NCBI GenBank assembly: GCA_905234715.1 | Contig: CAJOJI010000003.1 | Coordinates: forward strand, 1 to 52,930 | DNA: 52,930 nucleotides | Source: an uncultured Saccharofermentans sp. | Lineage (GTDB): Bacteria > Bacillota > Clostridia > Saccharofermentanales > Saccharofermentanaceae | Reading direction: 5' to 3' | In this document: positions 1 through 52,930 of the stretch, one piece after another | How the letters are laid out: each line of letters opens with the position of its first letter | Numbering within the stretch: position 1 is the stretch's first letter | Translations under genes and position numbers: made by a program | The notes under the pieces: model-generated | Databases searched by the model: none | What the model was told of the DNA's origin: nothing | Seen by the model: only the letters and a program-made list of their open reading frames with translations

Positions 1-398
1 CAGAACAGCGGGAATGAAATATAAAAGATCATTCCGCCGGTAAATACACCGTTTAAAAAGGATTTCTCATCATTGGGTCTTACTAAAGGAAGATTGATTC
101 CGCATGATAATGAGAACATGCAGACAATGATGAGATAAAGTGACAAAACACCTTCGATCGTAAGATTGAAAATGAGTCCGCATATAACAATAAGCGTTGC
201 AAGCGACATGCCGATTATGAGAAGCATTCTCGAAGGATGATATCCGCCGTGCTTAATGGCTTTATACATCTCGATGCATCCGAATACACCAATGGCTACA
301 GCCATGACAACGCCCGTAATAGGCCAGAATAATGCAGGTACAAATAAAGACAGTACCAAAACCGTGAAGATAATACCTGTAATTACTCTCTGTCTCAA
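1..398 (-). CDS. cdsA: Phosphatidate cytidylyltransferase, N-terminal part (runs off the left edge)
   Basis: Minus-strand open frame MRQRVITGIIFTVLVLSLFVPALFWPITGVV...GYHPSRMLLIIGMSLATLIVICGLIF, hydrophobic, directly after uppS; TTG start overlapping the uppS stop. Confidence 0.7.
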   Translation of the reverse strand, partial: MRQRVITGIIFTVLVLSLFVPALFWPITGVVMAVAIGVFGCIEMYKAIKHGGYHPSRMLLIIGMSLATLIVICGLIFNLTIEGVLSLYLIIVCMFSLSCGINLPLVRPNDEKSFLNGVFTGGMIFYISFPLF

Positions 399-399
399 T

Positions 400-1167
400 T
401 TAGGTCTTACTTTCCTTCTTGGACAAGCCGCCGAAACGTCTGTCACGTAATGCAAAATCCCTGAAAGCCTGTGTAAGTTCCTCGTAACCGAAATCAGGCC
501 ACAGAGTATCAGACACCCAGAATTCAGAATAAGCACTTTCCCACAAAAGGAAATTGGATAATCTCATCTCGCCGCTGGGTCTTATTATGAGTTCCGGATC
601 AGGAACATCAGGCAGATACATGTTGTCAGAGATCATCTGCTCGGTAATGTCAGAAGGATCGATCTCCCCTGCTTTTATCCTCTCAGCGATCTGACGGCAG
701 CCGTTGACGATCTCACGTCTTCCGCCGTAATTGAGAGCAACGATGAGCTGCATATTGGGACGGTCCTTGGATCTCTCCTCTGCCGTCTTGCAGACCTCTC
801 TTACTCTCTTCGGCAATTCTGAATCGTCACCTGTGAATCTTACTCTGATGCCTTCTTCTGCAAGTTCGGCATCATACTTATCAAAAAGCTCGACAAAGAG
901 CTTCATAAGAAAATCCACTTCAGGCTGGGGTCTTGACCAGTTTTCAGTGGAAAAAGCATAAACAGTAAGATACTTAACACCGTATCTTACGCAGTTGCGG
1001 CAGAGCTCTTTAAGGTTCTCTGCACCGACCTTGTGTCCGGCAGATCTAGGAAGATGTCTGTTGGTGGCCCATCTTCCGTTACCGTCCATTATTACACCCA
1101 AAGATACGGGGACCTTAAGGTCACCCGTATCATAAGTCTTTTCTTTTTTGTTACCGAGTAAAGCCAT
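400..1167 (-). CDS. uppS: Isoprenyl (undecaprenyl) diphosphate synthase
   Basis: PVSLGVIMDGNGRWA motif and LIIRPSGEMRLSNFLLWESAYSEFW. Confidence 0.95.
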   Translation of the reverse strand: MALLGNKKEKTYDTGDLKVPVSLGVIMDGNGRWATNRHLPRSAGHKVGAENLKELCRNCVRYGVKYLTVYAFSTENWSRPQPEVDFLMKLFVELFDKYDAELAEEGIRVRFTGDDSELPKRVREVCKTAEERSKDRPNMQLIVALNYGGRREIVNGCRQIAERIKAGEIDPSDITEQMISDNMYLPDVPDPELIIRPSGEMRLSNFLLWESAYSEFWVSDTLWPDFGYEELTQAFRDFALRDRRFGGLSKKESKT

Positions 1168-1170
1168 CTT

Positions 1171-1743
1171 TTAGATTTCCATAAGTTCCTTATTCTTGGC
1201 ATCGCAGACCTTATCTACTTCAGCCGTGAACTTATCAGTGATCTTCTGGACCTTTTCCTCGTACTCCTTGAGAAGATCATCCGTGAGTTCCTTCTTCTTG
1301 TTTGCTGCACGCATCTTATCGATGGAATCACGGCGGTTGTTACGGATAACGACCTTTGTCTCATCACCGTAAACCTTAACCTGCTTAACGAGATCCTTAC
1401 GTCTTTCCTCTGTGAGCATCGGGAAAACGAGTCTGATCATCTTACCGTCGTTTGTAGGATTGATACCGAGGTCAGAAGCCTGGATAGCATGCTCGATCTC
1501 CTTGAGCATCTTGGGATCCCAAGGTGTAAGAGTGATCATTCTTGCTTCCGGAACCTGGATATTAGCTACTGCATTAAGAGGAGAAGGTGCTCCGTAGTAA
1601 TCTACGGTAATCTTGTCCAATACGTGGGGATTAGCACGTCCTGCACGGATTGTGTTGAGGTTCTCCTGAAGGTTATCGATGCACTTCTGCATTTTTGCTT
1701 CGACATCATCATAATCTTTCTTTGTAATCTCGATCATTGCCAT
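1171..1743 (-). CDS. frr: Ribosome recycling factor
   Basis: RAGRANPHVLDKITVDYYGAPSPLNAVANIQVPEAR. Confidence 0.97.
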   Translation of the reverse strand: MAMIEITKKDYDDVEAKMQKCIDNLQENLNTIRAGRANPHVLDKITVDYYGAPSPLNAVANIQVPEARMITLTPWDPKMLKEIEHAIQASDLGINPTNDGKMIRLVFPMLTEERRKDLVKQVKVYGDETKVVIRNNRRDSIDKMRAANKKKELTDDLLKEYEEKVQKITDKFTAEVDKVCDAKNKELMEI

Positions 1744-1763
1744 AATTAAAGCCTCCTCTTAAT

Positions 1764-2471
1764 TTATTCAACTATTGTTCCTAATTCTTCGCCCTTTGCG
1801 ATCCTTACGATGTTCTCCGGATCCTTCATGGAGAATACGAGGATCTTTGTATGGTTATCACGGCAAAGAGCAGCTGCTGTGGCATCCATTACCTTAAGGT
1901 TGAGTCTCAGCACCTCGTCGTGAGATACCTTGTCATACTTCTTGGCATCGGGATATACGTTAGGATCCTTGTCATAAACGCCGTCAACCATAGTAGCCTT
2001 AAGGAATACGTCTGCACCGATCTCCGTAGCTCTTAATGCCGCACCTGTATCAGTGGAGAAATAAGGGTTACCTGTACCGCATGCGAAGATAACGATCCTT
2101 CCCTTTTCCAAGTGCCTTACGGCTCTCTTTCTGATATAAGGTTCAGCCATCTGTCTTACTTCGATAGCAGACAAAACTCTTGTGATAGCACCCTGCTGCT
2201 CGAGAGCATCGGAAAGTGCAAGTGAATTCATGAGGGTAGCGAGCATTCCCATGTGGTCAGCAGTTACTCTGTCCATCTTCTCAGAAGATCTTCCGCGCCA
2301 GAAGTTACCGCCGCCTACTACGATGGCAACCTGAACGCCCAGATCTGCAACTGCCTTGATGTTTGTGGAAATCTCTTTAAGAACTTCATCATTGATACCG
2401 ATCTTGGCATCACCGGCCAAAGCCTCTCCTGAAATCTTCAGAAGCACGCGCTTATACTTAGTCTCACCCAT
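1764..2471 (-). CDS. pyrH: UMP kinase
   Basis: [21 protein letters not shown]...[10 protein letters not shown]; start trimmed to the internal Met of the 2513 ORF. Confidence 0.95.
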
Positions 2472-2550
2472 TAATAAGTTCCTCCGGTATAATTTCTCAT
2501 TAGATTTTATCAATAATGCGCTCTTATTAAAAGAATAAAATGAAACAAAA

Positions 2551-2576
2551 AGGGTTGCCTCAAATGAGACAACCCT
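2551..2576 (-). terminator. Rho-independent terminator downstream of tsf
   Basis: Minus strand AGGGTTGTCTC-ATTT-GAGGCAACCCT followed by TTTTTG. Confidence 0.85.
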
Positions 2577-2606
2577 GAAATAGAATCTGATTTATCAGAC
2601 AGTCTA

Positions 2607-3545
2607 TTAGAGACCAGCCTGTTTTCTAACTTCTTCTGCGAAGTCGTCAACCTTCTTCTCGATACCTTCGCCAAGACCGAAACGTGTGAAACGAACAACG
2701 GAAACGTTAGCGCCGATAGCCTTGATTGACTGCTCAATGTACTGGGAGATTGTGAGATCGTCATCTCTGAAGAACTCCTGGTCAACGAGGCAGTTGAGCT
2801 TGTAGAAGTTCTTGATCTGACCGGGAACGATTCTCTCCATAACGATCTTCTCAGGCTTGCCTTCCTCAAGAGCCTTGTTCTTGATGATCTCAACTTCCTT
2901 GTCGAGCTCGCCCTGGGGAACGTCCTTCTCTTCAACCCAGTTAGGTCTCATAGAAGCAACCTGCATGCCGATGTTCTTAGCGAAATCAGCGAACTCAGGC
3001 TTGTTGATAACAGAATCATCATCTGTTGTAACTTCAACGAAAACGCCTACCTTACCACCCATGTGGATGTAAGCAGCAACAGCACCGTTGCCCTCTACTT
3101 CGTAAACAACGAATCTTCTGATAGATGTGTTCTCACCGATATCAGCGATAGCTTCCTTCTGGAAGATCTCAACTGTCTTGGACTCATCGTTGTAAAGAGG
3201 CTGAGCCATGAGCTCTTCAAGAGTAGCAGGCTTCTTTGTAAGGATGTGTGTAGCAACAGCATCTGTGAAAGCCTTGAACTTATCTGTGTTAGCAGCAAAG
3301 TCTGTCTCGATGTTGATCTCAACCAAAACGCCGGACTTCTTGTCATCAGCAATCTTAGCTACAACTGCACCCTCTGCAGCGATTCTAGCAGACTTCTTCT
3401 CAGCCTTAGCCATACCCTTCTCACGAAGCCAAGCCTTAGCCTTCTCGATATCACCATCGCACTCGATAAGTGCCTTCTTACAATCCATAATGCCGCAATC
3501 TGTAAGGTCACGGAGTTCTTTTACCTGTTGTGCTGTAACTGCCAT
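2607..3545 (-). CDS. tsf: Elongation factor Ts
   Basis: VKELRDLTDCGIMDCKKALIECDGD...IETDFAANTDKF. Confidence 0.97.
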   Translation of the reverse strand: MAVTAQQVKELRDLTDCGIMDCKKALIECDGDIEKAKAWLREKGMAKAEKKSARIAAEGAVVAKIADDKKSGVLVEINIETDFAANTDKFKAFTDAVATHILTKKPATLEELMAQPLYNDESKTVEIFQKEAIADIGENTSIRRFVVYEVEGNGAVAAYIHMGGKVGVFVEVTTDDDSVINKPEFADFAKNIGMQVASMRPNWVEEKDVPQGELDKEVEIIKNKALEEGKPEKIVMERIVPGQIKNFYKLNCLVDQEFFRDDDLTISQYIEQSIKAIGANVSVVRFTRFGLGEGIEKKVDDFAEEVRKQAGL

Positions 3546-3581
3546 ATAGTTTCTCCTTTGCGATTTTAGTTAAGTATTAGA

Positions 3582-4391
3582 TTAAGACTCGGAAGCGATC
3601 TCTTCGATGGACTTGTCTGCTGCTTCCTCTGTAGCCTGTTCTTCAGCAACCTCTGCTGTAGCAGCCTTAGCGTCAGCTGAATCAAGATCCATACCCTCAG
3701 ATGTAGCATCCTCACCCTGGTGAGCTTCGATAACAGCGTCAGCCATCTTAGCTGTGATGAGCTTAACTGCACGGATAGCGTCATCGTTACCGGGGATTAC
3801 ATAATCAACTTCATCAGGATCGCAGTTTGTATCAACGATAGCAACGATCGGGATGTTGAGTCTCTTAGCTTCTGCAACTGCATTGTGCTCTTTCTTTGTA
3901 TCAACGATGAAGAGTGCTGCAGGGAGCTTAACCATACCAACAATACCGCCGAGGTTCTGATCGAGCTTTGTCATCTCGAGCTTAAGCTTAGCAACTTCTT
4001 TCTTTGTTCTGAGTTCGAAAGAACCGTCAGCTTCCATTCTGCGGAGCTCTTCGAGTCTTGCAACTCTCTTCTTGATTGTTACGAAGTTTGTGAGAGTACC
4101 ACCGAGCCAACGATAGTTAACATAGAACTGTCCGCAACGCTGAGCTTCTTCCTTGATGGAATCCTGAGCCTGCTTCTTTGTACCAACGAAAAGGATATCA
4201 CCCTTCTCAGCGAGCTCGCGCATAGCGTCATAGGCCTCGTCGACCTTCTTGACTGTCTTCTGCAAATCGATGATGTGGATTGAGTTACGCTCCGTGAAGA
4301 TGTACTCAGACATCTTAGGGTTCCAACGACGTGTCTGGTGACCGAAGTGTACACCTGCTTCAAGAAGCTGCTTCATTAAAATAACTGGCAT
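3582..4391 (-). CDS. rpsB: 30S ribosomal protein S2
   Basis: [32 protein letters not shown]; start trimmed from 4421. Confidence 0.97.
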
Positions 4392-4499
4392 AAAATAATC
4401 CTCCTGTTCTTTCTTCCGCATACATCAAAAGTAATATTCAGCTCAAAATTGGCCACAGTCGGAATGTATGCGTGATTTTTATGCGGATGTATTCTAACA

Positions 4500-4530
4500 A
4501 ATAGCCCCTGCATAAGCAAGGGCTAAATTT
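4500..4530 (-). terminator. Hairpin terminator downstream of folA
   Basis: Minus strand TAGCCCTTGC-TTAT-GCAGGGGCTA followed by TTTGTT. Confidence 0.6.
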
Positions 4531-4555
4531 ATATTTATTATATATATGGCAAAAA

Positions 4556-5047
4556 TCACTTTCTCTTGTAATGTTTTACAGTGAATTCAACGCCTTTTTC
4601 GCTCATTACGGGCGGTTCCTCCTCTTCAAGCTCCCATTCGGGATCCTCATCAAGATTCGGGAACCAGCAGTCAGCCTCAAATTCGGCACGGATGCTCGTA
4701 ATTATTGCCTTGTCGCACAATCCGATAAGTGAGTTATAAAGCGAAGCTCCGCCGATAAGATATACATCATCAGCCGTAAGCTCAAGGAAATCCTCAAGTT
4801 CATCAACGGAATGAAGGACCATTGCGCCTTCCTTCTCATAATCAAAGCTTCTGGACATGATGACGTTCACCCTGTTAGGCAGAAGTCTCTGTCCCGGGAA
4901 AGTCTCAAGAGTCTTTCTTCCGTAAACAACGGTATGTCCTGCCGTATACTTCTTGAAAACGCCTTTCTGGTCTTCAGGAAGTGATATCAGGAGTTTTCCC
5001 CGGTTTCCGATAGCCCAATTTTTGTCTACAGCTGAAATTGCGATCAT
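4556..5047 (-). CDS. folA: Dihydrofolate reductase
   Basis: MIAISAVDKNWAIGNRGKLL...VVYGRKTLETFPGQRLLPNRVNVIMSR...VYLIGGASLYNSLI. Confidence 0.93.
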   Translation of the reverse strand: MIAISAVDKNWAIGNRGKLLISLPEDQKGVFKKYTAGHTVVYGRKTLETFPGQRLLPNRVNVIMSRSFDYEKEGAMVLHSVDELEDFLELTADDVYLIGGASLYNSLIGLCDKAIITSIRAEFEADCWFPNLDEDPEWELEEEEPPVMSEKGVEFTVKHYKRK

Positions 5048-5052
5048 AAGTT

Positions 5053-5766
5053 TTACCCCTCAAACAATTGTGTAAAGTATCCTGACTGTGATATCGGCTC
5101 GCCGGCTTCAAGAAGATGCCTTGAATCAGCGAAAGTCTGTACTCTGAAGCTTGCTTCTCCCGGAATCCTTTCTTCAGAACCAAGGACGGTAATGGAAGTC
5201 GGCGCCATCATCATTCCCTGCCAGATTGCAGGTGCGGCAACGCCTATCAGATGACCAAGGATCAAAGCCGTAATACCGAAGTGACAGAAGAAAACGATAT
5301 TGTCATCGTTATGCTCTATGACATCATAGAAGTTTCTGTCGTTTCTCCTATATCCGTGCATCTCAAGAAGAGCATCAAAACCTTCATAAACTTCACGGGC
5401 GTGCTTATCGAGATCTCCGGATTTCATTATCTTCGTCTGGTCCCACTTATCCTTATCGTGAAGTTCGTCCCAGTTATTGAAATCCCTCGGGAAAAAGTCC
5501 CAGGCAATGGTCCACTCATTAACATCTTCATCCCAGACTCTGTAATAGAACTCCTGGAGCCAGTCGCATGTAATGGCTTCCCTGCCGGTCTTCTTCAGAG
5601 TGCAGGAACAGGTATCCTTTGCACGTCCCATTGGGGAACAGTAAATCTGTTTAATGTCCCATTTAGCAACGCGTTCAGCAAGTATCTCAGCCTCACGCCA
5701 GCCTTTCTCGGTAAGCGAATCCTTCTCGTAATCAGGATCGCCGTGTCTGATAAAGATCAATTTCAT
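5053..5766 (-). CDS. Histidine phosphatase superfamily protein
   Basis: N-terminal MKLIFIRHGDPDYE (RHG motif), second catalytic His in FFCHFG. Confidence 0.85.
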   Translation of the reverse strand: MKLIFIRHGDPDYEKDSLTEKGWREAEILAERVAKWDIKQIYCSPMGRAKDTCSCTLKKTGREAITCDWLQEFYYRVWDEDVNEWTIAWDFFPRDFNNWDELHDKDKWDQTKIMKSGDLDKHAREVYEGFDALLEMHGYRRNDRNFYDVIEHNDDNIVFFCHFGITALILGHLIGVAAPAIWQGMMMAPTSITVLGSEERIPGEASFRVQTFADSRHLLEAGEPISQSGYFTQLFEG

Positions 5767-6605
5767 ACAGCTACGGGAATTCCTTTGATCTTCGGGCCTG
5801 CCTCATAGCCTTCGAGTCTGATGTTGTCAGTCGTGAACTGATAGAAATCAGTGATGCCTTCATCAAGAACGAGCTTCGGAGCCGGATACTTAGGCATCTC
5901 GATAAGTTCTTTAACGATATCGACGTGACGGTCATAGATGTGAGCGTCAGCGATTACATGTACGAACTCGCCTACTTCAAGACCTGAGCATCTTGCCATA
6001 AGATGAACCAGAACAGCGTACTGGCATACGTTCCATGCATTTGCAACAAGCATGTCGTTACTTCTCTGGTTAAGGATCGCATTGAGTTTATTGCCGGTAA
6101 CATTGAATGTCATGGAATAAGCGCAGGGATAAAGGTGCATCTCAGAAAGATCCTGATGCACATAGATATTTGTCATGATGCGGCGTGAAGAAGGATTATT
6201 CTTAAGATCGAAAAGAACACGGTCAACCTGGTCGAACTCGCCTTCCTTATACTTATGCTTAACGCCGAGTTGATATCCGTATGCCTTACCGATGGAACCT
6301 GTCTCATCAGCCCATGCATCCCAGATATGAGAATTAAGGTCATTGACGTTATTGGACTTCTTCTGCCAGATCCACAAAAGCTCGTCTACGGCAGCCTTGA
6401 AATTGATCCAGCGCTGCGTAAACATCGGGAATTCCTCTGCAAGGTTATAGCGGTTTACGATCGCAAAAGCCTTATATGTATAGGCCGGAGCACCGTCATC
6501 TGCCCAATGGGGCCTTACCTTGTCATTGATGGTTGAATAGCCTGAATTAAGGATAGTTCTAATGTTCTCATCGAAAATATCATCTGCTCGACTCATGGAA
6601 TCCAC
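5763..6605 (-). CDS. thyA: Thymidylate synthase (ThyA type)
   Basis: LHLYPCAYSMTFNVTGNKLNAILNQRSNDMLVANAWNVCQYAVL, HVIADAHIYDRHVD. Confidence 0.9.
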   Translation of the reverse strand: MDSMSRADDIFDENIRTILNSGYSTINDKVRPHWADDGAPAYTYKAFAIVNRYNLAEEFPMFTQRWINFKAAVDELLWIWQKKSNNVNDLNSHIWDAWADETGSIGKAYGYQLGVKHKYKEGEFDQVDRVLFDLKNNPSSRRIMTNIYVHQDLSEMHLYPCAYSMTFNVTGNKLNAILNQRSNDMLVANAWNVCQYAVLVHLMARCSGLEVGEFVHVIADAHIYDRHVDIVKELIEMPKYPAPKLVLDEGITDFYQFTTDNIRLEGYEAGPKIKGIPVAV

Positions 6606-6660
6606 CGCCTTTAAATTGATATTTTCGATTATAACATTATGTTTGAAATTCCTTGCGGCA

Positions 6661-6730
6661 AATCGAGTAGGGGAAATTTAATTCCCCTCTCACACCACCG
6701 TACGTGCCGTTCGACATACGGCGGTTCAAC
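6661..6730 (-). mobile_element. Group II intron 3'-end remnant (domain V/VI-like)
   Basis: Minus strand TTGAACCGCCGTATGTCGAACGGCACGTACGGTGGTGTGAGAGGGGAATTAAATTTCCCCTACTCGATT, matching the characteristic bacterial group II intron DV-DVI layout. Confidence 0.75.
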
Positions 6731-6858
6731 TTAACTTCAAAGCGTGGCGCGCATTGTAGTACTCAAGGCAACTGATAAGACCTGCCCTGCCAAGCACCTC
6801 TTTTGAGATTGCCCATTTTACACAAGTCTTGGTCACGACCCATAGATCCTCCCCAAAA
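6726..6858 (-). pseudogene. C-terminal remnant of a group II intron reverse transcriptase/maturase
   Basis: Minus frame EDLWVVTKTCVKWAISKEVLGRAGLISCLEYYNARHALKLS*, immediately upstream of the DV-like sequence. Confidence 0.65.
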
Positions 6859-6942
6859 AGAAACAAATTCCCCATAACGAATTAAGATTTTTTGTTTATA
6901 TTACAAACATGTTACACGGACAAGGAAATAATTATATACAGG

Positions 6943-6977
6943 CAAAAAAATAACCTCCGCTAATTGCGAAGGTTATC
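6943..6977 (-). terminator. Terminator downstream of the tRNA-Pro pair
   Basis: Minus strand GATAACCTTCGC-AATTA-GCGGAGGTTATTTTTTT. Confidence 0.75.
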
Positions 6978-6984
6978 TTTGAGT

Positions 6985-7061
6985 TGGTCGGAGTGACGGG
7001 ACTTGAACCCACGACCTCTTGCTCCCTAAGCAAGCACTCTAGCCACCTGAGCTACACCCCG
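6985..7061 (-). tRNA. tRNA-Pro (anticodon AGG)
   Basis: CGGGGTGTAGCTCAGGTGGCTAGAGTGCTTGCTTAGGGAGCAAGAGGTCGTGGGTTCAAGTCCCGTCACTCCGACCA; full cloverleaf, loop TTAGGGA. Confidence 0.93.
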
Positions 7062-7090
7062 ATGATCACGTTTTTGTTAAGGAAAAATAT

Positions 7091-7166
7091 TGGTCGGAGT
7101 GGCGGGACTTGAACCCACGGCCTCCTGCTCCCGAAGCAGGCACTCTACCACCTGAGCCACACCCCG
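7091..7166 (-). tRNA. tRNA-Pro (anticodon CGG)
   Basis: Minus strand cloverleaf CGGGGTGTGGCTCAGG...CCTGC-TTCGGGA-GCAGG...GGGTTCAAGTCCCGCCACTCCGACCA. Confidence 0.93.
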
Positions 7167-7243
7167 ATGGAGTATTTCCTCTAACAAGCCTATAAATCTT
7201 ATAACAACCATCAGAAATATGCAATACCTTATTTTCTTATATT

Positions 7244-7277
7244 AAAAAGAAAAACCGCGCCCATAAAGAGCGCGGTT
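7244..7277 (-). terminator. Terminator downstream of the IspH-S1 gene
   Basis: Minus strand AACCGCGC-TCTTTATGG-GCGCGGTTTTTCTTTTT. Confidence 0.85.
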
Positions 7278-7301
7278 AAAAAGTCACTTTAAAGCTGTAA
7301 A

Positions 7302-9323
7302 TTAAGCCTCGTCTGTTGACTCAGGTGCTTCCTCAGCAGCCTCTTCAGCAGGAGCTTCCTCTACCTCAGGATCGATAGGGTTAACTTCCTTGATAGAGAT
7401 GGAGATTCTTCTCTCCTCAGGCTCGATCTTGATAACCTTAGCCTGAACAACCTGACCTACGGAAAGAACATCCTCAGGCTTCTCAAGTCTTCTGGAAGAG
7501 ATCTGAGATACGTGGCAGAGTGCGTCGAGATCGGGCTCAAGCTGAACGAAAGCGCCGAACTTTGTGAGACGAACTACTGTACCCTGAACGATGCAGCCTA
7601 CAGGCATTCTCTCTTCGATGTTGTAGTAAGGATCGTCCTCAAGCTTCTTATAGCCCAAAGAGATCTTCTTTGTTTCCTTATCGAAAGACTTAACGTAAAC
7701 GTCTACTTCCTCGCCAACCTTAAGAACGTCAGCAGGCTTAGCGTTGCGGCTCCATGAGAGCTCGGAAACGTGAACAAGTCCGTCAACACCGCCGATATCG
7801 ATGAATGCACCGAAATCTACGAGGCTTCTTACAACACCTGTATAGTGCTTGCCTTCCTCGATGTTGTCCCAGATCTCAGCAGACTTCTTACGGCGCTCTT
7901 CGGAAGCGATGATTCTGTGGCTTCCGGAAATTCTGAGACGGCCCTTCTCAGTATCGAACTTTGTAACAACGATCTCGAGTACCTGGCCAACATAAGACTC
8001 AAGGTCCTTAACCTCGCCTGTCTTGATCTGTGTTCTGTGGATATAGATATCAACGCCCTTGTAAGAACCGATAACACCGTCCTTAACTGTGCGTGTGATC
8101 TTAACTTCGATAGGAGTCTTGTTCTTGAAAGCTTCCTCGATCTCCGCTCTGCCCTTCTCGGACTCTACATCGTTCTTGGAAAGGATGATTTCCTTACCCT
8201 GATCGGAGTTCTTGATGCTTCTGACCTTAACGGTAACTTCTGTGTGATCGGCAATTGCCTTTTCAAGATCGAAGTCAGGATCCGAATCAAACTCCTTACG
8301 TGAAATTCTACCTTCGGACTTGTCGTGTACGTCTACATAAACATAGTCGTCGTCTGCAGATGTGATCGTGCCCTTAACAACAGCACCTCTTCTAACCTGC
8401 GCAATTAAATCGACAGCATTGGCAAACTCTGTGTCAAAGCCCTGATTTGTGATCTTCTCTTCTTCGTTCATTTGTTGAACAACCTCCAAAATAATAGCTT
8501 CCGGTGTAGATGCACCCGCTGTGATCCCGACCTTATCCGTGCGGAGGATCTTCCCTTCAGAGATGAGACTCCGTACTTCTGTGCCTGAGTTCACAAGGAA
8601 TGTTCTTGCACAACGACCTTTGCAGATGTCCAAAAGCTTAGTGGTGTTCGAACTATGAGCAGAACCGATGACTATCATCGAATCTGATATCTCAGAGAGC
8701 GAAGCGGCTTCCTTTTGCCTACTTTCAGTCGTAATACATATTGTATCAAAAACATTATATTTTTCAATTTTATTTTTAACTAATTGACAGATTTTTTTAA
8801 ATGCGGCGCTTGAGAACGTCGTTTGGGATATCAATATTGCGCTTTCAAGCGGAAATTCGAGGGTCTCAAGATCCTCAGGAGCCTTGATAACAGCGCATTT
8901 TACGCCTGTTCCCTCTGCTTCGCCCAAGATGCCTGTAACTTCAGGATGACCCTTTGTACCGGTAATGATTATGTTCATTCCCTTAAGGGCATTCTCCCTT
9001 ACGATCTTATGGATCTTGGAAACAAAGGGGCAAGTCATGTCCCTGATCTCGCAGTTTTTAGACTTTAAGATCTCTATCTCATCGGGAGTAACTCCGTGTG
9101 CCCTGACGATAACAATGGAACCTTCCGGGCAGTCCTCAGCCTTTTCGCAGATTTCGAATCCGCCTTCGAGAAGCTTATCTACTACATATCTGTTATGAAC
9201 TATCTCGCCTAACATGACCAGCTTTCTGCCGTCGGAACGCTCAGCGACAGCATTTTCAGCTGCCGTTACCGCATTCTTTACACCGAAGCAGAAACCGGAT
9301 GATTTGGCGATGGTTATATTCAT
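7302..9323 (-). CDS. Bifunctional IspH (HMBPP reductase) / ribosomal protein S1-domain fusion
   Basis: N-terminus MNITIAKSSGFCFGVKNAV (IspH FeS Cys) followed by multiple S1 repeats (VVRSLVDFGAFIDIGGVDGLVHVSELSW). Confidence 0.95.
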   Translation of the reverse strand: MNITIAKSSGFCFGVKNAVTAAENAVAERSDGRKLVMLGEIVHNRYVVDKLLEGGFEICEKAEDCPEGSIVIVRAHGVTPDEIEILKSKNCEIRDMTCPFVSKIHKIVRENALKGMNIIITGTKGHPEVTGILGEAEGTGVKCAVIKAPEDLETLEFPLESAILISQTTFSSAAFKKICQLVKNKIEKYNVFDTICITTESRQKEAASLSEISDSMIVIGSAHSSNTTKLLDICKGRCARTFLVNSGTEVRSLISEGKILRTDKVGITAGASTPEAIILEVVQQMNEEEKITNQGFDTEFANAVDLIAQVRRGAVVKGTITSADDDYVYVDVHDKSEGRISRKEFDSDPDFDLEKAIADHTEVTVKVRSIKNSDQGKEIILSKNDVESEKGRAEIEEAFKNKTPIEVKITRTVKDGVIGSYKGVDIYIHRTQIKTGEVKDLESYVGQVLEIVVTKFDTEKGRLRISGSHRIIASEERRKKSAEIWDNIEEGKHYTGVVRSLVDFGAFIDIGGVDGLVHVSELSWSRNAKPADVLKVGEEVDVYVKSFDKETKKISLGYKKLEDDPYYNIEERMPVGCIVQGTVVRLTKFGAFVQLEPDLDALCHVSQISSRRLEKPEDVLSVGQVVQAKVIKIEPEERRISISIKEVNPIDPEVEEAPAEEAAEEAPESTDEA

Positions 9324-9997
9324 TACTTATCTTCTTCGTCGAGATGGCTGATAAGGAAAGCTCTTGTTCCTTCGATATCGTACTTGCCTGTATCGATAAC
9401 GATTGCTTCAGGAACCTGAACGAGCGGAGATGCTGCTCTTGTGGAGTCCTGCTCATCTCTGTACTTGATGTCTCTTAAAACTTCTTCATATGTCTGTGAG
9501 TGATCGCCTGCAGCTTCAAGCTCTGCAAGTCTTCTCTCTGCTCTTACTTCGGGAGCACACAATACGAAGAACTTATACTTGGCATCGGGAAGAACGACAG
9601 ATGCGATATCTCTTCCGTCAAGCACGAATGTCTGATTCTTTGCGATCTCTCTTTGCAGTGAGACCATTGCAGTTCTAACAAAAGGAAGTGCGGAAATATC
9701 AGATGCTGCGATAGATGTCTGGGGTGTTCTGAGTTCGCCCGTTACATCCTCACCGTCAAGGATCATGTGCTGAACGCCGTCAACGAATTCAACTTCGATC
9801 TTAACTTCATCCATCATCTTCTTAACTGCATCAGCATCCTTGGGATTAATGCCCTTCTTGATGGATGCTACGGCACATGTTCTGTACATTGCGCCTGTAT
9901 CGAGATACATGATGCCCAGTTCTTTGGCAACACCTTTAGCGAGTGTGCTCTTGCCTGATCCTGAGGGTCCGTCGATAGCGATCTGAAAAATGCCCAT
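9323..9997 (-). CDS. cmk: (d)CMP kinase
   Basis: IAIDGPSGSGKSTLAKGVAKELGIMYLDTGAMYR, FVLDGRDIASVVLP. Confidence 0.96.
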   Translation of the reverse strand: MGIFQIAIDGPSGSGKSTLAKGVAKELGIMYLDTGAMYRTCAVASIKKGINPKDADAVKKMMDEVKIEVEFVDGVQHMILDGEDVTGELRTPQTSIAASDISALPFVRTAMVSLQREIAKNQTFVLDGRDIASVVLPDAKYKFFVLCAPEVRAERRLAELEAAGDHSQTYEEVLRDIKYRDEQDSTRAASPLVQVPEAIVIDTGKYDIEGTRAFLISHLDEEDK

Positions 9998-10009
9998 AAT
10001 ATTACTCCT

Positions 10010-10897
10010 TTATAAAATATCTCCGTCTTCTGTATTCCTGTCTCTTCCCGTCTCATATACACGGTACTGGGACCATAATGTTTCAAGTGATTCAAGTGAA
10101 GATTGAATATGCTCTTTTCTGTGCATTCCGAGTGAAACGAGCAATGCGTTGATAAGTGAGAGCGGTGCTGTCAGCGAGTCAACGAATGATGCCATTGAAG
10201 ACTTCGCGAAAAGCTTGATGTCGGCATATTCTGTCATTGCGGTATCGTCCTTATCGGTGATTGCAATGATTGTAGCGCCCTTGTCTTTTGCATATCCCAT
10301 TGAGTTGATCGTTCTTGCAGAATATCTCGGGAATGAAATGCCGATCATGACATCGCCTTTTCCGATAGGCATGATCTGCTCGAAAAGCTCATTGGTGCAT
10401 GTGCTTCTTACGAGAACCACATCATCAAAAAGAAGAGTCATATAGAAATGCATAAATTCTGATAAAGGAGCAGATGCCCTGATGCCCATGATGTATATCT
10501 TTCTGGCACCGAGAATGGCATTTACGGCCTTATCGAATTCTTTCTCGTCAATTGAATTAAGTGATTCCCTGAGATTTGAAATATCCTGTGCGACTACTGC
10601 TCTCAAAGCTTCGCTGTCGCTGTCGAATTTCTCTGCAAGGCCGAGTCTCTGAACCGAAGTAAGCTTTGACTTAAGGTCTTCCTGAAGGGCCTTTTGGAAT
10701 TCGGGATAACCTTCAAAACCGAGCTCGGTCGTAAATCTTACTACCGTTGACTCTGATACACCTACTTCCTCGCCGAGTTTTGCGGCGGTCATGTAAGCGG
10801 CTTTGTCATAAGACTGCAGGATGAAGTTCGCAATGGCCTTATGGCCTTTGCTCATGTTGGAGACTGATGTCTCGATCAGCTCAAGCGTCCCCGTCAT
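10010..10897 (-). CDS. MurR/RpiR family transcriptional regulator
   Basis: HTH_6 (GEEVGVSESTVVRFTTELGFEGYPEFQKAL) plus SIS domain; start probably MTGTLELIE. Confidence 0.88.
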   Translation of the reverse strand: MTGTLELIETSVSNMSKGHKAIANFILQSYDKAAYMTAAKLGEEVGVSESTVVRFTTELGFEGYPEFQKALQEDLKSKLTSVQRLGLAEKFDSDSEALRAVVAQDISNLRESLNSIDEKEFDKAVNAILGARKIYIMGIRASAPLSEFMHFYMTLLFDDVVLVRSTCTNELFEQIMPIGKGDVMIGISFPRYSARTINSMGYAKDKGATIIAITDKDDTAMTEYADIKLFAKSSMASFVDSLTAPLSLINALLVSLGMHRKEHIQSSLESLETLWSQYRVYETGRDRNTEDGDIL

Positions 10898-11555
10898 CTG
10901 ATTCACCTTCTTCGTCGTCATCTTCCTTCTTGGGATTCATGAGGCTGTCAATGGATATCTGCTTATCTTCACCGCCTGCAGCTTCCTTAAGAGAATCTTC
11001 CATATCTCTGATCGTCTGATAGCTCATAAGTTCAAGCGGCGGCAGGTCTCTTACTGATTCAATACCGAATTCAGTAAGGAACTTCTTGGAGGTCTTGAAA
11101 AGCGAAGGTCTTCCGGGCGCATCAAGATTGCCCGCTTCTTCTATCCAGCCTCTGTCTAAAAGTCTGGAAATAATGGAATCTGAAGAAACACCTCTGACGA
11201 GTTCTACCTGAGCTCTCGTGCAGGGCTGGTTATATGCGATAACGGCAAGTGTTTCATATGAAGCCTGTGAAAGCGGAGGTGTCTGTCTGGGACCGAACAT
11301 TCTGTCCAGTATCTTCTTCTGTGAAGGTCTGGTCATCATTGCATAAGAATCTTCTGTCCTTCTTATCTCAAGACCGCTCCAGGGATTTGATGCATATCTT
11401 TCCGTAAGGGACTTTAATGCTTCCAATACGGCATTCTTAGAACAGTTCAGGATATCAGCAAGCTTGTCGACAGAGACGGGATCTCCTGAAATAAACAATA
11501 TCGATTCGATCGCAGCCGGCAATTCCTGCGCAGTTACTTTAAAATCATCTTCCAT
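10881..11555 (-). CDS. scpB: Segregation and condensation protein B
   Basis: AIESILFISGDPVSVDKLADILN, LAVIAYNQPCTRAQVELVRGVSSDSIISRLLDRGWIEEAG. Confidence 0.94.
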   Translation of the reverse strand: MEDDFKVTAQELPAAIESILFISGDPVSVDKLADILNCSKNAVLEALKSLTERYASNPWSGLEIRRTEDSYAMMTRPSQKKILDRMFGPRQTPPLSQASYETLAVIAYNQPCTRAQVELVRGVSSDSIISRLLDRGWIEEAGNLDAPGRPSLFKTSKKFLTEFGIESVRDLPPLELMSYQTIRDMEDSLKEAAGGEDKQISIDSLMNPKKEDDDEEGESDDGDA

Positions 11556-11556
11556 A

Positions 11557-12315
11557 TCAGACCTTCTTCTCCTCTATCGATATCTCACCGAAGTTTCTTT
11601 CCTGTTCAACATTTATCTTATTATCTCTGACAAGTTCGAGCACAGCCAGGAAACTTACTACCTTATCCATTTTCTCTGCTTTCTTACCGAACAGGCTGCT
11701 GAACAGTATCTTGCCCTTGCCGGTAATGCTCCTCCAGATGGACTTGATCCTTTCTTTTACGGACATCTTGTCTTTTCTTAAGATATGCTTGATCTTAGCA
11801 GTAATATCCGTGAAACGGCTGTCATTACGTTCGTGTATCGTTGCTACCGCTTCATTGAATTCCTCAATCGAGAAAGCCTGTTCGGCAGGAGCAATGGTAA
11901 TGCCTAAAGACTTGGCCGTGGAAGCATAACGGAATCTTGCGCCGTCAAACTTATCTCTTCTCTCCTTCAGGTCGGAAGCGAAAACACGGCATCTCTTATA
12001 TCTCATAAGTGAGATGACAAGTTCTTCTCTGGGGTCTGCTGCATCTTCGCCGGAACCCAATGCTGCCTGCATGCCGGGAAGCATCATGCGCGACTTGATG
12101 GAAACAAGCGTTGCGCCCATAACGAGGAAATCTGAAGCGAGCTCCATGTCGAACTCTTTCATGGACTCGATATAGTCCATGTACTGAGCCGTAATCGTGC
12201 TTATCGGGATATCGTAAATGTCGACGTCGTTCTTTTCGATGAGATGCAAGAGCAGGTCCAAAGGGCCTTCGAATTGTCTTAATCTGATCTCCGGCTTTAC
12301 CGCTTGCTCAAGCAT
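11557..12315 (-). CDS. scpA: Segregation and condensation protein A
   Basis: IRLRQFEGPLDLLLHLIEKNDVDIYDIPISTITAQYMDYI. Confidence 0.95.
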   Translation of the reverse strand: MLEQAVKPEIRLRQFEGPLDLLLHLIEKNDVDIYDIPISTITAQYMDYIESMKEFDMELASDFLVMGATLVSIKSRMMLPGMQAALGSGEDAADPREELVISLMRYKRCRVFASDLKERRDKFDGARFRYASTAKSLGITIAPAEQAFSIEEFNEAVATIHERNDSRFTDITAKIKHILRKDKMSVKERIKSIWRSITGKGKILFSSLFGKKAEKMDKVVSFLAVLELVRDNKINVEQERNFGEISIEEKKV

Positions 12316-12319
12316 ATTC

Positions 12320-13057
12320 TTACAGACCTGCCATTTGTAAAAGCATGTAGAACGGCATACAGATAAGGTTGATCAGCATCTCGAAAGGTGTCTTTATTAT
12401 GTTGACGATATAACCCAGAATGGAAATATGCGCGAAAGTGCTCATGAAGAAAACGATCATGATGATATATGGTGAGAACTGCTGGAACTTTCTGTAACCG
12501 TTTGTACTCCTGACTTTGTAAGGAAGCAGTTCCTCAAGAACGTGGAATCCGTCCAGAGGCGGGATCGGCAAAAGGTTGAAAGCGAGCAGCATCATTGAGA
12601 ACTGATATGTATACTCGAAAGCTTCGTAAAGAGCCTTCAGTACGACCTCGCCGCCTGTACCGCTGAACTTTACAGCCAAAGAACCGAAAAGGATCGCAAG
12701 GATCGATGCCAGGAGTCCGAGTACGAAGTTGCCTGTTACGCCTGCAAGATGAACCATGATGTTCATTCCGCGGCGGCTCTTAAACCTGTGCAGATTATTG
12801 GGGTTGTACATAACAGGTTTACCCCAGCCGAAACCTGCAATAAGAAGCAGGATCGTTCCGACAGGATCGACGTGAGCAATAGGGTTGAGCGTAAGTCTTC
12901 CCATATTCCTCGGCGTCGGGTCGCCCAGCCATACAGCTACAGCCGCATGCATGAACTCATGGATAGAGAATGAAAGCGTCAGTGCAAACAGAAATATGAT
13001 CAGATAATGAATTATCTGCTGAGCGGACAATCCTTGTCTGAACAGATCAATTATCAT
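12320..13057 (-). CDS. Site-2 protease family (M50) membrane metalloprotease
   Basis: SIHEFMHAAVAVWLGD (HExxH-like) and NLLPIPPLDGFHVLEELLP. Confidence 0.88.
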   Translation of the reverse strand: MIIDLFRQGLSAQQIIHYLIIFLFALTLSFSIHEFMHAAVAVWLGDPTPRNMGRLTLNPIAHVDPVGTILLLIAGFGWGKPVMYNPNNLHRFKSRRGMNIMVHLAGVTGNFVLGLLASILAILFGSLAVKFSGTGGEVVLKALYEAFEYTYQFSMMLLAFNLLPIPPLDGFHVLEELLPYKVRSTNGYRKFQQFSPYIIMIVFFMSTFAHISILGYIVNIIKTPFEMLINLICMPFYMLLQMAGL

Positions 13058-13065
13058 AATTTACC

Positions 13066-16000
13066 TCAAGCCTTAACGACCGAGAATGTGATCTTCTCGC
13101 CGTTGACTTTCCACTCCTTGGAGTTGTCGCCGGTACCGTTGGAGATCTCGACAGCAAGCACTTCGGAAGCAAGGTAATCCTTCTTCTTCTCAATTACTTC
13201 AGCGAGCTTGTCGTTGCCCTCATACTTGAGAACGATTCTGTCGGTAACTGTAAGGCCTTCTGTCTCCTTACGGTGTGTCTGGATCTTGGAGATCATCTCT
13301 CTTACAAGACCGTCCTCAATGAGTTCTTCAGTAAGAACCGTTGAGATGGAAACCGTAAGACCGCCTGCACTCTGTGTGGAGAAACCTTCAGGCTGAGTTG
13401 TCTCGATGAGGAAGTCTTCTTCTGTCATCTCATACTCTTCGCCGTTTACGGTGATCTTTACAGAGCCGTTCTTCAAAGCGTTGTATGTCTCTTTGCCCGG
13501 AAGGTTTGCGATAACTTCCTTGGCATCGTTAATGTTCTTGCCGAACTTTCTTCCGCATGTTCTGAGCTGGGGTTTGAAGCTGTAATCAACAAGAGTTGAA
13601 GCATCAGCAAGAACTTCCATCTTACGGATGTTAAGCTCGTCAAGAACGATCGGCTTGTATTCGTCGTCGAGGCCGAGCTCGGATACTACATAGATCTCAG
13701 AGAGAGGCTGACGGTTCTTGATGGAAGCGGACTCACGGCAGCTGTGACCCAATGTAACGATCTGCTGAACGAGTTCCATCTCTTCTTCAAGCTTGGAATC
13801 GATAAGGCTCTCATCTGCAACAGGATACTTGGCAAGGTGTACTGATACAGGAGCGTCCTTATCAATGGAACGTACGATGTTCTGATAGATCTCTTCTGTC
13901 ATGAAAGGTACGAAAGGTGCACAGAGTCTTGTGAGATTGTCGAGGACTGTGTAAAGGGTCATGTAAGCGTTGACCTTGTCCTGAGTCTCCTCAGCACCCC
14001 AGTATCTGTCACGGCAGCGTCTTACGTACCAGTTGGAAAGCTCTTCAGTGAAATCCTGAATGAGTCTTGCAGACTGGGAGATGTCATAAGAATCCATCTT
14101 CTCGTTGACTACCTTGATGAGCGTATTGAGACGTGAGAGTACCCATCTGTCCATTGCGCCGAGTGTAGCCTTGTCGAGTGTATGCTTTGTAGGATCGAAG
14201 TTATCGATGTCTGCATACATTACGTAGAATGCATATGTATTCCAGAATGTACCGATGAACTTCTTGATGCCGTCGTTAACAGCTTCCTTGGAGAATCTTG
14301 AAGGAAGCCAGGGCTGGTTAGCTGTATAGAAGTACCATCTTGCAGCGTCAGCGCCCTGTGAATCAAGAACATCCCAAGGGTCAACAACGTTGCCCAAGTG
14401 CTTACTCATCTTGATACCGTCCTTATCCTGAACGATACCCATAACGATACAGTTCTCGAAAGGTGCTCTTCCGAAGAGAACTGTTGAGATAGCAATAAGT
14501 GAATAGAACCAGCCTCTTGTCTGGTCGATACCCTCAGAAATGAACTGGCAGGGATAATGTGTATCGAAGAATTCCTTGTTCTCGAAAGGATAGTGATACT
14601 GTGCAAAAGGCATTGAACCGGAGTCGAACCAGCAGTCGATAACTTCCGTTACTCTCTTCATCTGGCCGCCGCACTTGGGGCACTTGATGTGTACGTTATC
14701 AACATAAGGCTTGTGAAGCTCAATGTTATCCGGGCAGTCGTCACTCATGGACTTGAGTTCTTCGATTGAACCGATGCAGTGTCTGTGACCGCACTCGCAC
14801 TCCCATACCGGAAGAGGTGTACCCCAGTAACGCTCACGGGAGATACCCCAGTCGATTACGTTTCTTAAGAAGTCGCCCATACGTCCGTCACGGATCGTCT
14901 CAGGCATCCAGTTGACCATATTGTTTGACTTAAGGAGTTCGTCTCTCTTCTTGCTCATTGCGATGAACCATGTTGATCTTGCAAAGTAGATCAAAGGTGT
15001 GTCGCATCTCCAGCAGAAAGGATATTCGTGCTCAAACTTGGGAGCTGAGAAAAGGAGTGATCTGGAATCGAGGTCCTTCAAAACCTCAGGATCTGCATCC
15101 TTAACGAACTTGCCTGCGAAAGGTGTTTCCTCTGTGAGATTACCCCTTGTATCAACGAACTGAACCATCGGGAGATCGTTGTCTCTTCCGACTCTTGCGT
15201 CGTCTTCACCGAATGCGGGAGCGATGTGAACGATACCTGTACCGTCTTCCATCGTAACATACTCGTCGCATACTGTGTAATGAGCCTTTTTCTTCTGCTT
15301 AGCAGCTTCATCTGCAGCACCCTGATAGAGAGCAACATAAGATCTGCCGGCAAGATCTGAACCCTTGTAGGATTCGAGGATCTCGTAAGCCTTCTCACCG
15401 TCTTTTGCAAGGCTGCCGAGTACGGAATCGAGCAAAGCTGTAGCCATGTAATATGTATAGCCGTCGCAAGCCTTTACCTTTGAATACTCATCGTTGGGGT
15501 TAAGGCACAAAGCAACGTTTGAAGGAAGTGTCCAGGGTGTTGTTGTCCATGCGAGGAAGTAAGCATCCTCATCAACGCACTTGAATCTTACGACAGCGGA
15601 TCTTTCTTTAACTGTCTTATATCCCTGTGCTACTTCGTGTGATGAAAGAGCAGTACCGCATCTCGGGCAGTAAGGAACGATCTTATGACCCTTATAGATG
15701 AGATCCTTATCCCACATCTGCTTCAAAGCCCACCATTCGGACTCGATGTAGTTATTGTCGTAAGTAACGTAAGGATTCTCCATGTCAGCCCAGAAACCTA
15801 CGCGGTCGCTCATGTGCTCCCACTGGTCCTTGTATGTCCAAACGGATTCCTTACACTTCTTGATGAAGGGCTCAACGCCGTATCCTTCGATCTGGGGCTT
15901 GCCGTTGATGCCCAAAGCCTTCTCGACTTCAAGTTCAACCGGGAGGCCGTGTGTATCCCAGCCTGCCTTGAAGACGATGGTCTCGCCCTTCATTGCATGA

Positions 16001-16227
16001 TATCTCGGGATAACGTCCTTAATGACTCTTGTCTTGATATGACCGATATGAGGCTTTCCGTTAGCCGTCGGAGGGCCGTCATAGAGGGTAAAAGTCGGAG
16101 CACCGTCAGCCTTGGGCGCAATGCTCTTCTTATAAACGTCGTTTTCTTTCCAGAACTCGAGAACCTGTTTCTCTCTGTCTACGAAATTAAGGTCTTTTGA
16201 AACTTTGTTGTACATAACCTGCTTCAC
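13066..16227 (-). CDS. ileS: Isoleucyl-tRNA synthetase, IleRS2-like
   Basis: GPPTANGKPHIGHIKTRVIKDVIPRYHAMKG; DGIKMSKHLGNVVDPWDVLD; 1053 aa. Confidence 0.94.
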   Translation of the reverse strand: MKQVMYNKVSKDLNFVDREKQVLEFWKENDVYKKSIAPKADGAPTFTLYDGPPTANGKPHIGHIKTRVIKDVIPRYHAMKGETIVFKAGWDTHGLPVELEVEKALGINGKPQIEGYGVEPFIKKCKESVWTYKDQWEHMSDRVGFWADMENPYVTYDNNYIESEWWALKQMWDKDLIYKGHKIVPYCPRCGTALSSHEVAQGYKTVKERSAVVRFKCVDEDAYFLAWTTTPWTLPSNVALCLNPNDEYSKVKACDGYTYYMATALLDSVLGSLAKDGEKAYEILESYKGSDLAGRSYVALYQGAADEAAKQKKKAHYTVCDEYVTMEDGTGIVHIAPAFGEDDARVGRDNDLPMVQFVDTRGNLTEETPFAGKFVKDADPEVLKDLDSRSLLFSAPKFEHEYPFCWRCDTPLIYFARSTWFIAMSKKRDELLKSNNMVNWMPETIRDGRMGDFLRNVIDWGISRERYWGTPLPVWECECGHRHCIGSIEELKSMSDDCPDNIELHKPYVDNVHIKCPKCGGQMKRVTEVIDCWFDSGSMPFAQYHYPFENKEFFDTHYPCQFISEGIDQTRGWFYSLIAISTVLFGRAPFENCIVMGIVQDKDGIKMSKHLGNVVDPWDVLDSQGADAARWYFYTANQPWLPSRFSKEAVNDGIKKFIGTFWNTYAFYVMYADIDNFDPTKHTLDKATLGAMDRWVLSRLNTLIKVVNEKMDSYDISQSARLIQDFTEELSNWYVRRCRDRYWGAEETQDKVNAYMTLYTVLDNLTRLCAPFVPFMTEEIYQNIVRSIDKDAPVSVHLAKYPVADESLIDSKLEEEMELVQQIVTLGHSCRESASIKNRQPLSEIYVVSELGLDDEYKPIVLDELNIRKMEVLADASTLVDYSFKPQLRTCGRKFGKNINDAKEVIANLPGKETYNALKNGSVKITVNGEEYEMTEEDFLIETTQPEGFSTQSAGGLTVSISTVLTEELIEDGLVREMISKIQTHRKETEGLTVTDRIVLKYEGNDKLAEVIEKKKDYLASEVLAVEISNGTGDNSKEWKVNGEKITFSVVKA

Positions 16228-16279
16228 CTTTATATATAATTTAGCAAGTTATAATTATATGGTTTTGGTGTCTTTAAAG

Positions 16280-16990
16280 TCAAGCAAACAAGCTCCACGG
16301 AAATCCATCCGGCACAGGAGCCTCAAACGTAATGAATTCGCGCTTTACAGGGTGTTCGAAGGACAATTTGTACGCTTCGAGCGCAATATCTTTACATCTT
16401 TTGTCCTTATATCCGTACTTCTGATCGCCTATTAGAGGGTATCCGAAGTGCGCCATTTGAGCTCTGATCTGGTGTGATCTTCCCGTCCCGAGTTTAACTT
16501 CTGTCATGGTAAGGCCGTCTTTTGTGGCCAATGCCCTGTAATCAAGGTAAGATGCCTTAAATCCGGGCTTTTCGTTATCGATAACCGTTACGGTGTTGGT
16601 CTTTTCATCCTTGCTTATGAAGTTTTCGAGCCTTCCCCCGCCTTCAAGAACGCCGTTTACGATGCAGCGGTAGATCTTCTCCACCTTTCTTGTCCTTATC
16701 TGCTCGGAAAGTCTGGATGCGGCTTTGCTCGTGCGCGCGAAAACCATTACTCCGGATACCGGCCTGTCGAGTCTGTGGACAAGACCCAGATAGACTTCGC
16801 CCGGTTTGGAATACTCTTCTTTTATGTAAGCTTTAAGGATTGTAAGCATGTCAGGAGCTGCCGTTCCGTCACTTTGGGACAGCACGCCTGCCGGTTTTAT
16901 GGCCACGATTATGTGATTGTCCTCATAAAGGACTCTTACACCGTTTGAGATTACTTTCACTTCGCTGTCCATCGTGCAGTCTGGCCGCAA
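16280..16990 (-). CDS. RluA family pseudouridine synthase
   Basis: VHRLDRPVSGVMVFARTSKAASRLSEQ, GRSHQIRAQMAHFGYPLIGDQKYG. Confidence 0.92.
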   Translation of the reverse strand: MRPDCTMDSEVKVISNGVRVLYEDNHIIVAIKPAGVLSQSDGTAAPDMLTILKAYIKEEYSKPGEVYLGLVHRLDRPVSGVMVFARTSKAASRLSEQIRTRKVEKIYRCIVNGVLEGGGRLENFISKDEKTNTVTVIDNEKPGFKASYLDYRALATKDGLTMTEVKLGTGRSHQIRAQMAHFGYPLIGDQKYGYKDKRCKDIALEAYKLSFEHPVKREFITFEAPVPDGFPWSLFA

Positions 16991-17856
16991 GGCAGATATG
17001 CATCCATTTTCGATACGGGAAGCATAAGTTCCTCAGCATCGACCCTTCCGCCCGGAATTGCCAGATTCAGTATCTGTCCCGAAGCCTGGGCGGTAATGCC
17101 CGTTGCATATGAACTTGCGATGAAAAAGAGCGGATCGTCGGAGATGAGGTTTGCGCAAAGCTTGACCAGATCGTAGAAAGAATCCTCAAGCTTCCACAAT
17201 TCGCCTGAAGGACCTCTGCCGTAAGACGGCGGATCCATGATGATGCCGTCGTACTTGCGACCGCGTCTGCTCTCTCTCTCGACGAACTTCTTGCAGTCTT
17301 CGGCAATAAACCTGACGTAACGGTCCTCAAGACCGCTCTCCTTAATATTCTCTTTAGCCCTGGCGATCATGCCCTTGGATGCGTCAACATGAACGACTTC
17401 ATCAGCTCCGTGTGCCGCACAGGCAAGTGTCTGGGCACCCGTGTAAGCAAAGAGATTAAGTATCTTGATATCCTTCTTCCCTGACACTTTTGCCTTCTCG
17501 ATAAGATCTCCGCAGAAATCCCAGTTGGAAGCCTGCTCGGGGAAAAGTCCGGTGTGCTTAAAAGCAGTAGGCTCAATTATGAATGTCAGCTTTTTGCCCA
17601 GAGAATCGTAATCTATCTTCCATGTCGCAGGAAAACTCTTAAGTTTAGTCCATGAACCGCCGCCTGTATTGCTCCTGTTATAAAGAGCTGAAGGCTTGTC
17701 CAGTTCATCCATGGAGATCTCTTTGCCGTCTCTGATAACAGGCCATACAGCCTGGGGGTCAGGTCTTCTCAAAGTAACGTTGCCCCAGCGCTCATATTTT
17801 TCGCCGCCGCCGCAATATAGCAGCTCATAGTCTTTCCAGTTATCTGATACGAACAT
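16957..17856 (-). CDS. Class I SAM-dependent rRNA methyltransferase-like protein
   Basis: ILNLFAYTGAQTLACAAHGADEVVHVDASKGMIARAKEN, DGIIMDPPSYGRGPSGELWK. Confidence 0.85.
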   Translation of the reverse strand: MFVSDNWKDYELLYCGGGEKYERWGNVTLRRPDPQAVWPVIRDGKEISMDELDKPSALYNRSNTGGGSWTKLKSFPATWKIDYDSLGKKLTFIIEPTAFKHTGLFPEQASNWDFCGDLIEKAKVSGKKDIKILNLFAYTGAQTLACAAHGADEVVHVDASKGMIARAKENIKESGLEDRYVRFIAEDCKKFVERESRRGRKYDGIIMDPPSYGRGPSGELWKLEDSFYDLVKLCANLISDDPLFFIASSYATGITAQASGQILNLAIPGGRVDAEELMLPVSKMDAYLPCGQTARWTAK

Positions 17857-18459
17857 TTATAAGACCCTCATGATCGAAGTAGTAGCAATGCTTTCCCCGT
17901 CGAAAACGAGCTCAACATAGTATTCACCCGTTTCAAATGTGCCGAGTCCTTCAAGACCGGCGCTGAAATCAGCCTCGGCAGTGACATTTCCGTTCATCCT
18001 GACTTCTCTTGTCAGGATCACCTCATCGTCTTTGTAAAGCCTGGCTTCAAATACAGTCGTAAGCGGAGTATTGAAATAGAAAACACCCTTAAGAGCAAAG
18101 GCATCTTCAGAATTTACTGAACCGTAATCAACAGGATTGTCATCTACGGCATCATACCAGCAGGAAATGAGATAAGCGTCCCTTACAAAGGAAACATCAA
18201 TATCCATGGTCTCAACAGGAACCGTGGTAATGGTTCCCGTCGGCTCCATCGTCTCAAACGTTGTCTCGGAAGGCTCAGTAGCTCCGCCCTCAGGCTTGTG
18301 CTTATCAGAACTGTATGTCCTTCCCGATCCGCTGCTGTTGTCATCAAAAAATGAACAGGAACACATGGATATGAGAACAGCAAGCGACAATATCACAGCC
18401 GCAGCTCTTCTTAATCCTGTTGACGCTTTAGTATTTGCCATAAGACCTCTTACAATCAA
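17857..18459 (-). CDS. Predicted lipoprotein
   Basis: Signal peptide with lipobox (AVLISMCSCSFF), Ser/Gly/Thr-rich linker. Confidence 0.7.
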   Translation of the reverse strand: MIVRGLMANTKASTGLRRAAAVILSLAVLISMCSCSFFDDNSSGSGRTYSSDKHKPEGGATEPSETTFETMEPTGTITTVPVETMDIDVSFVRDAYLISCWYDAVDDNPVDYGSVNSEDAFALKGVFYFNTPLTTVFEARLYKDDEVILTREVRMNGNVTAEADFSAGLEGLGTFETGEYYVELVFDGESIATTSIMRVL

Positions 18460-18484
18460 ATTGGTCTAATTATATCAGGCTTTA

Positions 18485-19849
18485 TCAGCCGATAACATCA
18501 TCGCTTGTTTCTTCGACAACAATGCACTGAGCAACAAACACGATGTTCTTCTTAGCTTGATCGCCATAAACAACGAGTCCGTAGAATCCGGGCTTAAACT
18601 CAGTGGACGGATAATCAAGGTCGTAACAGGCCTGATCGTCATAGAGTGAAGGATAGCATGAACCCGTATAAACAGGATCAGTCTCAGTTACGCCTTCAAA
18701 ATCGGATTCTTCACTGTAATAGTATTCGAAATAAAGTTCAGCCTCGTTATCCGGGCTTACAGCCAGTGAGAAACCAAGCACCTTCGTATTGGAGGCAAAC
18801 GCACTCTTACCTACTGAAGTTCCGTCATAATCCCACCAGCCGGAATTATAAACGAATGTATCTCCCATGAGGTCGCTGTCCTTGAATTCATATACAAGGT
18901 TGGAAAGATAGTAGTCTTTCTTGTGATCCACGAACTCTACGGTCTCCTGCTCGATCTCCTCGTTATCGACCATGCATCCGAACGAAGCTATTTCATTTGA
19001 ATGCTCATCGTAGATCATGAAAGTATACTTGCCTTCAATAAGGAATCCGTCAGGATTAAGGCATGAGCCGTCTGACATGTCCGCAGTGAAATCAAGACGG
19101 ATGGTATTATCCTCAAGATAAATGACATCAGATGCAAAAAGTGCCTCTTCGCCTCTGACTACTGTATATGTGATCCCGGGAATGAACCTGTAACTGAAAA
19201 GCTCTTTGTCGAAATTGATCCTGACACCAATGGAATCGGTATTTGTATAAACGCCATTTGGAGCAAGGACAAATGCGCCGTCCAGATAAAAGTCCGAAAG
19301 GAGTCCGGGCATGATCCCGTGGTCTTCGGTATTGTATGCATATACAGCATCGATAACTTCCTTCGGATTGACGATCACTGGTGTCTCACCATTAAGATCG
19401 ACAGTTACGCTCGTTGTGATGATATTCTCGGGAGCAGACAATAAAGCTGTCTTATATTCGGAAATTGTTTTTGATGCCTGTGCGACTTCGCAGTTGTAGT
19501 CAGCCTCACCCCAGGATATGTAGACTAAAGCAGTCTTGGCTTTATAGTCGTATATGGGTTCCTGAACGTTATATCTGATAGATTCTCTGATAGCAGCAGA
19601 AAAAGCCGCCTCCTCACTGTTCATTTCAGAAGGCCAAACGAGTTCCTTCAGGTCATTTGAGGTCACCCCGGAATCGCCGAGATATGTAATAAGCTTATCC
19701 GCATCTCCTGTCTTTACGTCTTCACAAAACGTCTCGCAAAGAGTTTTGGCCGCATCGGTCTGCTTCTTGTTTCCGCATGCGCTAATTGAGAGCACGATGG
19801 ATAATGCAAGAAGAGTTGACGTAAAAGCTTTAATCTTTCTGTTCATCAA
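18485..19849 (-). CDS. Predicted lipoprotein, paralogous to the 19935-21323 product
   Basis: Lipobox LSISACGNKK; N-terminal LCETFCEDVKTGDADKLI; C-terminal W-W/F-DYDG...PGFYGLVVY shared with neighbour. Confidence 0.72.
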   Translation of the reverse strand: MMNRKIKAFTSTLLALSIVLSISACGNKKQTDAAKTLCETFCEDVKTGDADKLITYLGDSGVTSNDLKELVWPSEMNSEEAAFSAAIRESIRYNVQEPIYDYKAKTALVYISWGEADYNCEVAQASKTISEYKTALLSAPENIITTSVTVDLNGETPVIVNPKEVIDAVYAYNTEDHGIMPGLLSDFYLDGAFVLAPNGVYTNTDSIGVRINFDKELFSYRFIPGITYTVVRGEEALFASDVIYLEDNTIRLDFTADMSDGSCLNPDGFLIEGKYTFMIYDEHSNEIASFGCMVDNEEIEQETVEFVDHKKDYYLSNLVYEFKDSDLMGDTFVYNSGWWDYDGTSVGKSAFASNTKVLGFSLAVSPDNEAELYFEYYYSEESDFEGVTETDPVYTGSCYPSLYDDQACYDLDYPSTEFKPGFYGLVVYGDQAKKNIVFVAQCIVVEETSDDVIG

Positions 19850-19934
19850 ATACCTTTTCTACATTTAAGTGGCGCCCTCTTATGAAGGCGCCACCGTATT
19901 TTTGATTATTATATCAAAACTTGTTCAATTCAAA

Positions 19935-21323
19935 TTAGGCAACATTGCAGAAACCATACATGAGTATGTTGGATGTGCCTGACTCATAGATTACGAACAT
20001 GTAGAAGCCGGGTGCTGCTTCACCGTTAACAGCATAATCGATATCATAGAATGTGCCGTTTGAATAAGATGTCGGTGATACAGTATTGGAAAATACAGGG
20101 TTCTGGAGAGCTTCTCCGATAGAATCTCTGTCTTCCTTATCTGTGTAGTAATAGCAGTAATCAACCGTCATGTTGCAGGAAGGTGTAACTTCGATTGAGA
20201 AAGCGATAGTCTGAACATCTGTTGAATATGTTGCATCGCCTGTTCTGTATCCGTCATAGTCAAACCACTTGCAGTTGATTACATAGCTTCTGAATGTAAG
20301 ATTGTCAAATGCATAGTATTCGCCTTCACCGGGGAATGTATCTCCGCCGCCTGTTCCGCTGCCTGTTGTCGGAGGAGGAAGAACAGTCTTCTCTACAGTG
20401 CATGTCTTGATATCGACCAACTCATCGCCATCAGGACCGATATAGAAAAGATTGATCGTGTATACACCTGACTCGAAAGCTTCGTTTGAAGCAAGTCCGA
20501 TCTGGTCACCGTCTACACGGCAAACAACGTTTGTGGACTCACCGAATACGAAGTTAGGGCTGTAATAGATTGCAGCGCCGTCCTCATAGAGAGCGAAATA
20601 CATCTGTTCGCCGCGGCTTGCATATTCAAGAACAGCTGAATCGAAGTAATAGTCATACTCGATGAAGTTTGTATCTGTATAGCAGTCATTCTCAGCGAGC
20701 CAGAATCCGCTCATTGTTGTATCGATGAAGCTGGAGATCATATCAGCTGTAAGAGCGAGATTGATCTCTGCATTTCTGTAGTCATAAAGCTTCATGAACT
20801 TCTTGCTGCCTACATTGTCAGGAATCCATTCCTTGTCTTCCTTTACGAACTCAGCAGTAAAAGTAACTTCAGTGGTCTTAGCCTTCTTAACTGCAGCAGT
20901 AAGATCATCGATGTTTGTGTAGTCTTCCTGAAGAACCTTTGAATAATCGCAGATAGTGAAAACGATATCAATGGAAGCCTCGCCCTTATTGACGCTTACG
21001 GATTCCTCATCGACTTCATACTCGATCGTAGCCTCAACTGCCTTGTAGAAAGCCTTCTCATCATCTGAGCTGTATTCAGCTGATAAGAGTTCTGTCAAAG
21101 CAACTGCCTCGTCACTCTTCTTATCGAGAGTTGAATTCTTGATAAGCTTGTTTGCATCAGCTGCTGCCATATTTTCAGCCAGAGTTCCTGCTGCTTCGAT
21201 AACGGCCTTCTTGCCGCCGCCGAAGTCAAGACAACCTGTGAAACCGAAGATAATGGCACCTGTCAATAAAACAGAAACAGCTTTTTTCATTTGATTTCTG
21301 AGCATTAACGTACCCTCCCTCAT
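19935..21323 (-). CDS. Predicted lipoprotein, paralogous to the 18485-19849 product
   Basis: Lipobox IIFGFTGCLDFGG; KWFDYDGYRTG...PGFYMFVIYESG. Confidence 0.72.
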   Translation of the reverse strand: MREGTLMLRNQMKKAVSVLLTGAIIFGFTGCLDFGGGKKAVIEAAGTLAENMAAADANKLIKNSTLDKKSDEAVALTELLSAEYSSDDEKAFYKAVEATIEYEVDEESVSVNKGEASIDIVFTICDYSKVLQEDYTNIDDLTAAVKKAKTTEVTFTAEFVKEDKEWIPDNVGSKKFMKLYDYRNAEINLALTADMISSFIDTTMSGFWLAENDCYTDTNFIEYDYYFDSAVLEYASRGEQMYFALYEDGAAIYYSPNFVFGESTNVVCRVDGDQIGLASNEAFESGVYTINLFYIGPDGDELVDIKTCTVEKTVLPPPTTGSGTGGGDTFPGEGEYYAFDNLTFRSYVINCKWFDYDGYRTGDATYSTDVQTIAFSIEVTPSCNMTVDYCYYYTDKEDRDSIGEALQNPVFSNTVSPTSYSNGTFYDIDYAVNGEAAPGFYMFVIYESGTSNILMYGFCNVA

Positions 21324-21458
21324 CTAGGTATTAAATCAATTTTATATTTAATTATTAAAAAACTCAACAAAATTTATGTCCGAATCAAATTTTAATTGAG
21401 ATTTCACTTTTATCATAAAAAATAATATAATAACTCTATTAATTTGGGGGTTCCGAAA

Positions 21459-22145
21459 ATGGCTGCAGCACCTAATATCTTAATTTGCGACGATGATCCG
21501 GTTGTACACGAATCATTAGGTCTTTATCTCGACAACGACAATTTCAAGCATTCAGATGCTTATGACGGCAAGGAATCGCTTGCCATGGCTCAGGCTACAA
21601 AGCCTGATCTTATCCTGCTCGATGTCATGATGCCTGAGATGAGTGGTCTTGATGTATGCCGTGAACTCAGAAAGACTATGGCTACTCCCATCATCATGCT
21701 TACAGCTAAAGGTGAAGAGATCGACAAGATCGTCGGACTCGAGCTCGGTGCAGACGACTATATCGTTAAGCCTTTCTCTCCCCGTGAGGTTATTGCCAGA
21801 GTTAAGGCGGTTCTCCGCCGTTTCGGCGATGCTCCCAAGCCGTCTTCAGTTCTTACTTTTGACGGACTCGAGATCAACCTCAACAATTACTCTGTTAAAT
21901 CCAACGGCGAAGGTGTTCCCTGCACTCCTAAGGAAGTTGAGATCCTTTATCTTCTCGCTTCACATCCCGGACAGGTCTTCGGCCGTGATCAAATCCTTGA
22001 ATCAGTCTGGGGCGTCGATTATAACGGCGACTCAAGAACTGTCGATACCCACATTAAGAGGATCAGACAAAAGATCACTTACGATAATGCTCCCTGGTCC
22101 ATTCAGACCATTTACGGTATCGGATATAAATTCGAGGTCTCATAA
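21459..22145 (+). CDS. OmpR/PhoB family response regulator
   Basis: ILICDDDPVVHESL, LILLDVMMPEMSGLDVC, winged helix CTPKEVEILYLLASHPGQVFGRDQILESVWG. Confidence 0.95.
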   Translation: MAAAPNILICDDDPVVHESLGLYLDNDNFKHSDAYDGKESLAMAQATKPDLILLDVMMPEMSGLDVCRELRKTMATPIIMLTAKGEEIDKIVGLELGADDYIVKPFSPREVIARVKAVLRRFGDAPKPSSVLTFDGLEINLNNYSVKSNGEGVPCTPKEVEILYLLASHPGQVFGRDQILESVWGVDYNGDSRTVDTHIKRIRQKITYDNAPWSIQTIYGIGYKFEVS

Positions 22146-23957
22146 ATGTTTCAAAGTACGCTTCTCAAGCGAACAATGTCACTTGTCGTATTGTCACTTG
22201 TGGCTTCTGCCATTATTGCGACAATAGCATTCGTAGTCGCAGGTAAAAGTGCGACACTTACCATTGAGCTTGAAAACGCACTTAAGATCGATTCCAAGTT
22301 AAATGATGTTTTTTCAAACAATCCGGAGTATTTTGAAGATTCCGATTTCAGGTATTTTTTCTTCGGTTCGAGTTACGCGAACGGGCACGACTATTATCTC
22401 GTAAACATGAACGGAGATATCGTAAATTACACGAGCATCGAGAACAGAAACCTGAGCCCTACGGACACTGCAGAAATACTTACAAAATTAAATACCTTCG
22501 AATACCTAAAGTTTAAAGGTATGGATTATTATGTCGCCGAGACACTGGATTATAACATCTCCGATACTATCAATGTCTCCCGCATTAAACTGACCATCAA
22601 CGATAATTACTACTATCTATTCTCGCTTAAATATCTCAACGGATATAACGATTTGATCGGCAAATATCTCAATATCCTTCTGCTTTCCACATTAATGGCA
22701 GCATGCACGATGCTCATTCCCGCATATGCATTCGTAAGCCGAATGGTCCTCCCGCTCCAGAAGATCAATGAAGTCGCAATGGAATACGGTAAAGGAAACT
22801 TCAGCGTCAGAGCTGATGAATCGCATAAGGGCGAGATCGGTGAGCTCGGTCAATCCTTTAACTTCCTTGCCGACAGACTCTCAAAATCCATCAGCGACCT
22901 TACTGCAGAGCGTAACCAGCTGCAGGATATCTTCGATGTCATTTCCGACGGTATCGTGGTTGTTGATAAGAACTCCGTTCCTGTTACGACGAACAAAGCC
23001 ATCCATAAGCTTTTCGAGCGTGCCGAAAAGAACAACATGTTCACTGAAAGACTTCAGCTCATTCCTTTCGATGACGTATGGACTGACTTTGAAGACTGCA
23101 TCGCTACAGGCGAGACAAAGACAAGACAGATCGACACGAGAGACTACGCTTACCAGTGCACGATCATCCCTAAGTACGATTCTTCCGACAGCACTCAGGT
23201 TATCGGTGCTACGGGATTCTTCCGTGATATCTTCGAAGAACAGAAGAATGAACGTTTCCGTCAGGATTATGTTGCCAACATCTCTCACGAACTCCGTACT
23301 CCTCTGCAGACTTTAAGAGGTCTTATCGAACCTCTCTCTGACGGCATGGTAAAGAAAGAGGCGGACCGCCAGCGTTACTATCAGATCATCTTAAACGAGA
23401 CAATGCGACTTTCACGTCTCATCGACGACATGTTGGAACTCTCAAAACTCCAGTCAAGAACACTTGCGTTCAAGACATTCCCCTTCAACCTTAATACTCT
23501 TATCTCAAGCATCGAGATCAGATTTAAGCCCATCATGAAGGAAGCAGGTATCAAGTTCTCTGTACAGAACAACTTCGGAGAACTGCCTACCGTTATGGGT
23601 AACCCTGACCGTGTCGAGCAGATCCTCGTTATCCTTCTTGATAATGCTAAAAAATACACTCCTGCCGGCAAGAGCATAACTATTCTTACCGACTACATTG
23701 AAGCGGAGAAGAAAGTATATATTTCTGTTGCTGATACGGGCGCAGGTATCCACGAATATGATATCGGTCATATCTTCGACAGGTTCTTCAAGGCGGACCG
23801 TGCACGCGGTAAGAAAGGTTCAGGCCTTGGTCTTTCAATTGCCAAAGAGCTCCTCACTTACATGGGTGAAACCATCACCGTCAACAGTAAATATGAGGAA
23901 GGCTCCACCTTCACATTCACTCTGACAAAGGCTGAGGTTCCTGATGTCTGGGACTGA
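22146..23957 (+). CDS. Sensor histidine kinase (TM-HAMP-PAS-HisKA-HATPase)
   Basis: YVANISHELRTPLQTLRGLIEPL, DRVEQILVILLDNAKKYTPAG, GSGLGLSIAKELL. Confidence 0.94.
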   Translation: MFQSTLLKRTMSLVVLSLVASAIIATIAFVVAGKSATLTIELENALKIDSKLNDVFSNNPEYFEDSDFRYFFFGSSYANGHDYYLVNMNGDIVNYTSIENRNLSPTDTAEILTKLNTFEYLKFKGMDYYVAETLDYNISDTINVSRIKLTINDNYYYLFSLKYLNGYNDLIGKYLNILLLSTLMAACTMLIPAYAFVSRMVLPLQKINEVAMEYGKGNFSVRADESHKGEIGELGQSFNFLADRLSKSISDLTAERNQLQDIFDVISDGIVVVDKNSVPVTTNKAIHKLFERAEKNNMFTERLQLIPFDDVWTDFEDCIATGETKTRQIDTRDYAYQCTIIPKYDSSDSTQVIGATGFFRDIFEEQKNERFRQDYVANISHELRTPLQTLRGLIEPLSDGMVKKEADRQRYYQIILNETMRLSRLIDDMLELSKLQSRTLAFKTFPFNLNTLISSIEIRFKPIMKEAGIKFSVQNNFGELPTVMGNPDRVEQILVILLDNAKKYTPAGKSITILTDYIEAEKKVYISVADTGAGIHEYDIGHIFDRFFKADRARGKKGSGLGLSIAKELLTYMGETITVNSKYEEGSTFTFTLTKAEVPDVWD

Positions 23958-24663
23958 TAACGAAGGAATTAGACTTAACAAATACATTGCTTCGTCAGGT
24001 CTTTGTTCAAGGCGTGAAGCTGATACTCTTATTGAAAATGGCAAAGTTACCATAAACGGTGTTGTTGCCGTTCAGGGCAGCAAAGTTCAGGAAGGCGACG
24101 TCGTCGAAGTATCCGGAAGAAAAGTAAGACCTGATGACGACATGGTCTATATTGCTTTCAATAAACCATTGGGAGTTACATGCACCACCGATAAAAGAGA
24201 TCCTTCAAACATCATCGATTACATTGGTTTTGATGAGCGTATCTTCCCTGTCGGACGTCTTGATAAGAACTCTTCAGGCCTTATCCTTCTTACCAATGAC
24301 GGCTCTATAGTAAACAAACTCTTAAGAGCAGAAAACGGCCACGAGAAAGAATATCTCGTAACCGTTAACCGCCCTTACGATAAAGACTTTATTAAATCAA
24401 TGGAATCCGGCGTTCCCGTTCTCGGTCAGCTGACTCTTCCCTGCAAGCTTAAGCCTTCAGGCGACAGGACATTCAAGATAATCCTGCACCAGGGCTTAAA
24501 CCGTCAGATCCGCCGCATGTGCGAATACTTAGGCTATAAGGTTACAAAGCTCAAGCGCATCAGGTTCATGAACATCATGCTCGGCGACCTTGAGACCGGC
24601 AAATGGAGATACCTTACAGCTGACGAAAAGAAAGAACTGCTTAAGGACATTAAAAAAGGCTGA
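23944..24663 (+). CDS. RsuA/RluB family pseudouridine synthase
   Basis: S4 domain IRLNKYIASSGLCSRREADTLIENGKVTING; PVGRLDKNSSGLILLTNDG; GLNRQIRRMCEYLGY. Confidence 0.93.
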   Translation: MSGTDNEGIRLNKYIASSGLCSRREADTLIENGKVTINGVVAVQGSKVQEGDVVEVSGRKVRPDDDMVYIAFNKPLGVTCTTDKRDPSNIIDYIGFDERIFPVGRLDKNSSGLILLTNDGSIVNKLLRAENGHEKEYLVTVNRPYDKDFIKSMESGVPVLGQLTLPCKLKPSGDRTFKIILHQGLNRQIRRMCEYLGYKVTKLKRIRFMNIMLGDLETGKWRYLTADEKKELLKDIKKG

Positions 24664-24682
24664 CTCATTGAGCCAGCCTTTT
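24653..24682 (+). terminator. Terminator hairpin downstream of the RsuA-type gene, possibly bidirectional
   Basis: AAAAGGCTGACTC-ATT-GAGCCAGCCTTTT. Confidence 0.7.
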
Positions 24683-24703
24683 AAGATCTTATTTATCTTG
24701 AGA

Positions 24704-25486
24704 TTACTCTTCGTCAGACTTTTCTTCAGAAGACTCTTCAGCAGTTTCCTCTGCTTCTTCAGCCTCAGCGGCTTCAGCAGCTTCAGCGGCAGCCTGCTCT
24801 TCTGCTCTCTTCTGAGCTGCAGCTTCTTCGTCAGCCTTCTGCTCTGCCTTAGCTTCTTCTACGAGAGCGTCGAGATCTGTTGAACCTGTGTCATTGGGAT
24901 CAAGATCCTTTTCATAATAGAACTTAACCTTATCCTTGCTGTTGCGTGCGCCGTAAGCTTCTGCAATTGCAAAGCACTCTTCCCGGAGCTGCTTGAAGTC
25001 ATCAACAGATTCAAGATCGGATGAAGATGTCTGATAGCAAGCATCCTCAAATACGTCATCAAGAACAAGATAGAATGTTGTGTCCTTCTTGAAGTTCTTA
25101 TCGATAAGAGCCTCTGCCTGGTCAGGTGTACCGTCTCTTCCGTCGAAGTTCTCGAACGGAATAGCGATCTTGCTGTATCTGTATCTGAGAACAACGTTCT
25201 TCTCATTATAGTCAACAGCTACACGGAACTTTGCGATGAGGAAAGACTGTGCAAATACAAGGATGCTGATAAGTGCACTGAGACCGCCTACAACGAGCAA
25301 TGCGATCTTTAAGATGTTGTCAGTAACCTTGAGCAATCCGATAAGTACGAGGAATACGCCGATCACACAGAATACAACGGAAAGGACTCTGTTGCGTGTG
25401 ATCTTGGACGGATTGGCCGGATAGCAATGCACGCCCTCCTTAGGCAGCTTCTCAATAAGTTCTTTGTTTTCGAGTTCATTAGGCAT
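24704..25486 (-). CDS. Hypothetical membrane protein with Ala/Glu-rich C-terminal tail
   Basis: Two hydrophobic segments (VLSVVFCVIGVFLVLIGLL, IALLVVGGLSALISILVF) and tail AEQKADEEAAAQKRAEEQAAAEAAEAAEAEEAEE. Confidence 0.6.
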   Translation of the reverse strand: MPNELENKELIEKLPKEGVHCYPANPSKITRNRVLSVVFCVIGVFLVLIGLLKVTDNILKIALLVVGGLSALISILVFAQSFLIAKFRVAVDYNEKNVVLRYRYSKIAIPFENFDGRDGTPDQAEALIDKNFKKDTTFYLVLDDVFEDACYQTSSSDLESVDDFKQLREECFAIAEAYGARNSKDKVKFYYEKDLDPNDTGSTDLDALVEEAKAEQKADEEAAAQKRAEEQAAAEAAEAAEAEEAEETAEESSEEKSDEE

Positions 25487-25504
25487 ATAAATACCCCTCC
25501 TTAA

Positions 25505-28159
25505 TTATTTGCTCAAAACCTCTATCCTGTCTGAAAGATTAGCATACATTTCTTCATATTTTGCAAGCTTTGCTCTCTCCTGCTCAACAACTGCAGCAGG
25601 TGCCTTGCTTACAAACGATTCATTTGAAAGCTTGCCGTTAAGACGCTTGATCTCACCGTCGAGACGTGTCTTTTCCTTATCAAGTCTTTCAAGCTCTTTA
25701 GCGATATCAATGAGATCTTCCAAAGGAATGTAGATCTCACCGCCGCCGAAAACTGCAGTAACAGCCGTGGAAGGAATGCCGTCCTTGGACTGCCTTGTCT
25801 CAAGGCTGCTTACAGATGCGAGTCTTTCAAGGAAGCCCTCACCGTCTGTGAACATCTTTGCGATCTTCTCGGAAGACGTAACTACGATGATGTGTGCCTT
25901 GCGCGAAGGAGCAACATCCATATTCTTACGAACGGCTCTGATACCTCTGATAGCATCGATCATTGTATTCATCATCTCTGCGTCCTCAGGGCTGGACAAT
26001 ACCTTGTCTGCCTCAGGCCAGTCGGAGATCATGATGGATTCAGCCTTATCAGCAATAACGAGATTTGAGTAAACCTCTTCAGTGATGAAAGGCATGAAAG
26101 GATGCAGGAGCTTCATTGCCTCGCTCAAAACATAGTTGAGAAGGTAAATAGCATTGTTCCTTGTCTTGCATTCCTTGTCGTAAAGTCTGCTCTTTGTGAT
26201 CTCGATATACCAGTCGCAGAAGTTATCCCAGAGGAAGTCAACGATCTTGCTCAGTGCAACACCGAACTCATAGTTATCGAGATTGAGAGATGCCTCGTTA
26301 ATGAGGTAATGGAGTTCTGTTAAGATCCACTTGTCTTCTGTTGTGAAGAGAGCCTCATCGACCATGTCAGGTGTGAAGTCATCATCTGTGTTCATTACAA
26401 CGAATCTCATGGCATTCCAGATCTTGTTGGAAAGATTGCGTCCCATGAGGATCTTATCTTCCTGGAATCTCTGGTCGTTACCCGGAGCATTACCTGTTAC
26501 GAGTGCGAATCTCAAAGCATCGGCGCCGTTCTGGTCGATGATCTCGAGAGGATCGATACCATTACCCAAAGACTTACTCATCTTACGGCCCTGTGAATCT
26601 CTTACGAGACCGTGGATGAGAACGTCACGGAACGGAACGTCATCCATATGTGCAAGACCTGCAACGATCATTCTGGAAACCCAGAAAGTGATGATGTCGT
26701 AACCTGTAACGAGTGTATCCGTAGGATAGAACTTAGCGAGGTCTTCAGTCTTCTCAGGCCAGCCTAATGTAGAGAAAGGCCAGAGTGCTGATGAGAACCA
26801 TGTATCAAGAGTATCAGGATCCTGACGCATCTCCTTACCGCACTTGGGGCACTTGCATGTCTCATCCTTTGTAACTACGAGCTCGCCGCAGTCATCGCAA
26901 TAGAAAGCAGGGATCCTGTGTCCCCACCAGAGCTGTCTGGAGATACACCAGTCTCTGATGTCTTCCATCCAGTTGAAGTAGTTCTTGGAGAATCTCTCAG
27001 GAACGAATCTGATGGAACCGTCCTTAACCTTCTCGATTGCAGGCTTAGCGAGTTCTTCCATCTTAACGAACCACTGGAGAGATACACGGGGCTCGATCGT
27101 GGTACCGCATCTGTAGCATGTACCTACGTTGTGGGAATAGTCTTCGATCTCTGTGAGGAATCCGCCCTCTTCGAGATCCTTAACGATAGCCTCTCTTGCC
27201 TCGTATCTGTCCATTCCGGCATACTTCGGATAATCTTCTGTGATCTTGGCATCTTCTGTAAGAACAGTGATTACCTCAAGTCCGTGGCGCTGACCTACTT
27301 CGAAGTCGTTAGGGTCATGCGCAGGTGTGATCTTAACGGCACCAGTACCGAACTCGATATCAACATAATCATCTGCAATAACAGGGATCTTGCGGCCTAC
27401 GAGAGGCAGAACGAGCATCTTGCCAACAACGTCCTTATAACGCTCATCCTTGGGGTTAACGGCAACAGCTGTATCGCCCAAAAGTGTTTCAGGTCTTGTT
27501 GTAGCGAGGTCGATATATCCTGAACCGTCTTCGAAAGGATATCTCAGATGCCAGAAGTGACCGGCCTGATCTGCATAATCAACCTCAGCATTGGAAATTG
27601 ATGTAAGGCAGTGAGGGCACCAGTTGATGATCCTCTCACCTCTGTATATCAAGCCCTGATTGTAGTACTTAACGAAAACTTCCTTAACTGCATCAGAGCA
27701 GCCTTCGTCCATTGTGAAACGCTCGTGTGACCAGTCGCATGAAGAACCAATCTTCTTTAACTGTTCAACGATCCTTCCGCCGTACTGCTCTTTCCATGCC
27801 CAAGCTCTTTCAAGGAACTTGTCACGGCCGAGATCATCCTTTGTGATGCCTTCTTTACGCATCTGCTCAACGATCTTAGCCTCTGTAGCGATGGATGCAT
27901 GGTCAGTACCCGGAACCCAAAGAGTCTCGTATCCTGCCATTCTCTTATATCTTGTGAGGGTATCCTGCAATGTGTTATCCAAAGCATGTCCCATGTGGAG
28001 CTGGCCCGTAATGTTCGGCGGGGGCATCACGATAGAGAACTTCTTTCCCTTCTTGCCTGCCTTGGGCTTAAAATACTCGCTGCTTGTCCACTTTTCGTAA
28101 AGCCTGCTTTCAGCTTCATTGGGATCAAAAGCTTTACTGATCGAATCAATTCTTGCCAT
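25505..28159 (-). CDS. valS: Valyl-tRNA synthetase
   Basis: MPPPNITGQLHMGHALDNTLQD, GRKMSKSLGNGIDPLEIID. Confidence 0.97.
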   Translation of the reverse strand: MARIDSISKAFDPNEAESRLYEKWTSSEYFKPKAGKKGKKFSIVMPPPNITGQLHMGHALDNTLQDTLTRYKRMAGYETLWVPGTDHASIATEAKIVEQMRKEGITKDDLGRDKFLERAWAWKEQYGGRIVEQLKKIGSSCDWSHERFTMDEGCSDAVKEVFVKYYNQGLIYRGERIINWCPHCLTSISNAEVDYADQAGHFWHLRYPFEDGSGYIDLATTRPETLLGDTAVAVNPKDERYKDVVGKMLVLPLVGRKIPVIADDYVDIEFGTGAVKITPAHDPNDFEVGQRHGLEVITVLTEDAKITEDYPKYAGMDRYEAREAIVKDLEEGGFLTEIEDYSHNVGTCYRCGTTIEPRVSLQWFVKMEELAKPAIEKVKDGSIRFVPERFSKNYFNWMEDIRDWCISRQLWWGHRIPAFYCDDCGELVVTKDETCKCPKCGKEMRQDPDTLDTWFSSALWPFSTLGWPEKTEDLAKFYPTDTLVTGYDIITFWVSRMIVAGLAHMDDVPFRDVLIHGLVRDSQGRKMSKSLGNGIDPLEIIDQNGADALRFALVTGNAPGNDQRFQEDKILMGRNLSNKIWNAMRFVVMNTDDDFTPDMVDEALFTTEDKWILTELHYLINEASLNLDNYEFGVALSKIVDFLWDNFCDWYIEITKSRLYDKECKTRNNAIYLLNYVLSEAMKLLHPFMPFITEEVYSNLVIADKAESIMISDWPEADKVLSSPEDAEMMNTMIDAIRGIRAVRKNMDVAPSRKAHIIVVTSSEKIAKMFTDGEGFLERLASVSSLETRQSKDGIPSTAVTAVFGGGEIYIPLEDLIDIAKELERLDKEKTRLDGEIKRLNGKLSNESFVSKAPAAVVEQERAKLAKYEEMYANLSDRIEVLSK

Positions 28160-28184
28160 AACTAAATCTGATATCCTCTCTTGC

Positions 28185-29141
28185 TTACTTCTTTATCATT
28201 GAGAGCGCACCATAGAGGATGGAATCATCTCCTAAAGCCGCTTTCTTGAATTCAACTGTTTCTCTGATCGAAGGCATGCAGTATCTGTCAACTTCTGCCA
28301 GGATCTTCTCCATGAAAATGTCGCCAACTGCTTCGATAACGCCGCCGCCATACACGACAACGTCAGGGCTGAATGTATTAACGAGGTTGCCTGAAGCGAT
28401 AGCGAGATAGTGGCATGCACGGTCTACTGCTTCGATTGCAACAGCATCGCCTTCAGCCAAAGCATTCTTAAGCACCTTGGACTTGAACACGCCGCCCTGT
28501 ACTGCTTCAGCCATAGCGGACATTCTGCCTCTGGACACCTGCTGTCTTATGTAAGAAGACATACCCTGTTTGCTTGAGAAAGCCTCAAGGCATCCTCTCT
28601 GACCGCAGTTGCACAAAGGTCCCTCGGGATCGAGGATCATGTGGCCGTACTCTGCTGCCTTAAACTTGTTGCCTGTAAAAAGGTCACCGTTTAGGATGAG
28701 GCCGCCGCCCATGCCTGTACCTACGAAAAGACCGACAACATTCTTGTATCCCTTTGCAGCACCGAACTTATACTCACCGAGAACGCCGACGTTAACGTCG
28801 TTGCCGATATAGAAAGGACAACCGAACTCATCTTCGATCGGCTTTCTGATGTTGTAGTTTCTCCAAGGGAGATTGGGTGAGAAAAGAACAACGCCTGTCT
28901 CCTGATTGATTACGCCGGGAGCGCCTGCAGCGATAGCGTGAATGTCGCTCTTCTTTATACCGGAGTTGCTGATAAGCTCTTTGACCACGCTGATGATGAC
29001 TTCCTCAACGTTCTCAGAAGAATCTCCGCCAGCTTTTGTCTTTTTCTTGAGTCTGTACACGATATCTTTCTTTGAGTTGAATACAACACCAAGCACCTTG
29101 GTACCGCCAATATCAAGACAAAGATTATAAGATTCTGCCAT
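28185..29141 (-). CDS. ROK family sugar kinase (glucokinase-like)
   Basis: LCLDIGGTKVLGVVF, GTGMGGGLILNGDLFTG, CNCGQRGCLEAF. Confidence 0.93.
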   Translation of the reverse strand: MAESYNLCLDIGGTKVLGVVFNSKKDIVYRLKKKTKAGGDSSENVEEVIISVVKELISNSGIKKSDIHAIAAGAPGVINQETGVVLFSPNLPWRNYNIRKPIEDEFGCPFYIGNDVNVGVLGEYKFGAAKGYKNVVGLFVGTGMGGGLILNGDLFTGNKFKAAEYGHMILDPEGPLCNCGQRGCLEAFSSKQGMSSYIRQQVSRGRMSAMAEAVQGGVFKSKVLKNALAEGDAVAIEAVDRACHYLAIASGNLVNTFSPDVVVYGGGVIEAVGDIFMEKILAEVDRYCMPSIRETVEFKKAALGDDSILYGALSMIKK

Positions 29142-29186
29142 AGCTTATGCCCTCCTTAGTTAATTGATTATTGGTTTATTTGCTTT

Positions 29187-30503
29187 TCAGCTGACGCCTA
29201 ATGCAGCGCCTGCTTCGCCGAAGCTCTTTTCCTGTGTGCCGTTCTTGTAGATAAGCACAGGCTGTTTGCCCTCGACGATAGTCTCTTTCTTGATGATGCA
29301 CTCCTTAACATCCTTCTCGGAAGGAATGTTGTACATGACATCTCTCATTGCTTCTTCGATGATGGATCTCAATCCTCTTGCACCTGTATTCTGTTCAATG
29401 GCTCTGTCGGCGATTGCCCTGATCGCATCTTCCTCGAAAACAAGTTCAACATCATCCATCTTGAGCATCTTCTTGTACTGCTTGATGATTGCGTTCCTGG
29501 GCTCTGTGAGAACTCTGACAAGTGCATCTGCATCAAGCTTATCAAGAGCTACAGTAACAGGAAGACGTCCGATGAACTCAGGGATAAGACCGAACTTCAT
29601 AAGGTCATCAGGCTTAACATCGTGGAAATAGAAACCGCTGTTTCTGTCCTTCTTGGACTGAACTTCAGCACCGAAGCCGTACTGCTTCTGCTCTACTCTC
29701 TGTGCAATGATCTCATCTAATCCGTCGAAAGCGCCGCCTACGATGAAAAGGATGTTTGTTGTATCGATCTTGATGCACTCTTCGTTAGGATGCTTTCTTC
29801 CGCCCTTCGGGGGAACATTTGCAACGGTGCTCTCAAGGATCTTGAGCAAAGCCTGCTGAACGCCCTCACCGCTTACGTCACGTGTAATGGAAACGTTCTC
29901 GGACTTCTTGGTGATCTTATCGATCTCGTCGATGTATACGATACCTGTCTGAGCTCTCTCGATATCGTAATCAGCTGCGATAATAAGCTTTAAAAGAATG
30001 TTCTCTACGTCTTCACCGACATAACCTGCCTGTGTAAGGCTTGTGGCATCGGCAACTGCAAAAGGAACATTGAGGATCCTTGCAAGTGTCTGAGCAAGAA
30101 GAGTCTTACCTGAACCTGTAGGTCCGAGCAAGAGGATATTGCTCTTGGAGATCTCGGTATCGTCAGCCGGAAGATCTGAATAAACTCTCTTGTAGTGGTT
30201 ATAAACGGCAACAGAAAGAGCGATCTTTGCATCATCCTGTCCGATTACATAGGAATCGAGCTTCTCTTTGATCTCATGAGGAGTAACAAGCTTCTTGGGC
30301 TTGATGCTGCGCATCTTGCGCTTCTTATTAACCTTTTCCTCTTCGGCTACGATGCCGTAAGCCGTTCTGATACAGTCAATGCAGATGTAGCAGTTAACAC
30401 CTGAGAAAAGTCTTGGTACCTCATACTCGGATTTGCCGCAGAAAGAGCAGCTTAATACTTCTCTAGAGTCTCCGCCGTAGTTGCCATTCTTAGAATTAGC
30501 CAT
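29187..30503 (-). CDS. clpX: ATP-dependent Clp protease ATP-binding subunit ClpX
   Basis: Zn finger CSFCGK...[51 protein letters not shown]. Confidence 0.97.
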
Positions 30504-30630
30504 TAAAAATCTCCTAAAAAATGATATTTTTAGTCATGATATTTTATCACTACCTGCCATTTTAACAAATAATATATATATAAATATTTCAAAATGGTGA
30601 TAATTTAGGCTCAATTAAGAAAACAAAGCG

Positions 30631-31077
30631 TTAAATGGCCGCAGAATCAAGTATGACGGTAAACGGACCATCGTTGATGAGGCCTACCTGCATATCAGCG
30701 CCGAAAACGCCTGTTTCAAGCGTTTTTACCTGGGGTTTGATCTTTTCGGCGATATAGTTATAAAGCTCTTCCGCTCTTTGAGGGCCCATGCTGCCGGTAA
30801 ATGAAGGCCTGTTGCCGTGTTTGCAGTCGGCATACAGCGTAAACTGGGAAACCAGTAAGATCTCACCGTCAATATCGGCAATGCTTAAGTTAGTCTTGCC
30901 GTTGCTGTCTGAGAAAATGCGCATCTTAAGGAGCTTTGTGATCATCTTGTCCGCAACAGCTTCATCGTCTTCCTTGCCGATGCCGCATAATACGAGCATG
31001 CCCTGGCCGATAGAAGCCTTCCTGACGCCCTCGATATCAACTGATGCCTGTTTTACGACCTGAATGCAGAATCTCAT
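30631..31077 (-). CDS. dtd: D-aminoacyl-tRNA deacylase
   Basis: LLVSQFTLYADCKHGNRPSFTGSMGPQRAEELY. Confidence 0.95.
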   Translation of the reverse strand: MRFCIQVVKQASVDIEGVRKASIGQGMLVLCGIGKEDDEAVADKMITKLLKMRIFSDSNGKTNLSIADIDGEILLVSQFTLYADCKHGNRPSFTGSMGPQRAEELYNYIAEKIKPQVKTLETGVFGADMQVGLINDGPFTVILDSAAI

Positions 31078-31080
31078 AAT

Positions 31081-31620
31081 TTAAAACGCCACGTCTTTCT
31101 GACAGCCTTCGAGCATATACCACGAACCATTCAGTTCGTATACGACATAGTAGAAATCCGCTGTGGCGCTTTCTGTGTCTTTGCTGAAGAAAACGGTAAC
31201 CTTCTGGATCTGTATCCTTCCGACAGAAGAATACTCGAGTCCTGTAAGAAGACAGATGCCGGATCTCATGCTTGCCTCATCGTAACCGTTTGCGATCGTG
31301 TAATCCTTGTATCCCGTAGATGCAGTACCATTAACTACAGCATCGATCTTCATGACGTTTCTGTACTGTGTATAAAGATCGTCACCTGATGATTCACCAA
31401 GCTTATCCAAAAATCCTTCGGGATAGCATTTGTCGAACATTGCCCTGTTATCTGTAAACAAAGACTCAATATAAGCCCTTGCAACATATTCGCCTGATGT
31501 ATTGACCTGGTCCATCGTGACCTGAGGTTCGATCTGAGGGTCCTTGGACTTGCTTCCACAAGCCGTGAATCCGAAAACCAATACAAGTATCAGTGCAATA
31601 GCTGACAACGTCTTACGCAT
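31081..31620 (-). CDS. Predicted lipoprotein
   Basis: Lipobox LVLVFGFTACGSKSK. Confidence 0.65.
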   Translation of the reverse strand: MRKTLSAIALILVLVFGFTACGSKSKDPQIEPQVTMDQVNTSGEYVARAYIESLFTDNRAMFDKCYPEGFLDKLGESSGDDLYTQYRNVMKIDAVVNGTASTGYKDYTIANGYDEASMRSGICLLTGLEYSSVGRIQIQKVTVFFSKDTESATADFYYVVYELNGSWYMLEGCQKDVAF

Positions 31621-31621
31621 C

Positions 31622-32920
31622 TTATTCCTCCTGCCCGGTCATCTTCTTAACGTAATCAAGATACTCAATGATCTTGCGCTCATATCCGATGTCCGTAGGT
31701 TCATAGTATTTCTTTCCGAGTGTTTTATCGGTCATGTACTGCTGCTTGGTAATATGGCCCGGGAAGTCGTGCGGATACTTGTATCCGACGGAATAACCAA
31801 GGTCTTCCATACCCTTTGCAGGAGCATTTCGAAGGTGCATTGGAACAACACCCGTATCAGTATTGCTTGCATCATCAAGCGCCTTGTTTATAGCAAGGTA
31901 AGCAGCATTTGACTTAGGTGACGTTGCAACGGTTATGCACGCTTCAGCCAGAGGGATCCTTGCTTCAGGCATTCCGACTGATCTGGCGCACTCATGTGCT
32001 GCAACCGCAACAAGAAGAGCATTCGGATTGGCCATTCCGACGTCTTCTGCAGCGCATATCATTATCCTTCTGGCAAGGAACTCGATATCTTCTCCGGCTG
32101 CCAGAGCCCTGGCAAGGTAAAGTATCGCAGCGTCAGGATCAGAGCCTCTCATGGACTTGATCATAGCGCTTATGTTGTCGTAGTGGTATTCGCCGTCCTT
32201 ATCGAAAAGTACGGTCTTGGTCTGTATGCACTCCTTCATCACTTCATCCGTGATGGTAATTGATCCGTCAGCCGAAGGAGGCGTCGTGATGACTGCAAGT
32301 TCGATGCTGTTAAGAGCCGATCTTGCATCACCGTTGGAAGTCTCTGCGATCTTTATGAGGGTCTCATCGGAGATATTAACGTCCATCGAGCCGAAGCCTC
32401 TCTCTTTGTCATTCAAGGCATTTCTAAGCACCTTAACGATATCCTTGGCTTCAAGCGGTTTTAACTGGCAGACGGTAGATCTCGATACCAGAGCTTTGTT
32501 TACTTCAAAGAACGGATTCTCCGTTGTAGCACCGATCAATACAACAGTCCCGTCTTCCACGAACGGAAGAAGGGCATCCTGCTGCAGTTTATTAAATCTG
32601 TGGATCTCGTCTATGAAAAGGACCGTCTTGCGTCCTTCGGAAAGGAGCGGATTTGAAGCGTCGGATACTATCTTCTTGATGTCTGAAACGCCTGCAGTAA
32701 CCGCATTAAGCTGTTCAAATCTCGACTTGGTCGTATTTGCTATAACACGGGCCAATGCTGTCTTGCCGACTCCCGGAGGACCAAACAAAATGATCGAAGA
32801 CAGACGGTCTGCCTCGATCATTCGTCTCAACATTTTTCCTTTGCCGATAATATGCTCCTGACCCGCATACTCGTCCAATGTCAGAGGTGACATTCTGTAA
32901 GCGAGCGGTTTATCTTCCAT
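31622..32920 (-). CDS. rarA: Replication-associated recombination protein A (RarA/MgsA AAA ATPase)
   Basis: LAYRMSPLTLDEYAGQEHIIGKGKMLRRMI, FGPPGVGKTALARVIA, LFIDEIHRFNKLQQDALLPFVEDG. Confidence 0.95.
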   Translation of the reverse strand: MEDKPLAYRMSPLTLDEYAGQEHIIGKGKMLRRMIEADRLSSIILFGPPGVGKTALARVIANTTKSRFEQLNAVTAGVSDIKKIVSDASNPLLSEGRKTVLFIDEIHRFNKLQQDALLPFVEDGTVVLIGATTENPFFEVNKALVSRSTVCQLKPLEAKDIVKVLRNALNDKERGFGSMDVNISDETLIKIAETSNGDARSALNSIELAVITTPPSADGSITITDEVMKECIQTKTVLFDKDGEYHYDNISAMIKSMRGSDPDAAILYLARALAAGEDIEFLARRIMICAAEDVGMANPNALLVAVAAHECARSVGMPEARIPLAEACITVATSPKSNAAYLAINKALDDASNTDTGVVPMHLRNAPAKGMEDLGYSVGYKYPHDFPGHITKQQYMTDKTLGKKYYEPTDIGYERKIIEYLDYVKKMTGQEE

Positions 32921-32951
32921 AGTATCAGGGCATTAATCTATATCCCGGAGA

Positions 32952-34193
32952 TCAAACGATATCGGGATATACGGGATACTTATCAGTAAGAGCCTTAACT
33001 CTCTTGATAGATTCTTCCTTCTTGTTATCGTAATCGAAGATGCAGTCAGCAATGATGTTTGCAACTTCAACGAAGTCTTCTTCCTTAAAGCCTCTTGCTG
33101 TAGCAGCAGGTGTACCGATACGTACGCCTGATGTAACTGTCGGCTTCTCGGGATCGAAAGGAATTGTATTCTTGTTAGCTGTGATGTTTACATCATCAAG
33201 ACGCTCCTGGAGCATAGCGCCTGTAACTCCTGTGCCTCTCAGGTCGATGAGCATGAGGTGGTTGTCTGTACCGCCTGATACGAGGTTAACGCCTCTTGCA
33301 AGAAGAGCCTCGCTCATAGCCTTAGCGTTCTTAATGATCTGCTCTGCATAAGCTCTGAACTCAGGTGAGAGTGCTTCCTTGAAAGCAACAGCCTTAGCAG
33401 CGATGATGTGCATGAGGGGGCCGCCCTGCTGTCCGGGGAATACTGCGGAATTGATCTTCTTAGCATATTCCTCTTTGCACATGATGATACCGCCACGGGG
33501 TCCTCTCAATGTCTTGTGAGTCGTTGTTGTAACAAAATCAGCATACGGAACCGGATTGGGGTGAAGTCCTGCAGCAACAAGTCCTGCAATGTGAGCCATA
33601 TCTACGAAGAGGTATGCGCCGACTTCATCAGCGATCTCTCTGAACTTCTTGAAATCAATGATTCTCGGATATGCGGAAGCACCTGCAACGATTACCTTAG
33701 GCTTGCACTCAAGTGCCTTGGCACGGATTGCATCGTAGTCGAGCATCTGTGTCTTCTCATCTACCTGGTAGAACTCGGAGTGATATGTTCTGCCGGATAC
33801 GTTGATCTTCATACCGTGTGTTAAGTGACCGCCGTGTGAGAGGTCAAGTCCGAGGATAGTATCACCGGGCTCAAGAATAGCGAAGTAAACTGCTGTATTA
33901 GCCTGAGCGCCTGAGTGAGGCTGAACGTTAACGTGCTCTGCACCGAAAAGCTGCTTAGCTCTGTCGATAGCGAGCTGCTCTACGATATCCACATACTCGC
34001 AGCCGCCGTAATAACGCTTTCCCGGATAACCCTCAGCATACTTGTTTGTGAGCGGTGAACCTGCAGCTTCAAGAACTGCCTCAGAAACCATGTTCTCGGA
34101 TGCGATAAGCTCGATCTTGTTTCTCTGACGTCCGATCTCCTGCATTATTGCGGAATAGACTTCAGAATCCTCAGCCTTAATGTGGTCGTACAT
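32952..34193 (-). CDS. glyA: Serine hydroxymethyltransferase
   Basis: [36 protein letters not shown]; start trimmed to MYDHIKAED. Confidence 0.95.
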
Positions 34194-34349
34194 ATATAAT
34201 CCTCCTGATGGGGTAATAATCAACGCGTAATATTTTATTATAAGGGTCAAGTTCAATCAAGCCGAAAAGGATATAAAGAAGTATATTTCGTGCATAGATT
34301 TTATCTATGTTTCCGCTTGGTTTTTCGGTAAAAAATCACCTGAGGGACT

Positions 34350-35378
34350 TCAGATCTTGTAGATCTCGTCAGCAGAAGGAGCCGGCATGGGTCTTATGAC
34401 ACCATCAAGACCAATTGTCCTGGCACCTTCAGAGGCATCAGTGAACTCTCCGATGACAGTTGCTCTTATGCCCTGTTCTTCCAAAGCCTTAATGACCTTG
34501 TCAGGTTCAGACGAAGCTATCATAAGCGCACCAGAAGAAATGAGCCTGAACGGATCAAGTCCCAAAGCATCACAAATTGCCTTTGAACAGTCTGTAAAAG
34601 GGACCAGTCTCTGGTCAAGCGTAACACCAACCTTCGAAAAGTCTGCCATCTCAAAAGCAGCGCCCTCTACACCGCCTTCAGTAACGTCATGCATGAGGTT
34701 GACACAGGATCTGGGGAACCCGTCATCTCTTAAGGCGCCTGTCTCTGAAGCCAAAGGACCTAATATGGTTCCTTCCCTTACAACGGAAATAAGGCTGCTG
34801 TATGTCCTGGCCTCTTCGATATACTCATCAGGGACTTTACCCTTCAATTTGTCTGCATGCTCATTAGCGGCAATAAAGCTGCCTTCGATAGCTGCTGTCT
34901 TGGTGATTATAAGCTTATCTCCGGGCTTCGCATGTCCCAAAGGAACAGGGCTTCCCTTTTCAACTACGCCGAACGCAGTGGAAATTACAACGAACCTGTT
35001 TACGCAGTCAGATACTTCCGTATGGCCGCCAACGATGTCTACACCGAGTTTACCGGCCTCACGGCTTGCCTGGTCAACTATGGAACTTATCTCTTCTTCT
35101 GTTGAATCCGGAGGAGCAATAATGACGATGAGAATGCCTGTGGGAGCAACTCCGCAGGCTGCTATGTCATTGCATGAGACATGGATTGCAAGAGTACCGG
35201 ACTCACTTCCGCCTGCAGTAATGGGGTCGGATGAAGTAACCAGAAGATTCTCACCTGTCTTAAGCCATGCGCAGTCAGCACCGATTCCGGCACCTGAGAG
35301 CGTATTGCTGGACAGCTTAGGAAGTCTTGATAAAACAAGAGATTCAAGCTGCTCGTCTGTAAGCTTTCCTATTCTCAA
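34350..35378 (-). CDS. AIR synthase-related / HypE-like ATP-binding protein
   Basis: GIGADCAWL...TSSDPITAG...LAIHVSCNDIAACGVAPTGILIVII...GVDIVGGHTEVSD. Confidence 0.8.
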   Translation of the reverse strand: MRIGKLTDEQLESLVLSRLPKLSSNTLSGAGIGADCAWLKTGENLLVTSSDPITAGGSESGTLAIHVSCNDIAACGVAPTGILIVIIAPPDSTEEEISSIVDQASREAGKLGVDIVGGHTEVSDCVNRFVVISTAFGVVEKGSPVPLGHAKPGDKLIITKTAAIEGSFIAANEHADKLKGKVPDEYIEEARTYSSLISVVREGTILGPLASETGALRDDGFPRSCVNLMHDVTEGGVEGAAFEMADFSKVGVTLDQRLVPFTDCSKAICDALGLDPFRLISSGALMIASSEPDKVIKALEEQGIRATVIGEFTDASEGARTIGLDGVIRPMPAPSADEIYKI

Positions 35379-35402
35379 AGCTTCCTCCTATGTTCCGCAA
35401 GA

Positions 35403-36605
35403 TCAGAACGGATCGATGACAATATCTTCTGTACCGAGAACACCGGCTTCGACCAGTGACTCTATATCAAGGTCTTTTTCAGCCTCGATTATATCCTCAG
35501 GATGAGGATGTGTCTTCGGATGCTTTGCAACAAACACCGTGCAGCAGTCCTCATAAGGAAGGATAGATGTCTCAAAAGCGCCGATATTTCTTGAAATATC
35601 GCATGTAGCCTGCTTATCGATTCCGATAAGAGGTCTTAAGATAGGCATCTTAACGACTTCGTTTGTTGCTGCGATCGCTTCCATCGTCTGTGAAGCAACC
35701 TGGCCCAGGCTCTCACCTGTGATAAGGCACTTGCAGTCGTTCTTCTGAGCAAGACGCTCTGCTATCTGGAGCATTACGCGGCGCATTGTTACCGTAAGCA
35801 TATCCTGCGGCGAGTGCTTATACAAATCAAGCTGGATCTGTGTAAAGTTAACAATATGAAGTGTCATTCTTCCGGAGAAGCCTGATACGATCTTTGCAAG
35901 GTCGATTACCTTCTGCTTTGCAAGATCGCTCGTATAAGGATATGAGTGGAAATAAACCGCATCCAAAGGCATTCCTCTGGTAGCCATCATGAAACCGGCA
36001 ACAGGGCTGTCGATACCGCCGGACAAAAGGAGCATTCCCTTTGCACAGGATCCGACAGGAAGGCCTCTGTGAGCCATCATCTTGCCTGAATAAACATAAT
36101 TGGATTCACGGATCTCGACATTCAGAATAAAGTCGGGATTCTTGACCTTAACTGAAAGATTCGGGAATTTCTGAAGGATCTGATATCCGAGTTCTTCGCA
36201 GATCTCAGGTGAGGTCATGGGGAAAGTCTTGTTTCCGCGCTTGCTCTCAACCTTGAATGTCGTATAGCCGGGATTGTTTTCGAGAAGTTCCTGAACGCAA
36301 ATAAATGCGTTCTCCTTAATGGACTCAAAGTCTCCCTCAAACTTCCTGGCAAGGCTTACGGAAACGATACCGAAAACCTGGCATACGGCCTTCATTATGG
36401 CTTCAGCCGAAGCCATGGACTGGAAATTCGGGTTATCCTCTTCCTTTGGTTCGATCCAGATCCTGCTCTGGCTCTGATATATCTTCAGATTACCGAATTT
36501 CTTAAGTCTGTACTTAAGGTTGCTCTTAAGCTGGATCTCAAAAGAACCTCTGTTAAGTCCTTTGAGGGTTACCTCACCCATCCTTGCCAAAAGGACATTT
36601 GCCAT
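35403..36605 (-). CDS. thiI: tRNA 4-thiouridine synthetase ThiI
   Basis: LLLSGGIDSPVAGFMMATRGM PP-loop, THUMP-like N-terminus, GESLGQVASQTMEAI. Confidence 0.94.
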   Translation of the reverse strand: MANVLLARMGEVTLKGLNRGSFEIQLKSNLKYRLKKFGNLKIYQSQSRIWIEPKEEDNPNFQSMASAEAIMKAVCQVFGIVSVSLARKFEGDFESIKENAFICVQELLENNPGYTTFKVESKRGNKTFPMTSPEICEELGYQILQKFPNLSVKVKNPDFILNVEIRESNYVYSGKMMAHRGLPVGSCAKGMLLLSGGIDSPVAGFMMATRGMPLDAVYFHSYPYTSDLAKQKVIDLAKIVSGFSGRMTLHIVNFTQIQLDLYKHSPQDMLTVTMRRVMLQIAERLAQKNDCKCLITGESLGQVASQTMEAIAATNEVVKMPILRPLIGIDKQATCDISRNIGAFETSILPYEDCCTVFVAKHPKTHPHPEDIIEAEKDLDIESLVEAGVLGTEDIVIDPF

Positions 36606-36615
36606 ATTTATATCC

Positions 36616-37755
36616 TCACTTCACCAGAAATTGATCGTAAATCTCATCTACACGCTTAATGAACTCAACTGCTTCATCCATAGTATTATACCTGGAGAAA
36701 CTGAGCCTTACAGCGTTTGCGGCAGTCTTCCTGTCAACGCCCATCTCGAGAAGAACATAAGAAACTTTCTTCTGCTTGGCTGAGCAGGCTGATACCGTCG
36801 AAACATATATGTCGTAGATCTCAAGACAATGAAGCATCGTCTCTGATTCAAAACCTTCAAAAGAAACATTCAATACGTAAGGAAGCGAATCGTCAGGAGA
36901 CAGTATCTTTGCGCCTCTTTCAGCAAGTTCTTTACGGAGATAAGAGTTGATCTTCAGGACCTCCGAACGTGCCTCATCGATCTCAGATGACACTTCCTTC
37001 AATGCCGCAAGGAAGGCTCCTGCAAGCACTGGACTCTGGGTACCAGAACGCATACCCTCCTGCTGTCCGCCTCCGAGGATCAAAGGATCGATCTTTACGC
37101 CTTTTCTGATATAAAGAACTCCGTTGCCCTTGACCGAATGGATCTTGTGGCCGGAGAAAGAACACATGTCTGCACCCATGGCTGACAAATTTATGGGCAT
37201 CTTTCCCAATGCCTGAACACAGTCAAGGTAGATTGCAGTATCGGGCGATACAGCTTTAATAGTCTTAGTTATTTCTTCGAAAGGAAGTACGGAACCCGTC
37301 TCATTGTTTACGAGCGTGAAGCATGCCAGGGCAACTCCGCCCTTCTTAAGTTCCTCTTCAAGACTCCCGATAACAGGCTTTCCGTCCATTCCGACCTTAA
37401 CATATCTGATCTCATAGCCGAGCTTGGACAGATACTCAAGACATTCAAGAGTAGCCTTATGCTCCGTCCTTGTGGAGATAACGGCATTTCCCGCACGCTT
37501 GTTGCGGCTCATGTAGCCCTTGATAGCCGTATTGGCACTCTCGGTCGCACATGACGTGAAATATATCTCCTCGGATTTAGCACCGAGAAATTCTGCCGTT
37601 TCTTTCCTGATGCCTTCGTAAAGCTCTGCAGCCTTATTGCCGAGCTTGTGAAGAGCTCCCGGATTTGCGGATAAAGAATCCTCCGTGAGTTCGATAATTC
37701 TGGCCTTTACTGCGTCAGAAACAAAGGTAGTTGCACTGTTATCAAAGTAAATCAT
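36616..37755 (-). CDS. Cysteine desulfurase (NifS/IscS family)
   Basis: IYFDNSATTFVSDAV, SFSGHKIHSVKGNGVLYIRKG, STVSACSAKQKKVS (catalytic Cys loop). Confidence 0.93.
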   Translation of the reverse strand: MIYFDNSATTFVSDAVKARIIELTEDSLSANPGALHKLGNKAAELYEGIRKETAEFLGAKSEEIYFTSCATESANTAIKGYMSRNKRAGNAVISTRTEHKATLECLEYLSKLGYEIRYVKVGMDGKPVIGSLEEELKKGGVALACFTLVNNETGSVLPFEEITKTIKAVSPDTAIYLDCVQALGKMPINLSAMGADMCSFSGHKIHSVKGNGVLYIRKGVKIDPLILGGGQQEGMRSGTQSPVLAGAFLAALKEVSSEIDEARSEVLKINSYLRKELAERGAKILSPDDSLPYVLNVSFEGFESETMLHCLEIYDIYVSTVSACSAKQKKVSYVLLEMGVDRKTAANAVRLSFSRYNTMDEAVEFIKRVDEIYDQFLVK

Positions 37756-37835
37756 GGATATACATTATATATTAGCGGGCTTATTACGCAACTGACAATT
37801 TGGCATATGTCCGCATAGAATGGCACTTCCGTCAG

Positions 37836-38081
37836 TTACCATTTACCATAAGGGCACTTTCCTTTCCTGGTGGCTGCCCTTATCTCAACATAGCAGCCGC
37901 AGGCAAGGCATGTTCCCTGATTGATCTTTTCGCACTCTTTGCAGATCCCTAGCCTTTTGGATGTTGTCTCATCAGAAACAAGCTCTTCCGGGGGAAGAGC
38001 TTGGATTCCTTCAACAATGATCTTTTCGTATTGTTCTCTGCTGAAATCTTTAAGAAGACAGCGCGTGCAGAACTTCGGCAT
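37836..38081 (-). CDS. Small cysteine-rich protein (DUF6171-like)
   Basis: MPKFCTRCLLKDF...GICKECEKINQGTCLACGCYVEIRAATRKGKCPYGKW. Confidence 0.65.
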   Translation of the reverse strand: MPKFCTRCLLKDFSREQYEKIIVEGIQALPPEELVSDETTSKRLGICKECEKINQGTCLACGCYVEIRAATRKGKCPYGKW

Positions 38082-38083
38082 TA

Positions 38084-39595
38084 TCAGATCTCTACTTCGA
38101 TATGCATTACGCTTGATGCGGGGATCTTGAAGCTGAGCTTGTCGCCTTCGAAGCTTATGCCGTCGAAAGCCTTCTCGCTTACCACGTCAGGTTCATCGAA
38201 CGTATTGTGGTCGTCCATCTTGCCGCCTACGACAGTCGCCTTAACGGACTTGATGCTGTTGCCCATGAGCGTGCTGCTTACATCGTAAGCTTCAGAGCAA
38301 GAGAGGTTGCCCAATGTAATATGGATCTTGCCGTCCTTATCCTTGGATACTGACTCATGGAGATTAGGTACCATGTACTGATCCTCTAGTCCGATCTTAT
38401 CCGTATTAACAGAGCTCTCTACCAATGTGCCGTCCTGATGGCAGCTGAACATCTTGAAGACATAGTATGTAGGAGTCTTGATCATCTTGTTGCCTTCTGT
38501 GAGGATAACTGCCTGAAGGACGTTTACAAGCTGTGCGATGTTAGCCATCTTGACTCTCTTGCAGTGCTTATTGAAGATGTTGAGGTTGATACAAGCAATG
38601 AGAGCATCTCTTATCGTGTTCTGCTGATAGAGGAATCCGGGGTTGGTTCCTTCCTCAACGTCATACCATGTGCCCCACTCGTCTACCATAAGACCGATCC
38701 TGCAGTCGGGATCGTATCTGTCCATGATTGCGGAATGCTTCTCGATGAACTCTTCCATTGCAAATGTCTTTGCAAGAGTCATGTACCATTCCTTGTCGTT
38801 GAATCCTGTTGCGCTACCCTTGTGATCCCAGTCATAAGGAAGTGTGTAGTAATGAAGCGTAAGACCATCCATGTAACCGAAGTTCTGAGGGAAAGAACCC
38901 TGCTGTCTGAAGCACTCTCTCAAGAGTGTCTCTGTCCAGTTATAGTCCTTATCGGTAGGGCCTACCGCGAGTTTCTTGATCTTCTCGTTCTGATCGTAGT
39001 TCTTAACGAATGTCTGATACTGCTTATAGAGGTTTGCATAGTACTCGGGGACCATGTTTCCGCCGCATCCCCAAGTCTCGTTTCCTACAGCAAAATAATC
39101 AACAGTCCAGGGCTTCTCCCTGCCGTTTGCTCTTCTGAGGTCTGCCATGGGAGACACACCGTCAAAGGTCATGTACTCTACCCATTCGCTCATCTCACGG
39201 ACAGTGCCGCTGCCGACATTTCCATTGATGTAAGTCTTGCATCCGAGCTGCTCGGCAAGTTCCATGAACTCGTGTGTACCGAAGCTGTTGTCCTCAGTAA
39301 CGCCGCCCCAGTTAGTATTGATCATCTTCTTACGGTTTTCCTTGGGACCGATGCCGTCCTTCCAGTGATACTCGTCTGCAAAGCATCCGCCCGGCCAGCG
39401 CAGAACGGGGATCTTCATCTCCTTGAGCGCCTCAACGACGTCATTACGCATACCATTTGTATTAGGAATATCGGAGTTCTCTCCGACATAGATACCTTCA
39501 TAGATGCATCTTCCGAGATGCTCTGAAAAATGTCCCTGGATCTCAGGGTTGATGTGGCCTATTTCTTTTTCTGTGTTGATGAAAAGATTGTACAT
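38084..39595 (-). CDS. GH51 alpha-L-arabinofuranosidase
   Basis: [52 protein letters not shown]. Confidence 0.93.
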
Positions 39596-39711
39596 AGGGG
39601 ACCTCTCTATAGTCAGAATAGTAAAAGTATAACTTTTTTACTTTTGCGATAATACCCTTCAATCGTCACATAATTACCCGACAAATTTTTAATCCTGCAA
39701 AAATATTAATA

Positions 39712-39738
39712 CCCTTCGTTCTATAAGTGAACAAAGGG
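39712..39738 (-). terminator. Terminator that probably served the displaced tRNA gene
   Basis: Minus strand CCCTTTGTTC-ACTTATA-GAACGAAGGG followed by TATTAATATTTTTG; lies just 3' of the tRNA-like CCA end. Confidence 0.6.
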
Positions 39739-39748
39739 CATTGTATTT

Positions 39749-39776
39749 TGGTGCAGATGGCGGGACATAACCCCAC
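39749..39776 (-). other. Partial tRNA 3' end (probable tRNA-Leu), candidate attachment site / left boundary of the integrative element
   Basis: Minus strand GTGGGGTTATGTCCCGCCATCTGCACCA: T-stem GTGGG/CCCGC, acceptor 3' strand CATCTGC, discriminator A, CCA; no body of a tRNA follows. Confidence 0.65.
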
Positions 39777-39846
39777 AAAAAACGCGTTATCGAAAACATC
39801 AATAAAATCAAGGTTTTCACGGTTTAAGCAATGGTAAATTTTCGCA

Positions 39847-39879
39847 ACTTACCAAAAACTTACCAAAAATTTACCAAAA
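39847..39879 (+). repeat. Three tandem 11-bp direct repeats
   Basis: acttaccaaaa / acttaccaaaa / atttaccaaaa, contiguous. Confidence 0.9.
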
Positions 39880-39919
39880 TAGTTTATTGATGAACAAAAT
39901 CAAAAAGGAGTCTGACACT

Positions 39920-39950
39920 CATGACCGGATCACTCCGGTCATGTTTTTTT
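39920..39950 (+). terminator. Strong Rho-independent terminator with no upstream plus-strand CDS
   Basis: CATGACCGGA-TCAC-TCCGGTCATG-TTTTTTT, perfect 10-bp stem. Confidence 0.85.
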
Positions 39951-40057
39951 GTTCCGATTTTACAATCTAGAAAAACGCATATTGCCACCCTCTTCAGTGT
40001 TCATTTTAGGGTGGCGTTTACTTTATTCAATTAAAGAATGACTGATTGGAGGATTTT

Positions 40058-40453
40058 ATGACTTTTAAGAACAGAAAACATGCAGAAAGATTCTTTATAA
40101 CAGTGGATGACCAAAAACTGATGGAATCTAATGAGCCAGAACTCATGGCTTCTGTCTATCTACCCACCTGTTACAAAAGAGTTTGGAAACACTTTGAAAA
40201 TGCTCTTAACAAGAAAAACGGCATCAAACCTGAAGTTTTTGAGAACTTCGTACCCCAAAACGCTTCAGAACAAGCAATTGTTACTGCTGCTTATGATTTG
40301 TATTTCTTTGGAGACTGTATAAATCTTACAGATTTAACTGATAGAGATATGGTTCCTGACAGTGCTTTCCTGGCTATCTGTAATGCAATCGGTTATCTCA
40401 GATACGGATTCAAGTCCACCACGAATATATCTGCAGTCACAAATTACGACTAA
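40058..40453 (+). CDS. Small accessory protein (possibly DUF6075-like)
   Basis: MTFKNRKHAERFFITVDDQ; RBS ggagg upstream of ATG 40058; family resemblance from memory only. Confidence 0.55.
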   Translation: MTFKNRKHAERFFITVDDQKLMESNEPELMASVYLPTCYKRVWKHFENALNKKNGIKPEVFENFVPQNASEQAIVTAAYDLYFFGDCINLTDLTDRDMVPDSAFLAICNAIGYLRYGFKSTTNISAVTNYD

Positions 40454-40484
40454 ATAAATATAAGTATATTAAAGGAGACACAAT

Positions 40485-40802
40485 ATGCCCACTATGCGCA
40501 GAATCCTCGGAAAGCGAGGAAGAACTACTATTCCATTCGAATTTAGACAGATTTTGGACCTAAAACATAATGACGTCCTTACTTTTGCTATGAACGATGA
40601 CAAAACATGTGTCGTTATTACCAAAGAAAAGATCTGTACTGACTGCATCAAATATGTTCCATACGGAAAAGATATCTCTCTTGATGATTTTCTTTCCAAG
40701 ATGAACAGGGACGAGATGCTCCAGACCATAGCAGCCTTATCCAAGGCTCTTGTCAGCAAGGAGGATAGACATGAGGCTCAAGATTTATCAGATCGATCAT
40801 AA
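40485..40802 (+). CDS. AbrB/SpoVT-like DNA-binding protein
   Basis: MPTMRRILGKRGRTTIPFEFRQILDLKHNDVLTFAMNDDKTCVVITKE; RBS aaaggag. Confidence 0.7.
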   Translation: MPTMRRILGKRGRTTIPFEFRQILDLKHNDVLTFAMNDDKTCVVITKEKICTDCIKYVPYGKDISLDDFLSKMNRDEMLQTIAALSKALVSKEDRHEAQDLSDRS

Positions 40803-41430
40803 CAAAGATACCGACAGAAAGCGGTTTGAGCCGTTTGAGCGGATTGATAAGGTGGATCCTACCATATATCGCAAAGTTTTTGATGCTGAAGCCGAAGCAA
40901 AAGACCTGGAAAGTTCCTTTGTCTTATTCAATATTGAAGGCCATCCTCTTCTGAACGGTGCATCCATGTCAGTATCAGACATTGTTATTACGGAAAACGG
41001 AGCATTTTATTGCGACTCATATGGTTTTAAGCCTGTTGAATTTGACGAATCACAGGCAGATGCGTCCGATATGATCAGGGTTTTATACGTACAACCGCAC
41101 GAAAAACCTTATGAGGCCGAGATTCCAAACACTCTTGAAGCAAAGCAAAAAGCGGTAGGCGGTCTCATAGAATTTGTCTACAACACAGACGAGACGGCAC
41201 TCGTTTGTGATGAAGAGGCCAAGCTCAAATGCAAAGAAGGTAATCGGTACTTGGACGGCGGTGGCATTATCGCTGGAAACTTCCTTGTAGTCGGCTTAGG
41301 CGAAGAGGACTGCAGATCCTTAAATGATGAGGAAATTCAGAAATATATGAATAAATATGCTGAAGCTCCCAATATTGACGATGAAGAAACAGCTGCAGAT
41401 GTTGGCTTCAAATTCATAGGTTTCATGTAA
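40771..41430 (+). CDS. YodL-like + DUF3846-like protein
   Basis: YQIDHNKDTDRKRFEPFERI...VFNIEGHPLLNGASMSVSDIVITENGAFYCDSYGF then VQPHEKPYEAEIPNTLEAKQKAVGGLIEFVY; RBS aaggagg puts the start at 40771. Confidence 0.7.
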   Translation: MRLKIYQIDHNKDTDRKRFEPFERIDKVDPTIYRKVFDAEAEAKDLESSFVLFNIEGHPLLNGASMSVSDIVITENGAFYCDSYGFKPVEFDESQADASDMIRVLYVQPHEKPYEAEIPNTLEAKQKAVGGLIEFVYNTDETALVCDEEAKLKCKEGNRYLDGGGIIAGNFLVVGLGEEDCRSLNDEEIQKYMNKYAEAPNIDDEETAADVGFKFIGFM

Positions 41431-41446
41431 TAAGGAGGAAATCAAC

Positions 41447-41938
41447 ATGACAAACACAATGACACCCAGTGTAAGGGCTAAGATAACATGGTTAAACGAT
41501 GACCCTGCAGGAGCAAAGAAAGCATCTGCGTCCATTACTATAGCAAATGCCTTTCAGGTTCACGGATTAGGCATTGTAGAGGGGCCAAAAGGTCTGTTTT
41601 TATCAATGCCCCAGAGGCAGACCAAAGACAAAGATGGATCCAAGAAATACGTTGAGATCGCACATCCTGTCACAGCAGAAATGCGAAAAGCCATTAATGA
41701 TGCGGTTTTCGATGCATATTCTCAGACTTTGGCAATGTCGAATCAGTACAAAACAGACTTTCAGAAGAATCCTGGCCCTGATGAGAGCAATTCTTCCGCG
41801 GAGTCAGCTAAGGACAATTCCCTTCCCTTCGAAGTCACATCTGATAATACAAGCGATTTTCCGGATGATGACCCGGAAGAGTCTGATGAAGAGTCCGAAG
41901 ATGATGTCCAAGCCCCAATAATGGGACAGTTTGCGTAA
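41447..41938 (+). CDS. SpoVG-like family protein
   Basis: KASASITIANAFQVHGLGIVEGPKGLFLSMPQRQTKDKDGSKKYVEIAHPVTAEMRKAINDAV. Confidence 0.85.
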   Translation: MTNTMTPSVRAKITWLNDDPAGAKKASASITIANAFQVHGLGIVEGPKGLFLSMPQRQTKDKDGSKKYVEIAHPVTAEMRKAINDAVFDAYSQTLAMSNQYKTDFQKNPGPDESNSSAESAKDNSLPFEVTSDNTSDFPDDDPEESDEESEDDVQAPIMGQFA

Positions 41939-42016
41939 ACGGAGCCTAAATATGTGGACATTCTGATAAAAAGCTAGTAAATTGCAAGTAACAACCATAT
42001 ACAGGAGGTCACGGCC

Positions 42017-43045
42017 ATGAAGACTTTTAGGGTTATGCCTAAAGTCTTGATCGCAGCTTTGATCCTCGTAATAGCCGGTTGCAATAATCAGAGTGTCACA
42101 GAAATCCAGGAAAACGGCTTCGAGATTACAGAGTCATCGATTGAGACAACACTAGGCGAATACAACGTTGACAAGACAAAAGAAGCTAATGTGGCAAACA
42201 CTATTCCAAAAAACAATACACTTGGAACTAATGACATAGCCGCAAATCCTACCATCTCAACTGATGACTCTGCGCCTGTCCCGAGTGTTGCAGAAAAAGA
42301 CGTTGGTACAACACCATACAAAGATGATTCAAATAGCGGTTCAGATCATGTTGGATCACAAACGACAGCCAGCCCCACTTCAAAGCCAACAATGACAGGT
42401 GATACGGTCAATCCGACCAGTACGCCTAAACCAATAACATCAAACTCTCCTACCCCGACATTGAAACCAACGTCGACTCCTAAACCGACTTCTAATCCGA
42501 AAGCTACAAGTACGCCGACGCCAAAGCCGACTGCAACATCAACACCCAAACCTGCTGCAACAAACACCCCGAAACCGACGGCAACTCCTACGCCTAGAGC
42601 TACGGCTACACCTAAGCCGACTGCTTCTCCGACACCAAGGCCTACGAATACGCCTACACCCAAACCGACGGCGACACCTACTCCGGAACCGATCGTCACG
42701 CCGACGCCAGAACCTACGGCTACACCTACGCCGGAGCCAACTGCGACTCCGACACCTGTGCCTGACCCTGATCCTGTAGCTGCGATCGTTGAAGTCAATT
42801 ACACGGTCAGCGGTTATGACGATGACGGCAACGGAGACTTCGTTAAAGTGACCTTTACCAGAGAATACGTTGTTCAGCCGCTTTCAGACACGGAATATCA
42901 TTCATACAATCCCTACGATTATGTTCTCTACGACTATCAGGAGGATATTGACGGTCTGTATGCGGAGTTCTACAGCGTATATCCTATGGGTGTCGTTTCA
43001 GGGTACTCTTCTTCACCGCACATCATCGGCTTTGTCGATGACTGA
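42017..43045 (+). CDS. Lipoprotein with long Thr/Pro stalk and small C-terminal domain
   Basis: Lipobox ALILVIAGCNN; (TPTPKPTAT)-type stretch; C-terminus AAIVEVNYTVSGYDDDGNGDFVKVTFTREYVVQ...; RBS aggagg. Confidence 0.8.
   Translation: MKTFRVMPKVLIAALILVIAGCNNQSVTEIQENGFEITESSIETTLGEYNVDKTKEANVANTIPKNNTLGTNDIAANPTISTDDSAPVPSVAEKDVGTTPYKDDSNSGSDHVGSQTTASPTSKPTMTGDTVNPTSTPKPITSNSPTPTLKPTSTPKPTSNPKATSTPTPKPTATSTPKPAATNTPKPTATPTPRATATPKPTASPTPRPTNTPTPKPTATPTPEPIVTPTPEPTATPTPEPTATPTPVPDPDPVAAIVEVNYTVSGYDDDGNGDFVKVTFTREYVVQPLSDTEYHSYNPYDYVLYDYQEDIDGLYAEFYSVYPMGVVSGYSSSPHIIGFVDD
42414..42770 (+). repeat. Degenerate Thr-Pro-Lys/Glu codon repeat (stalk region of the lipoprotein)
   Basis: TPKPTATSTPKPAATNTPKPTATPTP...EPTATPTPEPTATPTP. 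Confidence 0.85.
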
Positions 43046-43055
43046 TCAAAAGCTT

Positions 43056-43087
43056 ATAAGTCCCGGCCGCTACAGACCGGGACTTAT
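43056..43087 (+). terminator. Hairpin after the lipoprotein gene
   Basis: ATAAGTCCCGG-CCGCTACAGA-CCGGGACTTAT. Confidence 0.6.
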
Positions 43088-43106
43088 TCATTAAACCCAA
43101 AGTAAA

Positions 43107-43135
43107 CCTCGCAATCTTTTGCGGGGTCTTTTTAT
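43107..43135 (+). terminator. Rho-independent terminator
   Basis: CCTCGCAA-TCTT-TTGCGGGG-TCTTTTTATT. Confidence 0.8.
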
Positions 43136-43161
43136 TTCCAGAAAACAAGGAGGAAATCAGA

Positions 43162-44391
43162 ATGAAGGATTCAACAAGAAAGATCATCCTTCTCGCTAAC
43201 AAGGCCCGCAGCGCCATTGTCGGGAACCGCATTGCAAGACGCACAGTTTCTGCATTCGTTGCACTCTCGTTAGTCATCTCTCCCCTTACGCCTGAGCTTG
43301 CAGTATATGCAGCTGAGAACGTAAACGTAGACGAGACTATCGAGGAACAAGCATCTGAACAGTCCGAACCTGATGAAACTGAGGCAATCATGCCTACAGA
43401 ATCACTGCTCCCGGACTTTTCAGACTATGCCGTAGACGAGCCTGTTATCGTGGAGAATGATGAAGACATCGATGTTACCGATCCTTCGGACAGCATCGAT
43501 TCAACCGCTCCCCCCACAGAGCAGACAGAAGAGACTTCCGAGACAACTGCTGAAACATCAGAATCAGCAGAAACAACGGAACCGTCATCTTCTGAAACGA
43601 CTGAGGTTATAGAGACAACACAGCCTGATCCGACCGAAACAACAGTGGTTGAACAGCCTGTTGAGGAAACAAAGAGCAACATAATCAAGGCAGCTTCTGC
43701 TGACGAGTATTATGACCTCGTTTCCAAGCTCCCCGAAGGCTATCAGAGACTGATCGTCGACACCAATGCTGATCTCTCTTCCCTCGTTTGCGCTGACGGT
43801 GTCTACTACGACGGCACTTATATCCTCGTCTTCGATGACTCAGACACAACAGCTTCTGCAATCGTTTACTGCGACAAGATGGGATATGAGTATGCAATAG
43901 ACGGCACTCTCGGTGTTTGCGGTAATTTCGGTCCCGTGATCTCTTACGGCGCCGTTAATCCCTCAGCAAAGACAAAGGTTGCCGTTATCGACACGGGTTC
44001 CAACCTCGCAAATGAGAGATATTCCGTTATCGGAGACGATGTTGCGGACCACAACGGTCACGGTACAGCCATGTGCGACTTCATCTTAAACGAGACAACA
44101 GATGCTTATATCATCTCCATCAAGGCAATCGGTGATGACGGCAGAGGCAACATGACTGATGTTTATGCCGCCGTTCAGCTCGCAGAAGATCTCGGTGTCA
44201 GTTATATCCTCATGGCGATCTCTATCAGAGACAACGGTCAGTACGATGCATTCAGATCCCTGATCGAAAGCACAAAGGCAAAAGTGTTCGCATCCGCAGG
44301 TAATAACGGAGCAGATGCTTCCGGTTATCTCCCCGCAGGTGTCAAGAACGTAATGACCATTGGTGCAGTAAACAGCGAGCACCTCAGTTGA
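43162..44391 (+). CDS. Secreted S8 subtilase-like protein, N-terminal fragment of a frame-broken giant surface protein
   Basis: Signal peptide FVALSLVISPLTPELAVYA; Asp motif KVAVIDTGSN; His motif DHNGHGTAMCDFI; Asn motif ASAGNNGADASGYLPAG; TGA at 44389-44391. Confidence 0.75.
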   Translation: MKDSTRKIILLANKARSAIVGNRIARRTVSAFVALSLVISPLTPELAVYAAENVNVDETIEEQASEQSEPDETEAIMPTESLLPDFSDYAVDEPVIVENDEDIDVTDPSDSIDSTAPPTEQTEETSETTAETSESAETTEPSSSETTEVIETTQPDPTETTVVEQPVEETKSNIIKAASADEYYDLVSKLPEGYQRLIVDTNADLSSLVCADGVYYDGTYILVFDDSDTTASAIVYCDKMGYEYAIDGTLGVCGNFGPVISYGAVNPSAKTKVAVIDTGSNLANERYSVIGDDVADHNGHGTAMCDFILNETTDAYIISIKAIGDDGRGNMTDVYAAVQLAEDLGVSYILMAISIRDNGQYDAFRSLIESTKAKVFASAGNNGADASGYLPAGVKNVMTIGAVNSEHLS

Positions 44392-44401
44392 TTACTATGT
44401 C

Positions 44402-47400
44402 ATGAGAGCGAACTCTACTTCAGAAGCGGCAGCAACAGCTTTGGGCTGGTATATCAGAGATGCCGCAAACATGAAGGATATCCTTGGCTCTTACAGAGCA
44501 TATAAGCCTTCAGGTGACGGATACTGCTATTACGTCGGCTCATCCGAATACTTCGTTACGGACTCACCCAGTTCAAGCGGTTCCGGTTATGAAGTCTATT
44601 CAACAGTTGATGGTTCAACCAGCACATCTGACGACGACAACTGCATCGTTTACTACGACGACTATATCTCAGGCTGGGATAACCCTAACCAGAGAAGAAT
44701 GTATGTCTACTACGAAGGTTCAAGCAATTACGATACCTGGGATAAGTCCGTGTATTGTATTGAGTGGGACCAGACAAGCCCTGCAAGCGGAAAGGCATAC
44801 TACAACTGCCACCCGAGCGTATTGAACCAGACAGTCAAAGTCGGAAGCTATACCGTTACAAGAGAGCAGTACTTACAGGCTGTCTTCGCTTTCGGTCCCG
44901 GCGGCCGTTTATCAAGTTATGGAAAGTCCTGGCTTGATTCGCACGACAAGTCCGGTGCTCTCAAGGATCACGGCACATACGGTCGATATATCCTGACTCA
45001 TATCCTGGCTGATATGGCATTTGACGGTGAGACAACGACATCCTGGGGTTCTACCGCATGGATGAACCTTGTTGCAGACTATGCAAAGTATATCGTCAGT
45101 GTACGTATGGGCGGAACAACATTGTATTCTTCCGGTCATCCGTTACAGCTTACAGGCTGGTGGGTACAGGTATGTGAAGCCGGTCAGTATCCAGACAGTT
45201 TCCAGAAGATGGCGTTCGGTAACGTAACACTCACACCGATCAATACGCCTACTCCGACAAGCAGTCCCACACCGACTCCCACGAACAGCCCTACCCCTAC
45301 ACCTACAAACAGTCCGACACCTACACCAACCAATAGTCCTACGCCGACACCTACGCCTAAGGCATATGTTGCTGCAAGCAAATCTCTCGGCACGAACTAT
45401 CAGCTCCTTAGGAACAGGACATACACGTTTGTACTCCGTGACAATACGGCAAATTCGCAGGTCGCAACGGGCACAGCAAAGTTTGATGCTAATGCAACGA
45501 ACAACACGACAGTATCAGTAACATGGTCGAACATCGCTAGCGGATATGCTTCCGCATCGAACAACAGAGTACAGGTCGTTCCCGGACACACATACGAGCT
45601 TCGTGAGACAGTTACAAGTGTTGAAGGCCGTGCTCTTGATACACCTTCAGGCTGGTCAAAGAGCAGCGACGGCACATACTTCTACAAGACATTCACGGTA
45701 AGTGCCGACAACACTACGACAATTACTCTGACAAACGACACTACAGTACCGCTCACTCTTACAAAAGCGTCAACAGACACTTCAAAGACGAACGGAAACA
45801 GTGCTTACAGTCTTGCAGGAGCTAAGTATGTGATTGCAAAAGACACCGCGTTCTCAGCTTCCAGCACAGTCGGAACTTTCACCATGAAGGCGGATGGTTC
45901 TGCTGACAGGAATATCAACGTGGTATGCGGCACAACCTACTACCTCAAGGAGACAGAACCTGCTTCAGGTTATGATCTCGATACGGCTGTTTACAAGATC
46001 GTGATCGCCGCAAACGGTGCCGCAACGGTATCTGTACAGTCAGGCACCGCACCGAAAGCACCGACATGTACTAACGGCAACCCCATCGTTATCGGAATCT
46101 TTGACAGACCGAAGGATACGCAGATCAGTCTTACCAAGGCTTCTGCCAACCCGGGTGTAACGAATAACAACAGCTGCTACTCCCTGAACGGTACAACCTA
46201 TAAGCTCTATCCGTCAAAGGCTGACGCCAATGCGAACATCAACGGTTTAGCAACGTTCACGGTCAATGCAAACGGAGTTACGGCTACAACACACACGGTT
46301 ACTTATGGCTCGACCTACTATCTTAAGGAGACCGCAGCCGGCAAGGGATATGACCTCGACATGAATATCTATACGGTTACGGTAAGTGCTTCCGGCGTTG
46401 TTTCCGTTGACAGAAACGTAAAAACAACAAAGTCCGGTGATGTTTACTATATGAATATGACGGATATCCCGGGCCGTGACCCTCTTACCATTTCCTTAAG
46501 GAAGGTCGATAAGGTAGGCAACGTTGTTCATAACGCATCTTTCTCCGGAGCCAAGTTCAGGATCTCCTACTACGCTCAGGACCTTGGTGCAAGCGGCAAC
46601 AGCAATGCTGAAGCAACTGTAGTTTATGAGTACACATTGAACGGAAGTTCCGCAACGATTAAGCTTTCCGATCTGCAGACACTTACACCTGTCGGCGGAA
46701 ACGATAAGAACTACCTCAAGAATCTCTCAGGTACACAGTATCCGTATGGCACGATCCGCATTCAGGAGATTGAAGCTCCTGCCGGATATATGCTGAACGA
46801 TCAGATCGTCAGGATCCGTCTCTTGGATGACGGAACTACTCCTCGTTATGTTGAGAACAACTCATCTTACGGCACAGGAAATAAGATGTACTGGGAACAC
46901 CTCGCTGACGGAACAATGCAGCTCACCGAGCTTCCCGAAGTCGGATACTACTCTCTTACAAAGTCTCTTAAAGACAAGACTATCCGCTCTTCCGTCGCAG
47001 GTTTTAAGTTTGAACTCTACAACACGAGTTCTCAGGCAACTCCCGTACAGATCGCGACTGGTATATCACAGTCAGACGGAAAAGTCCTCTGGACATATAC
47101 GGTACCGAACTACTACTCCAACACCGATACGTCAAAACTCTTAACGGGAACAACGACATATAACCTCGAACTTCCCGCAACAGAGAAAAACGCTTCAGGC
47201 ACTGAGGTAAACATTCAGTATCAGGTACGTGAGATCAAGAGTTCCGTTGCCATCGCATACGGAGCATCCGGCATTCCTTATACTTACTCAACTCCTGCAG
47301 GCTGGAACAATGCAGCCGATTACTTCTACAAGGCAGTAACGGTCAACAGCAGCTCCACTGTTAAGCAGGACGGCGTAGTAAACAACTACGAGTACACAGG

Positions 47401-49906
47401 AATCAATGTCAACAAGGTCGTACCTTCAGGCAATCCTTTCGACATGACCAAGGTCACCTTCAAACTCTACAATACCGACAGCAACAAACTCATTGCCAAC
47501 GGTTCTGTAGACAGCAAAGGCAACGTTACCTGGAACAGAGTCGACAAGACGGGTTATGGCATCTCTCCCGCCTCAAGCGTAAATGTCATCAACTTTCTCC
47601 CTCTCGGCCACTACCGCATTGAAGAGACCTGGGATAAGGAATATGTTGACGGTGTCCTCATAGAGGAACACAACAACAGCGGCTGGACAAAGACAGAAAC
47701 GGCTACTGCTTACACCTACTCCAAGACTCTCGATCTTACGGCGAAATCCAACAACGGAAAGATCACTGCTTTGGCTGTAGAAAACGAAAAGGACGTCCAG
47801 AAGTTCAACCTCACCAAGCAGGTAACTGTCGCAGGTGATGCTTCCACCATTACCGCACAGCTTTACAAAGTAAACGGCGGCACTGAGACACTCATAGCTA
47901 CGGGTACTGCAAAGACAAACGGTATTGGAACTTACGGTTTCACATGGACCTATTCCGGTAAACACACGACAGAAGATGGCCTTGATACTCTCATACTTCC
48001 TGTCGGAAAGTACAGAGTAGTTGAGCTCTGCCCTGTTACTTACTACAAGAACACACAGGTCCCTTACACTTACAAGATCCCTGAGGGTTTTGCTTCCAGA
48101 ACGGTCAACGGCAAGCTCCAGTTCTACAAGAACTTTGAGCTTAAGGCAGGAAGCTATGCAACTCTCAAGTCGACAGTTACCAATGTAAGGACTGAAGGCT
48201 CATTCAAGATCGTCAAGATGGAGCGTTCCGGTGAAGACACAAACAAGACTTTCACATTCGAAGTCTACTATCGCGGGAACGGTTCTTCCGCTTCCGATAC
48301 GGCAACACTCCTTGAGAAAGTCACTGTCACAACGGTAAACGGTAAAGGCTCAGCATCTCTTTCCAAGCTCCCTGAGGGCTGGTACGAGATCCGCGAAGTA
48401 AATGCCGGTTCCAAGTGGACAACACACTGGCTTAACGGCTCAACCAACGAAAACAAGGTATTCCGCATCTCAGGCAGCACCAATGCAGGCGAAATAGTCT
48501 GCTACAACGATGTTGCACCCGAGATCAGGACAACATTGGTTGACAGAGGAACCGGAGATCACATCTTCTCCTGCTCTGCTTCAGCAATACTCGAGGATAC
48601 GGTCTCCTATAAGAACCTCATGCCGGGACATTATGTAATGAGCGGCGTGCTTATGGATAAGAATACCGGCAAGGCACTTCTCGATAAGAACGGAAAGCAG
48701 ATCACGGGCAGCGCTGAGTTTGACGTTAAGACAGTACTCGACGAATACGGTGAGGCCGTTCCGCAGTCAGGCTCAGTCAAGGTAACATACACTCTTGATA
48801 CAACAGTGATCAGGGATGTTACGGTCGTTGCTTTCGAGGAACTCCATGCAAAGACTGCCACAGGCATTATCGTTGCAAAGCATGCGGATATCAACGATGT
48901 TAACCAGACGGTTTATATCCCCGATATCCATACAACTCTCGTTGATTCCAAGACAGCCGATCACGTATCGTCCTGCTCCAAGACAGCAACACTGGTTGAT
49001 ACCGTCACTTATTCGAACCTTATTCTGAATAAGGAATACACGGTAACAGGCACGCTGTACAACAAGGCAACAGGCAAGTCTTTAGGCATTACCGCCACCA
49101 AGACATTCAAGCCTTCAGCTATAATCGGCACCGTAAACATTGAGTTCACGGTCGATACAACAAAGCTTGCAGGCATCACGGTCGTTGCTTTCGAATCTGT
49201 TAAGTACAAGAATGTTGAGATCGCAATTCATGCTGATATCAACGATGTTGATCAGACAGTCGAGATCCCTGACATCCATACGACTCTTGTAGATTCAAAG
49301 ACAAACAATCACGTTTCAGCTTGTGATAAGACAGCAAAGCTCGTCGATACAGTAACTTATTCGAACCTTATTCCCGGAAAGGAATATACGTTAACCGGTA
49401 CGCTTTATAACAAGGCTACAGGCAAGTCTTTAGGCATCTCTGCTTCAAAGACATTCAAGCCTACAAAGGCGAACGGAACTGAAACGATTGAGTTCATTGT
49501 TGATACGACAGTCTTAGCAGGTGTGACAATCGTTGCTTTCGAGACAGTGAAGTATGCAGGAAAGGATATTGCAATCCATGCCGACATCAACGATGTTGAC
49601 CAGACTATATATGTTCCCGAGATCCATACAACACTCGTCGACTCGAAGACATCTGAGCATATCTCGGCATGCTCCGCAACAACTAAGCTTGTCGATACGG
49701 TTTCCTTCAAGAACCTTATTCCCGGAAAGGAATACACAGTTACCGGAACACTGATGAACAAGGCAGACGGAAAGTCCTTGGACATTACCGCCACAAAGAC
49801 ATTCAAGCCTTCGGCAGCAAACGGAACCGTAGACATCGAGTTGAGGTCGGAACACTTTACAGGGCTGAAGCGACACTCTACAAGAATGACGGCACACAGA
49901 TCATGA
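44402..49906 (+). CDS. Giant surface adhesin-like protein, continuation in another frame
   Basis: Begins with a Ser-motif-like STSEAAATALGWY; possible thioester-type region (SVYCIEWD...); Thr/Pro stalk; Cna-B/SpaA-like domains (YYLKETEPASGYDLD, IQEIEAPAGYML); VaFE repeats (VVAFE...HADINDVDQT). Confidence 0.8.
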   Translation: MRANSTSEAAATALGWYIRDAANMKDILGSYRAYKPSGDGYCYYVGSSEYFVTDSPSSSGSGYEVYSTVDGSTSTSDDDNCIVYYDDYISGWDNPNQRRMYVYYEGSSNYDTWDKSVYCIEWDQTSPASGKAYYNCHPSVLNQTVKVGSYTVTREQYLQAVFAFGPGGRLSSYGKSWLDSHDKSGALKDHGTYGRYILTHILADMAFDGETTTSWGSTAWMNLVADYAKYIVSVRMGGTTLYSSGHPLQLTGWWVQVCEAGQYPDSFQKMAFGNVTLTPINTPTPTSSPTPTPTNSPTPTPTNSPTPTPTNSPTPTPTPKAYVAASKSLGTNYQLLRNRTYTFVLRDNTANSQVATGTAKFDANATNNTTVSVTWSNIASGYASASNNRVQVVPGHTYELRETVTSVEGRALDTPSGWSKSSDGTYFYKTFTVSADNTTTITLTNDTTVPLTLTKASTDTSKTNGNSAYSLAGAKYVIAKDTAFSASSTVGTFTMKADGSADRNINVVCGTTYYLKETEPASGYDLDTAVYKIVIAANGAATVSVQSGTAPKAPTCTNGNPIVIGIFDRPKDTQISLTKASANPGVTNNNSCYSLNGTTYKLYPSKADANANINGLATFTVNANGVTATTHTVTYGSTYYLKETAAGKGYDLDMNIYTVTVSASGVVSVDRNVKTTKSGDVYYMNMTDIPGRDPLTISLRKVDKVGNVVHNASFSGAKFRISYYAQDLGASGNSNAEATVVYEYTLNGSSATIKLSDLQTLTPVGGNDKNYLKNLSGTQYPYGTIRIQEIEAPAGYMLNDQIVRIRLLDDGTTPRYVENNSSYGTGNKMYWEHLADGTMQLTELPEVGYYSLTKSLKDKTIRSSVAGFKFELYNTSSQATPVQIATGISQSDGKVLWTYTVPNYYSNTDTSKLLTGTTTYNLELPATEKNASGTEVNIQYQVREIKSSVAIAYGASGIPYTYSTPAGWNNAADYFYKAVTVNSSSTVKQDGVVNNYEYTGINVNKVVPSGNPFDMTKVTFKLYNTDSNKLIANGSVDSKGNVTWNRVDKTGYGISPASSVNVINFLPLGHYRIEETWDKEYVDGVLIEEHNNSGWTKTETATAYTYSKTLDLTAKSNNGKITALAVENEKDVQKFNLTKQVTVAGDASTITAQLYKVNGGTETLIATGTAKTNGIGTYGFTWTYSGKHTTEDGLDTLILPVGKYRVVELCPVTYYKNTQVPYTYKIPEGFASRTVNGKLQFYKNFELKAGSYATLKSTVTNVRTEGSFKIVKMERSGEDTNKTFTFEVYYRGNGSSASDTATLLEKVTVTTVNGKGSASLSKLPEGWYEIREVNAGSKWTTHWLNGSTNENKVFRISGSTNAGEIVCYNDVAPEIRTTLVDRGTGDHIFSCSASAILEDTVSYKNLMPGHYVMSGVLMDKNTGKALLDKNGKQITGSAEFDVKTVLDEYGEAVPQSGSVKVTYTLDTTVIRDVTVVAFEELHAKTATGIIVAKHADINDVNQTVYIPDIHTTLVDSKTADHVSSCSKTATLVDTVTYSNLILNKEYTVTGTLYNKATGKSLGITATKTFKPSAIIGTVNIEFTVDTTKLAGITVVAFESVKYKNVEIAIHADINDVDQTVEIPDIHTTLVDSKTNNHVSACDKTAKLVDTVTYSNLIPGKEYTLTGTLYNKATGKSLGISASKTFKPTKANGTETIEFIVDTTVLAGVTIVAFETVKYAGKDIAIHADINDVDQTIYVPEIHTTLVDSKTSEHISACSATTKLVDTVSFKNLIPGKEYTVTGTLMNKADGKSLDITATKTFKPSAANGTVDIELRSEHFTGLKRHSTRMTAHRS
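45230..45360 (+). repeat. Thr/Pro/Ser stalk repeat (SPTPTPTN units)
   Basis: INTPTPTSSPTPTPTNSPTPTPTNSPTPTPTNSPTPTPTPK. Confidence 0.9.
48524..49848 (+). repeat. Tandem VaFE (T-Q ester bond) domain repeats, 116-134 aa period
   Basis: Starts at 48524, 48926, 49274, 49622 (spacing 402, 348, 348 nt): I(R/H)TTLVD...DTV(T/S)(Y/F)xNL...VVAFE...HADINDVxQT. Confidence 0.85.
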
Positions 49907-50220
49907 TTAACGGAAGACCTCTTAAGAGCATTGTCCAATTCACTCCTACGACAAAGGACGGAACAGTTAAAGTAAGCATAACCTTCTCAAGCGAAGGATT
50001 TGCCGAAGGAGAATCCGCAGTCGTATTTGAAAAAATATTCGATGTGGCAACAGAAACGGAAAAGACAGCCGGAACGCAGACAACTGATCTTCTCGTAGCA
50101 AGACATGAAAATCTCAACGATAAGAATCAGACAGTTACGGTTCATTATCACCCGCCGATTCCGCAAACAGGAGAAGGAACTTCCGCAAGCCCTCTCTCCT
50201 TCTCAGACTTAAAAACATGA
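49840..50220 (+). pseudogene. Out-of-frame C-terminal fragment of the surface protein (last partial VaFE repeat plus IPQTGE motif)
   Basis: Frame 1: VEVGTLYRAEATLYKNDGTQIMINGRPLKSIVQFTPTTKDGTVKVSITF...AVVFEKIFD...ARHENLNDKNQTVTVHYHPPIPQTGEGTSASPLSFSDLKT*. Confidence 0.75.
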
Positions 50221-51863
50221 GACTGAAAAGGAAAGGGTTGCCCGAGATAGAGCTCCCTGCTGAGAAAGTGCCTCAGGGCATTGTTGTCGGGTGTTCCGGC
50301 AACAATGAAGCAATCGTGGATACGGGAGATGTCCACGCGCTTATGCTCGGAGCTGCCGGTGTCGGTAAGACGGCATTCTGGTTATATCCGTGTATTGAAT
50401 ATGCCTTAGCATCCGGTATGAGCTTTCTGTCGACCGATACCAAGGGCGATATTATGAGAAACTACGGGAACATCTGTAAAGAATACGGTTATAACGTTGC
50501 TGTCATTGATCTTCGTAATCCGACCAGATCTAACGGAAACAACCTGTTGCACCTCGTAAACAAGTATATGGATCTTGCTTTGGCAAATCCTGAGAACGTT
50601 GCTTACAGGGCTAAGGCAGAAAAGTATGCAAAGATCATATCCAAAACGATAATTCTCTCTGGAATGGAAGCAACCGCTTTCGGACAGAATGCTTTCTTCT
50701 ACGATGCTGCTGAAGGTCTTCTTACAGCAACAATACTGCTTATAGCCGAGTTTGCTCAGCCTGAACATCGACACATTGTGTCGGTATTCAAGGTAATTCA
50801 GGAACTCTTATCGCCTACCGGAATCAAAGGAAAGAATCAGTTTCAGCTTCTTATGGACGACCTTCCGGACGATCATAAAGCGAAATGGTTTGCCGGTGCG
50901 GCATTGAACTCCCCAGAACAGTCAATGTCGTCAGTTATGAGCACGGCGTTATCAAGACTCAACACATTCCTTGACTCCGAGCTCGAACAGCTCCTCTGCT
51001 TCGATACAGAACTTGATGCCGAGAAGTTCTGCAAAGAAAAGAGTGCGCTTTTCATTATCATGCCGGAAGAAAACCCGAACACGTTCTTCCTTATCTCCCT
51101 TATTATTCAACAGCTTTACCGCGAAATCTTGTCTGTGGCCGATGAGAACGGCGGTAAGCTTGAGAATCGTTGCGTATTCTTCTGCGATGAGTTCGGAACT
51201 TTGCCGAAGATCGACTCCGCAGAGATGATGTTTTCCGCTTCGCGTTCCAGAAGACTGCAAATAGTACCGATAATCCAGTCTTTTGCCCAGCTCGAAAAGA
51301 ACTACGGTAAGGAAGGTGCGGAGATAATCATTGATAATACGCAGCTCACTATCTCCGGAGGATTTGCTCCGAACTCTACATCAGCTGATGTCATTTCAAA
51401 AGCATTGGGCACAAGAACAGTATTGTCCGGTTCGGTAAGCAGATCCAAGGAGAACCCGTCGCAATCGCTGCAGATGATCGAACGGCCGCTTATGACTGCG
51501 GATGAGCTTAGAAATCTTCCCAAAGGCATGTTTATCGTCATGAAAACAGGCTTCCACCCTATGAAGGTTCATATGAAGCTGTTTTTCAAATGGGGAATTA
51601 CTTTCGATGAAAACAATCCGTATGTCGTAAGTGAACATGCAAGCCGCAAAGTCGAATACTCTTGTCGAGATGATATCAAGCGCGCAATCAACGACAAGTA
51701 CCACAAAAATATCGATGCAACAGAGACTGAGAATTCCAAGAACAATGGCGGCCAGAAACATGATCCCAAGAATCCGCCAGTAGAGGTCTTCACTGGCCCG
51801 CCGGAAAACAGAGAACGATATGCCAAGTATATGACCATGAAAGAGGGCAAGAACAATGATTAA
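50217..51863 (+). CDS. TraG/VirD4-family coupling ATPase (conjugative transfer)
   Basis: Walker A MLGAAGVGKTAFW, FLSTDTKGDIMRNYGNICKEYGYNVAVIDLRNPTRSNGNNLLHLV, Walker B RCVFFCDEFGTLPKIDSAEMMFSASRSRRLQIVPIIQSFAQLEKNYG. Confidence 0.88.
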   Translation: MRLKRKGLPEIELPAEKVPQGIVVGCSGNNEAIVDTGDVHALMLGAAGVGKTAFWLYPCIEYALASGMSFLSTDTKGDIMRNYGNICKEYGYNVAVIDLRNPTRSNGNNLLHLVNKYMDLALANPENVAYRAKAEKYAKIISKTIILSGMEATAFGQNAFFYDAAEGLLTATILLIAEFAQPEHRHIVSVFKVIQELLSPTGIKGKNQFQLLMDDLPDDHKAKWFAGAALNSPEQSMSSVMSTALSRLNTFLDSELEQLLCFDTELDAEKFCKEKSALFIIMPEENPNTFFLISLIIQQLYREILSVADENGGKLENRCVFFCDEFGTLPKIDSAEMMFSASRSRRLQIVPIIQSFAQLEKNYGKEGAEIIIDNTQLTISGGFAPNSTSADVISKALGTRTVLSGSVSRSKENPSQSLQMIERPLMTADELRNLPKGMFIVMKTGFHPMKVHMKLFFKWGITFDENNPYVVSEHASRKVEYSCRDDIKRAINDKYHKNIDATETENSKNNGGQKHDPKNPPVEVFTGPPENRERYAKYMTMKEGKNND

Positions 51864-52128
51864 CATCTCATTTCTCTACTCAATTGAGGGCATAAACAAC
51901 AGGGCTATCGTTGTTTACCTGTACCTGAATGACCGGGCAAACAAGGAAGGCGTATGCTGGCCAGGCATCAACACGATTGCGACAGACCTTCATCGCTCCA
52001 GGTCAACCATAAAGCGAGCGATAAACGATTTAAGAGCCTTAAAGCTCATTCAAACAGAACAGCGGTTTCGCCCTAATGGTGCGAAATCGAGCCTTGAATA
52101 CAGATTATCAAGGCCAAAACACTATTAA
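51856..52128 (+). CDS. Helix-turn-helix domain protein
   Basis: NRAIVVYLYLNDRANKEGVCWPGINTIATDLHRSRSTIKRAINDLRALKLIQTEQRFRPNGAKSSLEYRL. Confidence 0.8.
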   Translation: MINISFLYSIEGINNRAIVVYLYLNDRANKEGVCWPGINTIATDLHRSRSTIKRAINDLRALKLIQTEQRFRPNGAKSSLEYRLSRPKHY

Positions 52129-52144
52129 TTTGGGAGGAAATAAT

Positions 52145-52930
52145 ATGAATTACAAAGAATTTAGACAGAAAGTCTTCGATAACATTAAAGATCACCTTTC
52201 CGAAGAGTATCAGGATTATGATATGAGATTTCAGGACATCAGAAAGGGCGCCGGGAACCAATACGAGGCTCTTATGATCGGTCCTAAGGACAGTAAGATG
52301 AGTGTCACACCAGCTCTCAACCTTACCAATGCGTTTAAGGAATACGAAAATGGCATGCCGTTTGATGAAATCTTGGACAAGCTTGCAGATATCCGCATGC
52401 ACGCTGCACTTCCCAACTTCAACAAGGAAGACATATTTGATTACGACAAGATTAAGGATAGGATCATCCCCAGACTCATTAACACAGCTGCAAACGAGGA
52501 ATATCTTGCAGACAAACCTCATAAGGACATGGAGGACCTCTCCATTGTCTATGCAGTTAGGGTATCCGAGGACGAACAGGGCTTCGCAGATGCCGTAATT
52601 ACAAAGGATCTTGCTAATATGTGGGGTGTTTCAGCTCAGGAACTCCACGATAAGGCAATGGATAACATCGCGGAAAGACCGCCTGTCTTCCAGAATATCG
52701 AATCCGTCCTTTTCGGCAAAAAGGAAAATCTCGAAATCGAGGATGTTGAGCCTGAAGAGTACGATGTTCCTTATTTCATCTTGACCAATCAGCAGAAAAC
52801 CAAAGGTGCTGTTATGGCTGTAAACCCTAAAACGATGGATAGAATTACCGCAAAGCTCGGCGAAGTCTATGTTATCCCCTCTTCCGTTGACGAGACTTTG
52901 ATTGTGCCGGAGCCCAATGAGATATTGGAG
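52145..52930 (+). CDS. DUF5688-like protein (runs off the right edge)
   Basis: MNYKEFRQKVFDNIKDHL...VTPALNLTNAFKEYENGMPFDEILDKLADIRMHA...LSIVYAVRVSEDEQGFADAVITKDLANMWGVSAQELHDKAMDN; open to the window end. Confidence 0.75.
   Translation, partial: MNYKEFRQKVFDNIKDHLSEEYQDYDMRFQDIRKGAGNQYEALMIGPKDSKMSVTPALNLTNAFKEYENGMPFDEILDKLADIRMHAALPNFNKEDIFDYDKIKDRIIPRLINTAANEEYLADKPHKDMEDLSIVYAVRVSEDEQGFADAVITKDLANMWGVSAQELHDKAMDNIAERPPVFQNIESVLFGKKENLEIEDVEPEEYDVPYFILTNQQKTKGAVMAVNPKTMDRITAKLGEVYVIPSSVDETLIVPEPNEILE

What the first reader, a model, noticed from the sequence alone, without database searches (positions are those of the whole stretch)
43162..50220. Giant modular surface protein (S8 subtilase-like + possible TED + Thr/Pro stalk + Cna-B + VaFE) embedded in a conjugation cluster
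Across two frame breaks, this ~7 kb locus encodes one signal-peptide-bearing polypeptide. It combines a subtilase-like catalytic region, a Cys-containing possible thioester-type domain, a Thr/Pro stalk, several isopeptide-type Cna-B-like domains and at least four ester-bond VaFE repeats, ending in IPQTGE. A protease-like head on a covalently cross-linked stalk, placed directly before a VirD4-type coupling ATPase, suggests a mating or attachment adhesin carried by an ICE, analogous in role to aggregation-substance-type proteins of conjugative elements. The sequence supports the domain order; the mating function is inference.
Basis: partly seen in the sequence, partly recalled or inferred. Interest (0 to 1): 0.78.

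Follow-up and report, generated by a model that had tools for sequence, protein, structure and literature searches.

The report
Broken protease-headed adhesin on ICE remnant
The window holds a damaged copy of a giant cell-surface protein that combines a subtilisin-type protease and a 'sticky' domain on a cross-linked stalk; intact relatives occur in rumen bacteria both on conjugative elements and at fixed chromosomal sites, so it is a real and apparently undescribed adhesin family, but not one used only for mating.

Summary
43162-50220 encodes, in pieces, a signal peptide, a subtilisin propeptide and S8 domain, a diverged thioester domain (TED), a Thr/Pro spacer, Cna-B domains, VaFE ester-bond domains and IPQTGE. 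Three points correct it. (1) The frame breaks are deletions relative to homologs: about 26-29 nt inside S8, part of VaFE4/VaFE5, and the C-terminal membrane helix. (2) At 50187 the adhesin is joined to a VirD4 gene lacking its first ~83 codons. Closest relatives carry about 10 kb there (sortase, TrbL, VirB4, MobL relaxase, primase), absent from this whole assembly. The window therefore holds an ICE remnant with a broken adhesin (or a misassembly), not a working conjugation cluster. (3) Intact homologs (about 1300-4600 aa) exist in about a third of one rumen genus (Saccharofermentans-like). The S8 head is constant (D/H/N/S 31/31; dN/dS 0.03-0.13). The next domain is swapped: TED or NlpC/P60. 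About 19 copies sit at a chromosomal rsgA-rpe-thiN-DUF5688 locus, 3 beside glycogen genes and 15 in mobile contexts. Best reading: a tethered protease-adhesin that ICEs also carry, probably to aid mating contact. It works like TIEpLS20 plus PrgA, but fused. New variant of a known kind; function is inferred.

The parts
43162..43314 (+). Sec signal peptide of the adhesin (MKDSTRK...AVYAA); RBS aggaggaaa just upstream, after a terminator-like hairpin near 43110-43140
   Evidence: sequence read directly; no signal-peptide program was run
43315..43680 (+). acidic Glu/Thr/Pro-rich spacer
   Evidence: sequence
43681..43923 (+). subtilisin-type propeptide (I9-like), conserved across the family
   Evidence: alignment; beta-alpha-beta-beta-alpha-beta order in the models, pLDDT about 70-80 there; named by inference
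43960..44391 (+). S8 subtilase domain, part 1: Asp 43990-43992, His 44059-44061, oxyanion Asn 44302-44304
   Evidence: PF00082 E=3.7e-8; family alignment A1; coordinates
44388..44402 (+). first break: about 26-29 nt missing relative to homologs (SNYG region) with frame shift
44399..44460 (+). S8 domain, part 2: catalytic Ser in NSTSEAA at 44420-44422
44609..45240 (+). diverged thioester domain: Cys 44756-44758, Gln 45203-45205, TH in place of TQ at 44999
   Evidence: homology 25-37% to homologs, some of which match TED_2; C402/Q535 invariant in A2
45245..45400 (+). Thr/Pro spacer
   Evidence: sequence
45420..48515 (+). stalk of Cna-B/SpaA-type domains (PF17802 above cut-off at 45776-46039, 46175-46411, 46733-46852, 48197-48409; further Ig-like units between by homology)
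48518..49615 (+). three complete VaFE/TQ ester-bond domains
49616..50142 (+). VaFE4 (first two thirds) joined out of frame to VaFE5 (last two thirds): second break near 49840-49846
50160..50220 (+). IPQTGEGTSAS sorting motif without membrane helix or charged tail; joined at 50187 to VirD4 sequence
50217..51863 (+). VirD4/TraG coupling ATPase lacking about its first 83 residues (641 aa in G027)
   Evidence: PF02534 E=3.3e-45, conju_CD1115, 98% identity to G027
51856..52128 (+). HTH_36 protein, same order in the related ICEs
52151..52918 (+). DUF5688 protein, cut by the contig end
40046..41938 (+). element-type genes upstream: orf135, AbrB-like, YodL/DUF3846, SpoVG; same order in G013
42017..43045 (+). 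lipoprotein with Thr/Pro stalk, also upstream of the adhesin in G013

Best explanation
This is a decayed copy, on an ICE remnant, of a family of sortase-anchored surface proteins in which a constant, prodomain-bearing subtilisin (S8) head is fused to an exchangeable second head (thioester domain or NlpC/P60) and displayed on a Cna-B/VaFE stalk. In intact members the protein is exported by Sec, the S8 domain frees itself from its propeptide, and a sortase (often encoded next door) anchors the C-terminus. The stalk stiffens by isopeptide and ester bonds and presents protease plus capture domain far from the cell. The S8 domain trims or unmasks surface proteins of the partner or of the same cell, while the TED bonds covalently to, or the NlpC/P60 domain docks on, the partner surface. 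At the chromosomal locus this serves general attachment or contact; on ICEs it most likely helps mating-pair contact. Shown: domain order, conserved catalytic residues, purifying selection, both genomic contexts, the lesions in the window. Inferred: proteolysis, covalent capture, target and mating role.
For: S8 domain in all 31 aligned members with invariant Asp, His, Asn, Ser. Profile hits subtilisin structures at about 1e-21, and Foldseek hits are subtilisins. A propeptide is conserved with it. dN/dS of the S8 domain is 0.03-0.13 in ten pairs from all contexts. TED Cys/Gln invariant in 12 of 12 and NlpC Cys/His invariant in 13 of 13; Pfam TED_2 and NLPC_P60 matches. VaFE, SpaA and a sorting signal with membrane helix in intact members. 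Sortase next to many copies. ICE context with relaxase, VirB4-like ATPase, TrbL, VirD4, ParB or integrase. Window lesions and the missing ~10 kb. Precedents: TIEpLS20 (PMC8092201), PrgA stalked protease (PMC10588982), peptidoglycan-hydrolase adhesins TraAd/TrsAd (PMC11067333).
Against: No activity, bond or phenotype was or could be tested. The S8 domain lacks the usual segment between APG and GTS and the Pro of GTSMAAP, so peptidase activity could be narrow or lost. TED_2 matches are weak and the window's TED is reached only by homology. The structure models are poor (mean pLDDT 59 and 61). Chromosomal copies outnumber mobile ones, so a mating role cannot be general. Assembly error rather than decay could explain the breaks.
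Confidence: 0.6

Rival explanations
1. Dedicated mating adhesin of ICEs: the protein exists to bring donor and recipient together, and chromosomal copies are domesticated remnants.
For: In G013/G027 the adhesin heads a block of sortase-TrbL-VirB4-relaxase-VirD4; TIEpLS20 precedent (PMC8092201).
Against: 19 copies at one conserved chromosomal locus, long-lived and under purifying selection, with no transfer genes nearby; 3 more beside glycogen genes. The window's S8 head groups with TED-type heads that are mostly chromosomal, not with the S8 of its closest ICE.
Confidence: 0.2
2. General adhesin of rumen bacteria (plant fibre, mucus, protozoa or other cells) picked up by ICEs as fitness cargo, with no part in conjugation.
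For: Chromosomal majority; hosts are mostly rumen or ruminant-gut bacteria; strong variation of the second head and stalk.
Against: Position within the transfer block, beside a sortase, in the best-preserved ICEs.
Confidence: 0.3
3. Surface-exclusion or contact-control protease: the stalked S8 head cleaves other adhesins (as proposed for PrgA on PrgB) and the second head only positions it.
For: S8 is the constant part while the second head is swapped; PrgA precedent of a stalked protease on a conjugative plasmid (PMC10588982).
Against: PrgA is not a subtilisin fusion of this kind to my knowledge; no target known; chromosomal copies without ICE.
Confidence: 0.15
4. The window's breaks are metagenome assembly artefacts and the strain has an intact adhesin and ICE.
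For: Fragmented assembly (174 contigs), repeat-rich gene, several S8 copies in the same genome, other copies broken too (C105, C119).
Against: Sortase-to-primase block has no strong match anywhere in the assembly; core genes scanned in the window give normal domain matches.
Confidence: 0.3

Closest known systems
TIEpLS20 (gene 34 of pLS20), class II TED adhesin needed for conjugation (PMC8092201)
   Same: Thioester-type head, Cna-type stalk, encoded with conjugation genes
   Different: No S8 protease, no VaFE, no sortase anchoring; the present family is also chromosomal and can carry NlpC/P60 instead of TED
TIE proteins BaTIE, SaTIE, EfmTIE86 (PMC6194298)
   Same: TED and isopeptide domains (ester domains too in SaTIE), sortase anchoring, Cys/Gln pair
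   Different: Here an S8 domain with propeptide precedes the TED; TQ motif reads TH or AH; TED strongly diverged
PrgA of pCF10 (PMC10588982)
   Same: Protease domain presented far from the wall on a stalk, on a conjugative element
   Different: Separate protein from the adhesin PrgB; here protease and capture domain are one chain with a Cna-B/VaFE stalk
TraAd/TrsAd peptidoglycan-hydrolase adhesins (PMC11067333)
   Same: Peptidoglycan-hydrolase-type domain used for cell contact, as in the NlpC/P60-headed members
   Different: No S8, no cross-linked stalk
Wall-anchored subtilases such as C5a peptidase or lactocepin (from memory)
   Same: S8 domain on a sortase-anchored protein
   Different: Full-size S8 domain and other accessory domains; no TED/NlpC second head or VaFE stalk
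PrgB / aggregation substance (PMC10588982)
   Same: Anchored adhesin on a conjugative element
   Different: Polymer adhesin domain absent here

Membership tests
Peptidase family S8 | Sequence match to the S8 profile | tested here: met
   31 of 31 members, best E=5.7e-19; window E=3.7e-8
Peptidase family S8 | Asp-His-Ser triad and oxyanion Asn | tested here: met
   D15, H38, N122, S171 invariant in 31 sequences; in the window all four codons present but split by the break
Peptidase family S8 | Canonical APG...GTSMAAP segment | tested here: not met
   Family goes directly from SNYG..VDYYV.A to STSEAAA
Peptidase family S8 | Proteolytic activity | not testable with these tools
   -
TIE (thioester-isopeptide-ester) proteins | TED with Cys in [YFL]C-hydrophobic-hydrophilic and Gln | tested here: inconclusive
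   Cys and Gln invariant in 12 homologs and present in the window; TED_2 above cut-off only for L062; TQXX-W motif not kept
TIE proteins | Cna-B and ester (VaFE/TQ) domains | tested here: met
Sortase-anchored surface proteins | LPxTG-like motif, membrane helix, charged tail | tested here: not met
   Window: IPQTGE only, helix lost at 50187; intact homologs have all three
Aggregation substance / PrgB | Polymer adhesin (GbpC-type) domain | tested here: not met
   Pfam scan of the window protein gives only S8, SpaA and TQ
ICE | Integrase, relaxase and T4SS genes in one element | tested here: not met
   Window: VirD4 only; the sortase-to-primase block is absent from the assembly. All seen in relative G027
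Conjugation function | Loss of transfer on deletion | not testable with these tools
   -

The most novel reading that the evidence does not exclude
A genus-wide class of two-warhead surface proteins: a compact tethered subtilisin fused to an interchangeable covalent (thioester) or wall-hydrolase (NlpC/P60) head, in which the protease acts on the partner surface, or on the adhesin itself, to license attachment; the same gene is used by chromosomes for contact and by ICEs for mating.
Probability: 0.3. Interest if true: 0.75.

Novelty: new variant of a known kind. Interest (0 to 1): 0.5.

Why it matters
Gram-positive conjugation lacks pili, and how donors hold recipients is poorly known. Here a protease, a function that pCF10 keeps in a separate stalked protein, is fused to a thioester or wall-hydrolase head, and ICEs share the module with chromosomes. 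That makes the question 'adhesin, protease or both?' directly testable by point mutation in one gene. No paper on such a fusion was found in the held library.

Tried and rejected
Programmed frameshift or simple sequencing slip at the two breaks: rejected, because homologs show missing sequence at each. Plasmid or phage origin: no plasmid match, and only generic subtilisins in phages. Strangely conserved basic tail in eight chromosomal copies: explained by a convergent aminotransferase gene overlapping the 3' end; no Rfam match there. Structure prediction of two head types gave weak models, usable only as support for a subtilisin fold. No paper mentions DUF5688. One literature search and one paper look-up failed on term syntax.

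Full report
What is in the window. Bases 1-39.6 kb are ordinary chromosome (arabinofuranosidase, ThiI, SHMT, tRNA synthetases, two tRNA-Pro). From 40046 on, genes of an element follow on the + strand: orf135, AbrB-like, YodL/DUF3846, SpoVG, a Thr/Pro lipoprotein, the adhesin in pieces (43162-50220), VirD4, HTH_36 and DUF5688 at the contig end. The window is a whole contig of a 2.78-Mb, 174-contig assembly.

The adhesin. Pfam and NCBIfam find S8, SpaA/Cna-B and VaFE with strong scores. The TED is not found by Pfam in the window. It rests on 25-37% identity to homologs, some of which match TED_2, and on the Cys and Gln that are invariant in the family. By the motifs in PMC6194298, the Cys sits in the expected [YFL]C context, while the TQXX-W motif is altered to TH or AH.

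The breaks. Homologs read GAV-DG-L-S-SNYG--VDYY between the oxyanion region and the catalytic Ser; the window lacks about nine residues there and changes frame. VaFE4 ends at profile position 82 and the next piece starts at 34 in another frame. After IPQTGEGTSAS the sequence becomes VirD4 at 50187. Relatives have a membrane helix after the same motif, and VirD4 of G027 has 641 residues against 548 here. In G027 the gap holds sortase, TrbL, VirB4-like ATPase, a 337-aa protein resembling NlpC-type wall hydrolases by sequence only (no Pfam match), MobL relaxase and primase. A search of the whole assembly with that 10-kb block finds only short or paralogous matches. So the element is a remnant, or the contig is misjoined; the data cannot decide.

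The family. A search with the S8 region finds matches in 31 of 115 genomes of the same family, all in one genus. With a profile it is 30 of 188 genomes in the order, 1 of 30 genera. Distant members occur in other Clostridia: L115, labelled Lachnospiraceae, 2600 aa with seven VaFE domains, and G434. Named records are rumen and gut MAGs labelled Saccharofermentans, Ruminococcaceae or Clostridiales, and two records not marked as MAGs, AB4001 and YRB3002. Many named loci are the same genomes as the unnamed ones and must not be counted twice. Intact proteins run from about 1390 to 4614 aa.

The head. All 31 aligned S8 domains keep Asp, His, Asn and Ser; 31 of 31 match PF00082, and the profile finds subtilisins in the PDB. 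The domain is compact: the segment that normally lies between APG and GTS is missing in the whole family. An I9-like propeptide is conserved with it. dN/dS is 0.03-0.13 in ten pairs. The second head is TED or NlpC/P60; on the S8 tree the head type changes at least twice, and the genomic context at least five times. The window's S8 groups with TED-type, mostly chromosomal copies, while its upstream genes and part of its stalk resemble the ICE of G013, which suggests module exchange.

Contexts. By gene families around 40 loci, 19 copies lie at rsgA-rpe-thiN-DUF5688, 3 beside glycogen genes and 15 with ParA/B, relaxase, VirD4 or related markers (one of them by its HTH and DUF5688 neighbours only). 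The rest are undetermined. DUF5688 occurs in only 1-5 copies per genome in most genomes, yet lies near the adhesin in both main contexts.

Mechanism. The most economical reading is a sortase-anchored protein that displays a self-processing protease and a capture or wall-binding head on a cross-linked stalk. On ICEs a mating role is supported by position and by three precedents: TIEpLS20, PrgA and TraAd/TrsAd. The chromosomal majority argues against a role in mating only. Every functional step is inferred.

Verdict. A real and apparently undescribed variant of TIE-type adhesins; the window itself holds a broken copy on an element remnant.

Noticed in passing
52151-52918; L041, L047, L060, L190: DUF5688, a low-copy family of unknown function (1-5 per genome in most genomes), lies near the S8 adhesin in both the chromosomal and the mobile context.
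   Followed up: partly
50217-52908 against G027:C14 (L190): VirD4 is 98% identical in protein and the region 92% in DNA to another genome of the genus: sign of recent ICE exchange.
   Followed up: partly
own genome C105, C119 (L042, L043): Two further S8-adhesin copies in the same assembly are also frame-broken; C77 is intact.
   Followed up: partly
L063 (G021:C43) 7670-12220: S8 adhesin ORF ends in an unrelated C-terminus instead of VaFE and an anchor, followed by a primase-like gene; possibly a similar internal deletion in another ICE.
   Followed up: no
L068 12813-12949 and equivalents in the chromosomal NlpC-type loci: 3' end of the adhesin overlaps a convergent aminotransferase gene by about 137 nt; the overlap looks conserved in the related loci inspected.
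   Followed up: partly
6662-6726 (-): Group II intron domain hit just above Rfam's threshold (41.7 against 40 bits), near tRNA-Pro genes.
   Followed up: no
42017-43045: Lipoprotein with a long Thr/Pro repeat stalk directly upstream, shared with the G013 ICE; possible companion surface protein.
   Followed up: no
L045, L049, L079: Adhesins of 3369-4614 aa with the same S8-type head, among the longest of the family.
   Followed up: no
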